A stretch of DNA of 64,000 bases from Streptomyces sp. RPT161 (GCF_027533845.1 NZ_JAPZVN010000011.1:124001-188000), one strand, 5' to 3'; numbered from the stretch's first letter, positions 1 through 64,000 are shown. Numbers and translations: made by a program. Notes: a model not told the origin generated them from the sequence alone.

Positions 1-135
1 GCCCACTGGTACGGCCCGACGAAGGTGCTGGATGTGCACATGGCGGCGCTGCGCCGCAAGTTGGGTGTGCAGGGGCTGGTAGAGACGGTCTACGGGCGCG
101 GTTTCCGCCTTGCTGACGTTGGCCGGTCGACATGA
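1..135 (+). CDS. OmpR/PhoB-family response regulator, C-terminal end (partial)
   Basis: Only the last 44 residues are in the window; the gene begins upstream. The visible part reads through the winged-helix effector domain: the recognition-helix segment with DVHMAALRRKLG, then the wing ending VYGRGFRL, which is the standard end of OmpR/PhoB regulators. The stop overlaps the start of the histidine kinase (ATGA at 132-135), so the two are co-translated as a two-component pair. It probably controls the redox operon that follows, since direct repeats of the kind bound by this family lie upstream of it. Confidence 0.93.
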   Translation, partial: AHWYGPTKVLDVHMAALRRKLGVQGLVETVYGRGFRLADVGRST

Positions 136-1523
136 CCCGTCGCATCGCACTGTCCGTACTCGCGCTGATCACCGTGCTCCTGGTGCTGGCAGTGGTGCCG
201 TTGGGCCTGTTGATGACAGAACGCGAACAGACTTCGTTCCGGGAGCAGTCGGCGGCGATGGCCCGGTCGATCGCCTCCGCCGCCGAGGAGCACCTGTCCG
301 ACCACAAGTCCGAGGCACCCGCGCGGCACCTGCTGGAAGAGGCCCGGCGCAGAGGGGACTGCGCCACCGTCTACGACTCCTTCGGCACAGCGATTCTGTC
401 CACTCCGTGCACCACCGTCGCCGGGGGCGATGCCTCCCAACTGGTGAACTCGGCGCTGGCGCATCCACAGACGCGAACGATCGAGGACGGCCAGCGGCTG
501 ACCACCGTGGTGCCCATCGGTGACGACTCCGACGCCACGGGGGTGGCCGTCCTCAGTCGCTCCACCGATGCGCTGAACGACCACATCATGGTGCTGTGGG
601 GCTGGTCCGCTCTGATCGGCGTCGGTGGTCTGGGTGCCGCAGTGGCGGTGTCGGTATGGCTGGCTCGGTGGGTGAGCCGTCCGTTGCGGGTGGTCGACGT
701 GGCGGCCCGACGGCTTGGGGAGGGGGCGCTCGACGCGCGGGTTCCGGACGCGGGCGGGCCGCCGGAGGTGCGGCGGCTGGCGGCCACGTTCAACACCATG
801 GCCGGTCGCACCGAAGCCCTGGTGCACGGTCACCGCGCTGTCGTCGCCGACGTGTCGCATCAGCTGCGTACCCCGCTCACCGCGCTGCGGTTGCGCCTCG
901 ACCTGCTCACCGCCGACGCGGATGACGAGATGGGAGCCGAACTGTCCAGCGCACAGGAGGAGATCGCCCGGCTGTCCCGGCTGGTGGACGGACTCCTCGC
1001 GGTGGCCCGGGCAGAGCACTCCATTCCGCAGCCGGTGGCCGTCCGGGTTGACGAAGTCGTGGCGGAGCGGGTGGCCGCCTGGGAACCGGTGGCCGACGAA
1101 CGCCGCATTGAACTGATCGCCGACTGCCGACCGGGGCTCAGCGCCTTCGCCGGGGTGGGTGACTTGGAGCAGGTACTCGACAACCTCATCGCCAACGCGC
1201 TCGGCGCGGTCCCCGAAGGCAGTGAGGTACGAATCAATGGCACGACGCACGGCGACACGGTCCGGCTGGCCGTGGTCGACAACGGTCCCGGCATGAGCGC
1301 GACGGCCCGGGCGACCGCCTTCCGCCGCTTCGGCAACCCGGAAGGGCGCGGCACCGGCCTCGGCCTGGCCATCGTGCACCGGCTGGTCACCGCCAACGGC
1401 GGCACCGCCGAGCTGGCTGAGACGCCCGGCGGCGGCCTGACGGTGCTGCTGACCCTGCCAGCGGCCAGCCGCGGGCGCGATCGCGGCACGGACAGCGGCG
1501 GCACCCGCCCCGGCGAGCGCTGA
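132..1523 (+). CDS. Two-component sensor histidine kinase (HAMP, HisKA, HATPase)
   Basis: 463 residues. A first membrane segment at about residues 9-31 is followed by an extracytoplasmic sensor region of about 115 residues and a second membrane segment near 155-178. After a HAMP linker comes the dimerisation box with phospho-acceptor H243 in DVSHQLRTPL, then the ATPase with the N box (LDNLIANAL), the G1 box (VVDNGPGM) and the G2 box (GRGTGLGLAI). It overlaps the response regulator by 4 bp. The extracytoplasmic ligand is not evident from sequence. Its neighbours are redox genes, so an envelope redox or metal signal is a reasonable guess, but that is inference only. Confidence 0.95.
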   Translation: MTRRIALSVLALITVLLVLAVVPLGLLMTEREQTSFREQSAAMARSIASAAEEHLSDHKSEAPARHLLEEARRRGDCATVYDSFGTAILSTPCTTVAGGDASQLVNSALAHPQTRTIEDGQRLTTVVPIGDDSDATGVAVLSRSTDALNDHIMVLWGWSALIGVGGLGAAVAVSVWLARWVSRPLRVVDVAARRLGEGALDARVPDAGGPPEVRRLAATFNTMAGRTEALVHGHRAVVADVSHQLRTPLTALRLRLDLLTADADDEMGAELSSAQEEIARLSRLVDGLLAVARAEHSIPQPVAVRVDEVVAERVAAWEPVADERRIELIADCRPGLSAFAGVGDLEQVLDNLIANALGAVPEGSEVRINGTTHGDTVRLAVVDNGPGMSATARATAFRRFGNPEGRGTGLGLAIVHRLVTANGGTAELAETPGGGLTVLLTLPAASRGRDRGTDSGGTRPGER

Positions 1524-1581
1524 GTCACCCCACTGCACGCCTCCGCACCCCTGCCTACCAGGGGATCCGCCGATCTTTGCC

Positions 1582-1604
1582 GGTTCTGAAGACTTCCTGA
1601 ACCA
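1582..1604. promoter_or_regulatory. Candidate response-regulator site / imperfect palindrome before the redox operon
   Basis: CTGAA occurs at 1586-1590 and again at 1597-1601, exactly 11 bp apart, the spacing of OmpR-family direct repeats. The same segment is also a near palindrome, GGTTC at 1582 and GAACC at 1599. It lies between the kinase stop (1523) and the first operon gene (1715). It could be an operator, or a weak hairpin ending the kinase transcript. A related 11-bp repeat occurs at 5391-5406. Confidence 0.4.
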
Positions 1605-1714
1605 GAACCCGACGCCTTTCTCCGCAATCTGGTGCATGGGCATCCACCTGGGATGCCCGCATCGTGACCGACACGTGCGGCACATGCCCCCAGTCAAGGG
1701 GCGAGGAGGAAACC

Positions 1715-2146
1715 ATGTCCCACCCCGATCGCTTCCCGGACTCCGATCACGCCGCGGGCGCCGCCGTACGCCGACGAGACCGGGGCCTGCGGCGCGTCGG
1801 GACCACCACGCGCTGGGTGGCCGCTGCCGCCGCCGCGGGCTCCGTCGCCCTCGGCACCGGATACGCCCAAGCCCTCCCAGGGAAGTCCCCCGCACCTCCG
1901 GGCACCCCATCGCCCGGCGCGTCCACCCCCGCCGCCCAGCCACCCTCCGTGCCGGCCGCATCGCATTCGGCGCCACCCCCAAACCCGACCCGGACCTCCC
2001 ACTGGCCTTCGGCGCCGACCCCTCACGCAACCGTCGCCCGGCCACACACCAACCCAGCCGAGCCGCCAGCGGCGAACCCGCCCACCCCGGCACCGCCCCC
2101 CGCGCCGACGCCGCACCCGTCGCACACCACTTCGGGGGCGTCATGA
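1715..2146 (+). CDS. Small exported Pro/Ala-rich protein with C-terminal SGAS; possible ApbE flavinylation target
   Basis: 143 residues from an ATG with a good Shine-Dalgarno sequence (GAGGAGGA, 1703-1710). The N-terminus is charged (RRRDRGLRR), then a hydrophobic stretch near residues 31-50 serves as signal or membrane anchor. The rest, about residues 55-138, is low-complexity Pro/Ala/Thr/Ser/His with no recognisable fold. The final residues are TTSGAS. ApbE attaches FMN to the Thr/Ser of a motif with core [ST]GA[ST], so the tail matches the core, although the usual upstream Asp is absent (His here). The gene overlaps apbE by ATGA. I do not know a named family. A flavin-carrying role is inference from the tail and the neighbour. 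Confidence 0.75.
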   Translation: MSHPDRFPDSDHAAGAAVRRRDRGLRRVGTTTRWVAAAAAAGSVALGTGYAQALPGKSPAPPGTPSPGASTPAAQPPSVPAASHSAPPPNPTRTSHWPSAPTPHATVARPHTNPAEPPAANPPTPAPPPAPTPHPSHTTSGAS

Positions 2147-3087
2147 CCGTCACCACGAGCGAACCAGTGAAGGTCTGCTTCCCGGCGCTGGGCACGACCG
2201 CGACATTGCTCGTCACGGATCCGAACGCGCTGGCAGCGGCCCGCGCCGTCCTCGACGAGGAACTGGCCGCCGTCGCCGCCGCGTGTAGTCGTTTCCGGCC
2301 CGACTCGGAGCTTTCCCGGGCCAACGCGGTCGCGGGATCCACTGTGCGAATTGGCGCCGTGTTCGCCGAAGCCCTCGAAGTGGCGCTGCGGGCAGCCGAG
2401 TTCACCGACGGTGCCGTCGATCCCACCGTGGGGGCCTCGGTGGTCGCGCTTGGCTACGACCGTACGTTCACTGCGCTGCGGCCACAGGACGTCGGCTCGG
2501 TGCGGCCCGTGCGGCCCGCCGCCGACTGGCGCGCTGTCCAGTGGGATGGCGAATCGCGGCTGCTGCGGGTGCCGCAGGGCACGGCCCTGGATCTGGGTGC
2601 GACGGCCAAGGCGTGGGTGGCCGACCGGGCGGCGCGGCGGGCGGCCGCGACGCTGGGCTGCGGTGTGCTGGTCAACCTCGGCGGGGACGTGGCCACAGGC
2701 GGTCAGGCGCCGCCGGGAGGTTGGCGGATCGCGATCGCCGACGATCACGCCGAGCCCGCCCCGGCGGGCCCGACGGTCAGCATCACCGGCGGTGGACTGG
2801 CCACTTCCGGTACCACAGCGCGCACCTGGCGCCGTGGCGGGCGGGTACTCCATCACATCGTCGACCCGGCGACCGGCGACCTGCCGACCGCGGTGTGGCG
2901 GACGGTGAGCGTCGCCGCCGGCACCTGTACCGACGCCAACACCGCCAGCACCGCGGCGATTGTCCTCGGCGAGCGCGCGGTCAGTTGGCTGCGCGGGACG
3001 GGGCTGCCCGCCCGGCTGGTGACCGTGGACGGCACCGTCGTCCACCTCGGCGGTTGGTCCGACGACGGTACGGGAGGTGACCGATGA
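2143..3087 (+). CDS. apbE: FAD:protein FMN transferase (ApbE family)
   Basis: 314 residues; the ATG at 2143 overlaps the previous stop. ApbE enzymes use FAD and Mg2+ to attach FMN through a phosphodiester to Thr or Ser of exported proteins. Family signatures are present in order: PVDPTVGASV, DLGATAKAW (usually DLGGIAKG), NLGGDVATGG, a SGTTARTW segment, HHIVDPATG, and the metal-site loop CTDANTASTA near the C-terminus (usually AD-STA). No signal peptide is visible, so it is predicted cytoplasmic or exported another way. It sits between the small SGAS protein and a haem membrane protein, overlapping both, which suggests it flavinylates a component of this operon. Confidence 0.93.
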   Translation: MTVTTSEPVKVCFPALGTTATLLVTDPNALAAARAVLDEELAAVAAACSRFRPDSELSRANAVAGSTVRIGAVFAEALEVALRAAEFTDGAVDPTVGASVVALGYDRTFTALRPQDVGSVRPVRPAADWRAVQWDGESRLLRVPQGTALDLGATAKAWVADRAARRAAATLGCGVLVNLGGDVATGGQAPPGGWRIAIADDHAEPAPAGPTVSITGGGLATSGTTARTWRRGGRVLHHIVDPATGDLPTAVWRTVSVAAGTCTDANTASTAAIVLGERAVSWLRGTGLPARLVTVDGTVVHLGGWSDDGTGGDR

Positions 3088-3815
3088 CCGGAATCGTCCA
3101 GCTCGCCGCGAGCGGCCCCAGCCCGCTGTGGTACGCCACCCGCGCCGGCGGCACCGTCGCCCTGCTGTTGCTCACCGCGACCGTCGCGCTCGGCATCGCC
3201 GTCGGCGGGCGATACGAGCCCAGGCGGGGAGCCCGGTTCGAGATCGGCGCGCTGCACCGCAATCTGTCGGTGCTGACCCTGGTCTTCCTGGCACTGCACA
3301 TCGTGACCGCGATCGCCGACACCTTCGTCAACCTCGGTTGGTTGGTGGCGGTGGTGCCGTTCGCCGCCTCCTACCGGACGTTCTGGCTTGGTCTGGGGAC
3401 CGTGGCGTTCGACCTGATGCTCGCCGTCGCGGCCACCAGCGCCGTGCGGCTGCGCCTGGGGCAGCGGCGGTGGAAGGCGGTGCACTGGCTGGGCTACGCC
3501 GCCTGGCCGGTGGCGCTCTTCCACGCCGCCGGGACGGGCACCGACACACGGCTGTCCGTGCAACTGGCCCTGTACGCCGGGTGCGTGGCGGTTGTCGTCG
3601 CCGCCGTGTGGTGGCGGCTGTACCGGGCCGGTCCTGGCCGTCTCGCCGCCCGCCTGTGGGCTGGCGTCGCCGCCGCGGTGGTTCCCGTGGTGCTGGCCAT
3701 GTTCCTGAACTGGGGTCCCACACAGTCCGGTTGGGCGCAACGCGCCGACGGTACGGGTAGCGCGTCTGCGACATCGGCGGCTTCGACCTTCGACAACGGA
3801 AGGAGCGTCGCATGA
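3084..3815 (+). CDS. Ferric-reductase-like b-haem transmembrane protein
   Basis: 243 residues with six or seven hydrophobic segments. Two His pairs stand on neighbouring helices: LHRNLS...ALH (14 residues apart) and VHWLGY...LFH (13 apart), the bis-His arrangement that holds two b haems in ferric-reductase-like transmembrane domains (also MsrQ and NOX proteins). There is no FAD/NAD-binding reductase domain, so electrons must come from a separate protein, presumably the NuoF-like product downstream. The start ATG overlaps the apbE stop (ATGA, 3084-3087), and the end overlaps the next gene by 4 bp. Likely role: moving electrons across the membrane to an outside flavin. Confidence 0.88.
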   Translation: MTGIVQLAASGPSPLWYATRAGGTVALLLLTATVALGIAVGGRYEPRRGARFEIGALHRNLSVLTLVFLALHIVTAIADTFVNLGWLVAVVPFAASYRTFWLGLGTVAFDLMLAVAATSAVRLRLGQRRWKAVHWLGYAAWPVALFHAAGTGTDTRLSVQLALYAGCVAVVVAAVWWRLYRAGPGRLAARLWAGVAAAVVPVVLAMFLNWGPTQSGWAQRADGTGSASATSAASTFDNGRSVA

Positions 3816-5158
3816 CCAGCTCCCCAACCACTCCGGCTTCTCACGTACTTGAACAACCGACCGGTCCTTACGGCACCCGGCTGTTGCAGGGCTGGTTCAC
3901 CACCGGTGGCGCCGCGGACCTGGACGAGCACCTGAACCGGTACGGCCCCCCGCCGCTGTCGCGCGCTACGGGGCGCGGCTCAGTCGCCCCCGTGATCCGC
4001 GCGGTGGAGGACGCGGGGCTCACCGGCCGCGGCGGCGCCGCGTTCCCCACCGGCCGCAAGTTGCGCACCGTCGCCGAAGGCCGCGGCCCCGCCGTGGTCA
4101 TCGCCAACGGCATGGAGAGTGAACCGGCCAGCCACAAGGACGAGACGCTGCTGGATCTCGCCCCGCACCTGGTGCTCGACGGCGCGGCGCTGGCCGCCGT
4201 CGCGGTCGGTGCCGAAGCCGTGCACCTGTGCCTGCCCCGCACCCGCCATCACCAGATACGCGCTCTCGGCGAGGCGGTCGAGCACCGCCGCCAACGCCGG
4301 CTCGATCCGGTGCCGGTGCACGTCCACGGTCTGCCGCACTACTACGTCTCGAGTGAGGAGACCTCGCTGGTGCGCTGGCTGAACGGCGGTGACGCCCGTC
4401 CGTCGGCCACCCCGCCGCGCCCCTTCGAGAAGGGCGTGGACCGGCGTCCCACCCTGGTGGACAACGTCGAAACGCTCGCCCACCTCGCCCTGATCGCCCG
4501 CTACGGCCCTGCATGGTTCCGCGGCGCCGGTCGCCCCGACGCACCGGGCACCACCCTGGTGACGCTCTCCGGCGCCGTCCGCACACCTGGCGTGTACGAG
4601 GTGCCTATGGGCCTGCCGCTGGGCGAGATGCTGGGTACCGCGGGTGGCTCGTCCCAGCCGCTCGGCGCGGTGCTGCTCGGCGGCTTCTTCGGCAGCTGGC
4701 TGCCGACGGACCAGGTGATGTCCGTGCCGTTCACCAAGAACGACCTGGCCGCGCTCGGCGCGGGCCCGGGAGCGGGCGTGCTCGTCGTCCTGCCCCGAAG
4801 CGCCTGTGGACTGGCGGAAACCGCACGGGTGTTGGCCTACCTCGCCGCGAACAGCGCCCGGCAGTGCGGCCCGTGCCGGTTCGGACTCCCCGCGGTCGCC
4901 GAGGACTTCGCGGCGCTGGCACGGGGCCAGGCCGACGCGGACCTGTCGCATCGCCTGGAGCGCCGGGTCGGCCTGCTTGCCGGGCGCGGCGCCTGCCGCC
5001 ACCCGGACGGTGCGTCACGGCTGGCCGCCACCGCGCTGCGCGCCTTCGCCGACGACGTGCGCCACCACCTGTTGTCAGGACCGTGTGCGGCGGCTGGAGG
5101 CGAGCCCGTGCTCCCCGTGCCCGACGCGTCGGTGCCTCAAGACCACGAATGGCGGTGA
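3812..5158 (+). CDS. NuoF-like NADH dehydrogenase subunit (FMN, SLBB and Fe-S domains)
   Basis: 448 residues. The FMN/NADH-binding fold shows GRGGAAFPTGRK, then ANGMESEPASHKDE in place of the NuoF CNADE...EP-T-KDR segment, a SLBB domain (SGAVRTPGVYEVP), and a C-terminal Fe-S region with C352-G-P-C355 and C395. The NuoF N3 cluster normally has CxxCxxC plus a fourth Cys; here the first position is Ala (SARQCGPC), leaving three ligands. No NuoE or NuoG partner is nearby, so this is not complex I. It overlaps both neighbours by 4 bp. Likely job: take electrons from NADH and pass them to the adjacent ferredoxin or haem protein. Confidence 0.87.
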   Translation: MTSSPTTPASHVLEQPTGPYGTRLLQGWFTTGGAADLDEHLNRYGPPPLSRATGRGSVAPVIRAVEDAGLTGRGGAAFPTGRKLRTVAEGRGPAVVIANGMESEPASHKDETLLDLAPHLVLDGAALAAVAVGAEAVHLCLPRTRHHQIRALGEAVEHRRQRRLDPVPVHVHGLPHYYVSSEETSLVRWLNGGDARPSATPPRPFEKGVDRRPTLVDNVETLAHLALIARYGPAWFRGAGRPDAPGTTLVTLSGAVRTPGVYEVPMGLPLGEMLGTAGGSSQPLGAVLLGGFFGSWLPTDQVMSVPFTKNDLAALGAGPGAGVLVVLPRSACGLAETARVLAYLAANSARQCGPCRFGLPAVAEDFAALARGQADADLSHRLERRVGLLAGRGACRHPDGASRLAATALRAFADDVRHHLLSGPCAAAGGEPVLPVPDASVPQDHEWR

Positions 5159-5391
5159 TCGGTGTGTCTGGCCACTCCCTGCGGATCGACCGCATCGAGT
5201 GTGGGGGCCACGGGGTGTGCGCTGAACTGCTCCCGGAGCTCATCGAACTCGACGAGTGGGGCTACCCCATCCTGCGCGACACGCATGTCACGGCCGAGCT
5301 CCTCGGCCATGCCCGACGCGCCGTCGCCGCCTGCCCCGTCCTCGCCATGCGACTGGACCGCGTGGTCCGGCAGAAGTCCGGCCGGACGTGA
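5149..5391 (+). CDS. Small ferredoxin, probably [3Fe-4S] type
   Basis: 80 residues from ATG 5149; the GTG at 5155, which forms a GTGA overlap with the upstream stop, is an equally good start (78 residues). The fold signature is IECGGHGVCAELLPELIELDEWG and later AACPVLAM, the pattern of the short actinobacterial ferredoxins that serve cytochromes P450. Three Cys are visible (C-x5-C ... CP), consistent with a [3Fe-4S] cluster. Here no P450 is adjacent, so the ferredoxin more likely links the NuoF-like protein to the haem membrane protein. It is the last gene of the overlapping operon. Confidence 0.88.
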   Translation: MAVIGVSGHSLRIDRIECGGHGVCAELLPELIELDEWGYPILRDTHVTAELLGHARRAVAACPVLAMRLDRVVRQKSGRT

Positions 5392-5406
5392 ACCATTTCT
5401 TAACCA
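5391..5406 (+). promoter_or_regulatory. 11-bp direct repeat before the second haem protein gene
   Basis: AACCA occurs at 5391-5395 and 5402-5406, spaced 11 bp, inside an unusually AT-rich stretch for this genome. The TTCTTAACC core resembles TTCCTGAACC at 1594-1603. This suggests a second binding site for the same response regulator, but the evidence is a short motif only. Confidence 0.3.
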
Positions 5407-5497
5407 TCGCTCCGGCACACTGCTGCGCACCCATGGCGGAACCCATGCGATCTGACGCTTCGACGCCTCGGAGCCGGACCACTGGAAGGACGGTCGA

Positions 5498-6136
5498 GTG
5501 ACCTCGATCAGCAGCACGGCAACAGTCGATAGGCAGCCCCAACCACCAACGACACGGCATGGCGGTCCCGAAGGGAACGCGCGACTGACCGCAGCCGTCG
5601 GTGCGGTACTGCTGATCCTGTTCGCCGTCCAGGGCGTCACGATCCTCTCCCTGCACCAACTCCTCACCGTCCACTTCTTCGTCGGCCTGCTGCTGATAGG
5701 CCCGGTGGGACTGAAACTCGCGGCCACCGGCTACCGGTTCTTCCGCTACTACACCGGCTCCCCGGCCTACCGGCGCCAAGGCCCTCCCGCGCCGCTGCTG
5801 CGCGTGCTCGGCCCGCTGGTCGTCGCCACCACCGTCGCCGTCCTGACGACGGGTGTCCTGATGGCCCTGCTCGGCAGGCACGCCGGCCCCGTGCCCTTGC
5901 TCCTGCTCCACAAGGCCAGCTTCTTCTGCTGGCTGGCAGTGACCGGCCTCCACGTACTGGCCCACATCTGGCGGTTGCCCCGCCTCATCGGCGCCGACCT
6001 GCGCAACCGCCCCGCGCAGCACGGGGCTTCGGCTCCCGGACGGGGCCGCCGCTGGTCTCTTCTGGCTCTCGCCCTCGGCGCCGGGCTGGCCATCGCACTC
6101 GCCGGAACGCACCTGGCGTCGGGGTGGCGACGTTAG
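5498..6136 (+). CDS. Four-helix membrane protein, probable b-type cytochrome subunit
   Basis: 212 residues from GTG 5498 with Shine-Dalgarno GAAGGA. After a hydrophilic N-terminus there are four or five membrane helices. Histidines lie inside helices where haem ligands are expected: LHQLLTVHFF (6 apart) and LHKASFFCWLAVTGLH followed by LAH (14 and 18 apart). The pattern resembles DUF4405/cytochrome-b561-like proteins, though I cannot name the family with certainty. It lies 106 bp after the ferredoxin, on the same strand and under a similar repeat, so it is probably part of the same electron chain. Confidence 0.75.
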   Translation: MTSISSTATVDRQPQPPTTRHGGPEGNARLTAAVGAVLLILFAVQGVTILSLHQLLTVHFFVGLLLIGPVGLKLAATGYRFFRYYTGSPAYRRQGPPAPLLRVLGPLVVATTVAVLTTGVLMALLGRHAGPVPLLLLHKASFFCWLAVTGLHVLAHIWRLPRLIGADLRNRPAQHGASAPGRGRRWSLLALALGAGLAIALAGTHLASGWRR

Positions 6137-6238
6137 TGTCAGCCGACGCGCACCCGTGTTGTCGGCACCGCGGTCAACGAGACAGAAACCGGCCAACCGG
6201 GCCCTTGCCGCAGTACGGGCGCCTGCGCGCGGCTCGTG

Positions 6239-7804
6239 TCAGACAAGGAACTCGGCGAGCGGGAATGAGCGATGGCGACGTGGTGGAACCAGGTAGTTCT
6301 GCCGGTGGGTCGTATGCAGGACCGAGTTGATGCCAGCGTGGGGGCTGCGCGGTGCGATGGGTAGTGTCCTATCGGGATAGTAGCCGTCCATCGAGAGCCG
6401 AACGCGGTTGAAGATAGCAATCGTCGGCTGGAACTGAATGAAGTGCAACCCGGCCGCTGGCTTCTTGCTGTAGTGATCTGCCGTCGGATCAGATGTGTAG
6501 TGGAATGGGTTGTCCAGCGTGTCGAAATCGCCGCGCACGGGGATGGTCGTCCCAGTTGGGTAGGCCTTCCCGTAGTTGCTGGTTGTCGGCGATGTGGTGC
6601 TGTCCACCTCCGACATGCTCCCACTGTGGCCGTAGGCGTGGTACTTACGGACCCCTTGCGCCACTTGGGCCTCACTTTGGCCTGGCGGCTGGAGGGCGTA
6701 CGTACCCGGTGCGGGCGCGGGTGAGAGACCGGGTTGGAGCATCGCCTGGACGCGATCCGCGTACTTGGGGTAGTTCTGTTCGTACCAGGTCACCAGATCT
6801 TGGAACAGGTGCGAGAGACCCATGGTGGTCCCCTGTTTGAAGTAACCGTGGGGCCACTGATCGGTGAGGCCGGGCAGGGTCTCCAGACTGCCGATGTTGC
6901 CAGGTCCCATGTTCGAATCCAGGGTGGTGGCGAAGCCGAGGAAGCCCTGCGCCTGTCGAGGAATCCACTGCGCACCGGGGATATTAGCTGCCAGCGCCAG
7001 CTTGCTCGGCAGGCCCTGTTGCCCGTAGAAACCGCCCCCGGAGAAGCCCTGGCGGATGCTCGTCACCTTGAACAGGCTGCCCCCCTGGTTGCTTCCAGAC
7101 CCGAAGAGGGCGTTTTGGGCTGCCTTGATGTTGGCGATCGAGTCACTGCGGAGTAGCACGGCCATGTCGTTCTGCTCCAAGCGGACCGCACCGAAGCCAG
7201 GCGGGGGCTGGTCACTGGGAAACGTCCTGGCCTCCTGCAGTGCATATACGGTATGGCCCTCCGTCTTGGAGGTCTGCAAATCGACCGGCAGATACGCTGG
7301 GTAACGTGTTCCCGCCTTGAAGAAGTCCGAGGTTTTGCCCAGGGCCGGGATGTAGTGGTGGAAGTAGGGAAGTCCCCAGGCTACCGTGGTAGCCACTCCT
7401 GTGGGAGTGGGCGGAAATTGGCGTTCCAGATCCAGGAGGGCAGCCTCGAAATGGTGCTGCGCCTCCTGCAACGCTTTAGCATTCGCTGGCACATTCAGCC
7501 TTGCGGTAATGATGTGATCATGCAGGGCCGGCACTCGGACCGCAATCGATCCTTTGCTGCTCTTCACGCCTGTGCCATCCACCATGACCACCTGCTCGTT
7601 CTGCAGGATGTATTGTTCCTGGATGGGTGGGCTGTCGGCGGCAGCGGGCCGGTTCGGTGGTTTTGCCATGGTGTCGATCATCTTGTAGATGCCGGCGGAT
7701 GCCAGAGCGGCACCGAGAGCGCCCCCCGTCCCCTGAAGAAGGCGTCGCCTACTCAAGCTTCCGAGGGCTCGTGCTGCACGCACATTTTCGTTGTTATCTG
7801 TCAT
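6239..7804 (-). CDS. Tat-exported protein, Dyp-peroxidase-like / DUF7405-type
   Basis: 521 residues. The N-terminus has a twin-arginine signal, SRRRLLQG, followed by a hydrophobic Ala/Gly stretch, so it is exported folded, typical of cofactor proteins. The middle has QAQGFLGFATTLDSN, recalling the GFxDGT loop of dye-decolourising peroxidases but without its Asp-Gly-Thr, and the C-terminus is rich in His and aromatic residues (LHTTHRQNYLVPPRRH). A Tat protein family of this size and sequence exists in streptomycetes; its function is not settled. Base composition is clearly lower in GC than the neighbours and a transposase remnant lies upstream, consistent with transfer. Confidence 0.75.
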   Translation of the reverse strand: MTDNNENVRAARALGSLSRRRLLQGTGGALGAALASAGIYKMIDTMAKPPNRPAAADSPPIQEQYILQNEQVVMVDGTGVKSSKGSIAVRVPALHDHIITARLNVPANAKALQEAQHHFEAALLDLERQFPPTPTGVATTVAWGLPYFHHYIPALGKTSDFFKAGTRYPAYLPVDLQTSKTEGHTVYALQEARTFPSDQPPPGFGAVRLEQNDMAVLLRSDSIANIKAAQNALFGSGSNQGGSLFKVTSIRQGFSGGGFYGQQGLPSKLALAANIPGAQWIPRQAQGFLGFATTLDSNMGPGNIGSLETLPGLTDQWPHGYFKQGTTMGLSHLFQDLVTWYEQNYPKYADRVQAMLQPGLSPAPAPGTYALQPPGQSEAQVAQGVRKYHAYGHSGSMSEVDSTTSPTTSNYGKAYPTGTTIPVRGDFDTLDNPFHYTSDPTADHYSKKPAAGLHFIQFQPTIAIFNRVRLSMDGYYPDRTLPIAPRSPHAGINSVLHTTHRQNYLVPPRRHRSFPLAEFLV

Positions 7805-7951
7805 GAAACTTATTCTCCGTTGTGGAGTGCATCGCCGCCGTCACCTGGCATCGATGGTCTGCCCTAGCGAATGACCGTGATTGACTAGCCGATGATGGCG
7901 GGTGTGCTGGCTAATTGCCATGGTCATCATCTTCACTGCCGCGAGATAACC

Positions 7952-7998
7952 ACACGCGGCCCGGGTCGTTGAAGCCAACACGCGGCCTGAGTCATTGA
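7952..7998. repeat. Imperfect 21-bp direct repeat, period 26 bp
   Basis: The unit beginning ACACGCGGCC at 7952-7972 recurs at 7978-7998 with 4 differences. It lies in the 300-bp gap between the Tat protein gene and the transposase remnant, otherwise without a recognisable gene. It may be debris of the same insertion event. Confidence 0.45.
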
Positions 7999-8099
7999 GT
8001 AGTGTGCATCGCGAAAAATGCACGTCAGATGGTCAGATGTGCGTAGGCGTCGGAAAGCTCGGCCAGGACCGGGCGGTAGTCCAGCGACAAGATCACCGG

Positions 8100-8290
8100 T
8101 CAGCGGGCGACTTCCAGGTTTGTCAGCACCAGCAGGGCCCGCACCAGCGCGGTCGCCCACCTTGGATCCGCGCGGACCTTGCCCAGGACGCGCCAGTTCC
8201 TCAAGTGCGCGGAGCCGTGCTCTACCGGGGCGCGGAGGCCGGCCGCGCGGAGATGGGCGGTGAGTTCGTCGTGACGGCAGGCAACTCTCG
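8100..8290 (-). pseudogene. C-terminal remnant of an IS5-like (DDE) transposase
   Basis: The minus strand encodes an end typical of streptomycete IS5-family transposases: APVEHGSAHLRNWRVLGKV, then ATALVRALLVLTNLEVAR and a stop at 8100. Upstream of about 8290 the frame runs into unrelated sequence beside the flavin reductase start, so the N-terminal catalytic part is missing. No inverted repeats were found around it. It marks an old insertion site next to the lower-GC Tat protein gene. Confidence 0.75.
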
Positions 8291-8364
8291 GCGAATATCG
8301 CGACGAGGGGGCGGCCGTCGATCCGCGGCTATGGTGCGGGGCGTCGTCCTGGATACTGGGCGGT

Positions 8365-8979
8365 ATGCGCATCGACTTCGACCCCGCCGAGCTGGACCGG
8401 AACACCTTCTACCGGCTGCTGACCGCCACTGTCGTGCCCAGGCCGATCGCCTGGGTGTCGACCATGTCGGCGGACGGAACGGCCAACCTCGCCCCGCACT
8501 CGTTCTACACGATCGCCAGTGTGCAGCCGCCCATCGTGCAGTTCACGTCGGTGGGGCGGAAGGACTCGCTGCGCAACGTCGAGGAGACGGGGGAGTTCGT
8601 GGTGAACTTCGCCCCGGAGCAGATGTTCGAGCAGATCAACGCGACCGCGACGGATTTTCCTCGTGGGGTCAGTGAGTTTGATGAGGTCGGTGTGGCACGT
8701 GAGCCCAGTGTGCGGGTGAAGCCGCCGCGGGTCGCCGCGTCTCCGGTGGCGCTGGAGTGCGAGCTGCACAGCACGCTGCGGTTCGGTGACTCCACCGTGG
8801 TGTTCGGACGCGTGGTGCACGCCGCGGTGTCGGAGGCGGTGCTCAGCGACAGGCACCCCGAGGTGCGGGAGATGCGGCCGCTCAGCCGGCTCGGCAAGGA
8901 CGAGTGGGGGACGCTCGGCGACGTCCTGGAGATCTCGCGGATCCGCTACGCGGACTGGCCGGGCCGTATCGACGGCTGA
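8365..8979 (+). CDS. Flavin reductase family protein (FMN-binding split barrel)
   Basis: 204 residues. The split-barrel signature is clear: TATVVPRPIAWVSTMSADG, NLAPHSFYT, PPIVQFTSVG and ETGEFVVNF, then ECELHSTLRFGD...VFGRVVH. Members bind FMN and either reduce flavin with NAD(P)H or act as small oxidoreductases. Full length for the family. A GATACT hexamer at 8352-8357, 7 nt before the ATG, and the absence of a ribosome site suggest a leaderless transcript. The substrate is not predictable. Confidence 0.9.
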   Translation: MRIDFDPAELDRNTFYRLLTATVVPRPIAWVSTMSADGTANLAPHSFYTIASVQPPIVQFTSVGRKDSLRNVEETGEFVVNFAPEQMFEQINATATDFPRGVSEFDEVGVAREPSVRVKPPRVAASPVALECELHSTLRFGDSTVVFGRVVHAAVSEAVLSDRHPEVREMRPLSRLGKDEWGTLGDVLEISRIRYADWPGRIDG

Positions 8980-9013
8980 GTAAGGGGGTCGCCGGACCGG
9001 CGACAATGGTGTG

Positions 9014-9865
9014 ATGGACGAGGACGAGCGGGCACCGGTGTACCGGCAGGTGGACTTCGGCGCCGCCCGGCTGCTGCCGGATGTGGACCGGCCACGGGCG
9101 TGGCTGCTCACGGTGGACGGCGCACCGCAGTCGTATGTCGACCTGGACGACCCGGAGTACCTGGAGTTCGAGTACGTCCGGCGGCTCGGTCACGCGCTGG
9201 ACGCCGCCGCGGCGCCGGGGCGTGCGCTGGATGTGGTGCATCTGGGCGGCGGCGCGTTGACGCTGCCGCGGTACGTGGCCGCGACCCGGCCGGGCTCCCG
9301 GCAACAGGTCGTGGAGGCCGACCACCGCCTCGTCCAACTCGTCGCGGACGTGCTGCCGTTGGCGGCGGATTCCGGTATCGAGGTGCACACCCGCGACGCC
9401 CGCGGCTGGCTGGAGCAGGCTCCGAGCGGGTCGGTGGACGTGCTGGTGGCCGATGTGTTCGGCGGCTCGCGGGTGCCGGCGCACCTGACGTCGGTGGAGT
9501 ACGTACGCGCCGCGGCCCGGGTGCTGCGGCCGGACGGACTGTATCTGGCCAACCTCGCCGACGGGGCGCCGTTCGACTTCCTGCGGTCGCAGATCGCCAC
9601 CGCGGCGGCGGTCTTCCCGCAGACATGCCTGGTGGCCGAACCCTCGGTGCTGCGTGGGCGGCGGTTCGGCAACGCCGTACTGGTGGCGGGCGCGCGGGAT
9701 CTGCCGATCCCGTACCTCGCACGGCGGGTGGCCGCCGACGTCTTCCCCGCCAGGGTCGAACACGGTGCCGCGCTAAGGGAGTTGGCGGGCGACGCGCGTC
9801 CGGTGGGAGACACCGACGCGGTGCCCTCGCCGCGTCCACCGGACGGCGCCTTCAGCCTGGGGTGA
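9014..9865 (+). CDS. Spermidine-synthase-fold protein (class I methyltransferase fold)
   Basis: 283 residues from ATG 9014 (a GTG at 9011 is in frame). It has the spermine/spermidine synthase layout: VVHLGGGALTLPRYVAA for the nucleotide-binding loop, VEADHRLVQLV, HTRDARGWL and DVLVADVFGG. Many bacterial members are not true aminopropyltransferases, and the canonical polyamine-site segments are not clear here, so the substrate is unknown. GACAAT at 9002-9007, 6 nt upstream, again suggests a leaderless message. Convergent with the membrane protein gene 9875-10954. Confidence 0.8.
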   Translation: MDEDERAPVYRQVDFGAARLLPDVDRPRAWLLTVDGAPQSYVDLDDPEYLEFEYVRRLGHALDAAAAPGRALDVVHLGGGALTLPRYVAATRPGSRQQVVEADHRLVQLVADVLPLAADSGIEVHTRDARGWLEQAPSGSVDVLVADVFGGSRVPAHLTSVEYVRAAARVLRPDGLYLANLADGAPFDFLRSQIATAAAVFPQTCLVAEPSVLRGRRFGNAVLVAGARDLPIPYLARRVAADVFPARVEHGAALRELAGDARPVGDTDAVPSPRPPDGAFSLG

Positions 9866-9874
9866 GCCTCCGGC

Positions 9875-10954
9875 TCACGGGATCTGCCGGATGCTGCCTT
9901 CGATCGTCTTGATGGTCTGCGAAGGGACCTCTGAGGGCACACCGGTGCTGGTGTACAGCACGAACACCGTGAGCTGACTGTTGTGGCCGACCCAGGCGAT
10001 GGCGTAGGCAGCGCCGTCGGTGGCGCACTGGTTGGTCTTGGGGACGTTGGTCTCCGTGGCGGAGGCCAGGTAGCCGTTGATGCCGTGCGAGTTGGAGAAC
10101 GGTGTGGCAGAAGTGGACTTCAGGGTGCCCTTCTGCTTGCTCTTCATGTCGTTGAAGCCGTAGTACGCCCAGGCCTGGGCCTGGTTCTCGGCCGCGTCCT
10201 GCACGCTCTTGGCGCCCTCGGCTCCCTTGGTGCCCGCGGCGGCCGCGTTGGTGTTGCCGCCGCAGTAGTTCTCCTTGTAGATGGCGGGGGCGCCCATGCC
10301 GACCGCCGGATTGCCCTTCTCGTCCTCGAAGCCGATGAGCACGTCCTGCTGCTTCACCGTCCAGCCCTGCGGCACGTCGAAGGCGACCTTGCGGTCGGCG
10401 CGCACCACGGCCTGCCAACCCGGTACCACCGGCTGGACGTTGGAGCCGTCGCCGCGCGGTCCCGCCTCCGGCGGCGCGCTGGGCGCCGCGTTCGAGGGCG
10501 CTGCGCTGACTGCGGCGGACGGCGTGGGCGAGGCCGCGTTCGTCGTCGTATCGCCTCCGCCGTCGCGCAGCCCCATGGCGACGCCCACGCCCGCGGCGAT
10601 CAGCACGACCGCGGCGGCGACCGCTATGCCGATCGTGGTGCGCCGCCGGTTGGGCGGCTGCGGCGGAAGGGTTGGCGGCCCGGGCTGCTGCCACTGCGGC
10701 GGCACCTGCCCGAAGCCGGGCGGCTGTTGCTCGTACCCGAACGCCTGCGGCGGAGGGTACGGAGGCTGGCCGGGCCCCGCGGCGGTGGGCTGGCCGAACG
10801 CCGGGGGCTGGCCGCCGGGCGGGGGTCCGAAGCCGCTCGGAGGCCCGAAGGCGCCCGCTTGCCCATGACCGGGCTGCTGCCCACCGGACCGGGCGTCGGC
10901 GGGTGCTCCCTGCGGATCCGGCTGTCCGCCGGGCTGTTGTTCTCCAGGCCACAT
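9875..10954 (-). CDS. Single-pass membrane protein with Gly/Pro/Gln-rich N-terminus, unknown function
   Basis: 359 residues from ATG 10954 (MWPGEQQ). Residues 1-105 are cytoplasmic low-complexity Gly/Pro/Gln/Phe repeats, a basic RRR precedes one membrane helix at about 107-129, then a Thr/Ser/Ala/Pro linker and a folded outside domain from about 175 (QPVVPGWQAV...FDVPQGWTV ... GSIRQIP) with two Cys, YCGG and NQCA, that may pair. This is a common streptomycete architecture; the outside domain may be the one called DUF8017. No enzymatic motif is visible. Confidence 0.8.
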   Translation of the reverse strand: MWPGEQQPGGQPDPQGAPADARSGGQQPGHGQAGAFGPPSGFGPPPGGQPPAFGQPTAAGPGQPPYPPPQAFGYEQQPPGFGQVPPQWQQPGPPTLPPQPPNRRRTTIGIAVAAAVVLIAAGVGVAMGLRDGGGDTTTNAASPTPSAAVSAAPSNAAPSAPPEAGPRGDGSNVQPVVPGWQAVVRADRKVAFDVPQGWTVKQQDVLIGFEDEKGNPAVGMGAPAIYKENYCGGNTNAAAAGTKGAEGAKSVQDAAENQAQAWAYYGFNDMKSKQKGTLKSTSATPFSNSHGINGYLASATETNVPKTNQCATDGAAYAIAWVGHNSQLTVFVLYTSTGVPSEVPSQTIKTIEGSIRQIP

Positions 10955-11274
10955 GGCCAGCAACGATACGGGTCGGGTCGACCGTGGACCATGCCAGGCC
11001 CGGTTTCGCACCACCGTGCGCCGGGGGAGCGCGAATCGGGGGCGTTGGAGGCTGTGGCGCAGGGCACGGTCGGGCGGTGCTACCGGCTGGTAGCGTCCGG
11101 GCGCGTCTTAGGCATTGCCGAAGCGGCGACATGCTGAGCGTCGCCGTTCCCGTGCTCTGCACCCTTAACTTGGGGCTCGCGCCTCCCACGTTCGAGCTCG
11201 ACGGCTCCATGGGGCTGGCCGCGTGCCGCGAACAGGTATGGCCAGTGATGCTACTGATGGGTAACATTGCGGCC

Positions 11275-11727
11275 ATGACCGTTGAGAACACGTCGATTGG
11301 CGAGATGCTCGCCGCCACGGTGCCGATGGTGCGCACCCTGAACCTGGAGTTCCTGGAGGTCACTCCGGAACGTGCCGTGCTCCGGCTCCCCGACCAGCCG
11401 GAGTACCACAACCACATCGCTGGGCCGCATGCGGGCGCCATGTTCACGTTGGCTGAGTCCGCCAGCGGCGCCATCGTCCTCGCCGCCTTCGGAGACCAGC
11501 TCTCGCGCGCCGTTCCGCTGGCGGTGCGGGCCGAGATCGGCTACAAGAAGCTCGCCATGGGGCCGGTCACAGCCACGGCCACGCTGGGACGCCCGATCGC
11601 CGAGGTCATCGCGGAACTCGACGCGGGCCAGCGCCCGGAGTTCCCGGTGAGCATCGCCATCCAGCGCGAGGACGAGGCGGTCACGGGGGAGATGACGGTG
11701 GTGTGGACTCTCCGTCCCAACAGCTGA
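11275..11727 (+). CDS. Hotdog-fold thioesterase-like protein (DUF4442 type)
   Basis: 150 residues from ATG 11275. Hotdog features: RAVLRLPDQPEYHNHIAGPHAGAMFTLAE, with the usual GxxHAGAMFTLAES helix, then YKKLAMGPVTATATL and a final strand ending MTVVWTLR. Members are acyl-CoA thioesterases or uncharacterised acyl-binding proteins. No long conserved neighbourhood. The 320 bp upstream (10955-11274), shared with the divergent membrane protein gene, holds no gene I can support. Confidence 0.85.
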   Translation: MTVENTSIGEMLAATVPMVRTLNLEFLEVTPERAVLRLPDQPEYHNHIAGPHAGAMFTLAESASGAIVLAAFGDQLSRAVPLAVRAEIGYKKLAMGPVTATATLGRPIAEVIAELDAGQRPEFPVSIAIQREDEAVTGEMTVVWTLRPNS

Positions 11728-12448
11728 GTTGAGGTAGCGAAGCCGAGAGGATCGCGGGCTCCAGGCTTTCGGACGGCAACGGCGAGGGGCGTCCGAGCGT
11801 CGGATGCCCCGTCGCCCTAGGCGAAGGGGCCGATGCCGACGCTGCGCCTCAGATTCGCGAACTCACCACGCGCCCAGGCGCCTGGGTTGTGTGACGAGTG
11901 TGGCGCTGCCAACTTCGCGCATACGGCACTTGTGACCGCCGCAGGCAGCGGCAGCCGTAGCAGTGTGTGCGGTCGGTGCGTCGGGAGACGAACACTGCCA
12001 GGGCGGATGATGCACGTGTGCTGGCGCGGTCGGCTAACTCCCGTATCACCGCCCTGAGTTGTGAGGTCAAGCGGTGCGTGCGGCGCTCGCTCGTCTGGCA
12101 GTTTCAGCATCTGGGCCACATCACCCCGCGCACCCGGCGACCGAAGCCACAGCCGAGCCCTGCCCCGGTTTCCGCCCCCGTCGCAGCCGTTGCCCGGTAA
12201 GAACGCGCGCCCGCGCCGACGACGATCACGCTGCTGGCGCGGTGAGCAGTCGGTCGGGTGACAACACCCCCGCTCGCGGGCTGCTGTGGAGCCGCCTGCT
12301 CCGTATGTGACGGTTTCCGGGGAGGGAGCGAACCTCGGGTTCAATGGGACTGTTTCCTGCTGGAGGAGGTGGAGGACGCACCGGGGTTCGATGGGCCGGT
12401 GAAGGCCGGTCGGGTCGGTGACGCGGTACGGGAACTGCCCCGGACCTT
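11728..12448. other. 720-bp stretch without a supported gene
   Basis: Open frames exist on both strands but none has family features, a good start or third-position bias in a consistent frame. Short Arg-rich helical fragments on the minus strand (about 11960-12070) could be decayed coding sequence. It leads into a WD40 gene remnant, so this is probably a deletion scar. Confidence 0.5.
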
Positions 12449-12829
12449 GTGATGACCTGCGCACCGGAAATATCTCCGCCGCTCAGCGGCCAGGACAGTG
12501 CCACCGCCGTCTCACCCGACGGTCGGCTGTTCGCCACGGTGCACCAATCCGGCACCGGCTACCAGGTCAAGGTGTGGGACAGGTGCACCGGGTCCGAGCT
12601 GGGCGTCCCGCTCACGACGCCCGATCACGACACTTTCGACGAGATCCTCGCGCTCACGTTCAGCCCGGACGGCTCGACGTTGACCGGTGTGGACAAGGAC
12701 GGCCGGTTCTTCACCTACACCATGGCACCTGCGCGGCTGATCCGAGAGCCTTGCACCGAGTCGGGCGGCCTGACAAAGCAGGAATGGCAGGCCCACATCC
12801 CGGACGGCCCCTACCTCAAAACATGCTGA
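12449..12829 (+). pseudogene. C-terminal remnant of a WD40-repeat protein
   Basis: The 126 codons hold about two WD40 blades: TAVSPDGRLFATV...VKVWDRCTGSELG and LALTFSPDGSTLTGVDKDG, then the ending LTKQEWQAHIPDGPY-KTC found at the C-terminus of long actinobacterial kinase or NACHT-type WD40 proteins. The N-terminal domain and remaining blades are absent and there is no clear ribosome site, so this is a fragment. It might still be translated as a short protein. Confidence 0.65.
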
Positions 12830-13070
12830 GCGAGTATCACGCCCTTCGTACTCGCTCCGGAATCGGCATGGGCTTCGCCCTGAAGGCGGGCGCCACGCGG
12901 CCAGCTCACCCGCGAAGGCGGCGCCCCCACCGGCGAGGTGGCCGCACGGCGCCGTACCCGTAGTGCCCCGCACGCCGGGGCGGATGGGCGTGTTCCTGAC
13001 AGGGATACGATCGTGTCGCCGGTGCGTCCTCAGGGATGTACGGCACCGTTTCACGATTCCGAGGAGCAAC

Positions 13071-13253
13071 GTGTACCGCCTGAAGACCGCGCTGTCCGTC
13101 ACCGTGCTGGCCGCCACGGCCCTGCTCGCGACCGGATGCGGTACCCACCACCGCACGGTCGTCCACCATGTCGTGGTGCACCAACCGGTCGTCCACCACA
13201 CCGTCGTTCACCACACGGTGGTGCACCACACCACCGTGGTGCACCACCACTGA
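13071..13253 (+). CDS. Tiny His-rich lipoprotein with VVHH repeats
   Basis: 60 residues from GTG 13071, preceded by GAGGAG at 13061-13066. The N-terminus is a lipoprotein signal: MYRLKTALS, a hydrophobic core and lipobox LLATGC with Cys23. The mature part is 38 residues of which 14 are His, arranged as HH pairs every 5 residues inside Val/Thr (VVHHT, VVHHTT), ending HHH. A repeated HH in an extended strand would place His on one face, suited to zinc, nickel, copper or haem binding. I know no named family. A strong hairpin terminator follows 14 bp after the stop. Confidence 0.75.
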   Translation: MYRLKTALSVTVLAATALLATGCGTHHRTVVHHVVVHQPVVHHTVVHHTVVHHTTVVHHH

Positions 13254-13266
13254 GTCCGGCGGTGGC

Positions 13267-13316
13267 AGCACGGCGAGGCCCCGCGCCCTCACCTGGGCGC
13301 GGGGCCTCGCCGTGCT
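13267..13316. terminator. 22-bp perfect hairpin, bidirectional terminator
   Basis: AGCACGGCGAGGCCCCGCGC... at 13267-13288 pairs perfectly with 13295-13316 across a 6-nt loop, followed on the plus strand by GTTT. It lies between two convergent genes for His-rich exported proteins and can end transcription from both sides. Confidence 0.9.
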
Positions 13317-13388
13317 GTTTCCGGTCACTCGGCCCCTGAGGGGCCGCTGCTGAGCCAGGGGTGGAACGTGGGCCGTGGCGGCCGGTCG

Positions 13389-13679
13389 TCAGGAGGCGGG
13401 GCCGTAGTAGTTGCCCGGCCCGGTCACGCCGTTGCCCAGCTCCGCACCGCCCTTCTTGTAGGCGTCGGCCACGTGCTCGTCGTCGACGTAGTCGAGGCCC
13501 TTGTTCCAGTACTTGGCGGCGTCGTGCAGGTAGGCCCCGTTGGACCAGGCGTGGTGGTGGTCGCCGTGCTGGTTGTCGTGGTCGTGCTGGTTGTGGGCGC
13601 TGGCGAGCCCGGCGGCGCCCAGCACGAGCATGGCGGCGGCGCCGACGGTGGCGGCGAGACGGGGCAGGGTTCGGGACAC
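13389..13679 (-). CDS. Small secreted His-rich protein
   Basis: 96 residues from GTG 13679 with GGAGG six bases before it. A signal peptide (VSRTLPRLAAT, hydrophobic core, cut after GLASA) is followed by a mature N-terminus crowded with His, Asp, Asn and Gln (HNQHDHDNQHGDHHH), then a helical-looking region (LHDAAKYWNKGLDYVDD, VADAYKKGGAELG) ending in Gly/Tyr/Pro. The acidic His cluster suggests metal binding. It is convergent with the VVHH lipoprotein gene and shares its terminator. No named family is recognised. Confidence 0.8.
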   Translation of the reverse strand: MSRTLPRLAATVGAAAMLVLGAAGLASAHNQHDHDNQHGDHHHAWSNGAYLHDAAKYWNKGLDYVDDEHVADAYKKGGAELGNGVTGPGNYYGPAS

Positions 13680-13897
13680 GAATGCCTCCAGAGCTGTGGA
13701 CGTCCGCCACTTGCCAGTGGCGGTGAGTGTCGTACGCCCGTGTCTGTGACCACTACGGAGAAGGCATATGCCGGGATTCGTGCGCATTCATTCTGATGGC
13801 GGTCTTCGATTGGCCCGGTCGGAGTGCCGGACGTATGGTGCCCCTCCTCTAGGCTGTTGCCCGCCAGGGGACGGGTGAGCGAGGGGACGGTGGATCC

Positions 13898-15442
13898 GTG
13901 GCTACGGCGGGGGAGACGGGTGGTGACCTCACCGGCGCACTGCTGGGCGGTCGCTACCGGGTGACCGGCGAGATCGGCCGGGGCGGCATGGGCGTCGTCT
14001 GCCGTGCCAGGGACGAGGTCCTGGGCCGCGAGGTCGCGGTGAAGGTACTGCGGGCCTACACGGACGCCTCGGCACCGGAGTTGGACGATCTGCGGGTACG
14101 CATGCAGCGCGAGGCGCGGGCCGCCGCCCGCATCCGGCACTCAGGTGTGATCACCGTGCACGACGTGATCGAGCAGGACGGCCGCCCGGTCATCGTTATG
14201 GAACTGGTCGACGGACCGTCACTTGACGATGTGCTGGGCGAGCGCGGCCCGATGGACCCGCGGGAGGCGGCGGGCATCGGCGCCAAGGTGCTGGACGCGC
14301 TGGACGCGGCGCACCGGGCCGGGGTGCTGCACCGGGACGTCAAGCCCGGCAACGTGCTGCTGGAGCGCGGCGGCCGGGTGGTGCTCACCGACTTCGGCAT
14401 CGCCAGCATGGAGGCGCCGGGCGACGAGGCGGCCACCAAGCTGACCCGCGGCGGCGAACTGGTCGGCTCGCTGGACTTCATGGCACCGGAGCGGGCCCAG
14501 GGGCAGCAGCCGGGGCCGGCGTCGGACATCTGGTCGCTGGGCATGACGTTGTACGCGGCCGTGGAGGGCGCGTCGCCGTTCCGCCGCTCATCCGTGTACT
14601 CGACGCTGACCGCCATCGTCACCGAGGAGTTGCCGGAGCCGCGCCGAGCCGGTCCGCTGGCCCCCGTGCTGCGGGCGCTGATGCACAAGGACCCGGCGGT
14701 CCGGCCCTCCGCCGCGCAGGCCCGGGAGATGCTCCAGGCCGTGGCGGCCGGAACCGAAACGCTGGTCACGCGGGCGCAACCGCCACTGACGCAGCAGCCG
14801 GAACCGCTGGTGAGCCCGCAGGGCGGCCGGCCCACGGAGCGGCGGCACGGACGGGCGCTGCTGGCCGCGGCAGCGGCCGTCGTCGTACTGGCCGCGGGCG
14901 GCGTCGCCTACGCGCTCACCTCCGGCGACAGCGGCAACGGCACCGCCGCCGCTCCCCAACAGGGCGCCGCCGCGCCCTCGTTGGACACCTCGACCGACGG
15001 CACGACGCGGCCGGGACAGGGCGGCCACCGAGTACGGGGCGAGGAGCCACCCGGCTCGTCCCACAAGCCGGGCCACGGCAAGCACGAGGGCGGCCGTCCG
15101 ACCAACGGCACCGGGTCGGCCACGCCCCCGGGTTCGTACAAGGGCGACGGCCCGCCGCCCCCGCCGTGTACGCCCGCCGGTGCCGGCAGGTACAACTGCA
15201 CGACCTGGCACGGCGCGGCGACGTACAACCAGGGCGGGGCGCGGGTGGGCACGCTGCACGCGGGCACCAACTCCTTCTACTGCCAGGCCGATCTGGGCCG
15301 CCGGGAGACCAGCGGCCGGTGGACGAACACATGGTGGGCGAGGACCGACGACGACAGCGGCAACACGAATGTGTACGTGAGCGACGTCTACCTCAAGGGC
15401 GGCGCCAACGACCAGCCGGTACCCGGACTGCCCACCTGCTGA
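13898..15442 (+). CDS. Receptor-type Ser/Thr protein kinase (PknB-like)
   Basis: 514 residues. The Hanks kinase domain at about residues 12-280 has the glycine loop GEIGRGGMGVV, the catalytic Lys in VAVKVL, HRDVKPGNVLL, DFGIA and the activation-loop end SLDFMAPE, so it should be active. A membrane helix at about 321-343 leads to a long Gly/Thr/Pro linker and a Cys-containing outside domain (CTTWHGAATY ... CQADLG ... TC) from about 420, which resembles a small SH3-like sensor rather than PASTA repeats. The GTG start has GAGGGG upstream. Confidence 0.95.
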   Translation: MATAGETGGDLTGALLGGRYRVTGEIGRGGMGVVCRARDEVLGREVAVKVLRAYTDASAPELDDLRVRMQREARAAARIRHSGVITVHDVIEQDGRPVIVMELVDGPSLDDVLGERGPMDPREAAGIGAKVLDALDAAHRAGVLHRDVKPGNVLLERGGRVVLTDFGIASMEAPGDEAATKLTRGGELVGSLDFMAPERAQGQQPGPASDIWSLGMTLYAAVEGASPFRRSSVYSTLTAIVTEELPEPRRAGPLAPVLRALMHKDPAVRPSAAQAREMLQAVAAGTETLVTRAQPPLTQQPEPLVSPQGGRPTERRHGRALLAAAAAVVVLAAGGVAYALTSGDSGNGTAAAPQQGAAAPSLDTSTDGTTRPGQGGHRVRGEEPPGSSHKPGHGKHEGGRPTNGTGSATPPGSYKGDGPPPPPCTPAGAGRYNCTTWHGAATYNQGGARVGTLHAGTNSFYCQADLGRRETSGRWTNTWWARTDDDSGNTNVYVSDVYLKGGANDQPVPGLPTC

Positions 15443-15447
15443 CGGCA

Positions 15448-16851
15448 CTACGCGCGGCGGCCGGGCGCCGTCACCGCCGCCGTGGCCGCGGCCAGCACGA
15501 ACCCGGTGGCGGCCAGCAGCGCCGACAGATGGATCCCCGGGATCAGGTGGGCCGCCGACAGGCTGCCGAAGAGGGCCACCCCGAGCGCGCTGCCGAGTTG
15601 CCGGGCGGCGTTGAGTAGCGCGGCGGCCGTACCGCCGCGTTCGCTGGGCGCCGACTCCATCACGGCGGTCGTGGCGGCGGGCATGGCGAAGGAGGTGCCC
15701 AGCCCCGCCAGGGCCATCGGCGCCACCAGCACCGGGTACGGGGTGTCCGGCGCGGCCAGCAGCCAACCGGCCAGGCCCACCGCGCCCGCCAGCAGACCCG
15801 CCACCATGGGGGCCCGCGGTCCGGTACGGGCGGCCAGCCGTCCGGAGGCGAACGACGACACGGTCATCACCACGAACATCGGCAGCAGCGCCAGCCCGGC
15901 GGTCAACGGGCCGTAGCCGCGCTGCCGTTGGAAGTAGAGCGTGGCGAGGAACAGCAGCCCGTAGAAGCCGAGGTTCAGCAGCAGGCCGACGGTCGCGCCA
16001 CCGGCCAGACCCCGCCGCTGTGCCCGGCTCGACCGAACCGCGGCATCCACCGGGCGGCGCAGCAGCACCGTGCAGGCCGCGCCCGCCGCGACGGCACCGC
16101 CGAGGCAGCCGACGATCAGCGGATCGGCCCAACCCCGGGTGCCGCCCTCGTTCAGTGCCGTGGTCAGCGCGGCCAGCGCCGCGACGCCCAGCAGTTGTGC
16201 GGGCAGCCGCAGCCGCGCGCCCCGGTGCGGCCGCGGCGCCGGAACGCAGCGCACGGTGAGCGCGGTCGCCAGCAACCCGAAGGGGAGGTTGACCAGGAAG
16301 ACCGCGCGCCAGTTGATCGCCCACACGGCCAGGCCGCCGATCACCGGGCCCGCCGCCGCGCCGAGGCCGGACACCGCGCCCCACACCCCGAACGCCCTTG
16401 CGCGGGCTGCCGGTTCGGGATACGCCGCCCGTAGCAGTGCCAGCGACGCCGGGACCATCAGCGCCGCGCCGGCGCCCTGGAGCAGGCGCGCCATGATCAG
16501 CTGTCCGCCGGTGGTCGCCGCGCCGCACGCTACCGAGGCCACCGTGAACACCGCGAGCCCGGCGAGGAAGGCACGGCGGTGGCCGAACCTGTCGCCCAGC
16601 GCACCGCACAGCAGCAGCAGGCAGGCGAACACCAGGGTGTAGCCGTCCACCACCCACTGCAGCGCCGAGGCACTGGTGTGCAGCGCGCCGCCGAGGACCG
16701 GGACGGCCACGGTGACCACGGTGACATCGAGGATGACCATGAAGAAGCCGAGGGACACCGCGAGCAGCGGCAGCCAGGAGCGCCCAGGTGCGGCCCGTGC
16801 GGCGCGGGCCGACTGGTCGGAGGCGGTGGTGAGTTGGTCGGTGGAGGCCAT
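15448..16851 (-). CDS. MFS drug exporter, DHA2 (14-helix) type
   Basis: 467 residues and about 14 hydrophobic segments. The DHA2 signatures are present: motif D1 in LDVTVVTVAVP, motif A in GALGDRFGHRR, and the antiporter motif C segment GAVSGLGAAAGPVIGG. It likely exports a drug or metabolite by proton antiport. It ends a few bases from the convergent kinase gene and starts 113 bp from the divergent ArsR-type regulator, a usual regulator-exporter pairing. Confidence 0.93.
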   Translation of the reverse strand: MASTDQLTTASDQSARAARAAPGRSWLPLLAVSLGFFMVILDVTVVTVAVPVLGGALHTSASALQWVVDGYTLVFACLLLLCGALGDRFGHRRAFLAGLAVFTVASVACGAATTGGQLIMARLLQGAGAALMVPASLALLRAAYPEPAARARAFGVWGAVSGLGAAAGPVIGGLAVWAINWRAVFLVNLPFGLLATALTVRCVPAPRPHRGARLRLPAQLLGVAALAALTTALNEGGTRGWADPLIVGCLGGAVAAGAACTVLLRRPVDAAVRSSRAQRRGLAGGATVGLLLNLGFYGLLFLATLYFQRQRGYGPLTAGLALLPMFVVMTVSSFASGRLAARTGPRAPMVAGLLAGAVGLAGWLLAAPDTPYPVLVAPMALAGLGTSFAMPAATTAVMESAPSERGGTAAALLNAARQLGSALGVALFGSLSAAHLIPGIHLSALLAATGFVLAAATAAVTAPGRRA

Positions 16852-16964
16852 GTGTCCACCCTCGTGCCGAAACCCTTCGGCGGTCGGCGAAGCATGGACG
16901 CCCGGCTTCCCGGCACGCTTCGGTGCGGGGCGAAATGTGTGCCGCCTACGCTGGAGGCATGCAG

Positions 16965-17741
16965 ATGGACACCGCCCCGCAGGAACACGAGGCTGATGTG
17001 GCCAGTGCGGCAGCCGTGTTCGGTGATGCTTCCCGGGTGCGGGTGCTGCTGGCGCTCGGTGACGGGCGGCGACTGCCCGCGAGCGTGCTGGCCGCGGAGG
17101 CCGGGATCAGTCCCTCGACCACCAGCGCCCACCTGGCCAGGCTGCTGGAGGCCGGACTGGTCACCGTCGAGTGCCACGGCCGCCATCGTTACTACCGGCT
17201 CAGCGGTCCCGAGGTCTCCGACGTACTGGAGGCGCTCGCCAGGGTCGCGCCGCCCAAGGCGGTGCGCTCGCTGCGCGAGGGCACCCGGGCCGCGCAGCTG
17301 CGGCGCTGCCGTACCTGTTACGACCACCTCGCCGGACGGCTCGGGGTGGCGTTGATGGACGCCCTGCTGGCCAACGGCGTCCTCGCGGGCGGCGACGGAC
17401 GGTACCGGGAGGAGGCGGCGGACCACGACCGGCCCTCGGCGTACGGACGCGACATGGCGTACGAACTCACCGGCCACGGGCGGCGGGTCCTCACCGAGTT
17501 CGGGGTCGACCCGGACGAGTTGCCGCGCCGCAGGCCCGCGGTCCGCTACTGCGTGGACTGGAGCGAGCAGCGCCACCACCTGTCCGGCGCGCTCGGCGCG
17601 GCGCTGACCGGGCGGCTGTTCGCGCTGGGCTGGATCCGCCGGGGTGACGCCCGGCGTGTCGTGCGGATCACCGACGAGGGCCGGACGGGCATGGTGCGCA
17701 CCTTCGGCATCCCGGAGGACTGGGACGCGCCCGCGGCCTGA
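16965..17741 (+). CDS. ArsR/DUF-type helix-turn-helix transcriptional regulator
   Basis: 258 residues from ATG 16965, chosen over ATG 16959 because GGAGG at 16953-16957 is correctly spaced only for the later one. The N-terminal winged helix reads ASRVRVLLALGDG, SVLAAEAGISPSTTSAHLARLLEAGL and GRHRYYRL, the ArsR pattern. A longer C-terminal part contains CRTCYDHLAGRLG and RPAVRYCVDWSEQRHHLSG, typical of the larger streptomycete members. It is divergent from the MFS exporter and probably controls it. No inducer can be named. Confidence 0.92.
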   Translation: MDTAPQEHEADVASAAAVFGDASRVRVLLALGDGRRLPASVLAAEAGISPSTTSAHLARLLEAGLVTVECHGRHRYYRLSGPEVSDVLEALARVAPPKAVRSLREGTRAAQLRRCRTCYDHLAGRLGVALMDALLANGVLAGGDGRYREEAADHDRPSAYGRDMAYELTGHGRRVLTEFGVDPDELPRRRPAVRYCVDWSEQRHHLSGALGAALTGRLFALGWIRRGDARRVVRITDEGRTGMVRTFGIPEDWDAPAA

Positions 17742-17854
17742 GGTGTGCGCCCGGTAAAGGCGCTGTTTCCCCATCACACCTGCGTTCGCTTAGGCTTCCC
17801 GTCAACGGTTTCGGCCCGGCAGGCGGTCACGGGGGTCAACGGAGGGAAGCGGCG

Positions 17855-18505
17855 TTGCACGTATCGGAGTGGCTTCAGACCATCCCGCCCATCGCGGTCT
17901 ATCTGATGGTCGCCGGGGTGATCGGGGTGGAGAGCCTGGGCGTTCCGCTGCCGGGTGAGGTCGTGCTGGTCAGTGCCGCGCTGCTCGCCTCGCACGGCAC
18001 CGTCGACCCGCTGTTCGTCGGGGTGTTCGCGGTCACCGGCGCGGTGGTCGGCGACTCCATCGGCTACGCGATCGGGCGCAAGGGCGGCCGGGCGCTGTTC
18101 GAACGGCTGGGCCGGAAGTTCCCCAAGCACTTCGGCCCCGAGCATCTGGCCAACGCGGAGCGGTCCTTCCGTCGCTGGGGCATGTGGGCGGTGTTCTTCG
18201 GCCGGTTCGTCGCGCTGCTGCGCATCTTCGCCGGTCCGATCGCGGGCATGCTGCACATGCGGTACTGGAAGTTCCTCACCGCCAACCTGCTCGGCGGTAT
18301 CGCCTGGGCCGGGGGCACCACGGCGGCGGTCTACTACGTCGGGGTCGTCGCCGAGGCGTGGCTGAAGAAGTTCTCGTACTTCGGGCTCGCGGCGGCGGTG
18401 CTGATCGGCATCGGTTCGTTCGTGGTGGTGCGGCGCCGGGCCAAGTCGCACGCGGCGCGACAGGAGACGGCGGCGGAGCCGGTGTCCGCCCCGGTCGGGG
18501 AGTGA
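17855..18505 (+). CDS. DedA family membrane protein
   Basis: 216 residues. The start is TTG 17855, supported by GGAGGG at 17841-17846. DedA features: VIGVESLGVPLPGEVVL (the re-entrant ESxxxPLPGE loop), GDSIGYAIGRKGG, and FFGRFVALLRIFAGPIAGML. DedA proteins are flippases or carriers for lipid intermediates such as undecaprenyl phosphate and phosphatidylethanolamine. Convergent with the gamma-carbonic anhydrase gene. Confidence 0.93.
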   Translation: MHVSEWLQTIPPIAVYLMVAGVIGVESLGVPLPGEVVLVSAALLASHGTVDPLFVGVFAVTGAVVGDSIGYAIGRKGGRALFERLGRKFPKHFGPEHLANAERSFRRWGMWAVFFGRFVALLRIFAGPIAGMLHMRYWKFLTANLLGGIAWAGGTTAAVYYVGVVAEAWLKKFSYFGLAAAVLIGIGSFVVVRRRAKSHAARQETAAEPVSAPVGE

Positions 18506-18515
18506 CCGGCGCGGC

Positions 18516-19049
18516 TCACCGCGGGGCGAACGCCTTGCGGTGGGCCGCCGCCAGCTGTACGTAGTGCGCCGCGTTGGCCCGCACCAACTCCCGTTCCTCA
18601 TCGGTGAGTCGGCGCTTGACCCGGGCGGGGACACCGGCCACCAGCGAACCGGGCGGCACCTGTAGGCCCTGCGGCACCAGGGCGGCTGCCGCGACCAGCG
18701 AACCGGCGCCTATACGCGCCCCGTTGAGGACGGTGGCGCCCATGCCCACCAGTACGTCGTCCTCGATGACGCAGCCGTGGAGCACCGCGTTGTGCCCGAC
18801 CGAGACCCGCTCACCGACGACCGCCGGGTAGCCCGGGTCGGCGTGCACGGTGCAGTTGTCCTGGATGTTGCTGTCGGCGCCGATCGTGATCCGTTCACAG
18901 TCGCCGCGCAGCACCGTGTGGTACCAGACGCTGGAGCCCGCAGCCAGTCGAACCTCGCCCAGTACCACGGCCGTTGGCGCGACGAACGCCTCGGCGGCCA
19001 CCTCGGGTTCGCGTCCCGCCACGCCGGTGACCAACGCCCGCCGCTCCAT
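18516..19049 (-). CDS. Gamma-class carbonic anhydrase-like protein
   Basis: 177 residues from ATG 19049. It is a left-handed beta-helix with hexapeptide repeats and the metal-site signature of gamma-carbonic anhydrases: VWYHTVLRGDCERITIG, NIQDNCTVHAD and SVGHNAVLHGC, giving the expected His residues. Many such proteins (YrdA/CaiE type) have no proven anhydrase activity. The end carries the usual helix with LTDEERELV. Confidence 0.92.
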   Translation of the reverse strand: MERRALVTGVAGREPEVAAEAFVAPTAVVLGEVRLAAGSSVWYHTVLRGDCERITIGADSNIQDNCTVHADPGYPAVVGERVSVGHNAVLHGCVIEDDVLVGMGATVLNGARIGAGSLVAAAALVPQGLQVPPGSLVAGVPARVKRRLTDEERELVRANAAHYVQLAAAHRKAFAPR

Positions 19050-19111
19050 GCAGACTCCTCCGTCCCTGTCCCGGTACCGCGATGATCGCACGTGGTCGCT
19101 ACTGTGTGCGA

Positions 19112-19873
19112 GTGCCGAAGAACAGCAACGTGTTCTCATCCCTGCCGCCGCTGGCGGCTCTGACGGCCTGGCGCCGCCGCGTCGCCTCTGGCTTGATACA
19201 CCGCGGTGCCCGCTGGATACGGGAGACCGCCGCGGTCAGTGCGGAGCGCCCCGGCCCGTTCCGTTTCGGCCGGATCGGCCCCGGCACGCGGCTGGCGTAC
19301 CCACAGGGGACGATCTTCGGCGAGCGGTGGATCGAGTTGGGCGACTACTGCATCATCGGCGAGCAGGTCACCCTGACCGTTGGCATGGTGCCGGGCATGG
19401 AGTTCGGGCCGGATCCGGTGCTGCGGCTCGGAGACGGCGTCGTGCTGGGGCGCGGCAGCCATGTGGTGGCCTCCCAGCCGGTGGTCTTCGGACGGGAGGT
19501 GTACTGCGGCCCGTACGTGTACGTGACCAGTGACAACCACTCGTACGACGACCCCGGCCAGCCGATCGGCAAGCAGTGGCCGCGCACCGCGCCGGTCGAG
19601 ATCGGCACCGGAAGCTGGCTGGGCGCGGGCGCGGTGGTCCTGCCGGGCGCCCGGCTCGGCCGCAACGTGGTGGTCGCGGCGGGCTCGGTGGTACGCGGCG
19701 AGGTGCCCGACCACTCGGTGGTGGCCGGGGCGCCCGCGCGGATCGTACGGCGTTGGGACGCCGAGCAGGGCTGGCAGCCGCCGTTGCGCACCCCCGCGCC
19801 GGTGCCGCTGCCGCCGGGGCTGACCCCTGAACAGGTGCTGGCCCTGGCGCGACTGGACCCGGAGGCGCAGTAG
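19112..19873 (+). CDS. Acyltransferase with left-handed beta-helix (hexapeptide repeats)
   Basis: 253 residues from GTG 19112 (VPKNSN); TACTGT lies 6 nt upstream, suggesting a leaderless message. Hexapeptide turns run from about residue 65 to 205 and include VTSDNHSYDDPG with the catalytic His of xenobiotic/sugar O-acetyltransferases, then GSWLGAGAVVLPG and GSVVRGEVPDHSVVAGAPARIV. The acceptor is unknown. The N-terminus is basic (AWRRRVAS). Divergent from the gamma-carbonic anhydrase gene. Confidence 0.88.
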   Translation: MPKNSNVFSSLPPLAALTAWRRRVASGLIHRGARWIRETAAVSAERPGPFRFGRIGPGTRLAYPQGTIFGERWIELGDYCIIGEQVTLTVGMVPGMEFGPDPVLRLGDGVVLGRGSHVVASQPVVFGREVYCGPYVYVTSDNHSYDDPGQPIGKQWPRTAPVEIGTGSWLGAGAVVLPGARLGRNVVVAAGSVVRGEVPDHSVVAGAPARIVRRWDAEQGWQPPLRTPAPVPLPPGLTPEQVLALARLDPEAQ

Positions 19874-19886
19874 CGTTCGGCCGCCG

Positions 19887-20750
19887 CTACCCGGCGGCCA
19901 GCAGCACCGACCCGGCGAGCGCGAGCCCGGCGCCCGCGGCCTGCACCATGCGCAGCCGCTCCTTGAGCACGAACCGGGCGGCGAGCGCCGTGACCACCGG
20001 GTACAGCGAGGCGAGCACGGCGGCGACGGCCACCGAGCCATGCCGTGCCGCCAGCGCGTACGAGCCGTTGGCGGCCACATCGGCGAGTCCGACGAAGACC
20101 AGCGCTGGCAGACTGCGCCGCACCAGTGCCGCTCCGCCCTCCGGAAGCGCCGGGGCACCCCGGCGCACCGAGACCGCCAGCGCCGTGCCGCCGACCACGA
20201 CGTTGCACAGGCGCTGGACGAACAGCGCGAGGAAAAGGCCGGTCACATTGACCGAGGCAGCGGCTATCAGTGCCATCACGGCGCCGAAACCCATCGCCGC
20301 GACCAGGGTCAGCATGATCGCCTGCCGCCGCACCGCCGCACCGCGGAACTCCGGGCCGCCGGCGAGCATCACCCCGACGACGGCCACCACGATGCCCGCG
20401 ATCCGCAGCGGTCCCGGGCGCTCGCCGAGCGCCAGCCCGACGCCCACCGGCACCACCACGCCGATCGTGGCCAGCGGTGAGACCACGCCCATCGGGCCGA
20501 GCGCCAGCGCCCGGTAGAAGCACAGCATCGCGGCGGGGCCGACCACTCCCGCGGCCACCGCGAACCACAGCCGCGGCCCCGCTTCACTCCATCCGCCGGT
20601 GCCGACCACGATGCCGCCCAGCACCAGGGCGGCGGCGGTCTGCGACACCACGACCACGGTCAGGGCGGGGAACCGGCGGGTCAGCAGCCCGCCGCCGAAG
20701 TCGGCGAGCCCCCAGAGCAGACTGGTGGCCAGGGCGAAAACCGCTGTCAC
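19887..20750 (-). CDS. EamA/DMT-superfamily transporter
   Basis: 287 residues, ten hydrophobic helices in two EamA repeats, each ending with the conserved glutamate element (ALGERPGPLRIAG and VLKERLRMVQAAG). Members export amino acids, drugs or metabolites. It is divergent from the XRE-cupin regulator gene with 145 bp between them, so that regulator probably controls it. Confidence 0.9.
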   Translation of the reverse strand: MTAVFALATSLLWGLADFGGGLLTRRFPALTVVVVSQTAAALVLGGIVVGTGGWSEAGPRLWFAVAAGVVGPAAMLCFYRALALGPMGVVSPLATIGVVVPVGVGLALGERPGPLRIAGIVVAVVGVMLAGGPEFRGAAVRRQAIMLTLVAAMGFGAVMALIAAASVNVTGLFLALFVQRLCNVVVGGTALAVSVRRGAPALPEGGAALVRRSLPALVFVGLADVAANGSYALAARHGSVAVAAVLASLYPVVTALAARFVLKERLRMVQAAGAGLALAGSVLLAAG

Positions 20751-20784
20751 GGCACTACCTCGCAGTACAGTGGGATGGACGTTT

Positions 20785-20808
20785 TAGTGCAGTCCAGCGT
20801 AGTGCACT
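20785..20808. promoter_or_regulatory. Repeated TAGTGCA boxes between the EamA and XRE-cupin genes
   Basis: TAGTGCA occurs at 20785-20791 and 20800-20806, 15 bp apart, the second inside the palindrome AGTGCACT (20801-20808). The surrounding 60 bp are AT-rich compared with the rest. A likely operator for the adjacent XRE regulator controlling both divergent genes. Confidence 0.45.
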
Positions 20809-20895
20809 GTATTGCATTACGTCATTCAAAATACTTAACGGTGCGGTCGCCTCTGGTGCCGTGCCCGGACACACCACCAAGGGGGCGGTAGGTCG

Positions 20896-21468
20896 GTGCC
20901 GGATCTCGAACACGTCGCGCAGTCGCTGGCGCGCAACCTCAAACGCCTGCGCCAGGAGCGCGGCTACTCCCTCGACGCGCTGGCGGCACGCTCCGGAGTC
21001 AGCCGCGGCATGATCATCCAGATCGAGCAGGCCCGTACCAATCCCAGCATCGGCACGGTGGTCCGCCTCGGCGACGCGCTCGGGGTGAGCATCGCCGGAC
21101 TGGTCGACCAGGCGGAGGGGCCCGCCGTCCGCATGGTCCCGCCGGAACAGGCGGTCAGGCTGTGGGAGACCCCGGCGGGCAGCCACGGCACGCTGCTGGT
21201 CGGCACCGAGGCACCCGGGCCACTGGAGCTGTGGTCCTGGCGGCTGATGCCGGGCGAGGGCCACGACTCCGACCCGCACCCGGTCGGCACCGCGGAGTTG
21301 ATCAGGGTCGAGACGGGCCGGCTGACTCTCGTGCTGGACGGCGCGGAGTTCCACATCCCCGCCGGCGCGACCGCCAGCTTCGAGGCGGCGGCGCCGCACG
21401 GCTACCACAACTCCGGCCCGGAACCGGTGGAGATGACGCTGGCGATCTCCGTACCGCCGCCGCGCTGA
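20896..21468 (+). CDS. XRE-family regulator with C-terminal cupin domain
   Basis: 190 residues from GTG 20896. The N-terminal helix-turn-helix reads LARNLKRLRQERGYSLDALAARSGVSRGMIIQIEQARTNPSI. The C-terminal cupin shows HPVGTAELIRVETGRLTLVLDG and PAGATASFEAAAPHGYHNSG, the small-molecule pocket of this family. Such proteins often regulate amino-acid or amine export or catabolism. Divergent from the EamA transporter gene; the YbaK gene follows 28 bp downstream. Confidence 0.92.
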   Translation: MPDLEHVAQSLARNLKRLRQERGYSLDALAARSGVSRGMIIQIEQARTNPSIGTVVRLGDALGVSIAGLVDQAEGPAVRMVPPEQAVRLWETPAGSHGTLLVGTEAPGPLELWSWRLMPGEGHDSDPHPVGTAELIRVETGRLTLVLDGAEFHIPAGATASFEAAAPHGYHNSGPEPVEMTLAISVPPPR

Positions 21469-21496
21469 GCCTCGTCGGCGCGCTAGCGTGCGGAGT

Positions 21497-22057
21497 ATGC
21501 ACGCTCCCATCGGAAACTTCGCGGAAGTACTCCAGGCCTCCGACCACCTCGACCTGCTGGCCCCACCGGTCGCCGAAGCGCTGCGCGCCTGGCGCGGACC
21601 GGTCCCGGTGGACCAGGTGCTCTACGTGGACTCCGACCCGGCCGACGCCGACACCGCCGTCTTCGGCGAGATCCACGGCATTCCGCCCGAGCGGTCGGCC
21701 AACTGCGTGGTCGTGGCGGGTAGGCGCGGGCAGGACGTCACGCTCGCCGGATGCGTGGTCCTGGCCCATACCCGGGCCGATGTCAACGGCCTGGTCCGCC
21801 GCCATCTCGGCGTCCGCAAGGCGTCGTTCGCGCCGATGGACACCGCGGTGGGGGAGAGCGGCATGGAGTACGGCGGCATCTCACCGATCGGACTGCCGCG
21901 CGAATGGCCGCTGTTGGTGGACGCGGCCGTGGCCGACACCCCGTATGTCGTCATCGGCAGCGGGCGGCGGCGCGGCAAGCTGCTGGTGCCCGGCAAGGCG
22001 CTGGCCGGTCTGCCGGACGCGGTGGTGCTCGAAGGGCTCGGCCGGGCCGCTGGGTGA
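21497..22057 (+). CDS. YbaK/ProX-type aminoacyl-tRNA deacylase
   Basis: 186 residues from ATG 21497. The YbaK/EbsC domain spans the protein: NCVVVAGRRGQDVTLAGCVVLAHTRADVNGLVRRHLGVRKASFAPMDTA, MEYGGISPIGLPREWPLLVDAAV and VIGSGRRRGKLLVPGKAL. These proteins hydrolyse mischarged tRNA. TAGCGT at 21484-21489 lies 7 nt before the start, fitting a leaderless transcript. Confidence 0.92.
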   Translation: MHAPIGNFAEVLQASDHLDLLAPPVAEALRAWRGPVPVDQVLYVDSDPADADTAVFGEIHGIPPERSANCVVVAGRRGQDVTLAGCVVLAHTRADVNGLVRRHLGVRKASFAPMDTAVGESGMEYGGISPIGLPREWPLLVDAAVADTPYVVIGSGRRRGKLLVPGKALAGLPDAVVLEGLGRAAG

Positions 22058-22066
22058 GGCGGCGGC

Positions 22067-22543
22067 TCAGCCGTTGGGACGCGACAGGTCGAGGGAGAGC
22101 GCGGTGGAGTGTTCGGCGAAGCCGAAGTCGCGGTACATCTCCTCCGCTTCCGGGGTGGCGTGCAGATCAACCCGGGTCACCCCGTGCTCGGCGAACCAGC
22201 CGAGCAGCGCCTCGGTCGTCGCCCGCGCGTAGCCGCGACGGCGGTGGGCCGGGTCGGTGCACACGTTGAAGACGAACCCGAACCGGCCGGTGGGGTGCCC
22301 AGGAGCGGGCAGCCGCTGCTCTACCGTGCCCACGGCGCAGGCGGCGAGCCCGCCGTCCGGCGCGTCCACCACGAACGCGCCGAGCGTTCCGCCCGGGTCG
22401 GCCAACTGCCGTCGTATGAGCCTGCGCGCCGTCTCCTCCCAACCTCCTGGTTCGTCACGGCCGTTCATCGAACGGAACATCAGACGGCGCAGCCGCACCA
22501 GTTCGGCGGCGTCCTCGGGACCGGCGGCTCGTACGGTGATCAC
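22067..22543 (-). CDS. GNAT family N-acetyltransferase
   Basis: 158 residues. It starts VRAAGPEDAAELVRLRRLMF and has the acetyl-CoA loop DPAHRRRGYARATTEALLGW, then DLHATPEAEEMYRDFGF. Full-length GNAT; the substrate is unknown. On the minus strand TAGCGT (22555-22550) stands 6 nt before the GTG, suggesting a leaderless message. Convergent with the YbaK gene. Confidence 0.9.
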   Translation of the reverse strand: MITVRAAGPEDAAELVRLRRLMFRSMNGRDEPGGWEETARRLIRRQLADPGGTLGAFVVDAPDGGLAACAVGTVEQRLPAPGHPTGRFGFVFNVCTDPAHRRRGYARATTEALLGWFAEHGVTRVDLHATPEAEEMYRDFGFAEHSTALSLDLSRPNG

Positions 22544-22646
22544 GCCAGGACGCTAGCGCAACCGGTGGGGCCTCGTTGAACCGTCCACGGAATTAGATCG
22601 TCCGCTTCTCGCCGGGGAGAGCGCTGTGCTTCCTCCACCGCCGCTG

Positions 22647-23054
22647 TCAGCGCAGCCTCGGCAGTTCGATCGCCGGGCAGCGGTCCATCACCATCTCCAG
22701 ACCCGCCTCGCGCGCCCGGTGGTACGCCTCCTCGTCCACCACGCCGAGCTGGAACCACACCGCCTTGGCCCCGATCGCCACCGCCTCGTCCGCCACCGGG
22801 CCGGCCAGCTCGGAGTTGACGAACACGTCAACCACGTCAACCGGGAACGGGATCTCGGACAGCGAGGAATACCCCTTCTCCCCGTGCACCGTCTCGGCCC
22901 TCGGATGGACGGGCACGATCCGCTTGCCGTACCGCTGGAGCACCTGCGCGACGCCGTACGCGGCCCGCTGCTCGTTGGTGGACAGCCCCACCACGGCCCA
23001 GGTGTCACCAAGCCCAGTCAGGATCCTGCGGATCGATGCCGGGTCGCCGTACAC
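22647..23054 (-). CDS. CoA-binding domain protein
   Basis: 135 residues from GTG 23054, chosen because GGAGG precedes it by 5-6 bases; a longer frame reaches 23174 without family support. Rossmann-like CoA-binding features: WAVVGLSTNEQRAAYGVAQVLQRYGKRIVPVHP, VDVVDVFVNSELAGPVADEAVAIGAKAVWFQLGV and the ending MVMDRCPAIE. Such single-domain proteins bind CoA; their physiological role is not established. Confidence 0.92.
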   Translation of the reverse strand: MYGDPASIRRILTGLGDTWAVVGLSTNEQRAAYGVAQVLQRYGKRIVPVHPRAETVHGEKGYSSLSEIPFPVDVVDVFVNSELAGPVADEAVAIGAKAVWFQLGVVDEEAYHRAREAGLEMVMDRCPAIELPRLR

Positions 23055-23167
23055 GCCTGCCTCCTGCGGGTCGCGAAATGCGTTCTGCCTCGTAACGAGC
23101 GTCGTCGGCTGGGGATTCCCGGCGACCCGGGTTTGTTCCGTGATCCGCGTCGCCGAGACTGTGGGCT

Positions 23168-23695
23168 GTGACAAGAGAACAGACAGGCTGGTTGACAGGC
23201 GGCGCCTTCGGGCTCGCCTTCGTCGAGGTGAACGCCGGTGCCCTGCCGTCGCCGGTGGGCAGCAGCCTGCGGGTGCTCGCCGTCGCCGCGTTCCTCGGGC
23301 TGGTTGCCGTGCTGCGGCGGCGCGGCCGGGCCGCCGAGTCCAGCGGTGTGCGCTTCGGACGCCGGTACTGGCTCGTGGTGGGCCTTGAGGCGGTGGTCGG
23401 GGCGGCCGGGATCGTGGTCGTCAACGCCGTGCTGCACGCGCCCCAGGCGGCGGTGGCCTGGATCGCGCTCGTCGTCGGCGTGCACTTCTTCGGGCTCGCG
23501 GTCGTCTGGCGGCGGCCCCAACTGCACTGGCTCGCAGCGGCGATGACGGCCTGCGGCGCCGCGGGCCTCGCGCTGGCCGGCTACGGCGCTTCGGCGGCGG
23601 CCATCGCCACGACCGCCGGAGTCGTCCCGGGGGCGCTGCTGCTCGGATCGGTGTGGTGGGGCGCCAACGGGAAGGCGGACGCACGGCCTTCGTAA
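23168..23695 (+). CDS. Small membrane protein, unknown function
   Basis: 175 residues from GTG 23168 with six hydrophobic segments, short loops and basic residues inside (LRRRGRAA, VWRRPQ). No family motif is recognised. GAGACT 7 nt before the start and no ribosome site suggest a leaderless message. It is separated from the next gene by only 10 bp. Confidence 0.8.
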   Translation: MTREQTGWLTGGAFGLAFVEVNAGALPSPVGSSLRVLAVAAFLGLVAVLRRRGRAAESSGVRFGRRYWLVVGLEAVVGAAGIVVVNAVLHAPQAAVAWIALVVGVHFFGLAVVWRRPQLHWLAAAMTACGAAGLALAGYGASAAAIATTAGVVPGALLLGSVWWGANGKADARPS

Positions 23696-23705
23696 GGTTT
23701 GACAC

Positions 23706-24629
23706 GTGACGCGTGAGGAACTGTTCGAGCGGCTCGCCCGGTTGAAGACCGCGCCGGTCGGTGGGCGGCGGGCGCCGCACAAACCCCTGTTGCTGCTCTG
23801 GCTGTTCGGGCGGTACGCGGAGACCGGAAGCACCGCCGTCACGTACGCCGACGCGGAGGAGCCGGTCAGCCGGCTGATCAACGACTTCGGCCCGTCCGTC
23901 GTCAGCGTCACGGCCCAACGGCAGCGCGCCGCCATGCCGTTCGTGCACCTTGAACGCACCCTGTGGCAGCTGCTCGACGGAAGCGAGCAGCCGATCGGTT
24001 CCGGCGCGCCGGAACGCGGCAACTGGCTGCGGTCCCATGGCGCGGTCGGCCGGCTGCGCCCCGAAGTGGAACTGCTGCTCTCGGATCCCGGCACGCTGGC
24101 CGCCGCCGTACGGGTCCTGCTCGACCGGCACTTCACCCCGGCGCTGGAACCGCTCGTCTGCGAAGGCGCCGGACTGGACCTGACCAGCCTTGAGGAGGCG
24201 GCCTACGCGCTGGCCCCCAGGACCCCGCGGCGGCGGACCCGACGCTCGGGCTTCGCCGAAGAGGCGCTGCGCGCCTACGCGTTCGCCTGCGCGATGTGCG
24301 GCTACGACGGGGCACTCGGCCGCAACCCCGTCGGCCTCCAGGCGGCGCACATACGGTGGCACAGCCAGGACGGCCCCGACGAGGTGCGCAACGCCCTGGC
24401 CCTGTGCGCCCTGCACCACGCCCTGCTCGACCTCGGGGTGCTCGGGCTGACGCTGGACATGCGGATACGGGTCTCCGGGCTGTACGTGGCCCGCAACGAG
24501 GCGGGCCGGGCGGTGGACGCGCTGGCCGGGCAGCTTCTGGCCGCGCCACGGCCGGGGAACCCGCCGGTCGACCCCGCGTTCATCACGTGGCACGACCGGC
24601 AGGTGTTCAAGCATCCCGCTGCCGCCTAG
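23706..24629 (+). CDS. Phosphorothioate-DNA-dependent restriction endonuclease (SBD-HNH, SprMcrA/ScoMcrA type)
   Basis: 307 residues. The N-terminal part matches sulfur-binding domains: GGRRAPHKPLLLLWLFGRYAE, SRLINDFGP and PFVHLERTLW. The C-terminal HNH nuclease shows CAMCGYDG (about residue 197), LQAAHIRWHSQDGPDEVRNALALCALHHALLDLG, with the zinc Cys, the AHI histidine and the HH pair intact. These type IV enzymes cut DNA carrying phosphorothioate made by Dnd or Ssp systems. No dnd genes are in the window. TAAGGT at 23693-23698 suggests a leaderless start at GTG 23706. Confidence 0.9.
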   Translation: MTREELFERLARLKTAPVGGRRAPHKPLLLLWLFGRYAETGSTAVTYADAEEPVSRLINDFGPSVVSVTAQRQRAAMPFVHLERTLWQLLDGSEQPIGSGAPERGNWLRSHGAVGRLRPEVELLLSDPGTLAAAVRVLLDRHFTPALEPLVCEGAGLDLTSLEEAAYALAPRTPRRRTRRSGFAEEALRAYAFACAMCGYDGALGRNPVGLQAAHIRWHSQDGPDEVRNALALCALHHALLDLGVLGLTLDMRIRVSGLYVARNEAGRAVDALAGQLLAAPRPGNPPVDPAFITWHDRQVFKHPAAA

Positions 24630-24739
24630 GGGACGCCCTGGGCCGCGGTTGCCGTGTGACTTCCGCTCCACGGTGTTGTGGCGGCCCACCGCCCTCGTCG
24701 CCCCCGCGGATCGCGAGGTCGCCCGCGGCCCGGCCCCGG

Positions 24740-25162
24740 CTACCCCCGCCTACGGCGCGCCCTGAGCGCCCGAACGGTCAGTACCGCGAGCACCGTGGCC
24801 TCCGCCGCCGCCATGGCGGGAAAGGCGTCAACCGCCCAGTGCGCGGCGGCGGTTGACAGGCTCTTGCCGTGGTGGCCCGTACCGCCGGACACCAGCTCGG
24901 CCGCCACGGTGACCACCGCGACCACCAGGGGTGGGGCCGGTACCACCCACCAGGCGCCCGCCCGGGAACAGCGCGCGGCGGACACCGCCGCGGCGAGCAC
25001 CGCGCCGACCGTGAGGCCCCAGCCCGGTGCCGAGGTGGCCAGCTCGTCGGCGGCGGCACCGGCCACCGGCAGGCACCACGCCAGCCCTGCCCCGCTTGGT
25101 GCCGCTCGTCGGGCGGGCACGGCCGGATTCCGGACCGCCCGCTCCGCGCGCTGAACTGTCAT
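24740..25162 (-). CDS. Small membrane protein (possibly DUF6542-like)
   Basis: 140 residues from ATG 25162. After a basic N-terminus there are four hydrophobic helices (LAWCLPVAGAA, WGLTVGAVLAAAVSA, VPAPPLVVAVVTVAAEL, EATVLAVLTVRAL) and a polar loop with HHGKSLSTAAAHWAVDAFPAMA, then a basic tail. The layout resembles streptomycete DUF6542 membrane proteins, but I am not sure of the family. No operon partner is apparent. Confidence 0.65.
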   Translation of the reverse strand: MTVQRAERAVRNPAVPARRAAPSGAGLAWCLPVAGAAADELATSAPGWGLTVGAVLAAAVSAARCSRAGAWWVVPAPPLVVAVVTVAAELVSGGTGHHGKSLSTAAAHWAVDAFPAMAAAEATVLAVLTVRALRARRRRG

Positions 25163-25300
25163 TCACATTCCTTCGGTGGCGGCGAGCCGTATGCTCCCGA
25201 TCACAGGACGTTCCACACCCGTCCCGGGTCGCCCTTCTTTCCCCACGCCGCACGCCGACCGCCCGCCGACGGCGGCGGGGCATGCGCATACGCTGGACGG

Positions 25301-25927
25301 ATGCAGGAGCAGTACCGGACGATCGCCCGCGCGGGCGTGCACGAGACCGAGATCAACAAGTCCCGCTTCATCTGCTCGCTCGCGCCCGCCGCGACCGAGC
25401 AGGAGGCCCAGGACTTCATCCGTCGCGTCCGGGCCGAGCACCCGTCCGCCAACCACAACTGCTTCGCATACGTCATAGGTGCCGACGCCGCGCTGCAGAA
25501 GGCGAGCGATGACGGCGAGCCCGGCGGCACCGCGGGCGTGCCGATGCTGCAGATGCTGACGCGGCGCGACGTGCGCTACGCCGTGGCCGTGGTCACCCGC
25601 TACTTCGGCGGGGTCAAGCTGGGCGCAGGCGGGCTGATCCGGGCGTACGGCGGATCGGTCGGCGAGGCGCTGGACGCCCTGGGCACGGTGATCCGCCGCC
25701 GGTACCGGCTGGCCACCATCACCGTCGACCACCAGCGGGCCGGAAAGCTGGAGAACGACCTACGGTCCACCGGCCGCGCGGTGCGCGAGGTCCGGTACGG
25801 GACGGCGGTGAGCATCGAGGTCGGACTGCCGGAGGCCGAGCTGGGCGCCTTCCGTGACTGGCTGGCCGACGCCAGTGCGGGCAGCGCGGTACTGGAACTG
25901 GGTGGTGAGATGTACGGCACGCCCTGA
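25301..25927 (+). CDS. YigZ/IMPACT family protein
   Basis: 208 residues from ATG 25301. The IMPACT N-domain shows EINKSRFICSLAPA, PSANHNCFAYVIG, SDDGEPGGTAGVPMLQML and AVVTRYFGGVKLGAGGLIRAYGGSVGEAL, all strongly conserved. A C-terminal DUF1949-like domain follows. Function is uncertain; homologues act in translation-stress control. Single gene. Confidence 0.95.
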   Translation: MQEQYRTIARAGVHETEINKSRFICSLAPAATEQEAQDFIRRVRAEHPSANHNCFAYVIGADAALQKASDDGEPGGTAGVPMLQMLTRRDVRYAVAVVTRYFGGVKLGAGGLIRAYGGSVGEALDALGTVIRRRYRLATITVDHQRAGKLENDLRSTGRAVREVRYGTAVSIEVGLPEAELGAFRDWLADASAGSAVLELGGEMYGTP

Positions 25928-26119
25928 CCCGGCGAGCGCGCCGGTCGGTTGACGGACTTCGGCTGCTCGTCGGCGGTGCCGCTGCCGGTTCGGTGCTGAC
26001 GTGGGTGGGCGCCGCCCGTCATCCCTGGCCGGCGGCATTCGATCGCCTCGACAGGCCGGTTGGTCATGGTGACCCTCGCCAACCGAACCCTTCGCCGCCG
26101 AATCGGCGGATCAGCCGCC

Positions 26120-26320
26120 CCCGGCCGAACGGCGGCCAGCCGGGGTCGCCGGCCCGGGCGAACGCGACCCACGCCGCGTGCATCTGGTCGGCCAGCGACG
26201 CGGGCGGTTCGGCCGTGCCCAGCAGGCCCCGCTGCCCGCGCAGCGCCGGAAGACCGAGGCGGTCGAACACGAAGGGGACACGCTCAGGCTGCTGCGCGAA
26301 TACGCCTCCTGACGCCGTGA
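26120..26320 (-). pseudogene. C-terminal remnant of a type-B carboxylesterase
   Basis: The minus strand encodes VPFVFDRLGLPALRGQRGLLG and LADQMHAAWVAFARAGDPGWPPF, the recognisable end of type-B carboxylesterases (ELPFVFDTL ... AWVAFARTGDPGWP). Catalytic domain sequence is absent on the upstream side and the frame breaks after WPPF. The 526 bp between the YigZ and deaminase genes otherwise hold nothing I can support, so this is a decayed gene. Confidence 0.65.
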
Positions 26321-26453
26321 CTCGTTGAACTCGGCGGTGGTCGCCACCGGTTGCTGTGGGATGGGGAACAAGGGGGTGGTGCACCGCCCGGCGTGCGGCC
26401 GGGGCGGTGCACCTGGGTGGCCGGCGCGGGCGGCGGGCGGTCGCGGCGCGGCG

Positions 26454-26954
26454 TCAGACGGTGGTCGGGGCCCCGGTCACCCGGCGCTCGCCGCCGTTGC
26501 GCTGCTGCCAGAACCGGTAGACGCCGACGGCCTCATCGCGCGCTTCGTAGCGCATGGGAAGGCGGCGCTCGGTGTAGTCCTTGGCGAACTCGTCGTAGAA
26601 GGTGGCGAGTTCGAAGTACTTGCGGTCGTCGACGTAGTGGGGTTCGTAGGCGTCGCGGGTGGTGAGGAAGACGACCTCGTCCGGCGAGCAGTAGTACAGC
26701 GATCCCAGGCACATCGGGCAGGGGTGGGCGAGGACGTGGATGGTGGTGCCGGTCAGGTGCTCGGTGCCCAGCTTGGTGCACGCTTCGCGGATGGCGAGGA
26801 TCTCGGCGTGCGCGGTGGGGTCGTTGGTCTGGGCGACCTTGTTGGGGCTCTCGGCCAGGATTTCGCCGTCCTTGACGATGACGGTGGCGAACGGGCGGCC
26901 GCCCTCGGCGACGTTCTGGCGGGCGATGTCGATGGTGCGCTGGATGAAGTCCAC
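26454..26954 (-). CDS. Cytidine/guanine deaminase-like zinc enzyme
   Basis: 166 residues from GTG 26954 with GGAGG before it. The zinc site of the deoxycytidylate/guanine deaminase family is complete: TAHAEILAI (His ligand and catalytic Glu) and HPCPMCLGSLYYCSP (two Cys ligands). NDPTAHAE and the long C-terminal part (AYEPHYVDDRKYFEL ... DYTERRLPM) look most like bacterial guanine deaminases. It lies 137 bp downstream of cynS on the same strand, in the cyanate module, an unusual partner. Confidence 0.88.
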   Translation of the reverse strand: MDFIQRTIDIARQNVAEGGRPFATVIVKDGEILAESPNKVAQTNDPTAHAEILAIREACTKLGTEHLTGTTIHVLAHPCPMCLGSLYYCSPDEVVFLTTRDAYEPHYVDDRKYFELATFYDEFAKDYTERRLPMRYEARDEAVGVYRFWQQRNGGERRVTGAPTTV

Positions 26955-27091
26955 GAAGGTCCTCCGGGCGGGACGAAGAAGGGGGCGGGCCGCCCCGCGG
27001 GGGCGGCGTTCGGGGGAGGGCCGGGGCGGGCCGGAAGGAAGGGTGTCCGGCCCGCCCCGGTCACCGATCGGGCGGTGACTCAGACCGTGGT

Positions 27092-27562
27092 TCAGAAGGG
27101 CTTGGTCGGCAGGTACTTGCCGTCCATGGTGATCACCGCGCGCTCGCCGCCGTCGGGGTCGGCGACCTTCTTCACGTCCAGCTTGAAGTTGATGGCGGAG
27201 ATGATGCCGTCTCCGAACTGCTCGTGGACCAGGGCCTTGAGGGTGGTGCCGTAGACCTGGAGCATCTCGTAGAAGCGGTAGATGGTCGGGTCGGTGGGGA
27301 CACCGCCGGGGATCGAGCCGCGGGTGGGGATGGTTCGCAGCAGCATCACCGCGTCCTCGTCGAGGCCGAGGAGCTCTGCGACGGCCCTGGCGGACTTGTC
27401 CGGCAGGGCGTGCTGGCCCAGCACGGCGGCGGTGGTGAACGCGACCGACAGTCCGGAGGCGTCGGCGATCTGCTGCCACGAGAGGTTCTTGCGGGTCTTG
27501 GCCTCGACCGCGGCGTTGGCCAGGGCCTGGCGGGCGGCGGGGTCGAACTGGGCGTGCACCAT
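27092..27562 (-). CDS. cynS: Cyanate hydratase (cyanase)
   Basis: 156 residues, the exact usual length. Cyanase makes ammonia and CO2 from cyanate and bicarbonate as a decamer. The N-terminal DNA-binding-like domain ([19 protein letters not shown]) and the C-terminal catalytic domain ([42 protein letters not shown]) are both present, including the active-site Arg (IYRFYE), Glu (HEQFGDGI) and Ser (IISAI). Lies between the deaminase and a beta-carbonic anhydrase that would recycle bicarbonate. Confidence 0.97.
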
Positions 27563-27660
27563 CAGATGGGTTCCTTTCGACGGGTACCGCTGAGCGCACA
27601 GTGCGCGAAGCGGTGGTTTCCGGGTGGTGGCCCCGGACCGGATAGGTCGCGAGGGCGGGG

Positions 27661-28251
27661 TCAGGCCGTGAGCGCGGCGGTGGCGACGGTGGCGTTGAGG
27701 TCGTCGACGCGGCCGGTGGCGATGTCGAAGACCCAGCCGTGCAGGGACACCCGCTGCCGCGCCAGGGCGCGGGCGACCGACGGATGGGTGGCCAGGTTCG
27801 TCAACTGGGCCAGTACGTTCTGCCGCACCAGGGCGTCCACTTCGCTGGTGGCGGCGCGGGCGACGGAGGCGTCCGCGTGCCGCAGCCAGTCGGCGACCGC
27901 CGGGGCGGCGCTCAGGTCGTGCTCCTGGGCGAGGGCGGTCATCGCGCCGCAGGCCGAGTGCCCGCACACCACGATGTCGGCCACCCCCAGCACGGCGACG
28001 GCGTACTCGATGCTCGCCGCCACCCCGTCGGCGCCGGGGGAGTAGCAGGGGACCAGGTTCCCGGCGGTACGGATGACGAACAGCTCGCCCGGCTCGCAAC
28101 CGGTGATCAACTCGGGCACGACGCGGGCGTCGGAGCAGCTGATGAACAGCGTGTGCGGCGTGTGGTGGTCGGCCAGGTGGGCGAACAGGTCGGCCTTGAC
28201 CGGGAACACCTCCCGCTGAAAACGCGCGACGCCCTCGGCGAGGTCTCGCAT
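27661..28251 (-). CDS. cynT: Beta-class carbonic anhydrase of the cyanate operon
   Basis: 196 residues. The zinc ligands and catalytic pair are in place: [10 protein letters not shown] (Cys, Asp, Arg) and [10 protein letters not shown] (His, Cys). Beside cyanase its job is to keep bicarbonate supplied, as CynT does in E. coli. The ATG is preceded by GAAGGGAG. First gene of the minus-strand operon cynT-cynS-deaminase, divergent from the LysR-type regulator. Confidence 0.95.
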
Positions 28252-28315
28252 GGGTCACTCCCTTCGGTGGCTCCCGCCTGCGGCGGCTGGCGAAAACCAC
28301 CCTGCATGACCTCGG

Positions 28316-28368
28316 TCTATAGTGTCCAAGACTTGCTAGCCCTAGAAGCTATTGGTTGCATCTATAGT
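28316..28368. promoter_or_regulatory. Divergent cyn promoter region with repeated TCTATAGT
   Basis: TCTATAGT occurs at 28316-28323 and 28361-28368. The second contains TATAGT, a -10-like hexamer 7 nt before the regulator ATG; the first, read on the minus strand, gives TATAGA suitable as the -10 of cynT. The AT-rich stretch between them (28324-28360) is the likely LysR binding site. Confidence 0.5.
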
Positions 28369-28375
28369 TACGGAC

Positions 28376-29284
28376 ATGGCTCTGGAACTGCGCCACCTGC
28401 GCTATCTGCTCGCCGTGGCCGAGCACGGCAACTTCACCCGCGCCGCCGAGGACCTGCACATCTCCCAGCCCACGCTCTCCCAGCAGATCAAGCAGCTGGA
28501 ACGCGCCCTCGACGTGCAGCTACTGGACCGCACCGGCCGTGCCGTACGGCTCACCGACGCCGGCCAGGCATACGCCCACCACGCCCGCCGCGCCCTGCGC
28601 GACCTGGCCGCCGCCGAACGCGCCGTCCATGACGTGCGGGACCTCTCCCGCGGTCACCTGCGGCTGGCGGTCACCCCCACCTTCACCGCCTACCTGGTCG
28701 GCCCGCTCGCCGCCGAACTCCACGCCCGGCACCCCGGCATCACCCTGACCGTTCAGGAGATGACCCAGGACCGCATCGAGACCAGCCTGCTCACCGACGA
28801 CCTCGACCTCGGCATCGCCTTCACCGGCCACCACCTGCCGGGCATCACCGCCACCCCGCTGTTCATCGAAACCCTCAGCCTTGTCGCCGGCGCCAACCAC
28901 GCCGACACCAGCCCAGGCGTGCCGCTGCCGGTGAGCACCCTGGCAGGGCGCCAACTCGCTCTGCTCACCGGGGACTTCGCCACCCGCGCGCACATCGACG
29001 CCTACTTCAACCAACACGCGGTCAGCCCACGCATCACCGTGGAGGCCAACTCGATCCAGGCCCTCACCGAGATCATCCAGCGCACCCCACTCGCCACGGT
29101 GCTTCCCGACGCCATCACCCACGACCACCCCCGACTGCGCCCTCTCCCACTCGACCCCGCCCTCCCCGCCCGCACCGTCACCCTCCTCCACCGCACCGAC
29201 GCCTACCAAAGCGCCGCCGCCCGCGTCTTCACCCACCTCACCCACGAACACATCCGCACCCGCCCCTACGCCCCCGCCCCCTGA
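28376..29284 (+). CDS. cynR: LysR-family regulator of the cyanate operon
   Basis: 302 residues from ATG 28376. The helix-turn-helix is classic LysR: LRHLRYLLAVAEHGNFTRAAEDLHISQPTLSQQIKQLERALDVQLLDRTGR. The effector domain follows (RLAVTPTFTAYLVGPL, LTVQEMTQDRIETSLLTDDLDLGIAF) with the CynR-like EMTQDRIE segment. Divergent from cynT, as cynR is in E. coli; cyanate or azide would be the inducer by analogy. The message is probably leaderless. Confidence 0.93.
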   Translation: MALELRHLRYLLAVAEHGNFTRAAEDLHISQPTLSQQIKQLERALDVQLLDRTGRAVRLTDAGQAYAHHARRALRDLAAAERAVHDVRDLSRGHLRLAVTPTFTAYLVGPLAAELHARHPGITLTVQEMTQDRIETSLLTDDLDLGIAFTGHHLPGITATPLFIETLSLVAGANHADTSPGVPLPVSTLAGRQLALLTGDFATRAHIDAYFNQHAVSPRITVEANSIQALTEIIQRTPLATVLPDAITHDHPRLRPLPLDPALPARTVTLLHRTDAYQSAAARVFTHLTHEHIRTRPYAPAP

Positions 29285-29791
29285 GCCACCGAGAGCGGGT
29301 CGGCGACGCGGGCCACCCCCTGCACGGCCGGGGCTTGTACGGAGTACCGCGCCGCGTTGTCCCCGCGGCCGGTGCCGCCTTCATGGGACGGAAGTTTTCG
29401 GGCATTTCGGCACAGCCGTTTGCTCGTCATCCTCCCAACCGCGCGAGGACGTCCCTGAGTTCGCGCACGAGAGGATGAGGTTCCGTCCTGATCGACGGTC
29501 CGGGCTCCATGCGCCCACGGCCCGGGCACCCACCCGGTTCCTGGTGCCGTCGGTCGCGCTGGTGTGGTTGCCACAGCGGGCGCTGGGGGGCCATGCGGCC
29601 TGCGCACACGTGCGCCGTTTCCGCGCACATCTACTGCCACCTCACGCCGGACGCCGGTGGCAGACTGAGGTCCGTGAGGGACCAGGTGCTGACAGGCGTT
29701 AGCGTGGTCGGTGCCGACAGCGAGGACCGTGCTGGTTCGGTGCCGGGCCCAGGGGCGGAGTAAGGGGAGACATGCAGGTCGGAGCGGCGTC
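29285..29791. other. 507-bp gap without a supported gene
   Basis: Short frames on both strands (for example 29427-29630 minus) have no recognisable features and no good starts. The Shine-Dalgarno GGAG of sbcD is at 29780-29783. Nothing else is supported. Confidence 0.5.
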
Positions 29792-30952
29792 TTGAGAATT
29801 CTGCACACTTCCGACTGGCACCTGGGACGGTCGTTCCACCGGGTCAACCTCCTGTCCGCCCAGGAGGCCTTCGTCGACCACCTGGTGGAGACGGTGCGTG
29901 CCGAGCGGGTCGACGCGGTCCTGGTCGCGGGCGACATATACGACCGTGCGGTGCCGCCGCTGCCCGCGGTCGAACTCTTCGACTCCGCGCTGCACCGGCT
30001 CGGCGAGCTCGGTGTTCCCACGGTGATGATCTCCGGCAACCATGACTCGGCGCGTCGCCTCGGCGTCGGCGCAGGGCTGATGTCCCGCGCCGGTATCCAT
30101 CTGCGCACCGCGCCGGGGGAGTGCGGCACCCCCGTGCTGCTGGGCGACGAGCACGGCGAGGTGGCGATGTACGGGCTGCCGTACCTCGAACCCGCCCTGG
30201 TACGCGCCGAGTTCGCCGCCGAACGGGCCGATCACACCACCGTGCTCCGCGCCGCCATGAACCGGGTCCGCGCCGATCTCGCCGCCCGCCCGGCCGGTAC
30301 TCGCTCGGTCGTCCTCGCCCATGCCTTCGTCGCGGGCGGCGTCGGCTGCCGCAGCGAACGCGACATCACCGCGGGCGGAGTCGCCGCGGTGCCCGCCGAG
30401 GTGTTCGACGGCGTCGACTATGTGGCCCTGGGACATCTGCACGGCGCGCAGACCATCACCGACCGGATCCGCTACTCCGGCTCCCCGCTGGCGTACTCCT
30501 TCTCAGAGCATCTGCACCGCAAGAGCATGTGGCTGGTCGACCTCGGCCCGGGCGGTGAGGTCTCGGCGGAGCGGGTGGACTGCCCGGTGCCGCGCCGACT
30601 GGCCCGGCTCCGGGGAACGCTGGCGGAGCTGCTGTCCGACCCGGCGCTGGAGGCCGACGAGGACGCCTGGGTGGAGGCAACGTTGACCGACGCCCAGCGC
30701 CCGTACGATCCGATGGCCCGGCTGGCCCGTCGCTTCCCCCATGTACTGGCGCTCGACTTCGACCCGCAGGGCGCCGAGGTGGATCCGCTGGTGTCGTACG
30801 CGAAGCGGTTGCGTGACCGCACCGACCAGCAGATCGCCGAGGACTTCGTGGCCCACGTACGCGGCCACGGCCCGGATCCGCGGGAGAGCGCGGTGCTGCG
30901 GGACGCGCTGGACGCGGCGCGGGTGCGCGCGGCGGTGGGGGAGTCGGTCTGA
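29792..30952 (+). CDS. sbcD: Exonuclease SbcCD subunit D (Mre11-like nuclease)
   Basis: 386 residues from TTG 29792 (LRILHTSDWHLGR); GGAG lies 8 nt upstream. All metallophosphoesterase motifs occur: HTSDWHLGR, AGDIYDRAVPP, SGNHDSARRLG, LAHAFV and YVALGHLHGAQ. SbcD is the nuclease that, with SbcC, processes DNA hairpins and blocked ends. Its stop shares one base with the sbcC start (TGATG). Confidence 0.96.
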   Translation: MRILHTSDWHLGRSFHRVNLLSAQEAFVDHLVETVRAERVDAVLVAGDIYDRAVPPLPAVELFDSALHRLGELGVPTVMISGNHDSARRLGVGAGLMSRAGIHLRTAPGECGTPVLLGDEHGEVAMYGLPYLEPALVRAEFAAERADHTTVLRAAMNRVRADLAARPAGTRSVVLAHAFVAGGVGCRSERDITAGGVAAVPAEVFDGVDYVALGHLHGAQTITDRIRYSGSPLAYSFSEHLHRKSMWLVDLGPGGEVSAERVDCPVPRRLARLRGTLAELLSDPALEADEDAWVEATLTDAQRPYDPMARLARRFPHVLALDFDPQGAEVDPLVSYAKRLRDRTDQQIAEDFVAHVRGHGPDPRESAVLRDALDAARVRAAVGESV

Positions 30953-33900
30953 TGCGGCTGCACCGTTTGAAGGTGACCGCCTTCGGGCCCTACCGCCGCA
31001 CCGAGGAGATCGACTTCGACGAACTGTCCTCCGGCGGGATATTCCTGCTGCACGGCGCCACGGGCGCGGGCAAGACCTCGGTGCTCGACGCGGTGTGCTT
31101 CGCGCTGTACGGGGAGGTGCCGGGCGTTCGGCCGCGCAACCGGCTGCGCAGCGACCACGCGACCCCGGACCAGTTGACCGAGGTGGTTCTGGAACTCACC
31201 GTCGGCGGGCGCCGATTGGAGCTGACCCGGCGACCTGAACAGGAGCGTCCCAAGCGGCGCGGCACCGGAACCACCGTTGATAAGCACTTCAGCGCGCTGC
31301 GGGAACTGTCGCCCAGCACCGGCGAGTGGACCGCGCTCAGCCGCTCGCACCAGGAGATCGGCGAGGAGATCAGGCAACTGCTCGGCATGAGCAGGGAGCA
31401 GTTCTGCCAGGTGGTGCTGCTGCCGCAGGGCCAGTTCGCCACGTTCCTGCGGGCCGACGCCACCGAGCGCGGCAAGCTGCTGGGCAGGCTGTTCGGCACC
31501 GACCGGTTCGTCGGCGCGGAGCGCTGGCTGTTCGAGCGGCGCGGTGCCGTGGAGGACCGGGTGCGGGCCCAGGACCAGCGCCTGATCGCGCTGGCCCACC
31601 AGATGCGGCAGGCCGCGGGCCGGGCCGCCGCTGAACAGCCGCCGCCGGAAACGGCGCCGGGGGAGCCGGAGTTGGCCGAGCGGGTGCTGGGCTGGGCCGC
31701 CTTCGCGCGTACCGCCGCCAGGGAGCACGCCGACGTCGCGGAACTCGCCCTGAGCGCCGCGGAGTCGGCGCTGAAGGAAGCCGAGAGCGACCTGGAGGCG
31801 GCCCGCGAGACCGCCGAGCTCCAGCAGCGGTACACCGACGCACAGGCCCGCTCGGCGCAGCTGGCCGCCGAGCGCACACGGTACGAGGCGGACACCGAGC
31901 GCTGGGAGCGCGCCAGCGCCGCCCAACAGGTCACCCCCGCCCTCGACGCGCGTGACACCGCGCAGCGCGAACACGAGGCGGCCGAGTCCGCCAGGCAGCG
32001 CACCGCCGCCGCGCTTCCCGACGGCCCCGCCGACGCCGACCAACTGGCCCAGCGGGCGGGCCGACTACGCGAGGACCTCGGTCGGCTCGACGCGGCCCGC
32101 CGAGCCGAGAACCGGGTCAACGAACTGGTCGCGGCCCGCGACGGCCTCGACCGCGAGGCCGCCGCCGACGAACAGGCAGAACGTGACACCGCGGCATGGC
32201 TGGCCGACTGGGACCAGGTACGCGCCGCCCACCAGCGCCGTATCGACACCGCACACGAGGCAGGACAACGCGCGATACAACTCGCCGGCCAACTGGACGC
32301 CGCGCGCACGGCACTGGCGGCCGCGCGCCGTCGCGACGAGCTGATCGACCTGGAGCGCGCCGCGGACGAACGGCTGTTGCGCGCCCGTGAGACCGCGGCC
32401 GCCGCACGGGAGCGGTGGCTGGAGCTGAAGGAACGACGGCTGCGCGGCATAGCCGCCGAACTGGCCGGGGAGTTGGCCGACGGAGAGCCGTGCCCGGTGT
32501 GCGGCTCGGCGGCCCATCCCGCTCCGGCCGAACCCGGCACCGGGCATGTCGACCGGGACACTGAGGAGCGGGCCCAGGCCGACTCTCTGAGGGCCGACGA
32601 GACCCGCGGTGCGGCCGAGATCGAACTGCACACCGTACGGGAGCGCCTTGCCGCCGCCCGCGAGACCGTGGCCGACCGGCCGGTGGCCGAACTGGCCGCG
32701 CGACTTGCCGAGTTGGCGGACGCGCACGACCAGGCGGCCCGCGCGGCGGCCGATGTGCACCCCGCCCGTGAGGCATGGGAACTCGCCGAACGGGAGCACC
32801 AGCGGCGCGTCGACGCCCAGCAGCGGGCCAGCGCCCGCGCCGCCGACCTGCTCGCCCGCCGGGAGACCCTGGACGCCGAACTCGCCGCGCTCCGCGAGCA
32901 GTTGACGGGGCTGCTGGACGGCGAGGGCAGCGCCGCCGAGCACGCCTCGCGCCTGGAGCGGCTCGCGGCGGCGTACACCGCGGCCGCGGACGCCGCGAAG
33001 GCCGCGTCCGGTACGGCGGAGCGCCTGGCGCAGGCCGAGACCCGGCTCACGGCAGCCGCCCGTGGCGCGGGGTTCGACACCGTGTCACAGGCCGCCGACG
33101 CCCGCCTGGACGCGGCCGGGCTGCGCGCACTGAGGGAGCGGATCGAGGAGCACCAGACGCGGCAGGCCGCCGTCACCCGTGAACTGGCGGACCCCGAGGT
33201 GCTGGCCGCCGCGGCGCTACCGCCAGCCGACCCGCGACGGCGGCGAGACGAGTTCGACGCCGCCAGCGACCGGCTGCGCGACGCGTTCGCCGCACGGCAG
33301 GCGGCACGGTCCCGGTGCGCGGAACTCGACCGCCTCTCGGCCGAAGCGGAACGGCAGACCGCCGAACTCGCCCCGCTGCGCGAGGAGTACACCCGGCTCA
33401 GGCGGCTCGCGGAACTGGTGTCCGGCAGCTCGACGGAGAACCAGTACCGGATGCGCCTGGAGTCCTACGTCCTCGCGGCCCGACTGGAGCAGGTCGCCAA
33501 CGCGGCCAGCCTGCGGCTGCGGCGGATGTCCTCCGGCCGCTACACCCTGGTGCACACCGACGCCAGGATCTCCGGTCGTGGCCGCTGGGGCCTGGGGCTA
33601 CGGGTGGTCGACGCCTGGACCGGGACCGAGCGGGACACCACGACACTGTCCGGCGGCGAGACCTTCTTCGCATCGCTCGCCCTCGCGCTCGGCCTCGCCG
33701 ATGTGGTGACCGAGGAGGCCGGAGGGGTGCGGCTGGACACGCTGTTCATCGACGAGGGCTTCGGCAGCCTGGACGAGCAGACGCTGGACGAGGTCCTCGA
33801 TGTGCTGGACGGGCTGCGGGAACGCGACCGGGCGGTGGGCATCGTCAGCCATGTCGCCGATCTGCGCCAGCGAATCCCGGCCCAACTGGAGGTCGTCAAG

Positions 33901-33960
33901 GGCCGCTACGGCTCGGTGGTGCGGCAGCGGTCGAGTGCCGAGGCGCGGGTCGGCGGGTGA
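30952..33960 (+). CDS. sbcC: Exonuclease SbcCD subunit C (Rad50-like ATPase)
   Basis: 1002 residues. N-terminal Walker A (GATGAGKTS) in an AFGPY context, then two long Ala/Arg/Glu-rich coiled-coil arms flanking the zinc hook CPVCG at about residues 513-517, and a C-terminal half with the ABC signature TLSGGETFFASLALALG and Walker B DTLFIDEGFGSLD. Complete and of usual length for actinobacteria. Works as a dimer with SbcD on DNA ends and palindromes. Confidence 0.96.
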   Translation: MRLHRLKVTAFGPYRRTEEIDFDELSSGGIFLLHGATGAGKTSVLDAVCFALYGEVPGVRPRNRLRSDHATPDQLTEVVLELTVGGRRLELTRRPEQERPKRRGTGTTVDKHFSALRELSPSTGEWTALSRSHQEIGEEIRQLLGMSREQFCQVVLLPQGQFATFLRADATERGKLLGRLFGTDRFVGAERWLFERRGAVEDRVRAQDQRLIALAHQMRQAAGRAAAEQPPPETAPGEPELAERVLGWAAFARTAAREHADVAELALSAAESALKEAESDLEAARETAELQQRYTDAQARSAQLAAERTRYEADTERWERASAAQQVTPALDARDTAQREHEAAESARQRTAAALPDGPADADQLAQRAGRLREDLGRLDAARRAENRVNELVAARDGLDREAAADEQAERDTAAWLADWDQVRAAHQRRIDTAHEAGQRAIQLAGQLDAARTALAAARRRDELIDLERAADERLLRARETAAAARERWLELKERRLRGIAAELAGELADGEPCPVCGSAAHPAPAEPGTGHVDRDTEERAQADSLRADETRGAAEIELHTVRERLAAARETVADRPVAELAARLAELADAHDQAARAAADVHPAREAWELAEREHQRRVDAQQRASARAADLLARRETLDAELAALREQLTGLLDGEGSAAEHASRLERLAAAYTAAADAAKAASGTAERLAQAETRLTAAARGAGFDTVSQAADARLDAAGLRALRERIEEHQTRQAAVTRELADPEVLAAAALPPADPRRRRDEFDAASDRLRDAFAARQAARSRCAELDRLSAEAERQTAELAPLREEYTRLRRLAELVSGSSTENQYRMRLESYVLAARLEQVANAASLRLRRMSSGRYTLVHTDARISGRGRWGLGLRVVDAWTGTERDTTTLSGGETFFASLALALGLADVVTEEAGGVRLDTLFIDEGFGSLDEQTLDEVLDVLDGLRERDRAVGIVSHVADLRQRIPAQLEVVKGRYGSVVRQRSSAEARVGG

Positions 33961-33980
33961 GGCGGCGCGTTCGGGCAGGG

Positions 33981-34511
33981 TCAGCGGGGCGTGCCCGGTT
34001 CGGTCAGTTCGTAGGCCCGAAGGCCCTCGCGGTCCTCGACCCGGCGGAAACCGACGCGTCCCAGCACCCGCTGGGACGCCCGGTTGTCCGGCTCGGTCGT
34101 GGCCAGCACGGTGCGCACCTCGGGCTGTCGCAGCGTCCAGCCGGTGAGCAGCCGTAGCGCGTCGGTGGCCCAGCCCGCGCCCCGGCCGGACACCGACAGG
34201 TCGTAGCCGACCTCCACCACGCCGTCCACCGGCGGCCCATGGAAGCCCATGCCGCCGACGGCCATGGCGTCCTCGGCGCGCAGGATCGCGAACAGGCCCC
34301 AGTGCGGCCGGTGCTGACCGGCTACGGCGGCATTCGCCACCATCCTGGCCGCCACCACCGTGCCCTCACCGGGGGCGCCGTCGATCCAGCGCAGGCCGTC
34401 GGGGGCGCCGTCGGCCATCCGCGCCGCCTCCTCGGGCGTGACCTCGCGCAGCGCGACCCGCCCGTCGCGCAACTCCAGCCGCGCGCTGTCGTGGGAAGCG
34501 TCCGGCGCCAT
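33981..34511 (-). CDS. GNAT family N-acetyltransferase (RimJ-like)
   Basis: 176 residues. Features: VALREVTPEEAARMADG, GGMGFHGPPVDGVVEVGYDLS, the acetyl-CoA loop segment GRGAGWATDALRLLTGW, and ATTEPDNRASQRVLGRVGFRRV, the standard end of RimJ/RimL-type enzymes. Convergent with sbcC, 20 bp away. Acceptor unknown. Confidence 0.9.
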   Translation of the reverse strand: MAPDASHDSARLELRDGRVALREVTPEEAARMADGAPDGLRWIDGAPGEGTVVAARMVANAAVAGQHRPHWGLFAILRAEDAMAVGGMGFHGPPVDGVVEVGYDLSVSGRGAGWATDALRLLTGWTLRQPEVRTVLATTEPDNRASQRVLGRVGFRRVEDREGLRAYELTEPGTPR

Positions 34512-34602
34512 CAGCGACTCCTAGCGGGTCCTTGCGGGTCTTAGCGGGTCCTTGCGGCGGCCGGGCCCGTCGACCCGGCCGCCGCCGTCGGCTCGGGCGG
34601 TG

Positions 34603-36324
34603 TCAGAGCTGGGACAGCTCGTCCACCAGGTCGTCCAGGCCCAGCGAACCCTGGGAGAGGGCCGCCATGTGCCAGGACTTGGCGTCGAAGTCGGCGCCGT
34701 GCGCCTGCCGGGCGGCCTCGCGGCCGGTCAACCAGGCGCGCTCGCCCAGCTTGTAGCCGATCGCCTGGCCCGGCATGCCCAGGTACCGAACGAGTTCACT
34801 GTCCAGGAACTTCGCCGGCCGCCCGCTGTGCAGTCCGAAGAACTCCCGGGCCAGCGCGGGTGTCCAGCGTTGGCCGTCGCCGTGCGACCAGCCGATCCGC
34901 CGGGCCGAGTCCGCGGGGATCGGCAGCTCCAGGTGCATTCCGATGTCGATGATCACCCGGACCGCGCGCATCATCTGCGCGTCCAGGTAGCCCAGTCGGC
35001 GGCCCGGATCCGTGAGGAAGCCCAACTCGTCCATCAGACGCTCCGCGTACAGCGCCCAGCCCTCGACGTTGGCGCTCACCAGGCCCACCGAGGCCTGGTA
35101 GCGGGAGAGCCGCGGCGCCACGTGCACCCACTGGGCCAGTTGCAGATGGTGGCCGGGCACGCCCTCGTGGTACCAGGTACTGACCAGGTCGTAGACCGGG
35201 AAGCGCTCGCGGCCCAGCGTCGGCAGCCAGGTCCGGCCCGGACGGGAGAAGTCCAGCGCCGGGCTGGTGTAGTACGGCGCCGCCGCGCTGCCCGGTGGGG
35301 CGATCATCGCCTCGACCTTGCGCACCGGCTCCGCGAGGTCGAAGTGCGTCCCGTCCAGCGCGGCGATCGCCTCGTCCATCAGCCCCTGGAGCCATTCGCG
35401 TACCGCTTCGACCCCCTCGACGGCCTCGCCCGCCGTCTCCAGATGGGCCAGCGCCTCGCGTGGCGTCGAGTCGGGCAGCACCTTCTCCGCCTCGGCGCGC
35501 ATCTCGTCGTGGATGCGGTGGAACTCCTGCCAGCCCCAGGCGTACGCCTCGTCCAGGTCGAGGTCGGCGCCGGTCCACTCGCGTACCCACAGCGCGTAGC
35601 GGTCACGGCCCACTGGGTCGGCGGTGCCCTGGACCGCGGGGGCGTAGCTGTCGCGCAGCCAGTCGCGCAGTTCGGCGACGGCGGCGGTGGCCTTGGCGGC
35701 GGACGTGTCGAGTTCGCCGCGCAGTGCCTGCGGTCCGGTGGCGACGAGTTCGGCGAACCAGCTGCGCTCGTCACCGGTCCACTCGGTCAACTGCTCGATG
35801 ACGGTGGCGACTTGGCGCGGCCCACCAGGCAGGCCCTGCGCCAGGCCCGCCTCCAGCGAGGCACGGTAACCGCTGAGTGCCTCGGGCACGTTGCGCAGCC
35901 GCCCGGCGACCGCGGTCCAGTCCGCTTCGGTCTTGGTCGGCATGAGCGTGAACGCCTCCCGCACCGAGTGCACGGGAGAGCTGAGGTTGCTGATCCACCG
36001 CAGCCGTTCCCCCGCGTCGTGCACGGCGAGCCCGGCAGTGAGCCGTTCGCGCAGCAGCCGTGCGCAGCGGCGTTCGGCCTCGTCCCGGGAGCCGCCCGCC
36101 TCCTCGGCGGCGTCCAGTTCGGCGAGGGTGCGCCGGGACAGGTCGGCAAGGGCGTCGAAGCCCGCCGGGGAGAAGTCGGGCAGCCGGTCGTCGCCCGGGT
36201 TCAGACCGAGGTAGAGGCCGGTCAGCGGGTCGAGTTCGGCCAGCGCGTCAACGTAGGCGTCGGCGATCGCCCGCGGGAGCCGATGGTCCGGTCGGCTCTT
36301 GGCAGCGTCAGGTGTATCGGACAT
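34603..36324 (-). CDS. DUF885 family protein (putative metallopeptidase)
   Basis: 573 residues, usual for the family. The DUF885 zinc-type motif STWYHEGVPGHHLQLAQW (HExxxHH) is present, with WALYAERLMDELGF downstream supplying the third ligand Glu. The N-terminus has LDPLTGLYLGLNPGDDRLPD. No signal peptide, so cytoplasmic. Members are thought to be peptidases, but substrates are unknown in most cases. Single gene on the minus strand. Confidence 0.92.
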   Translation of the reverse strand: MSDTPDAAKSRPDHRLPRAIADAYVDALAELDPLTGLYLGLNPGDDRLPDFSPAGFDALADLSRRTLAELDAAEEAGGSRDEAERRCARLLRERLTAGLAVHDAGERLRWISNLSSPVHSVREAFTLMPTKTEADWTAVAGRLRNVPEALSGYRASLEAGLAQGLPGGPRQVATVIEQLTEWTGDERSWFAELVATGPQALRGELDTSAAKATAAVAELRDWLRDSYAPAVQGTADPVGRDRYALWVREWTGADLDLDEAYAWGWQEFHRIHDEMRAEAEKVLPDSTPREALAHLETAGEAVEGVEAVREWLQGLMDEAIAALDGTHFDLAEPVRKVEAMIAPPGSAAAPYYTSPALDFSRPGRTWLPTLGRERFPVYDLVSTWYHEGVPGHHLQLAQWVHVAPRLSRYQASVGLVSANVEGWALYAERLMDELGFLTDPGRRLGYLDAQMMRAVRVIIDIGMHLELPIPADSARRIGWSHGDGQRWTPALAREFFGLHSGRPAKFLDSELVRYLGMPGQAIGYKLGERAWLTGREAARQAHGADFDAKSWHMAALSQGSLGLDDLVDELSQL

Positions 36325-36459
36325 GCGGCCATCCTGGTACGGGAGCCGGTCCCGCGTCGATCACTTTGCGCTTGTGCTCTGCGCGACGGCCGCCTCCCAC
36401 CGCCCCGTGGCGGGGGCGACGGGAGGCGGCCACGGGACCACTCGGCGGCGGGCGGTCAG

Positions 36460-37830
36460 TCACAACTCCCTTGTGTGCTGGTGCCCGTGCGGCTGCCGTT
36501 GTACTCGGGGACTGTTCTCGGCGGAGTGGTTCAGGGTCGCGGTGATGACCAGGGTGGCGTCCTCCACCAGGTAGTCCAACGGCAGGCCGAGGTTGCGCAT
36601 GGCCGCCACCATCGGGGTGTTCGCGGACTTGGTGACCGCGTACACCGCGCCGCAGCCCGCCTCCTGGGCGAGTGCGACCAGCCGCCGCAGCAGCTCCGCG
36701 CCGACGCCACGGCCCTGCCACTCGTCCTCCACCAGCAGCGCGACCTCGGTCTCGTCACCGTCCCAGAGCAGATGGCCGAGGGCGACCAGCCTGCCGGACG
36801 CCGTCTCGACCGCGAGGGTGCGACCGTGGCGCGGGCTGAGTAGATGGCCGAGGTAGCGGGTGGCGTCGCCTATCGGGCCGTGGTAGCGGCGGCTGAGCGT
36901 GGTGGGCGAGCAGCGGTCGTGCATCGCCTGGGCGGCCGGAAGGTCGGCGGGACCGGCGCGGCGCACGGTGATCTCGTTGCCCTCCGGCAACGTCAGCACA
37001 TCGCGGCGATGCGGCACCCTGGTGCCCAGCTGGGCGTCCAGCTCGACCAGCGCCCGGGCCCGGGCGAACTCCGTCGGGGTGAACGGCAGATAGGGCCGCT
37101 CGATGACGAGCGTGCCGCCGGACGGGTCCCGCAGCCGCAGCGCGAACTCCTCCAGCACACCGTCCGCAGGCGGGAGTTCACCGCTCCCGGCGGGCAGTGA
37201 CCGTATCCGGCAGCGGCCCAGCAACTGGCGCAGCGCGAGGGGGAGTTCCGCGGTGTCCAGGGCGGTGCGGGTGGCCAGGGTCAGGACCCGGGTGGGGGTG
37301 TCCACCAGGTCGTGGGTGTCGGCCCGCTCCAGCCAGGTGTCCCGGCCGCCCGCGGTGGACACCGTGCGGATCAGCTCCTGCGACTGCGCGGTGCTCGGCG
37401 CGCGGACCAGGAACTCGTCCACGGTGCCGTCGGAGAGCGGATGGGTTTGCAGGGTGAGGATGTCCACGCCCTCGGCGGCGAGCGCACCGCACAGCGCGGC
37501 AAGGCTGCCCGGTGTGTCACACACGGTGGTGCGCAGCCGCCACAGCACGGACTCACCGGCCACCGGGGACGTGGCGGTATCCGGCGCCGGTGGGCCGGGA
37601 GGTGAGTGACCGTGGCGGCGAGACCACCATGTGTGGAACCCGGTGACCGCCAACAGCAGTACGGCCGAGCCGGTGAGTAGTACGGGGCCGCCGGGACCGT
37701 GCGCCATCAGGTTCGCGGCCAGGTCGGCCGCGGCCACGGCGACGAAGACGGCCGCGAGTTCCACCGCCTCGCGGCGCCAGTGGTGATGGCTGCGGCGGGA
37801 TACAGCTGGTGACTGTGACGATTGATTCAT
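36460..37830 (-). CDS. Membrane-anchored ACT-domain and GNAT acetyltransferase fusion
   Basis: 456 residues from ATG 37830 (MNQSSQS). In order: a basic His-rich N-terminus, two membrane helices (about residues 25-43 and 47-70), an ACT-like ligand-binding domain (VLWRLRTTVCDTPGSLAALCGALAAEGVDI), a linker, and a GNAT domain in the last 170 residues (ITVRRAGPADLPAAQAMHDRCS, LLVEDEWQGRGVGAELLRRL, SANTPMVAAMRNLGL). The ACT domain suggests allosteric control by an amino acid. The acceptor protein is not predictable; lysine acetylation is a guess from the amino-acid-binding GNATs of actinobacteria. Confidence 0.87.
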   Translation of the reverse strand: MNQSSQSPAVSRRSHHHWRREAVELAAVFVAVAAADLAANLMAHGPGGPVLLTGSAVLLLAVTGFHTWWSRRHGHSPPGPPAPDTATSPVAGESVLWRLRTTVCDTPGSLAALCGALAAEGVDILTLQTHPLSDGTVDEFLVRAPSTAQSQELIRTVSTAGGRDTWLERADTHDLVDTPTRVLTLATRTALDTAELPLALRQLLGRCRIRSLPAGSGELPPADGVLEEFALRLRDPSGGTLVIERPYLPFTPTEFARARALVELDAQLGTRVPHRRDVLTLPEGNEITVRRAGPADLPAAQAMHDRCSPTTLSRRYHGPIGDATRYLGHLLSPRHGRTLAVETASGRLVALGHLLWDGDETEVALLVEDEWQGRGVGAELLRRLVALAQEAGCGAVYAVTKSANTPMVAAMRNLGLPLDYLVEDATLVITATLNHSAENSPRVQRQPHGHQHTREL

Positions 37831-37907
37831 GGTTCCCACCCTGTCGAACGCGTGTTGCGTGATCACGAACGCTTCGTGACGGATGGGTAAAGGAGGCCCG
37901 GTGTGGG

Positions 37908-38504
37908 TTAGTTGTCCCCTTTACTACCGTCCACCCGGTATCCCGGGGAAGCGGGGGCGAGGCTGGCGCCGGATGCCGCGGATCGGGTCATGTCGGCTCG
38001 GGTCAAGCGGCGCAGCGTCACTCCGCACCACCGCGCGTAGGCGCGTTGCAGCGCACGTCCCAGCGGTCCCGCGGCGCGCATGTACCAGCTCGCCGCACGG
38101 CTGAACGCGGTGACGCTCAGCCAGACCGCTCCGTCGGCCTCCCGCTCCACGACGAACGACTCCTCGCCGCGCTCGGGGTGACCCGGAAGTGTGCCGTAGG
38201 CGAAACCGATCCGGTGCGGCTCGCGCACCGTCCACACCACCTCGCAGGGCGCGTGTATTCGGCAACGCCCGATGCCGAGGCCCACCACGACCCGCACCCC
38301 CGGCGCGGCCCGTTCGGCGGTGGCGTCCATCCGCACCCCCATCGCGCGGTGCATGCGCCAGCCGAGCACCGCCTCGCCGGCGGCGGACAGTACCGACGGC
38401 CCGTCACCGATCCGGGTGCGGACGCGGAAGAGGTGGTATCCGGGCGGCGGCAGTTCTTCGATCCGCCCTACCGCCCCCACCTCGTCATAGGTGAACCCGC
38501 CCAC
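37908..38504 (-). CDS. DUF1990 family protein
   Basis: 198 residues from GTG 38504 (a longer frame begins 38537). DUF1990 hallmarks: GGFTYDEVGAVG, PPGYHLFRVRTRIGDG, AAGEAVLGWRMHRAMGVRM, CEVVWTVREPHRIGFAYGTLPGHPERGEESFVV and FSRAASWYMRAAGPLGRALQRAYARW. A START-like lipid-binding fold is presumed for this family; function is unknown. Confidence 0.92.
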   Translation of the reverse strand: MGGFTYDEVGAVGRIEELPPPGYHLFRVRTRIGDGPSVLSAAGEAVLGWRMHRAMGVRMDATAERAAPGVRVVVGLGIGRCRIHAPCEVVWTVREPHRIGFAYGTLPGHPERGEESFVVEREADGAVWLSVTAFSRAASWYMRAAGPLGRALQRAYARWCGVTLRRLTRADMTRSAASGASLAPASPGYRVDGSKGDN

Positions 38505-38595
38505 CGTTCCACCCCCTTGTCTTCGTGGTTCCCACACTAGACCGGGGCACTGACATCCGGGCCGGGCAGGGGCGGGGGGCCGGGGGAACGGTGGA

Positions 38596-39441
38596 TCAGC
38601 GGCTGCCGTCCAGGATCACCCGGGCGACCAGCCGCGGGTCGTCGTTCATCGGCACATGGCCGCATCCCGGCAGCCGGACCAGCCGGGCGTGCGGCACCAC
38701 CCGCTTGGCGCGTACGCCCTGGCGCCGCACCAGCACATGGTCGCGGGTCCCCCAGCCGATGGTCACCGGGACGTCCCGGGAGATGCCGCCCTCGAACAGC
38801 ACGCCCCTTCGGCCCGCCGACAAGGTGGCCTCGAAGCCGGGCGCCTCGCGCAGCGCCCTGGTCTCGGCGGTCACCGCCTCCGGCGACCGCCGCCCGGGGC
38901 GGTTGTAGATGCTGCCGGTCAGCGCCGCCCGTCCGGCGGCGCTGCGGGCCATCTTCTCGACGGTGGCGGGCGGCAGCAGGCGTGCGCCGCGCCGCATGGT
39001 GCTGAGCACCGTGAAGGCGTAGATCCGCTCGGGTTCGGTCCAGAACCCGGCGGGGGACAGGGCGGTCACGCTGCGCACGTGACCGGCGCGCGCGAGGTGC
39101 AGGGCGATCAGCCCGCCCAGGGAGTTGCCGACGATGTGGGGGCGTTCGACGTCCAGTGCGCTGAACATTGCGGCGAACACCTCCACCGCGGAGTCCAGCG
39201 AGTACGGGATGGACGGCGGTTGCGCGGGCGACTCGCCGAACCCGGGCAGGTCGATGGCGATGACCTCGCGGTGGGCGGCCAGCGCGTCGGCGACCGGGTC
39301 CCATGCCTGGCGGTGGTGCCCGATGCCGTGCAGCAGGACGAGCGGCTCACCGATGCCGTGCCGCTCGTACGCCGCCGTCACCGTGGGCCGCCCGGCCGGG
39401 GCGACATGGACGAAGGAGGTCATAGCCGTGGTGGTGGTCAT
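38596..39441 (-). CDS. Alpha/beta-fold hydrolase
   Basis: 281 residues. The oxyanion segment LVLLHGIGHHRQAWDPV, DLPGFGESP, nucleophile elbow VGNSLGG (Ser), and the C-terminal GWGTRDHVLV (Asp) and GCGHVPMNDDP (His) complete the triad. Typical of esterases and lipid or epoxide hydrolases; substrate unknown. It follows the SDR gene on the same strand with a 340-bp gap (39442-39781) that holds only its own promoter region, including a repeated GTTACC 11 bp apart near 39467-39484. Confidence 0.92.
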   Translation of the reverse strand: MTTTTAMTSFVHVAPAGRPTVTAAYERHGIGEPLVLLHGIGHHRQAWDPVADALAAHREVIAIDLPGFGESPAQPPSIPYSLDSAVEVFAAMFSALDVERPHIVGNSLGGLIALHLARAGHVRSVTALSPAGFWTEPERIYAFTVLSTMRRGARLLPPATVEKMARSAAGRAALTGSIYNRPGRRSPEAVTAETRALREAPGFEATLSAGRRGVLFEGGISRDVPVTIGWGTRDHVLVRRQGVRAKRVVPHARLVRLPGCGHVPMNDDPRLVARVILDGSR

Positions 39442-39781
39442 GTGTCGCTCCGGTCCCTACTCAGTGGTAACCCCTGGGTAACACTGTCCGGCCGACAGGT
39501 GGTCACGGCAAGGGTCTTGCCAGTCACAAAAGTGTTGAGGCCAACCAGCCCTCCGTACCTCGGTGTTGGTGCCCACCGCGCTGTCGCCACGACCAAGACA
39601 CGTCCGGCGCGGTGGCCTGCGAAGTGTCGCCGCCGCGGTGACGCGCAGGGCCATTCTGAGCCGCCCCGAGCCCTTGCGCCCGGGCAGCCGCGCCGGATGG
39701 CGGTACGCCCGGCGCCGCCCACCCCGGCGGGAGCGGGCGGCGCCCATCCGGAACGCGTTCGGCCGTTCGGGTCAGGGCCGG

Positions 39782-40528
39782 TTACAGGCCGCCCGCCACC
39801 CGTAGGACGGCGCCGGTGGTGTACGAGGCGTCCGGCGACAGCAGCCACTCGACGGCCGCCGCGATCTCGTCCGGCTCGCCGGGCCGTCCCATCGGCACCC
39901 GCTCGGGGTTGCGCCAGGGCCGCTCCGGATCGCCCATCGCCGCGTGGATGTCGGTCACCGTCATGCCGGGCTGTACGGAGTTGACCCGCACCCCGTCCAG
40001 GGCCAGTTCCTTGGCGAGGCCGATGGTGAGCGCGTCGACCGCCGCCTTGCTCGCGGCGTAGTGCACGTACTCGCCCGGGCTGCCGAGCGTCGCGCCGCCG
40101 GAGGAGATGTTGACGATGGCGCCGCCGTCGCCGCCGTGCCGGGTGGACATCTCCAGCGCTGCCCGCCGGGCGCACGTCATCGCGCCCAGCACGTTGACGT
40201 CCACCACCCGGCGCATAACCTCGACCGGGGTCTCGGTGAACCTGCCCAACGGGCCGGTGATTCCCGCGTTGTTGACGAGTCCGGTGATCGGCCCGAGGCG
40301 CTCCTTGACGGCGTCGAACAGCGCGTCGACCCGCTCCTCGACGCTGGTGTCCACCTGGACCACGACACATTCGCCGCCCATGTCGCGAACGCGTTCGGCG
40401 ACGTCGAGTGCGGCGTTGGCGGCGCGCTCGTACCCGATGCCGATGCGGTGCCCCTGCTTGGCCAGTCGTAGGACGACGGCCGCTCCGATTCCCCTGCTGC
40501 CGCCGGTGACCACCGTGACTGGACTCAT
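39782..40528 (-). CDS. Short-chain dehydrogenase/reductase (FabG-like)
   Basis: 248 residues from ATG 40528. Classical SDR features: VTGGSRGIGAAVV for cofactor binding, LVNNAGITG, the active site with VNISSGGA (Ser), YVHYAASKAA (Tyr, Lys), and NSVQPGMTVTD. The residue after the first strand region (YERAAN) fits NADP. A FabG-like oxidoreductase; substrate unknown. Confidence 0.94.
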   Translation of the reverse strand: MSPVTVVTGGSRGIGAAVVLRLAKQGHRIGIGYERAANAALDVAERVRDMGGECVVVQVDTSVEERVDALFDAVKERLGPITGLVNNAGITGPLGRFTETPVEVMRRVVDVNVLGAMTCARRAALEMSTRHGGDGGAIVNISSGGATLGSPGEYVHYAASKAAVDALTIGLAKELALDGVRVNSVQPGMTVTDIHAAMGDPERPWRNPERVPMGRPGEPDEIAAAVEWLLSPDASYTTGAVLRVAGGL

Positions 40529-40715
40529 CCGCTCCGCTCCCACTGTCGCGTCTTGTACGGCGAACGCGTTCGCCGGTGATCTAGAACGCTAGCGCACCAC
40601 CGGTTCCGGCCCGCTGCCCCGTTTTCTCCCGATAGGGGAGTGGGAAACGGCGTGTGCGAACTTGGCGTGAACGCTGCGCGTAGTGTCGTGCGCACAGGGG
40701 GTAGGGAAGCGAGGA

Positions 40716-40729
40716 TTGGTCTTGACCAA
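40716..40729. promoter_or_regulatory. DasR-like (dre) box upstream of the GntR gene
   Basis: TTGGTCTTGACCAA contains TGGTCTTGACCA, one base from the symmetric DasR element TGGTCTAGACCA. It lies 144 bp before the GntR/HutC-family regulator at 40873, a position for autoregulation or for control by DasR or a paralogue. Confidence 0.6.
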
Positions 40730-40771
40730 GGGGTGGCCCGGTCCTATGGTCGCGGTGAGAGTACTGAAACA

Positions 40772-40790
40772 ACCCTTAATAAATAAGGGT
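40772..40790. repeat. AT-rich perfect inverted repeat before the GntR gene
   Basis: ACCCTTA (40772-40778) and TAAGGGT (40784-40790) are perfect inverse arms around ATAAA. The AT content is exceptional for this genome. It could be a second operator or a promoter element for the regulator gene at 40873. Confidence 0.5.
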
Positions 40791-40872
40791 GAGAAACCCC
40801 CGGGGTGGTCAACATCCGGGGCGCGCAAGCCCGTAGGGCACATGCCGACACACGCCGGATGCGGAGGACAGG

Positions 40873-41652
40873 GTGGGGACCACGCAGCTAGGGGCGCCGC
40901 AAGAACCGAAGTACTGGCATCTGAAGACCGTTCTGGGTGATGCGCTCGACTCCGAGTTCGCGGTGGGTGAAGTGCTGCCCAACGAGCGGGAGTTGGCGGC
41001 GCGCTTCGGTGTCGCCAGGGCCACGCTCCGCCAGGCCCTGGAGCAGTTGGAGCTGGAGGGGCGGTTGCAACGGCGCCGTGGCGTCGGCACCACCGTCGCG
41101 CCGCCGCGCATCGGCATCTCCGTCGGCCCGGCACAAGGCAGTTGGCCGGGTGAGGGCAACGACGCCTGGCGGTCCATCGGCTGCGCCGAGACCGCCGCAC
41201 CCGCCAACGTGGCGCGACTGCTCGGGGCGTCGGCGCAGGGTGACCGCCCGGTGCACACCATCCGGCGGGTGCGGATGACGCACGCTCAGCCGGTCGCCAC
41301 CGAGTTGCTGTACATACCCCCGGCTTCCGTTCCGGGACTGCCGGAAATGCTGACTCCGGGGGCGCACGCGCATGCCGTGCTGCGCGAGCTGCACCGGCTT
41401 GAACTGGAGGGCGAGGACCGTGCCGTGGAACTCGGCTCGGCTCGCGCGGAGGACGCCAAGCAGTTGGAGCGCCTGCCCGGCGCCCCGGTGCTGCTCGTCA
41501 CCACCCGCTACTTCGCCGCCGGACGGGTCGCCGCGGCCTCCGTCGCGACATACCGGGCCGACACCTGCCGACTGACCTTCGGCGACGCCGGAACCATGCA
41601 GATCACCCACCACGGCCATGGCGGCAACCCGGAACGCAGGCAGGCTTCCTGA
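40873..41652 (+). CDS. GntR/HutC-family transcriptional regulator (UTRA domain)
   Basis: 259 residues from GTG 40873. The winged helix reads YWHLKTVLGDALDSEFAVGEVLPNERELAARFGVARATLRQALEQLELEGRLQRRRGVGTTV, the HutC-subfamily form; the C-terminal UTRA domain binds a sugar phosphate or similar effector (RRVRMTHAQPVATELLYIP, RLPGAPVLLVTTRYF). Close in design to the streptomycete DasR group. A dre-like box and an AT-rich palindrome lie upstream. A ROK regulator gene is convergent downstream. Confidence 0.93.
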   Translation: MGTTQLGAPQEPKYWHLKTVLGDALDSEFAVGEVLPNERELAARFGVARATLRQALEQLELEGRLQRRRGVGTTVAPPRIGISVGPAQGSWPGEGNDAWRSIGCAETAAPANVARLLGASAQGDRPVHTIRRVRMTHAQPVATELLYIPPASVPGLPEMLTPGAHAHAVLRELHRLELEGEDRAVELGSARAEDAKQLERLPGAPVLLVTTRYFAAGRVAAASVATYRADTCRLTFGDAGTMQITHHGHGGNPERRQAS

Positions 41653-41685
41653 CAGAGCGTCACGGAGTGCCCGGCGCAGGGTCTC

Positions 41686-42843
41686 TCAACGGCGTACCGA
41701 GGCGGCCCGGTCCACCGCGAACAGCTGCTCCTCGACATGGTCGAGTGCCAGTCGCAGCGCACCGGTGGCCACCGCCTCCTCGCCCAGCGAGGACAACGCC
41801 ACCTTCGGCGGGCGCAGGCAGTAGCGGGCCAACTCGTCGCGCAGCGGCTCCAGTACGCCGTCGAGACCTGCCGCCCAGCCGCCCAGGACGACGAGTTCCG
41901 GATCGAGCGCGAGCACCAGCGCCGCCACATCGTGCACCAGCCGCCGTAGGAAGCGGTCCACCGCCTCACGGGCCAGTGGGTCGCCGTCCCGGGCGAGCGT
42001 GAAGACCCGAGCCACCGCGGGCTCGTCCAACGGGTCCAGCGGTGTGCCCGTGGTCGACAGCAAGCGTTCAGGGGTCGCCTCCCGGCCCAGCAGGTGCAGC
42101 GCGCCGATCTCACCGGCCGCGCCGCCGAAGCCGCGGTGCAGCCGCCCGCCGATCAGCGAACCGGCGCCCGGACTCAGCCCGGCCATCACGAAGACGATGT
42201 CCTCGCTGCCCTGCGCCGCGCCCGTCCAGTGCTCGGCGACGGCAGCCGCGTTGGCGTCGTTCTCCACCAGTACCGGGCAGCGGAACGAGCGGCGCAACCG
42301 GTCGCCCAGCGGCAGCCCGGTCCACCCCGGCATCGCCGTACCCAGCCGGACGGTGCCGTCCGCCTCCACGATGCCCGGACTGCCCACTCCCACCGCCCAC
42401 AGAGTGCTGCGCGCCACCCCGGAGGTCCGCAGCGACTCGGCGACGGCGCCGCGTACCCGCTCCAGCCGCTCCTCGGCGGGGATCAGCTCGTCGAGGTCAT
42501 GCCCCAGCCAGTTCAGCACCCGGCCGCTGAGGTCGGCGAGCACCACCCGCACCTGGTGCACTCCGATCTCGATGCCCAGCAGATGGCCCGCCTCGGCATG
42601 GAACCGGAACCGGCGCGCGGGACGCCCCTGCTTACGGGCGTCACCGGGGTCGGCGGCCGCCTCCACCACCAGGCCGGCCTGCGTCAGACCGTCGATCACA
42701 CCCTCGACGGTCGGCCTGGACAGGCCGGTGGCGCGGACAAGTTCGGTGAGGGTGCGGGGTCGTTCACCACGCAGTGTGTGGAGTACCACCGCTGAATTGA
42801 TTCTGCGCAGCAGGGACGGGTCCCCGCCGGTCAGCCGCCCCAA
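41686..42843 (-). CDS. ROK-family transcriptional regulator
   Basis: 385 residues from TTG 42843 (LGRLTGGDPSLLRRIN), supported by GGGAGG upstream; the frame is open further but without family similarity. N-terminal winged helix: TLTELVRATGLSRPTVEGVIDGLTQAGLV. ROK domain: LLGIEIGVHQVRVVLADLSG, VLVENDANAAAVAE and FVMAGLSPGAGSLIGGRLHRG. The CxCGxxGC zinc motif of sugar kinases is missing after GEIGALHLLG, so this is a regulator and not a kinase. Sugar ligand unknown. Confidence 0.9.
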   Translation of the reverse strand: MGRLTGGDPSLLRRINSAVVLHTLRGERPRTLTELVRATGLSRPTVEGVIDGLTQAGLVVEAAADPGDARKQGRPARRFRFHAEAGHLLGIEIGVHQVRVVLADLSGRVLNWLGHDLDELIPAEERLERVRGAVAESLRTSGVARSTLWAVGVGSPGIVEADGTVRLGTAMPGWTGLPLGDRLRRSFRCPVLVENDANAAAVAEHWTGAAQGSEDIVFVMAGLSPGAGSLIGGRLHRGFGGAAGEIGALHLLGREATPERLLSTTGTPLDPLDEPAVARVFTLARDGDPLAREAVDRFLRRLVHDVAALVLALDPELVVLGGWAAGLDGVLEPLRDELARYCLRPPKVALSSLGEEAVATGALRLALDHVEEQLFAVDRAASVRR

Positions 42844-43060
42844 CGTCCGCCTCCCTGACTGTACGCATGACCCCACCGCGAGCGCGCCGGCGTCTCCGTC
42901 CCGCCCGGCTGGATATCCGCCGGGTCGGGCACCTGGTGGTGATGCGTGTTTGCGGGATCGTACCCGGCCCGACCCAATGCGGCGAATAGTGCCAACTTGG
43001 TCCGGACCAGTACTGATCCGGCCTTGACCGGAACGTGTTCGCCGAATGCCCGCGCGGCCC

Positions 43061-43561
43061 TCAGGCCTGGTCCGCCGCCGCACGGAGCCGTGCGAACTCC
43101 TCGGCCATGGTGCGCGGTGTCCAATGGGCGTTCAGACCGCTGGGGTTGGGCAGCGCCCATATCCGGGTGCCGCCGATGACGCGTTCCTGCGGGCCGATCC
43201 TGGCCGTACGCTCGCCGAAGGCCGTGCGGTACGCGGTGATGCCCGCCACGGCCAGCCAGCGCGGCCGGTACCGCCGCACCTTGGCGACGAGCACCCGGCC
43301 GCCCTCGCGCAGTTCCTCGTCGCTCAGCTCATCGGCCTTGGCGGTCGCACGAGGAGCGACATTGGTGATGCCGAGGCCGTAGCCGAGCAGCTCCTCCTGC
43401 TCTGCCGGGGCGAGTTGGCGCGGCGTGAAACCGGAGGCGTGCAGCGCGGGCCAGAACCGGTTGCCGGGGCGGGCGAAGTGATGGCCGGTGTGGGCCGTCA
43501 GCAGTCCGGGGTTGATTCCACAGAACAGCACGCGCAGGCCGTCAGCGACCACATCCGGCAC
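43061..43561 (-). CDS. mug: G/U mismatch-specific uracil-DNA glycosylase (Mug)
   Basis: 166 residues from GTG 43561. Motifs: FCGINPGLLTAHTGHHFARPGNRFWP (catalytic Asn in GINPG), GLGITNVAPRAT and LPNPSGLNAHW. Mug removes uracil or ethenocytosine opposite guanine. In frame upstream the sequence continues TPEELAAARDRI, which matches the usual Mug N-terminus, reaching a CTG at 43600 that overlaps the purB stop; no ATG, GTG or TTG is available there. The true start may therefore be CTG 43600. Confidence 0.92.
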   Translation of the reverse strand: MPDVVADGLRVLFCGINPGLLTAHTGHHFARPGNRFWPALHASGFTPRQLAPAEQEELLGYGLGITNVAPRATAKADELSDEELREGGRVLVAKVRRYRPRWLAVAGITAYRTAFGERTARIGPQERVIGGTRIWALPNPSGLNAHWTPRTMAEEFARLRAAADQA

Positions 43562-43596
43562 AATGCGGTCGCGGGCAGCAGCCAGTTCCTCGGGGG

Positions 43597-45030
43597 TCAG
43601 AGGATCGCCCCGGGGGTGTACGCGGCGGCCTGCGGGTAGCGCCCGGCGATCTCCTCGACGCGCCGTACGACCTCGGCGACCTGGTTGGCGGCGGCGCCGG
43701 TGAACGACAGCCGGTCGGCCATCAGCGCCTCAAGTCCGGCCCGATCCAGCGGAATTCGCTCGTCCGCGGCCAGCCGGTCCAGCAGTTCGTTGCGCTCGGC
43801 GCCCTTCTCCCGCATCGCCAGGGCGGTCGCCACCGCGTGCTCCTTGATCGCCTCGTGGGCGACCTCGCGGCCCACCCCGGCGCGTACCGCGGCCATCAGT
43901 ACCTTGGTGGTGGCCAGGAACGGCAGGTAGCGGTCCAACTCGCGGGCGATGACCGCCGGGAAGGCTCCGAACTCGTCCAGCACCGTCAGGAACGTCTCCA
44001 GCAGGCCGTCGAAGGCGAAGAACGCGTCCGGCAACGCCACCCGGCGCACCACGGAACAGGACACATCGCCCTCGTTCCACTGGTCGCCCGCCAACTCGGC
44101 GGTCATCGAGGCATATCCGCGCAGGATCACCGCGAGCCCGTTGACCCGCTCGCAGGAGCGGGTGTTCATCTTGTGCGGCATCGCCGAGGAGCCCACCTGG
44201 CCCGGCTTGAAGCCCTCGGTCACCAGCTCGTGCCCGGCCATCAGCCGGATCGTCTTGGCCAGCGAGGACGGCGCGGCGGCCAGCTGCACCAGCGCGGAGA
44301 CCACCTCGTAGTCCAGCGAGCGCGGGTAGACCTGGCCCACCGAGGTGAAGGCCCGGGAGAAGCCCAGGTGCTCGGCGATCCGGGTCTCCAGCTCGGCGAG
44401 CTTGGCGGCGTCTCCGCCCAGCAGGTCGAGCATGTCCTGGGCCGTACCGACCGGGCCCTTGATACCGCGCAGCGGGTAGCGGTCCAGCAGCTCCTCGACC
44501 CGCCCGAAGGCGACCAGCAACTCGTCGGCGGCGGTCGCGAAGCGCTTGCCGAGCGTGGTGGTCTGCGCCGCGACGTTGTGCGAACGGCCCGCCATCACCA
44601 GTTCGGCGTGCTCGGCGGCCAACCCGCCCAGCCGGGCGAGCACGGCGACGGTACGGTCGCGCACCAGCTCCAGAGACAGCCGGATCTGCAACTGCTCGAC
44701 GTTCTCGGTCAGATCACGCGAGGTCATGCCCTTGTGCACATGCTCATGGCCGGCGAGGGCGTTGAACTCCTCGATGCGGGCCTTCACATCGTGCCGGGTG
44801 ACCTTCTCCCGCTCCGCGATGGAGTCCAGGTCAACCTGCTCCAGCACCCGCTCGTAGTCCGCCAGTGCCTGCTCCGGCACCTCGATCCCGAGGTCACGCT
44901 GAGCCCGGAGCACGGCGAGCCACAGTCGGCGCTCAAGGATCACCTTCTGCTGCGGGGACCACAGGGTGGCCAGCTCCGCCGAGGCATAGCGGCTGGCCAG
45001 GACGTTCGGGATGCGCGGCTTAACGGTCAC
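43597..45030 (-). CDS. purB: Adenylosuccinate lyase
   Basis: 477 residues. It splits adenylosuccinate and SAICAR in purine synthesis. Fumarase/aspartase signature GSSAMPHKMNTRSCER is exact; SRDLTENVEQLQ, AGRSHNVAAQTTTLGKRFA with the catalytic His region, and IKGPVGTAQDML support purB. Start GTG 45030, with TAGACT 8 nt upstream. mug follows directly with overlapping ends. Confidence 0.97.
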   Translation of the reverse strand: MTVKPRIPNVLASRYASAELATLWSPQQKVILERRLWLAVLRAQRDLGIEVPEQALADYERVLEQVDLDSIAEREKVTRHDVKARIEEFNALAGHEHVHKGMTSRDLTENVEQLQIRLSLELVRDRTVAVLARLGGLAAEHAELVMAGRSHNVAAQTTTLGKRFATAADELLVAFGRVEELLDRYPLRGIKGPVGTAQDMLDLLGGDAAKLAELETRIAEHLGFSRAFTSVGQVYPRSLDYEVVSALVQLAAAPSSLAKTIRLMAGHELVTEGFKPGQVGSSAMPHKMNTRSCERVNGLAVILRGYASMTAELAGDQWNEGDVSCSVVRRVALPDAFFAFDGLLETFLTVLDEFGAFPAVIARELDRYLPFLATTKVLMAAVRAGVGREVAHEAIKEHAVATALAMREKGAERNELLDRLAADERIPLDRAGLEALMADRLSFTGAAANQVAEVVRRVEEIAGRYPQAAAYTPGAIL

Positions 45031-45149
45031 GTGACCAGAGTCTACTGGCGGTTTACGCAGGCCAGCGCGGTGGTCCGGTTTGTAGGTTGCTACCAGTACC
45101 GGCCGGGAGGCGGTACGGTGCCGCGGTTCGCGGTGTGCTCGCGTCGCGG

Positions 45150-45920
45150 TCAGCCCTCGTACGGCAGCAGTTCGGGGCGCTTGGCGGGCCGGCCGTCGCC
45201 CGAGGACCGGTTGGTCAGCCGCCTGCCTATCCAGGGGAGCAGATGCTCACGGGCGAACCGGAGGTCCGCCGTGCGGCGCGCCAGCCACCCTGGTGGCAGA
45301 TACGCCGGCAGCGGCGCGTTCCACTCGGACTCCGCCTCGTGACCGAGCGCCTGCCACACCGCTTCGGCCACCCGCCGATGACCCTCGGCGTTCAGATGCA
45401 GCCGGTCATCCGCCCACATCCGGGGGTCGCCCAGCGTCTCCGAGGAGAACAGGTCCACCACCAGCGCGCCATGCCTGACCGCCAGCTCGTCGACGAAGTC
45501 GAACAGCTGCTCCATGCGCGGCCGCATCCGTTCCATCACCGGTCCGCGGCGGGCGGGGCTGCGCATCAGCACCAGTTGCCGACAGGTCGGGGCGAGGCTG
45601 GCCACCGCTTCTTCGAGGTGCGCGCAGACCGCTTCGACATCGCACTTGGGCCGCAGCACATCGTTGAGCCCGCCGACCAGCGTCACCAGGTCCGCGCCCA
45701 TCGCCGCGGCGGGCCGGGTCTGCTCCGCCACGATCTGGCCGATGAGCTTTCCACGCACCGCCAGGTTCGCGTAGCGGAAGCCGGGCGAGCGGGCGGCCAG
45801 CCGAGCCGCCAGCAGATCCGCCCAACCGCGGTAGGCGCCGTTCGGAAGGCCGTCGGACATGCCCTCGGTGAAGGAGTCACCCACGGCGGCGAAACTGGTG
45901 TACCGGACATCGATCTCCAT
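45150..45920 (-). CDS. SGNH/GDSL hydrolase
   Basis: 256 residues from ATG 45920. Blocks: AVGDSFTEGM (nucleophile Ser), NLAVRGKL (Gly), VTLVGGLNDVLRP (Asn) and WADDRLHLNAEGH (Asp, His). No signal peptide, so it should be cytoplasmic, like the streptomycete SGNH esterases of this length. The C-terminal 60 residues (APLPAYLPPGWLARRTADLR) are family-specific. Substrate unknown. Confidence 0.93.
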   Translation of the reverse strand: MEIDVRYTSFAAVGDSFTEGMSDGLPNGAYRGWADLLAARLAARSPGFRYANLAVRGKLIGQIVAEQTRPAAAMGADLVTLVGGLNDVLRPKCDVEAVCAHLEEAVASLAPTCRQLVLMRSPARRGPVMERMRPRMEQLFDFVDELAVRHGALVVDLFSSETLGDPRMWADDRLHLNAEGHRRVAEAVWQALGHEAESEWNAPLPAYLPPGWLARRTADLRFAREHLLPWIGRRLTNRSSGDGRPAKRPELLPYEG

Positions 45921-45964
45921 GGCGCCGGCGATCCTATCCGGTCGCCGCCGCGGCCCCGCGGGCG

Positions 45965-46543
45965 CTACCAGGCGCCGGGTATCAGCCTGCGGGTCCGGGC
46001 GGCGTACGACCGGTACTCCTCGCCGAGCGCGTCGAGAAGCATCCGCTCCTCCACCCGTATGCGATAGCCCAGGGCGACCAGGCAGCAGACGGTGAACACC
46101 AGCCAGGACGCCGCGTTGTCCATCAGCAGGGCCAGGTCCAGCGCCGCCAGCAGCATGCCGCTGTAGGCCGGGTGCCGTACGAAGCGGTAGGGACCGGTGG
46201 TGACGACCCGGTGGTCGTGCTGGATGTGCACCGTGCCGCGGAAGAAGCGGCCGAGGGCGATGATCGCCCACAACCTGACCACTATCCCGATCCAGGCCAC
46301 CACCAGGATCACCATCCGCACCCCCAGGGCGTGCGGGGAGTACGACAGCGCGGGCACGGCGTGCCGGATCGGTCCCGCCAGCATGATGCCGCAGCTGATC
46401 AGCACAGGAATGAGCAGCAGGCTGAGCCACTCCGTCCGCTCGGTGGCGTCGCTGCGTAGTCGTTGCCGTATCTGGAGCACCCCCTCGGCTGCCACCCACA
46501 CCCAGATGGTGAGGGTGAGCGCGACGTTCACAGCGTGATGCAT
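45965..46543 (-). CDS. Isoprenylcysteine carboxyl methyltransferase-like membrane protein
   Basis: 192 residues from ATG 46543, chosen because GGAGG is correctly spaced there and not for the GTG at 46552. Five hydrophobic segments, then the conserved cofactor region: ALGRFFRGTVHIQHDHRVVTTGPYRFVRHPAYSGMLL and IRVEERMLLDALGEEYRSYAARTRRLIPG. This is the ICMT/phospholipid methyltransferase family; the bacterial substrate is unknown. Confidence 0.92.
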   Translation of the reverse strand: MHHAVNVALTLTIWVWVAAEGVLQIRQRLRSDATERTEWLSLLLIPVLISCGIMLAGPIRHAVPALSYSPHALGVRMVILVVAWIGIVVRLWAIIALGRFFRGTVHIQHDHRVVTTGPYRFVRHPAYSGMLLAALDLALLMDNAASWLVFTVCCLVALGYRIRVEERMLLDALGEEYRSYAARTRRLIPGAW

Positions 46544-46614
46544 GACGGGCACCTCCGACCGGTCCAGGATCCGCCCCCGCGACGGGATCTTTGACTTTCA
46601 CGATCGCACCCGGG

Positions 46615-46657
46615 GTGGGTGGAGCGGCTCCACCCACGGGTGGACCCGTGGGTGGAG
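46615..46657. terminator. Two overlapping, mutually exclusive hairpins downstream of the CNNM operon
   Basis: The arm at 46628-46640 (CTCCACCCACGGG) pairs perfectly with 46645-46657 (13 bp, 4-nt loop); its first 10 bases also pair perfectly with 46615-46624 (10 bp, 3-nt loop). Both cannot form together. Position between the end of the minus-strand CNNM gene (46734) and the ICMT-like gene (46543) suits a terminator or attenuator. Confidence 0.7.
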
Positions 46658-46733
46658 ATCCGCGACCAGCCAGTCCCGCCGCCCCGCCGGGCGCGCGGGC
46701 CCGTTCGCCCCGCCGCCATGCCCCCACCCAGCG

Positions 46734-47774
46734 CTACGCCTCCGGCGCGGTCTGAAGACCGTGCGGCGCCTGTCCGACCAGTTCCCGCAGCACGTCCTCC
46801 ATGGTCACCAGGCCGACGGTGCGCCCGGCGTCGTCCACCACCGCCGCCAGATGCGCCCGGCGGGCGCGCATCGCTGTCAGCGCGTCGTCCAACGGCGTGT
46901 TGGCCCGCACCCGGGTGATCGGGCGCAGCGCGGACACCGGGAACGGGGCGTCCCGGGGCTCGGCGTCCAGCGCGTCCTTGACGTGCAGATAGCCGAGCAC
47001 CCGGCCGGAGTCGTCCGCGACCGGGAAGCGGGAGAAACCGGTCGAGGCGGCGAGCCGCTCCAGGTCCTCCGGGGTGGTGCGCGGCGGCGCGTGGACCACG
47101 CGCTCGGCCGGAAGCACCACCTCTCCCACCGGCCGGCGTCCCAGTTCCAGGGCGTCCTGGAGCCGCTCGGCCGCGCGCTGGTCCAGCAACCCGGCCTGAC
47201 CGGCGTCGGTGACCATGCGCGCCAGTTCCGCGTCGGAGAAGGCCGCCGCCACCTCGTTCCTAGGCTCCACCCGCAGCAGCCGCAGCCCGGCGTTGGCCAG
47301 GGCGTTGACGCCGAGGACCACCGGGCGCAGCGCGTGGGTGAGGGCGACCAGCGGCGGACCCAGGGCGAGTGCCGCGCGGGCCGGGTCGGCGAGCGCGACG
47401 TTCTTCGGCACCATCTCACCGAGGAGCATGTGCAGATATGTCGCGGCGGCCAGCGCGATCACGAACGAGACGGGGTGCACCAGAGTCGTCGACACGTGCG
47501 CCGCGTGGAAGACGGGCTCCAGCAGGTGGGCGAAGGCTGGTTCGGCGACCGCGCCCAGCACCAGGGTGCAGACGGTGATGCCGAGTTGGGCCGTCGCCAT
47601 CAGCGCGGAGACATGCTCAAGGCCCCACAGCACGCCGCGCGCACGGCGGTTGCCGCTCTCGGCGAGCGGCTCGATCTGGCTGCGGCGCACCGAGACCAGT
47701 GCGAACTCGGCGCCGACGAAGAACGCGTTCGCCACCAACGTCAGCGCGCCGAGCAGCAGTTGGAGCGCGGTCAT
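46734..47774 (-). CDS. CNNM/CBS-domain membrane protein (hemolysin C family), shorter paralogue
   Basis: 346 residues. The N-terminal CNNM membrane domain has LVANAFFVGAEFALVSVRRSQIEPLAESG and GEMVPKNVAL; two CBS domains follow (FPVADDSGRVLGYLHVKDAL, AHLAAVVDDAGRTVGLVTMEDVLRELVG). No C-terminal CorC/HlyC domain, unlike its upstream partner. Family members handle Mg2+ or Co2+ efflux. Its ATG overlaps the stop of the longer paralogue (ATGA), so the two probably work together. Confidence 0.94.
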   Translation of the reverse strand: MTALQLLLGALTLVANAFFVGAEFALVSVRRSQIEPLAESGNRRARGVLWGLEHVSALMATAQLGITVCTLVLGAVAEPAFAHLLEPVFHAAHVSTTLVHPVSFVIALAAATYLHMLLGEMVPKNVALADPARAALALGPPLVALTHALRPVVLGVNALANAGLRLLRVEPRNEVAAAFSDAELARMVTDAGQAGLLDQRAAERLQDALELGRRPVGEVVLPAERVVHAPPRTTPEDLERLAASTGFSRFPVADDSGRVLGYLHVKDALDAEPRDAPFPVSALRPITRVRANTPLDDALTAMRARRAHLAAVVDDAGRTVGLVTMEDVLRELVGQAPHGLQTAPEA

Positions 47775-49117
47775 CGCGTGGCCTCCCCGCTCTCGCCGGT
47801 GCCCTCGTCGGTGTCGGCCGGAGGCGCCGTCAGCCGCAACCGGGCGGCGCGGTGTCCGGCCGCCTCGGTGACCTCCAGCAGCCAGCCCGACTCCTCGACG
47901 GTGTCGCCCGCGCGCGGGATCCGACCGAGCCGATGGGCGACCAGGCCCGCCAGGGTCTCGTACGGGCCTTCCGGCGCGTTGAGCCCGATCTGCTGCAACT
48001 GGTCGATGCGGGTGGCGCCGTCGGCGTCGTACAGCGGGTGGCCTGAGGGATCCGCACCGACCAGAGCCAGGTCGGGGGTCTCGTGCGGATCGTGTTCGTC
48101 GCGGACCTCGCCCACCACCTCCTCGACGATGTCCTCCAGGGTCACGACGCCCGCGGTGCCGCCGTACTCGTCGATGACCACGGCCATGGTGTCCTCGCCG
48201 GAGAGCCGGTCCAGCAGCCGGTCGACCGGCAGCGACTCGGGGACCAGCAGCGGCTCCTTCATCAGCGCGGTCACCGGGTGCAGATGGCGCTGTTCGGCCG
48301 GGACCGCCAGCGCGTCCTTGATGTGCACCACGCCCACCACGGAGTCCAGGCTGTCCCGGTAGACCGGGAAGCGGGACAGTCCGGTGGCACGGGTGGCGTT
48401 GGCGACATCCGCAGCGGTGGCGCGGGCGTCGAGCGCGGTCACCTGTACCCGGGGCGTCATGACGTTCTCCGCGGTCAGGTCCGACAGGCCCAGAGTGCGG
48501 ACGAACAGTTCGGCGGTGTCCGCCTCCAGGGCGCCCTGTTTGGCGGAGTGCTTGGCGAGCGCCTCGAGTTCCTGGCGACTGCGGGTGGAGACCAGTTCCT
48601 CCGCCGGTTCGATGCCGAAGCGCCGCAGTACGCGGTTGGCCGTGCTGTTCAGGTGCCGGATCAGCGGGCGGAAGGTGGCGCTGAAGGCGCGCTGCGGTGT
48701 GGCGACGGCCTTGGCCACCTGGAGCGGACGGGAGATCGCCCAGTTCTTGGGGATCAGCTCGCCCACCACCATCAGGACGACGGTGGACAGCGCGGTGCCC
48801 AGCACGAGGGCCACCGTGTCGGCCGCGCCGCCGAGGCCCGTCGACCGCAGCGGCCCGGCCAGCAGCCGGGCGACGGACGGCTCCGCGATCATGCCGATGA
48901 CCAGCCCGGTGACCGTGATCCCGAGCTGCGCGCCGGACAGCTGGAACGTCAAGGCGCGGGCGGCCTTGCGAGCGCTCTCGGCGCCGCGCTCACCCCGTTC
49001 CACCGCCCGGTCCAACTCCGCGCGATCGACCGTGGTGAGTGAGAACTCGGCGGCCACGAAGACGCCGCAGGCCAGCACCAGGGCCAGGGCCAGGAACAGC
49101 AGGAGCACTTCGGTCAT
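47771..49117 (-). CDS. CNNM/CBS/CorC-domain membrane protein (hemolysin C family)
   Basis: 448 residues. CNNM domain: VFVAAEFSLTTVDRAELDRAVERG, VVGELIPKNWAI; CBS pair: VMTPRVQVTALDARATAADVA, FPVYRDSLDSVVGVVHIKDAL, MAVVIDEYGGTAGVVTLEDIVEEVVGEVRDEHD; and a C-terminal CorC/HlyC transporter-associated domain (YETLAGLVAHRLGRIPRAGD). First gene of the two-gene operon. Probable divalent-cation exporter or regulator. Confidence 0.94.
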   Translation of the reverse strand: MTEVLLLFLALALVLACGVFVAAEFSLTTVDRAELDRAVERGERGAESARKAARALTFQLSGAQLGITVTGLVIGMIAEPSVARLLAGPLRSTGLGGAADTVALVLGTALSTVVLMVVGELIPKNWAISRPLQVAKAVATPQRAFSATFRPLIRHLNSTANRVLRRFGIEPAEELVSTRSRQELEALAKHSAKQGALEADTAELFVRTLGLSDLTAENVMTPRVQVTALDARATAADVANATRATGLSRFPVYRDSLDSVVGVVHIKDALAVPAEQRHLHPVTALMKEPLLVPESLPVDRLLDRLSGEDTMAVVIDEYGGTAGVVTLEDIVEEVVGEVRDEHDPHETPDLALVGADPSGHPLYDADGATRIDQLQQIGLNAPEGPYETLAGLVAHRLGRIPRAGDTVEESGWLLEVTEAAGHRAARLRLTAPPADTDEGTGESGEATR

Positions 49118-49319
49118 CGCGACACCTCCGTTCCATGATCGGTCCGTGCCGCGCGGAACGCGCGGTGTTGACCATGCGAGGGAAACTCAATGCGACGGCG
49201 GCGGGGCTCGCCCATGGGGGGCGTTCACACCTTTCGGTCGGGCCGCGGCGAGCTCGGGCGCTCCAGCGGCGTGCGGACCTTCATGGTAAAGGGAGGGCAA
49301 AGCGGGGTTATGGGGTGAG

Positions 49320-49560
49320 CGGCTGGGTTCAGCGACTCCTCTGGGGCTCCGGCACGTATCCCGTGGCCCGCCAGGCGTGCTGCCTGCGCTCGTTCGCGCT
49401 CGTTGCGGTCCAGCACCATGGTGTCCCCGCGCCGCCCGCCGAGTGCGGTGAAGCGGCACTCCGCCGCGTCGAGCAGCGCGCTGACGACGCCCTGGCGCCG
49501 GGCGTCCGGATGTACGGCTATGCGGTACAGATGGCATCGCCAGCCGTCGAATCTTCGCCC
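49320..49560 (-). pseudogene. Decayed GNAT acetyltransferase, copy of the adjacent gene
   Basis: One minus-strand frame reads FDGWRCHLYRIAVHPDARRQG, LLDAAECRFTALGGRRGDTMVLDRNER, nearly the same as the intact neighbour (FDGWRCSAYRLAVHPDFRRQG ... LGGRRVDAMVLEANER). After that the frame is broken: the expected end GYVPEPQRSR lies in another frame with a stop. The N-terminal half is missing. A tandem duplicate in decay. Confidence 0.75.
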
Positions 49561-49581
49561 CTCACAACCGCGTGCCCGTGC

Positions 49582-50001
49582 CTACAGTGGCTTGACCCAG
49601 CGTCGCCAGTGGTCCTCGCGCTGGTAGCCGGTCGCGGTCCACGTGTGGTGTGCCCGCTCGTTGGCCTCCAGGACCATGGCGTCGACGCGTCGGCCACCCA
49701 GGGTGGCGAATCGTTGTTCCGCTGCTTGTAGTAGGGCGGTGGCGATGCCTTGGCGGCGGAAGTCCGGGTGTACGGCGAGTCGGTAGGCGGAGCACCGCCA
49801 TCCATCGAAGCCGGCTATGACGGTTCCCGTGAGGGTGCCGTCCTGCTCTGCCAGAAGCAGGGCTTCGGGGTCTCGTGTAACAAGGCGTGCCACTCCGTCG
49901 TGGTCGTCGCTGATGCTCGTTCCTTCTGCGGCTTCGCGCCAGAACCGCAGGACGGTGTCGATGTCCGAGATGGTGGCGTGGCGGATGCGGAGATCGTTCA
50001 T
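49582..50001 (-). CDS. GNAT family N-acetyltransferase
   Basis: 139 residues. Starts LRIRHATISDIDTVLRFWREAAEG, with the acetyl-CoA loop RLAVHPDFRRQGIATALLQAAEQRF and the end NERAHHTWTATGYQREDHWRRWVKPL. Complete small GNAT. A broken copy lies directly downstream (49320-49560). Substrate unknown. Confidence 0.92.
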   Translation of the reverse strand: MNDLRIRHATISDIDTVLRFWREAAEGTSISDDHDGVARLVTRDPEALLLAEQDGTLTGTVIAGFDGWRCSAYRLAVHPDFRRQGIATALLQAAEQRFATLGGRRVDAMVLEANERAHHTWTATGYQREDHWRRWVKPL

Positions 50002-51050
50002 GGGATCGAGCCAAGCAGACTGTCAGAGCGTCCGGCGAACGGGTTTCCACGCCAAGGGGCCGGGGAGGGGGCTTCGTTCCCGGAGTCGCACAAGCGGCGA
50101 GCCCGTTGGTCGAATCTCGTGCTTCACGGGTGCAGGTGGTGATGACCGGGCGTCTGGCCGCGCGCCCCCGTGCTGTTTCCGATGACCCATCACGTGGAGT
50201 GCGTGGCGATCTTCACCGACCCCGCCGCCAGGGCTACGCGCAGTTGTGGAGGGTCCCTGCTGACTTCACCAGTTGTCCTGTTGGCGCGAGTGCCACCAAG
50301 AACGCCCGCAGCTACGACTCCCCGGGAACGGACAGTTCAGGGCACTGTTCACTGGAGCATTAGCCTCGGCGGTCAGGGCTTCGGGACTATCAGAAACGGT
50401 CTCGACGAACTCCGGGTCACCGCCCGGCTGTTGGCCCGCGCCAAACCGCCAAACGGCCTCTGTGTCGTCGTGGCTTGGACCTTGACGTGAAACGTGTCGG
50501 ACACGGGCGCCCCCTCGGCGTTCTGTAGTGCGCCAGTACCTCCAGGGAACGCCGATGCCGGCCGTGGTGTCCACCCAGGTCGGCAGGCGGCTGCGCGGGC
50601 CGGACGGAGCCCAGCCATGGCCAGCCGGTCCGGCAGGCTCGTGGCCGATCGGGTGTCGAGACTGCCGGCCGGGGCAGCGCGGGGCGGCGGAGGGACGTGA
50701 CCGCACCACGCGCGGTTCAACGCACGGGTGGGAGCGAGGTCACCCTCCGCCGAACCCACCCGCCTTGGCTGCCTGGAGGCCAAGTAATAGTCCGAACTCT
50801 TCCAGGGCGATATGCGCTGCACGTCAAGGGGGCGGCGACTGCTCGCCGGTGCGGCGGGCGCGGGCGTGCGAGCCGACCGCCATCTGGTGCAGTTCCTTCA
50901 GGAACTCCGTGTGGTGCAGACCGGTGTGCAGACCCTCTTTGCCTTCATGCGGGAGCCGGCCTTCACCGGCTGCTTCTGCGGCTGGACGGCTTCCAGTTGT
51001 GCACTTGTATATCTCTCCGAAGCCCTCGTGGGGGCAGGTGGCTGCCGATC
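50002..51050. other. 1-kb stretch with no supported gene
   Basis: Several open frames overlap, but none keeps coding bias or a family motif. Minus-strand fragments such as VSDTFHVKVQ near 50495 and AHIALEEFGLLLGLQAAK near 50780-50820 look like coding debris ending at stops. Together with the GNAT remnant on one side this suggests a decayed accessory patch. Confidence 0.45.
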
Positions 51051-51632
51051 TCAGCTGTGTTTCATTGCCAGACAGCGGATTCCGAATACGTCGCCGTAGC
51101 TGTTGAAGTAGGAGACCAGGCTGTATCCCTGGGTGACGAGCGTCGGGTTGAGCCAGCGGCAGGCGGCGTGCAAGTCGATGGCGTAGTGGACACCGTTGTA
51201 TCCGACGCATCGCCATCCCGCGACATTGTGTACGTCGAGGGCCGGGGTGTTGTACCCGAGGGCCTTGCAGTAGCCGCCCAGCGGCATGTCGCTGGGGGAT
51301 GAATAGTCGATCGCGTTGATCGCCCAACAGCGCCCGTTACCCACGTACCGGACGTTGAAGCCGACTCGCACCAGGTCGCTGAACTGCCAGTCGCAGGCGG
51401 CGAACAGGTTCAGCGGCGTCCAGTACGCGCCGTTGCCGTAGTAACAGACCCAGGGGTTGGAATTGCCATTGTCGATCGTCTCGGCGCCCTGGTAGTGCAT
51501 CGCCTGGCAGTACTCATTGAGTTCCATGCCACCGAGGTCTCCCGTGGTGGCACTGGCCATGGGGGCCGCGGCGAAGAGGCACAGAACGGCGCCAAGCAGG
51601 GTAGCGAGTAATCGTCTACGAGTGCGGGACAT
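51051..51632 (-). CDS. Secreted protein with two Cys/Trp-rich repeats
   Basis: 193 residues. Signal peptide: MSRTRRRLLATLLGA, hydrophobic core, cut after MASA. The mature part holds two repeats of about 50 residues: MELNEYCQAMHYQG...WVCYYGN..Y..LNLFAACDWQF and MPLGGYCKALGYNT...WRCVGYN..Y.IDLHAACRWLN. The shared pattern is YCxA...W-C...Y..xL..AC.W, three Cys per unit. Such repeats occur in actinomycete extracellular proteins, often beside enzymes, and suggest a binding module. No catalytic residues are evident. Confidence 0.85.
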   Translation of the reverse strand: MSRTRRRLLATLLGAVLCLFAAAPMASATTGDLGGMELNEYCQAMHYQGAETIDNGNSNPWVCYYGNGAYWTPLNLFAACDWQFSDLVRVGFNVRYVGNGRCWAINAIDYSSPSDMPLGGYCKALGYNTPALDVHNVAGWRCVGYNGVHYAIDLHAACRWLNPTLVTQGYSLVSYFNSYGDVFGIRCLAMKHS

Positions 51633-52055
51633 GTGTCCTCTGTTGAGGTCGGGGCGGCTACTTTGGAAGAAAGCAGGTGTGCTCAGGCGCTCAATAGGCT
51701 CCCGCCCCGCATGCCACTTGTCAACGCCGTCAAATTGATCAGAAACTCAAAGGGTTCTATTCGACGGTGTAGCGGACGTGTGGGCCGCGGAAGTAGCCGC
51801 GGTTGATGTGCGGTTGACATTGAAGTCGGTGGAGGAAGCGGCGTGTTTCGTGGGCGAGGCCGTCCGTGGAGTGGGCAGTTGGTCGGCCGCGAGCGTGGCC
51901 AGGGCGGCGGTGCCGCGTCGATTCGGCAGCGAGGGCCAGGAGCGGTTGGGGCAAGGCGAGTCGCCCCGCGACCGGTGCCAACTCGCCCTCCGGCGGCTCT
52001 TGTCAGTGCCCTGCGGTACACAGGTGGGGCAGTGGCGATCCGAGGAGGGGGACCC
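51633..52055. other. 420-bp gap upstream of the APH gene
   Basis: Apart from the Shine-Dalgarno GAGGAGGGG (52042-52050) nothing firm is seen. A minus-strand frame ending near 51757 closes with INRGYFRGPHVRYTVE, which could be the tail of a lost gene. Confidence 0.4.
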
Positions 52056-52979
52056 ATGGACATCGTGGTGCCGCGGGCGGCGCGTGAGGGGTTGGCGGTG
52101 CGGTTCGGGGCGGGGGCCGAAGCCTGGTGCGACGGGCTGCCCGCGCGGGTGACGGCGCTGGCGGAGCGCTGGACGCTGCGGCCCGTCCAGCAGATGGGCG
52201 GCGGCACCTCGCGCGTGATCGTCTGCGCCCGGCCGGACGGCAGCCGGGCGTACCTCAAGCTCACCCCGGATCCGACGGTCGCCGTGCAGGAGGCGGAGGC
52301 GCTGCGGCTCTGGCAGGACGGGGGCCGTACGCCACGGCTGCTCGCGGCGGCACCGGACGAGGGCGCCCTGCTGCTCGCGGCGGTCGAGTGTCCCGACGGC
52401 CGTCCCGCGCCGACGCTGCGGGCGGCGGCGGATTTCCGACTGGCCGAGGTGGCGGGGCTGTTGACGGCGATCCGCGGGTACCGTCCCGGTCCGGACAGCG
52501 CTCTGCCCACGCTCGCGGAGCGGGTCGAGTTCCTCTTCGACCTCACCCTCAGACGGCTGGCCGCCGCACCGTCGGAGCCCGCCGTCGGTCGCGGGCTGGT
52601 CGAGCGCTGCCGACGCGCCGCCCTCCGGCTGGCGGACGGCGGCCCGAACGCCGTCGTGCACGGTGATCTGCACCCGGGCAACGTCCTGGACGCCGGAGCG
52701 GGGCGCGCTCTGGTGGCGATCGATCCGCGCCCGGCGGTCGGCGATCCCGACTTCGACGCCGTCGACTGGGCGCTGTCCGGTGCCACCACGCCGGGCGTGG
52801 TCGAGGAGCGAACGCTGCGGCTCGCGGATCTGGTCCCGGGGCTCGCCGCGGACCGGGTGCGGCGCTGGTGCCAGGTTTCCGCCGTCCTCATGGCGGTACC
52901 GCGGGTGATACGCGGCCGTGACGATCCGTACACGCGGCTGCTGGTCGACATGGCGAGTCTTGCCGATGCTAGCGGATGA
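52056..52979 (+). CDS. Aminoglycoside/hydroxyurea phosphotransferase, APH(6) type
   Basis: 307 residues from ATG 52056. The layout matches the APH(6)/hydroxyurea kinase family (streptomycin 6-kinase): ERWTLRPVQQMGGGTSRVIV, YLKLTPD (ATP Lys), VVHGDLHPGNVLDAG (catalytic Asp, Asn) and AIDPRPAVGDPDFDAVDWAL (metal Asp). It could phosphorylate an antibiotic or a metabolite; resistance cannot be deduced from sequence alone. The toxin-antitoxin operator overlaps its stop. Confidence 0.88.
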   Translation: MDIVVPRAAREGLAVRFGAGAEAWCDGLPARVTALAERWTLRPVQQMGGGTSRVIVCARPDGSRAYLKLTPDPTVAVQEAEALRLWQDGGRTPRLLAAAPDEGALLLAAVECPDGRPAPTLRAAADFRLAEVAGLLTAIRGYRPGPDSALPTLAERVEFLFDLTLRRLAAAPSEPAVGRGLVERCRRAALRLADGGPNAVVHGDLHPGNVLDAGAGRALVAIDPRPAVGDPDFDAVDWALSGATTPGVVEERTLRLADLVPGLAADRVRRWCQVSAVLMAVPRVIRGRDDPYTRLLVDMASLADASG

Positions 52980-52987
52980 GCGCTAGC
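52968..52987. promoter_or_regulatory. Operator-like inverted repeat of the toxin-antitoxin genes
   Basis: GCTAGCG (52968-52974) and CGCTAGC (52981-52987) are perfect inverse arms around GATGAG. TAGCTT (52984-52989) is 6 nt before the antitoxin ATG, so the operator sits on the probable -10 of a leaderless message, right for autorepression by the ribbon-helix-helix protein. Confidence 0.6.
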
Positions 52988-52995
52988 TTTGGATT

Positions 52996-53286
52996 ATGGC
53001 CAAGACGCAGCTGAACGTGCGGGTCGACGAGACCACCGCGGAGACCGCCAAGACCCGCGCCTCGCAGCGCGGCATCAGCGTCAACCGCTACATCGAGGAA
53101 CTGGTCCGCGCCGACCAGGCGGAGAACGGCCGGGCCTTCGTGGAGGCCGCCGCCGACTTCATGAAGCAGTACGAAGCAGTGTTCGCCGAGGAGTTCGGGC
53201 GGGATCGCGAAGGGAGCCGGGCCAACGCCCTGCCCGTGGACGACGAGTCGAACGGCGGCTCCGGCTCGGGGCGCACGCCGGCGTGA
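52996..53286 (+). CDS. Ribbon-helix-helix antitoxin
   Basis: 96 residues. The RHH fold is clear: TQLNVRVDETTAETAKTRASQRGISVNRYIEELV, a basic beta strand then two helices. The remaining 45 residues, acidic and partly disordered (ADFMKQYEAVFAEEFGRDREG), would wrap the toxin. It overlaps the Fic-like toxin gene by 4 bp (GTGA). The gene starts 16 bp after the APH stop and is probably leaderless. Confidence 0.88.
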   Translation: MAKTQLNVRVDETTAETAKTRASQRGISVNRYIEELVRADQAENGRAFVEAAADFMKQYEAVFAEEFGRDREGSRANALPVDDESNGGSGSGRTPA

Positions 53287-53666
53287 CCCTGCGCATCGAC
53301 CTTGCCTGGCTGTTGATGGTCGCCGAACGCAACACCCCCGGTGATCCACAGGTCACCGACTGGGGATCGCTGCTGGCCGCGGTCGCCCGCCACCAGGCGG
53401 AGATATTCGGCACGCCCGTCTACCCCGACCCACGGCAACGCGCCGCCGCGCTGCTCCAGTTGCTGGTGCACGTGCCCGCCCTGGAGCGGTCCAACGTGAT
53501 GTTCGCCTGCGCCGTCGCCTACGCGTACCTGGTCGCCTGCGGCATGAAAGTGGTCACCTCGCCGGAGCAGGTACGTGATCTGGCACGGCTGGTGAAGGAC
53601 GGTACGGCGGACCTGGAGCGCATCACCGACGAACTGCGGGGCTGGACCGGGGGCTCGGAGCACTGA
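53283..53666 (+). CDS. Fic/Doc-like toxin with degenerate catalytic motif
   Basis: 127 residues from GTG 53283, overlapping the antitoxin stop. It matches the small actinobacterial Fic-type toxin components (LRIDLAWLLMVAERNTPGDPQVTDWGSLLAAVARH, RAAALLQLLVHVPALERSNVMFACAVAYAYLVACG). In Fic/Doc the active loop is HPFxxGNxR; here it reads HVPALERSN, keeping His and Asn but not the Phe, Gly or Lys/Arg pattern. AMP or phosphate transfer may be lost or altered. Confidence 0.8.
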   Translation: MTLRIDLAWLLMVAERNTPGDPQVTDWGSLLAAVARHQAEIFGTPVYPDPRQRAAALLQLLVHVPALERSNVMFACAVAYAYLVACGMKVVTSPEQVRDLARLVKDGTADLERITDELRGWTGGSEH

Positions 53667-53667
53667 C

Positions 53668-54330
53668 TCAGGCGCGGCGCGCCACGCACAGGACATGTGG
53701 CGTGCTGGGGAACGGAATTGGGCCATCCGGCACCTTGAGGCGACGTACCGTGCCGAGTTCGAAGCCCGCGGCCGTCACCTGCGCCAGCGTGTCGCGGCCC
53801 GTGTGGCAGCCGCCGAACAGCAGCGGCCAGAACGTGTGGTCCACCGCCCACTGGGCGGCCGCCATGCCCCGGCCGGTGGACCGTACATGCTCCAGCAGCC
53901 GCAGCTCGCCGCCCGGTCTCACCACCCGTCTCAACTCCGCCAGCGCACGCCGCTGATCACGTACCGAGCACAGCACCAGGCAGGCCACCGCCGCGTCGAA
54001 CGCCTCGCTCTTGACCGGCAGCGCCTCCGCCGCGGCGGGGACGACATCCACCGGCACCTCCACCCGCGATGCCGCGTCGGCCGCCGCGCGCCGCAGCAGC
54101 CGCTCCGGCTCGGTCGCCACCACCTCGCAGACCGCCGCCGGATAGTGCCGGAAGTTCGCCCCCGACCCGGCGCCGATCTCGATGACCCGGCCGGAGAGCC
54201 CGGCCAACAGCTCTCGGCGGTGCCGTGCCAACTCCAGCCGCTCTTCGGCGACCGCCGCCCAACGGACGTAGAACCGGGCGAAGACCGGGTGGTGTACCGC
54301 CTCCCGCGGAGCCCGCGTCAGTGCGCTCAT
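53668..54330 (-). CDS. SAM-dependent methyltransferase (METTL7/UbiE-like)
   Basis: 220 residues from ATG 54330. Motifs: VIEIGAGSGANFRHYP (SAM loop), VVATEPERLLRRAA, VPAAAEALPVKSEAFDAAVACLVLCSVRD and VVRPGGELRLLEHV, with GGCHTGRDTLAQVTAAGF as in METTL7-type enzymes. It is 49 bp after bioD, the last gene of the bioBAD operon. It does not look like BioC closely enough to name it so. Convergent with the Fic-like toxin gene, ends 1 bp apart. Confidence 0.87.
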   Translation of the reverse strand: MSALTRAPREAVHHPVFARFYVRWAAVAEERLELARHRRELLAGLSGRVIEIGAGSGANFRHYPAAVCEVVATEPERLLRRAAADAASRVEVPVDVVPAAAEALPVKSEAFDAAVACLVLCSVRDQRRALAELRRVVRPGGELRLLEHVRSTGRGMAAAQWAVDHTFWPLLFGGCHTGRDTLAQVTAAGFELGTVRRLKVPDGPIPFPSTPHVLCVARRA

Positions 54331-54379
54331 GGCGTTGCCTCTCCTCGCGCGGGGCCGACGCCATCCAGTGTGCCGCCGG

Positions 54380-55099
54380 TCAGGCCTCCACGCGAGCGCG
54401 GAACGCGTTCGCATCCCAGTAACCGCCGAGGGCGGGCGCCAGCCAACCCGCCGCCGACCGGCGGAAGTCGGCGGGCGGCAGGGCTCCGGCCCCCTGCGGC
54501 ACCGCACCCAGCAGCGGGACGTCCGCCACCCGGGGCAGATCGGCCAGATTGCACCGGGCGGCCAGATCCGGCTCCCGAGGCCAACTGCCCACCACCACAC
54601 CGAGGCAGTCCAGCCCCCGGTGGCGCAGTTCCCGCGCGGTCAGCTCGGTCGTGTTCAGCGTGCCGAGGCCCGCCGCCGCGACCAAGAGCACCCCGGCGCC
54701 CAGCAGTTCGGCGGCGTGCGCCAGCGTCGTGCCCCGATCGTCGAAGCGCACCAGCAGCCCGCCCGCGCCCTCCACCAGTACCAGGTCGTGGTCGATGGCC
54801 AACTTGCGCGCCGCGTCCGCGATCTGCTCGGGATCCACCGTGGGCAGCCCGGCGCGCCGGGCCGCGGTGCCCGGCGCCAACGGCTCGGGGTAGCGGGCGA
54901 GTTCGGCGGTCGTCACCTCACCGGCCAGCCGCGCCACCTCGGCGACATCGCCGGCCTCGTGCGCCGCCACACCGGTCTGGGCCGGTTTCAGCACGGCGAC
55001 GGTGCGGCCGAGCGCCACGGCGGTGGCGGCCACGGCCGCGGTCACCACCGTCTTGCCGATCTCCGTGCCCGTCCCCGTGACGACGATCACCGTACCCAT
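54380..55099 (-). CDS. bioD: Dethiobiotin synthase
   Basis: 239 residues. It closes the ureido ring of biotin, using ATP and CO2. P-loop [13 protein letters not shown] at residues 7-19, then [20 protein letters not shown] and the [11 protein letters not shown] substrate loop. Follows bioA by 9 bp in the minus-strand operon bioB-bioA-bioD. Confidence 0.95.
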
Positions 55100-55108
55100 A
55101 TCGCTTCC

Positions 55109-56413
55109 TCAACCCTCCCGCGCCGCGGCCAGTACCGCCGCGCAGATCCGTGCCACGTCCTCGTCCCCGGTGACGTACGGCGGCATCGTGTACACCAGAT
55201 CGCGGAACGGCCGCAACCATACGCCGCTGCCGACCGCGGCCCGGGTCGCCGCCGCGATGTCCACCTCGTGGTCGAGCTGCACCACACCGATCGCGCCGAG
55301 CACGCGTACGTCCCGTACTCCCGCGATCGCCGAGGCGTCCGCCAGGCCCTCGCGCAGACCCGCCTCGATCCGCTTGACCTCCAGCGCCCAGTCCTGGCCG
55401 AGGAGCAGGTCGATCGAGGCGCCTGCGACGGCCGCCGCCAGCGGATTGCCCATGAACGTGGGGCCGTGCGCGAGTACCGGCACCTTGCCCCGCGAGATCC
55501 CCTCGGCGACCCGCGAGGTGCACAGCGTCGCGGCCATCGTCAGATAGCCACCGGTCAACGCCTTGCCCAGGCACATCACATCGGGTGCGATCCCCGCGTG
55601 GTCGGCCGCGAACAACGCGCCGGTGCGCCCGAAGCCGGTGGCGATCTCGTCCAGCACCAGCAGCACGTCGTGCTCGTCGCACAACTCGCGCAGCACCCGC
55701 AGGTAGTCGGGGGAGTGGAAGCGCATCCCGCCCGCCCCCTGCACGACCGGTTCGACGATCACCGCGGCCAGCTCGTCGGCGTGCCGCGCGACCAACTCCC
55801 GCAGGTGCGCGGCGTACCGCGGGTCCGCCGGGTCGTCGAAGCCGCCCGGTGGCGGGTCGGCGAAGACCTGCCGGGACAGCACACCGGACCACAGGTGGTG
55901 CATGCCGCCGTCCGGATCGCACACCGACATCGGCTGCCAGGTGTCGCCGTGGTACCCGCCGCGCCAGGTCAACAGCCGCCGCTTGTCCGGCCGTCCGCGT
56001 GACCGCCAGTACTGCAGGCACATCTTGACCGCGACCTCGACCGACACCGAGCCGGAGTCGGCGAGGAAGACATGGCGCAGCGGCTCCGGGGTGATCTCCA
56101 CCAGCCGGGCGGCCAGCCGGACGGCGGGCTCATGGGTGAGCCCGCCGAACATCACATGGCTCATCCGGTCCAGTTGGCTGCGCACCGCCTCGTTGAGTAC
56201 CGGGTGGTTGTAGCCGTGGACGGCCGACCACCACGAGGACATCCCGTCCACCAGTTCGAAGGTGCCGCCCGCCGGATCGCTGACCCGTAGCCGTACCCCG
56301 CTGGCCGACTCGACCAGGAGCGGTTCCGCACGGCCGGGCATCGGCCCGTACGGGTGCCATACGTGTTCCCGGTCGAGGTCCAGCAGTGAGCGTACGGCGA
56401 GCGGCTCAGGCAT
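55109..56413 (-). CDS. bioA: Adenosylmethionine-8-amino-7-oxononanoate aminotransferase
   Basis: 434 residues from ATG 56413 (MPEPLAV), overlapping the bioB stop by 8 bp. PLP class III aminotransferase with [38 protein letters not shown] (Asp on the pyridine N) and [11 protein letters not shown] (Schiff-base Lys). It converts KAPA to DAPA with SAM as amino donor. Confidence 0.96.
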
Positions 56414-57581
56414 TGGGCGGCAGGTCCGTGCCCGCGCCACGGCGGCGCACCGCGACAAGGTCGGTACGGGCCGCTGCGGGCGCCGCCACCGGCTCCGGCT
56501 CGGGTTCCGCACCGCACGGCCCGCAGGCGCTCTCGTGCGGACCGCAGCCGTCGTGCGGGCCGCAGACCGAGGCGCCGCGCCGGTGCTCGGGCAGCGTGGT
56601 GGTCTCCGAGCCCTCCACTTCGAAGCCCGCGTCCGCGATCATCTCCAGGTCGGCCTGGCCCGCCTGGCCCTCACTGGTCAGGTAGTCACCCAGGAAGATG
56701 GAGTTGACCAGGTGCAGCGCCAGCGGCTGGAGCGTGCGCAGATGGATCTCCCGGCCGCCCGCCAGCCGTACCTCCACGTCCGGGCAGACGAATCGGGCCA
56801 TCGCCAGGATGCGCAGGCAGCGCTGCGGGGTCAGCGACCACTTCTCCGCCAGCGGAGTGCCCTCGAACGGGATGAGGAAGTTCACCGGCACCGAGTCCGG
56901 GTCCATTTCGCGCAGGGCGAAGACCACGTCCACCAGATCGGTGTCCGATTCGCCCATTCCGGCGATCAGTCCGGAGCACGCCGACAGGCCCGCCGCCTGC
57001 GCCTGGCGGACGGTGTCCACCCGGTCGGAGAAGTCGTGCGTGGTGCAGATGTCGCCGTACGTCGCCTCGGAGGTGTTGAGGTTGTGGTTGTAGGCGTCCG
57101 CTCCGGCCGCCCGCAGCCGCTCGGCCTGGCCCTCGGACAGCAGACCGAGGCAGGCGCACACCTCCACGCCCTCGTGCTCGCCCTTGATGGCCTCGATGGT
57201 CCTGGAGACCCGCTCCACGTCCCGGTCGGTCGGGCCGCGTCCGCTGGCCACCAGGCAGACCCGCTTGGCGCCGCCGGCGATCCCGGCGCCCGCCGCGTCC
57301 GCCGCCTCGTCCGGCTTCAGCCAGGTGTACTTCAGGATCTCGGCCTTGGAGCCGAGCCGCTGGGAGCAGTACGAGCAGTCCTCGGGACACAGCCCGGACT
57401 TCAGGTTGACCAGGTAGTTGAGCTTCACCCGGCGTCCGAACCAGTGGCGGCGGACCTTTCCGGCCGCGGCCACCACGTCGAGCAGTTCATCGTCGGAGGT
57501 GGCCAGTACGGCCAGCGCTTCCTCGCGGGTCGGCAGTTCTCGCCGCAGCCCCTTGTCCACCAGCGTGTTCAGCAGGTCCAT
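56406..57581 (-). CDS. bioB: Biotin synthase with Cys-rich C-terminal tail
   Basis: 391 residues from ATG 57581. The radical-SAM motif is in [16 protein letters not shown] (C-x3-C-x2-C), with [23 protein letters not shown] and [11 protein letters not shown] following. E. coli BioB is 346 residues; here the chain continues about 50 residues past the usual end with Cys 340, 346, 353 and 356 in [10 protein letters not shown]-x3-CGPC. That tail might hold a metal or Fe-S cluster. First gene of the bioBAD operon, divergent from bioF. Confidence 0.95.
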
Positions 57582-57754
57582 GGCGATGATCCTGGCCCAG
57601 TAAGCCACCAAGGGCCAATGGCGAACCACACAACACCAACCGAACAACATGTGTGTATCGCCACACCCCGATCCGCGCCGTACGCCCGTTAGGTTGCAGG
57701 CAAACCCGGTGTGACCCCCTACGCCCGCCCGAGCATTTGGACGACTGGACGAAC
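57582..57754. promoter_or_regulatory. Divergent bioB/bioF promoter region
   Basis: 173 bp that must contain both promoters. CACACA (57627-57632) and TGTGTG (57650-57655) are inverse arms 17 bp apart in an AT-rich core, a possible repressor site. No motif known to me for a biotin regulator can be claimed. Confidence 0.35.
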
Positions 57755-58903
57755 ATGACCCGTGACCCGTTCGACTGGATCGACGCCCGCGCCGAGGCGC
57801 GCCGGCGCGCCGGGCTGGTCCGTACGCTGCGCCCCCGGCCCGCCGACTCGGAGCTGCTCGACCTGGCCAGCAACGACTATCTGGGGCTGGCCAGGCACCC
57901 CGAGGTCACGGATGCCGCGGCGCGGGCCGCGGTGCGGTGGGGCGCGGGCTCGACCGGGTCGCGGCTGGTCACCGGAACCACCGAGCTGCATGCCGAACTG
58001 GAGGCGGAGCTCGCCGCGTTCTGCGGTTTCGAGGCGGCCCTGGTCTTCGCCACCGGATACGCCGCCAACCTCGCCGCGGTCACCGCGCTCGCCCCGCCGG
58101 GGTCGCTGATCGTCTCCGACGCCGCCAACCACGCCTCGCTGATCGACGGCTGCCGTCTGGCCCGCGCCGAGACCGTCGTCGTACCGCACCGCGAGCCGGA
58201 GGGGTTCCGCAAGGCGCTCGACGGGTACGCGGGTTGCGCGCTGGCCATCACCGACTCGGTCTTCTCGGTCGACGGCGATGCCGCGCCGCTGCCCCAACTG
58301 GCCGCGCTCTGCGCCGAGTCGGGCGCGGCACTGCTGGTCGACGACGCGCACGGACTCGGGGTGCTGGGCGACGGCGGCCGGGGCACGGTGGCCGCGGCGG
58401 GACTTTCCGGCGCGCCCGGCGTGGTGTGCACGGTCACCCTCTCCAAGTCGCTGGGCAGCCAGGGGGGCGCCGTGCTCGGCCCGGCGCGGGTCATCGAACA
58501 CCTGGTCAACTCCGCGCGGACGTTCATCTTCGACACCGGGCTCGCCCCGGCCGCCGCGGCCGGGGCGCTGGCCGCGCTGCGCCTGCTGCGCGGGGAGCCG
58601 GGCCGGGCGGCGCGCGCCCGTGCCGTCGCCCGTGAAGTGCACCGCCGGTTGACCTCGGCCGGGCTTGACTCGGCCGCGCCGGACGCCTGTGTGCTGTCGG
58701 TGCGGGCGCCGGGGCCGGACGCCGCGGTGCGCTGGGCCGCCGACTGCCGGTCGGCGGGGGTCGCGGTCGGCTGCTTCCGTCCGCCGTCCGTGCCGGACGG
58801 GATCTCGCGGCTACGGCTTTCCGCTCGCGCTGATATGACGGTGAGTGACATCTCGAAAGCCTGCGAGGTGATCATCCGCACTGCTCCCGCCGGCTCCCGC
58901 TGA
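57755..58903 (+). CDS. bioF: 8-amino-7-oxononanoate synthase
   Basis: 382 residues from ATG 57755 (MTRDPFDW). It condenses pimeloyl-ACP/CoA with alanine. Alpha-oxoamine synthase features: [55 protein letters not shown] and [13 protein letters not shown] with the PLP Lys. Divergent from bioBAD. Confidence 0.96.
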
Positions 58904-58945
58904 GTGTGCCCACAACCCTCTACTGCGCTATTACCCAGCAGAGTT

Positions 58946-58975
58946 CACTGCTTTGAGGGACAGAGCAAAGCAGTG
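58946..58975. repeat. Perfect 10-bp inverted repeat between bioF and the anti-sigma-type gene
   Basis: CACTGCTTTG (58946-58955) and CAAAGCAGTG (58966-58975) are perfect arms with a 10-nt spacer, 43 bp after the bioF stop and 150 bp before the next start. Low GC and a long loop make it a better operator than terminator. Confidence 0.55.
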
Positions 58976-59125
58976 CTTGGCGGATCACCCGGGTCGACGG
59001 CAGCATGGATCGCACTCTGAGAAAAGCAACTGTCCGTAGTCGTGCCACTGACATATCCACGGTCGGCACCGCTGCGAACGGTCCGCGAGCGGAGTCCGAG
59101 CCGGCGGAAGAGGGACAGCGTCGCC

Positions 59126-59596
59126 ATGGCAGATCACCAGGAAGCATCCGTCACCCTGCCGAGCGATCCAGCCTCGGTGACGGTGGCGCGCAGATACGTA
59201 ACCGGGGTCCTTGGCGAGTGGGGGCTGCCGGACACCGCGCCCGCCGCCGACACGGTGCGGCTGATCGTCTCGGAGTTGGCGACCAACGCCGTACAGCACA
59301 CCCTCGGCCAGTCGCCGACCTTCACCGTCGATCTGCTGCTCGACCGGGACGAGCGGTTGCGGATCGGCGTCAGTGACAGCCATCCGCGCTGGCCGCAACG
59401 GCTGCCCGCGGCGGTGCAGCAGGACAATGGACGGGGGATGTCCATTATCCGCTACCTCACGGCGGAGTCCGGCGGCCGGATGTCCGTGGCGCCGCGGCCG
59501 GAGGGCGGCAAGACCGTCTGGATCGCACTGCCTTGGCCCGTACTGTCAGGCGAGCGGGGCGAGTTATGGGATCGGGAGTGCGAACCCATGCCGTAG
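59126..59596 (+). CDS. Anti-sigma-factor-type ATP-binding protein (RsbW/SpoIIAB-like)
   Basis: 156 residues from ATG 59126. A lone HATPase_c domain: VARRYVTGVLGEWGLPD, RLIVSELATNAVQHTLG (N box with Glu and Asn), LRIGVSDSHPRWPQ (D-box), and NGRGMSIIRYLTAESGGRMSVAPRPEGGKTVWIALP. Streptomycetes have many of these; some bind sigma factors or anti-anti-sigma proteins, most are unassigned. No partner is next to it. Confidence 0.9.
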   Translation: MADHQEASVTLPSDPASVTVARRYVTGVLGEWGLPDTAPAADTVRLIVSELATNAVQHTLGQSPTFTVDLLLDRDERLRIGVSDSHPRWPQRLPAAVQQDNGRGMSIIRYLTAESGGRMSVAPRPEGGKTVWIALPWPVLSGERGELWDRECEPMP

Positions 59597-59722
59597 CGCG
59601 ATGCGTTGGGGCCCGCGGTTCCACCGGATTCCTGCTCCTGCGGCCGGTTGAGGGCCTGGAGTACGGCTCGGCCCGGGGCGCCGCGACGGTGGCTGCCGTC
59701 GGGGCCCCGGGCCGAGCCGGGG

Positions 59723-60196
59723 TCAGCGCACCCGGCCGTACCAGACGTGGCGGGTCCAGATCCTTTCCAGGCGTACTCGGGTTCCGGTCCTGGGGGCGTG
59801 CCAGATCCTGTTGTGCCCCGCGTAGACACCGACGTGGTAGACGTAACCTCCGTGGTGGAAGAAGACCAGGTCACCCGGGCGGCGGGCGCTGGCGGAGACG
59901 TGGCGGGTCCGGTAGTACTGGGCAGCCGCGGTTCTCGGTAGTCTGCGGCCCGCCTTGCGGAAGGCGTAGGAGGTCAGTCCCGAGCAGTCGAAGCTGTATG
60001 GGCCTGTGGCGCCCCACCGGTAGGGGGAGCCCTGCTTGGACGCGGCGATCTTCAGGGCCCGGATGGATACGGGGTTGGCGCTCGCCTGTTGCGCGAGACC
60101 CGGGGCCACGAGGGTTCCGGCCAGGGCGGCGGTGACCAGTGCCACGGTCGCTGCGGCGCGGGAGAGCAGAACGGACGGCATTATCGGCGCACTCAT
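59723..60196 (-). CDS. Secreted NlpC/P60 cell-wall endopeptidase
   Basis: 157 residues. Signal peptide with an Ala-rich core, cut near GLAQQASA. The NlpC/P60 domain starts SIRALKIAASKQGSPYRWGATGPYSFDCSGLTSYAFRKAG (catalytic Cys), then RPGDLVFFHHGGYVYHVGVYAGHNRIWHAP (His). It cuts peptidoglycan stem peptides. The mRNA leader carries a ydaO-type c-di-AMP riboswitch, as found before other actinobacterial cell-wall hydrolases. Confidence 0.95.
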   Translation of the reverse strand: MSAPIMPSVLLSRAAATVALVTAALAGTLVAPGLAQQASANPVSIRALKIAASKQGSPYRWGATGPYSFDCSGLTSYAFRKAGRRLPRTAAAQYYRTRHVSASARRPGDLVFFHHGGYVYHVGVYAGHNRIWHAPRTGTRVRLERIWTRHVWYGRVR

Positions 60197-60203
60197 GGGG
60201 CAC

Positions 60204-60390
60204 CCCTTCGTCGTCCGCCTACGAAGGATGGCCTGTCGGGTTCGGGCTGGCGAAGTTGCCCGGCCGCCGTGGCGGCTTCACCCCTAGGGGCCGTCACCTT
60301 CCGGAACGACCCCGCACTGCTTGGGTCCTCCGCTCCTGCCGTTGTGGTGTCGACTCGGCATCCAGGCGGCGGCAGGACTCGGCGTCCGCC
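60204..60390 (-). ncRNA. ydaO/yuaA-type cyclic-di-AMP riboswitch
   Basis: In the leader of the NlpC/P60 gene the minus strand shows the conserved blocks in order: CCTGCCGCCGCCTGG, AACGGCAGGAGCGGAGGACC, CCTAGGGGTGAAGCC, GGGCAACTTCGCCAGCCCG, then AACCCGACAGG and CGTAGGCGGACGACGAAGG just before the start. These match ydaO riboswitch consensus parts as I recall them, including the Streptomyces rpfA leader. c-di-AMP binding would turn the gene off. Exact edges are approximate. Confidence 0.88.
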
Positions 60391-60556
60391 CGGACCGCCC
60401 CGTCGCTGTGGCGGGGGCTTGTCGTCGCAGGGATCATTACCCATGAAACGCATCAAATCCGACCGGAAGATGCTCCGTTCGGGAACCCCGACGACCGGAA
60501 GAGGCCGAAACGAAGCCGTTGTCGGCCCTTTTGGGATGCCGGTCAGGAATAGCCCG

Positions 60557-60859
60557 TCAGAGTGGTGGGGCGGGGATCGCCGGTAGCCGGGAGCGCCGTT
60601 CGCCGTCCAGTACCTGTAGCGCCCGCACCAGGGCCGGGCCGTGCACTTCGTGCTCGCCGCGCTCGTGCATCAGCTCCAGCGCCTCGCGCAGCCCGTTCGC
60701 CGTGCCCACCAGGGCCTGGGCGGCGCGCAGCGCGGAGTACGTGTCGGTGCAGCGGGCCGGGTTGATCCTGCCCAGCAGGTCGACCGTCTCCAGGTAGCGG
60801 TCCACCAGGGCGCCCTCCGCACGGGTGAGCGCGGGCAGTCGCGGTAGTTCGGGGAGCAC
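60557..60859 (-). CDS. Small unknown protein downstream of ClpP
   Basis: 100 residues from GTG 60859, a few bases after the clpP stop, so probably co-transcribed. It is helical with LTRAEGALVDRYLETVDLLGRIN, LRAAQALVGTANGLREALELMHERG and LVRALQVLDGE, no Cys, no membrane part. No family recognised. The place suggests an adaptor or a ClpP-related partner, but this is only context. Confidence 0.6.
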   Translation of the reverse strand: MLPELPRLPALTRAEGALVDRYLETVDLLGRINPARCTDTYSALRAAQALVGTANGLREALELMHERGEHEVHGPALVRALQVLDGERRSRLPAIPAPPL

Positions 60860-60865
60860 CGGCGG

Positions 60866-61498
60866 TCACCGCTCCCTGAGCGACAGGGCGGCCTTGCGGT
60901 CGCGGGCCAGGTGGTCCACCAGTCCGTACGCCACGGCGCCGGGGCCGTCCAGGACCGTGACGCGTTCCAGATCGTCGTGGATCCGTTCCAACCGCTGGCC
61001 GGTGTGCTCGGCGAGCAGTCGCTCCGTCAGCTCCCGTTGCCGACGGATCTCGTCGGCCTGGATCTCCAGGTCGGAGGGCTGGCCGCGGACCGGCTCCGGG
61101 ATGCCCGGCTGCTCCAGGAACACCCGCGAGCTGGGCAGCGCCAGCCGCTTGCCCGCGGTGCCCGCCGCCAGGAGTACGGCCGCGGCGGAGCCCGCCTGGC
61201 CCAGGCAGACCGTCTGGATGTCGCAGGTGATGAACCGCATGGTGTCGTAGACCGCCGACATCGCGGTGAACGATCCGCCAGGCGAGTTGATGTAGAGCTG
61301 GATGTCCTGTTCCGGAGCGGCGTGTTCCAGGTGCAGTAGCTGCGCCATCACATCGTTCGCCGAGGTGTCGTCGATGGGCGCGCCGAGGAAGACCACCCGC
61401 TCGGAGAGCAGCTTGGAGTACGGATCCATCGTGCGCAGGCCGTGGGTGGTGCGTTCGGTGAACTCCGGAAGGACAAATCGGGCGGTTGGCCGGATCAT
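60866..61498 (-). CDS. clpP: ClpP-family protease with Glu at the catalytic His position
   Basis: 210 residues from ATG 61498 with GGAGG before it. ClpP features: [46 protein letters not shown], nucleophile in [14 protein letters not shown], and [16 protein letters not shown] with [13 protein letters not shown]. The usual MIHQP segment that gives the catalytic His reads FLEQP here. Ser and the Asp of the third motif are kept. Streptomycetes have several ClpP copies; this one may be a regulatory or altered subunit of a mixed ring. Divergent from a Phd-type antitoxin gene. Confidence 0.92.
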
Positions 61499-61576
61499 GC
61501 TCCACACCTCCATGGCGCAGGCGCGCCGCTGGGAACCATCCCGCCGTGAGGCCAGGAAGTGGCTCGTCTGTAAAAA

Positions 61577-61604
61577 ATGTACAGGACGTACATCCCGTTA
61601 TGAT
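61577..61604 (+). promoter_or_regulatory. Promoter and YefM-like operator of the solo antitoxin
   Basis: ATGTAC (61577-61582) and GTACAT (61588-61593) form a palindrome that includes TGTACA, the hexamer bound by YefM. TATGAT (61599-61604) is a strong -10, 6 nt before the ATG at 61611, so the operator sits between -35 and -10 of a leaderless promoter. It also lies in the 112-bp gap to the clpP start. Confidence 0.65.
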
Positions 61605-61610
61605 GGGAGC

Positions 61611-61904
61611 ATGGCGCACGAAGTTCCGGTGACACAAGCCCGAGCCGAACTCGCGGAACTGATCAACCGCGTGGTCTACGGCGGTGAACGGGTCGTCGTG
61701 ACACGGCACGGCAAGCCCCTCGTCGCCCTGGTGTCCGCCGCTGACCTGCGGCGACTCGAAGAGGGCGACGAGCAGAGCCAGGAGCCGGTGATCAGCACCG
61801 TCTCCACCCAGGTCCCCGGCGCGTCCGCCACCGGCGAACGCCGCCGCTTCGGCATCGCCGCCCAGCACATCGAACCGGGGACGCCCCGCCGCGACACCAC
61901 CTGA
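61611..61904 (+). CDS. Phd/YefM-family antitoxin without adjacent toxin
   Basis: 97 residues. N-terminal Phd/YefM domain: VPVTQARAELAELINRVVYGGERVVVTRHGKPLVALVSAADLRRLEEGD. The C-terminal half (VISTVSTQVPGASATGERRRFG) is not like toxin-wrapping tails that I recognise, and no toxin gene follows. It is divergent from the atypical clpP and carries a YefM-like operator at its own promoter, so it may be a stand-alone repressor of both genes. Confidence 0.88.
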   Translation: MAHEVPVTQARAELAELINRVVYGGERVVVTRHGKPLVALVSAADLRRLEEGDEQSQEPVISTVSTQVPGASATGERRRFGIAAQHIEPGTPRRDTT

Positions 61905-61933
61905 CCGCCCGAAACCCCCTACGCGGGGCGTCC

Positions 61934-61982
61934 TTTACGCGGTGGAAACAGCGCCGAACCCATGGCGTAACCACCCTGCAAA
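61934..61982 (+). promoter_or_regulatory. Array of GlnR-like boxes upstream of ureA
   Basis: Five half-sites begin every 11 bp: TTTAC 61934, GAAAC 61945, GAACC 61956, GTAAC 61967 and GCAAA 61978. The first and last pairs follow the GlnR pattern gTnAC-n6-GaAAc. GlnR is known to control urease genes in streptomycetes, here from 124 bp before the ureA start. Confidence 0.6.
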
Positions 61983-62105
61983 ATCCTGGGAAGCGGCAGG
62001 TCAAGTGCGGTTTCGCCGGGGGTACAGTGCGGGCGGTGCCGTCCCGGGAGGGGCGATCGCGCCAAGTGCTCCGGTCGGTCACCAGGTCAACTGTGAGGTG
62101 TGCGC

Positions 62106-62408
62106 ATGCAACTGACTCCGCATGAGCAGGAGCGCCTGCTGATCCATGTCGCGGCCGATGTGGCGGAGAAGCGACGGGCCCGGGGGCTGAAGCTCAACCA
62201 CCCGGAGGCCGTGGCGCTGATCACCTCGCACGTACTGGAAGGCGCCAGGGACGGCAACACGGTCGCCGAACTGATGGCCTCCGGCCGCAAGGTGCTCACC
62301 CGGGGCGAGGTGATGGACGGCATCCCGGAGATGCTGCACTCGGTACAGGTCGAGGCCACCTTCCCGGACGGCACCAAGCTGGTCACCGTCCATGACCCGA
62401 TCGTCTGA
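62106..62408 (+). CDS. ureA: Urease subunit gamma
   Basis: 100 residues from ATG 62106 ([15 protein letters not shown]), the standard length. Conserved parts: [53 protein letters not shown] and [14 protein letters not shown]. First gene of the urease operon ureABC; the GlnR-like boxes precede it. Confidence 0.97.
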
Positions 62409-62433
62409 ACCGGCTGACAGGACAGGGCACTTC

Positions 62434-62745
62434 ATGATCCCCGGAGAGATCCTCCTCGCCGACGCGCCGGTAACCCTCAACGAGGGCAGGCCGATCACCC
62501 GGCTCACCGTGCTCAATACCGGCGACCGACCGGTACAGGTCGGCTCGCACTACCACTTCGCCGAGGCCAACCCCGCACTGGGCTTCGACCGGGCCGCCGC
62601 CCACGGGCTGCGCCTGGGGATCGCCGCGGGCACCGCCGTACGCTTCGAGCCCGGCATCCCGGTCGAGGTCGCACTGGTGCCCATCGCGGGCGCCCGGATC
62701 GTCGCGGGACTGCGCGGCCAGACGGCGGGGGCACTGGATGACTGA
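62434..62745 (+). CDS. ureB: Urease subunit beta
   Basis: 103 residues from ATG 62434. Conserved: [59 protein letters not shown] and [15 protein letters not shown]. 25 bp after ureA; its stop overlaps the ureC start by 8 bp. Confidence 0.97.
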
Positions 62746-64000
62746 GTCCGTTCACCCGCCGGTCCGGCTCGACCGCGCCGGGTACGCCGACCTGTTCGGC
62801 CCCACCACCGGCGACCGGATCCGGCTCGCCGACACCAGCCTGCTGATCGAGATCGAGCGGGACCTGTCCGGCGGGCCCGGCAACTGCGGCGACGAGGCGG
62901 TCTTCGGCGGCGGCAAGGTGATCCGCGAGTCGATGGGACAGTCCAGGGTCACCCGGGCGCAGGGTGCACCGGACACCGTGATCACCGGCGCGGTGATCCT
63001 CGACCACTGGGGGATCATCAAGGCCGATATTGGTATCCGCGATGGACGTATATCCGCCATCGGCAAGGCGGGTAATCCCGAGACCATGGACGGCGTCCAT
63101 CCGGGACTGGTCATCGGGCCGGAGACGGAGATCATCGCCGGAAACGGCAGGATCGTCACCGCGGGCGCCATCGACGCGCATGTCCACTTCATCTGCCCGC
63201 AGTTGGTCGACGAGGCGCTGTCCTCCGGGGTGACCACCCTGGTCGGCGGCGGTACCGGCCCGGCCGAGGGCAGCAAGGCCACCACCATCACCCCGGGGGC
63301 CTGGCACCTTGAGCGGATGTTCCAGGCGCTGGACTGCTCGCCGGTCAACATCGGCCTGCTGGGCAAGGGCAACACGGTCAGCGCCGAGTCGATGTACGAC
63401 CAGCTGCGCGCCGGAGTCATCGGCTTCAAGGTGCACGAGGACTGGGGCGCCACCCCGGCCGCCATCGACGCCTGTCTGACGGTCTGCGAGGCCAGCGGGG
63501 CGCAACTCGCCATCCACACGGACACCTTGAACGAGGCCGGGTTCGTGGAGGACACCCTGGCCGCGATCGCCGGACGCGGTATTCACGCCTACCACACGGA
63601 AGGTGCGGGCGGTGGACACGCGCCGGACATCATCACGGTGGTCTCCCGGCCGAACGTACTGCCGTCCTCGACCAATCCGACCCGACCGCACACCATCAAC
63701 ACCGTTGAGGAGCACCTCGACATGCTGATGGTCTGCCACCACCTCAACCCGACGGTGCCCGAGGACCTGGCCTTCGCCGAGTCCCGTATCCGGCCGTCCA
63801 CCATCGCCGCCGAGGATGTACTGCACGACCTCGGCGCGATATCCATCATCTCCTCGGACTCACAGGCGATGGGCCGGATCGGTGAGGTCGTGCTCCGCAC
63901 CTGGCAGACCGCCCATGTGATGAAGGAGCGCCGGGGCGCCCTGCCGGGCGACGGCCGGGCGGACAACCAGCGTGCTCGTCGATATGTCGCCAAATACACC
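62738..64000 (+). CDS. ureC: Urease subunit alpha (partial, runs off the window)
   Basis: 421 of about 570 residues are in the window, starting at ATG 62738. Nickel-site residues seen: HVHF (in [10 protein letters not shown]), the carbamylated Lys in [31 protein letters not shown], and the flap His [16 protein letters not shown]. The metal Asp is in SSDSQAMGR. Usual ureases have DTHIHWI where this reads DAHVHFI. Active enzyme expected; the end lies outside. Confidence 0.97.

Follow-up and report, generated by a model that had tools for sequence, protein, structure and literature searches.

A candidate flavin carrier without a flavin-binding fold, encoded beside a distinct ApbE branch in actinobacteria

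The closest described systems are the MsrQ-like flavinylation clusters, which are mostly actinobacterial and of which 31 include a NuoF-like protein (Meheust et al. 2021, PMC8238504). As described in the main text of that survey, these clusters typically, though not universally, include an FMN_bind gene, and genomes with an orphan apbE imply substrates yet to be identified. The clusters share ApbE, a Ferric_reduct membrane protein and a NuoF-like PF10589 donor with the operon analyzed here, but where FMN_bind carriers are typical there, our operon encodes a disordered protein (the tail protein) that the text of the survey does not describe. RnfG and NqrC, carriers of the PF04205 family, resemble the tail protein in their export, their membrane tether, their apbE neighbor and their [ST]GA[ST]-like acceptor; the tail protein differs in lacking the FMN_bind fold, in placing the acceptor at the very C-terminus, and in lacking the leading Asp. 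Other ApbE substrates, shown or proposed, also do without a classical FMN_bind domain (DUF2271, DUF3570, Flavodoxin_4 and FMN_red; PMC8238504, PMC11334425), but as presented in the main texts all of these are folded domains, whereas the tail protein has none. Huang et al. 2024, who add the folded Flavodoxin_4 and FMN_red substrates, make no mention of actinobacteria under the terms searched. Short acceptor peptides at a protein terminus are likewise found in engineered flavin-tags (Tong et al., reviewed in PMC12052999), and tags down to seven residues perform best at a terminus (PMC12052999); however, these are artificial seven-residue D-x-x-[ST]GA[ST] peptides, whereas the tail is natural, lacks the Asp and is accompanied by a dedicated ApbE branch. 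We found no description of a tail-type substrate in the main texts of the open literature; within that scope, the electron module is already known, and what appears to be new is the carrier without a fold, together with its branch of ApbE.

The window, a stretch of 64,000 nucleotides from Streptomyces sp. RPT161, contains at 1715-5391 on the plus strand a coupled operon encoding the tail protein (1715-2146), ApbE (2143-3087), a haem membrane protein (3084-3815), a NuoF-like protein (3812-5158) and a ferredoxin (5149 or 5155 to 5391). An AGGAGG lies a few bases 5' of the tail-protein ATG, and ATGA overlaps are found at the tail protein/apbE, apbE/haem gene and haem gene/NuoF-like gene junctions; the NuoF-like and ferredoxin genes overlap by 10 bp or 4 bp, depending on the ferredoxin start chosen. 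Gene calls, overlaps and Pfam matches agree with the coordinates and gene descriptions of the initial annotation. After a gap of 107 bp, the ferredoxin gene is followed by a gene for a second His-containing membrane protein (5498-6136, plus strand), present in 18 of 57 loci; the window copy has no Pfam match, and one of its relatives weakly matches cytochrome b561. Upstream of the operon is a sensor histidine kinase (132-1523, plus strand; Pfam HisKA, HAMP and HATPase_c), the response regulator of which sits just beyond the window edge. This regulator matches 49 ORFs in the related loci, the best ones immediately 5' of the kinase, and the kinase and regulator pair accompanies the operon in most relatives.

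The tail protein (143 residues, ending HTTSGAS) consists of an Arg-rich N-terminus, one transmembrane helix and a linker of Pro, Ala, Ser and Thr. It matched no Pfam or NCBIfam family, and Pfam scans of the window protein and 43 scanned members returned no FMN_bind (PF04205), bearing out the earlier claim that an FMN-binding domain of the usual kind is missing; scattered matches of individual members to unrelated families (E 0.003-0.009) are regarded as chance. A hidden FMN_bind or other domain was considered and rejected, as none was found in Pfam or NCBIfam. In 83 of 83 tail proteins, the 25 residues before the helix contain more Lys and Arg than those after it (mean 6.8 versus 0.7), a charge bias that should place the tail outside. 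Ser, Pro, Ala, Thr and Gly abound in the linker, the median length of which is 75 residues (range 34-149). When 43 tail proteins are aligned, the terminal Ser is the sole invariant column; Arg21 and Thr32 of the anchor are almost invariant, and apart from this N-terminal anchor the tail is the best-conserved part of the protein. In the window, the SGAS codons occupy 2132-2143, and the last residue, Ser143, is the proposed FMN acceptor.

A whole-protein family search gave tail-protein matches in 21 of 101 genomes, nearly all of them true homologs with an [ST]G[AG]S end. To avoid circularity, we gathered loci by the haem protein, blind to the tail, from 57 named genome contigs, to which a class-wide search added 40 loci; the small ORF preceding apbE was then picked by a profile of the N-terminus only and, separately, by position and GC3 alone. 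With either selection, [ST]G[AG]S appears precisely at the C-terminal end. We excluded five loci because the GC3 choice had plainly settled on a different ORF or on none; in three of these (L063, L114 and L133), a second candidate ends SGAS, SGGS or TGGS. Conservation of the C-terminal motif beside apbE, on which the initial annotation had staked its interpretation, is what this sampling revealed: among 83 tails (82 loci and the window), the terminal residue is Ser in 82, a Ser or Thr stands three residues before it in 82, and the exact [ST]G[AG]S end is found in 67, counts that do not represent independent events because the sample includes close relatives. As a baseline, 12 of 947 likely coding ORFs of the same loci end in [ST]G[AG]S, a number that may include the tail proteins themselves.

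The remaining tails are SSGS, TSGS, TRGS, SQGS, SGNS, SKAS, TRSS and, in one locus (L113), PSGG. The window SGAS conforms to the [ST]-G-[AG]-[ST] core with a terminal Ser or Thr. Several features of the family count against a flavin carrier as judged from sequence: the leading Asp of D-x-x-[ST]-G-A-[ST] is absent, Gly replaces the Ala of the acceptor motif in 44 of 83 tails, and SSGS, TSGS and TRGS tails lack the middle Gly; the PSGG of L113 counts against it as well. At the place of the leading Asp, His or Gln is commonest, and Asp is not among the six commonest residues there or beside it; in Klebsiella, changing the Asp of the acceptor motif to Ala has minor effects only. Positions upstream of the four-residue tail also show residue preferences. 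The proposal that the last four residues constitute the whole acceptor therefore stands as regards a terminal, acceptor-like tail and falls as regards its strictness: it is a terminal Ser and a Ser or Thr three residues before it that are conserved, a looser signal than the motif first put forward.

Could the SGAS ending be an unselected by-product of the TCATGA overlap with the apbE start in a Ser/Pro-rich frame? The overlap is indeed common to 49 of 82 loci, but the exact motif is retained in 24 of the 33 loci without it, where the terminal Ser is encoded by TCG, TCC, AGC or AGT and thus by both TCN and AGY codons, and the baseline for such endings is low. Moreover, divergent second tail proteins near the operon, unlinked to any apbE start, keep the same ending; one of these is found in the same genome as the window, just upstream of it (C13, about 122944-123201, minus strand), and ends TTSGAS. 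The codon use and the non-overlapping loci led us to reject this explanation, which is vanishingly improbable. A frame artefact was likewise rejected: the apbE frame is open upstream (1636-3087), but the tail frame is conserved as a protein across families. One ApbE may serve several tail proteins. The second tail protein (C13 122944-123201; L028; L032:10944-11291) is encoded past the response regulator and in the opposite orientation, with a sulfite-oxidase-like gene after it; among the related loci, the neighbors of the second copy (sulfite-oxidase-like, EfeO and EfeB) are not conserved with the operon.

The operon ApbE (Pfam ApbE, PF02424, 2.6e-51) matches 13 PDB ApbE sequences. In the Vc ApbE the catalytic triad is Asp285-Ser241-His257, according to the text of a review; Ser222, His238 and residue 266 of the window protein are spaced identically (16 and 28) and line up with their counterparts in solved ApbEs. 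Ser222 and His238 are kept in all 88 tail-linked ApbEs; the GGD and the metal Thr are intact as well. Residue 266, by contrast with the Asp found in 20 of 20 FMN_bind-linked ApbEs, is Asn in 88 of 88 tail-linked ones, which therefore represent a distinct branch of putative transferases; in a tree they group in a clade from which FMN_bind-linked ApbEs are absent (support 0.964). Because the catalytic Asp is Asn throughout this clade, FMN-transferase activity is not guaranteed. The tail might then be a docking or recognition peptide for the ApbE branch or for the haem protein, itself unflavinylated, or the Asn-type branch might transfer something other than FMN or only bind FAD. The Asp to Asn change in every member, the missing canonical Asp of the motif and the loss of its middle Gly in some orders would fit such a role; nevertheless, we consider it rather unlikely, given a terminal hydroxyl residue in 82 of 83 tails, the agreement of the two preceding positions with the known acceptor motif, the intact Ser, His, GGD and metal Thr of the enzyme, and the established use of short terminal tags as flavinylation targets.

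Flavinylation of the tail is also suggested by the distribution of apbE genes. The window genome has two, and the one outside the operon sits beside the genome's sole FMN_bind gene; Pfam finds no gene for an FMN_bind-domain carrier in the operon. Since the only FMN_bind gene pairs with the other apbE, the operon ApbE is left without a classical substrate. In two related species, tail and ApbE decay together: Streptantibioticus rubrisoli (L083) has lost apbE and has a YRAS tail, and in Streptomyces humicola (L099), with a TRSS tail, ApbE has His for Asp182, Gln for Ser222 and has lost Asp241-Pro242. Both retain the haem, NuoF-like and ferredoxin genes, and thus apparently have a version of the system without covalent flavin; the two cases may derive from one shared ancestral event. 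On the other side, Kitasatospora sp. GAS204B combines an SKAS tail with an intact ApbE, which counts against the carrier model. In another genome (G119), apbE genes exist but none adjoins either of its two haem loci, the tails of which read SSGS. These patterns also bear on a structural or wall-anchoring role for the tail protein, with the true ApbE substrate encoded elsewhere. Pro/Ser-rich anchored proteins are common in actinobacteria and apbE can act in trans, but the only FMN_bind protein of the genome is already paired with the other apbE, the C-terminus is conserved far beyond the needs of an anchor, and the tail decays where apbE decays, all of which makes this role very unlikely.

The haem protein is a six-helix, Ferric_reduct/MsrQ-like protein, in which His58, His72, His134 and His147 are invariant in 78 relatives, in line with its first description as a bis-His haem membrane protein. 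Ferric_reduct (PF01794) is matched by 72 of the 78 relatives; the window protein alone falls below the threshold for this family and aligns throughout, with the same fold and His residues. A first AlphaFold model, built with 16 sequences, had a pLDDT of 64.8 and its PDB search was empty; the AF2 model rebuilt with 78 sequences has a pLDDT of 90.9. The nearest solved folds are SpNOX, NOX5 and STEAP4 (Z 12.7, 12.3 and 11.8; rmsd 3.8, 3.5 and 4.8 A over 149-174 residues), with cytochrome b561 ranking level with them, and a Foldseek search with the model returned nothing below E 0.001. As Z under about 13 is not decisive alone for helical proteins, we based the fold call on the ranks at Z 11-13 together with the His spacing and PF01794. 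The His pairs are spaced 14 and 13 residues, as in NOX proteins, and the model points to a six-helix bis-haem NOX/STEAP-like fold. This fold and spacing are shared with NADPH oxidase, STEAP and SpNOX, but the haem protein lacks their fused NAD(P)H/FAD domain, and its donors are the separate NuoF-like protein and ferredoxin.

The NuoF-like protein comprises an NADH/FMN domain, an SLBB domain and an Fe-S region (Pfam Complex1_51K PF01512, 7.3e-33; PF10531; PF10589, 4.4e-14), and thereby represents the NAD(P)H donor module of the MsrQ-like system (PF00175 or NuoF-like PF10589). The NCBIfam nuoF family matches it at 2.5e-61, under the curated cut-off. Cys332, 352, 355, 395 and 425 are kept in at least 90 of 93 members; the first Cys of the cluster motif that is usual for NuoF is missing from the family. 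The ferredoxin is of the single-cluster type, with three Cys (Fer4_15, 5.9e-13).

The reading of the tail protein as a flavin tether is supported, with two refinements (a looser motif and the missing leading Asp), because the tail is conserved, FMN_bind is absent, and tail and ApbE decay jointly. It draws on sequence analysis (gene order, tail conservation, the topology signal, the haem fold, the absence of FMN_bind, the ApbE clade and the joint decay), from which we infer the FMN adduct, the order of export, which way electrons flow and what finally accepts them. The 143-residue protein would be a membrane-tethered carrier without a flavin-binding fold, with its Arg-rich N-terminus inside, one helix spanning the membrane, and a disordered linker ending outside in [ST]-G-[AG]-S. 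The adjacent, apparently cytosolic ApbE would move FMN from FAD onto the last Ser, most likely before export. From the ApbE start to its domain there is a median of 17 residues (49 overlapped loci), and therefore no room for a signal peptide; this counts against the model, in that the tail should be outside. With an ApbE lacking a signal peptide and an outside tail, FMN attachment is simplest in the cytosol, and flavinylation thus probably precedes export, the weakest step of the model.

Electrons would pass from NADH to the NuoF-like protein and its Fe-S center, on to the ferredoxin, via both haems of the NOX/STEAP-like protein to the tethered FMN, and finally to a wall-located or extracellular acceptor (for example, a quinone, ferric iron or an exported enzyme). 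A tethered flavin could instead gather outside electrons and pass them inward over the haems to reduce NAD+. This we judge unlikely, since NuoF-type modules and NOX/STEAP-type haem proteins, for which NAD(P)H is the usual electron source, normally oxidize it; still, nothing in the sequence fixes the direction, and reversal is possible in principle according to the main text of PMC8238504. That the terminal Ser bears FMN within an outward electron path is the likely reading, and the tail protein is very probably an unrecognized carrier that holds flavin on its last residue outside the cell in many actinobacteria. This names a candidate class of ApbE substrate across many Actinomycetes families and predicts the exact residue modified. 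If true, a redox cofactor can work as an electron carrier with a tether alone and no binding domain, flavinylation can precede export, and the family is a source of short natural flavin tags and of ApbEs with different substrate rules.

A third ApbE group, found beside more distant haem proteins, has Glu at the position of the catalytic Asp. The low-complexity proteins upstream of these Glu-type ApbEs end, for example, in KTGAS, TTTAGS, STGASGAKP or TTHAS; as this group also comes with tail-like proteins, substrates of the tail type probably extend beyond the NuoF-type operon. There is about an even chance that Actinobacteria have a class of fold-less carriers, in which FMN sits on the last residue of a disordered, anchored string, is attached in the cytosol by ApbE branches dedicated to this task, with Asp changed to Asn (NuoF-linked) or Glu (the second branch, with similar tails), and is then exported, the flavin sweeping the wall space as a tethered shuttle. 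The Glu-type loci are L153, L154, L156, L158, L161, L164, L165, L179 and L189-L198, and often have Lys for the metal Thr. In other families of the phylum, L182, L183 and L184 encode an N-type ApbE and upstream low-complexity proteins with a different tail containing two Cys (CYTSPSGNVTCY, CYSTPSGNVRCY and CYTTPSGSTVCS, respectively).

Downstream in the window, a gene for a twin-arginine-type exported DUF7405 protein (PF24152; 6239-7804, minus strand) is convergent with the operon, and is close to it in just one relative (L102). A flavin reductase-like protein (PF01613) is encoded near the operon at 8365-8979 on the plus strand.
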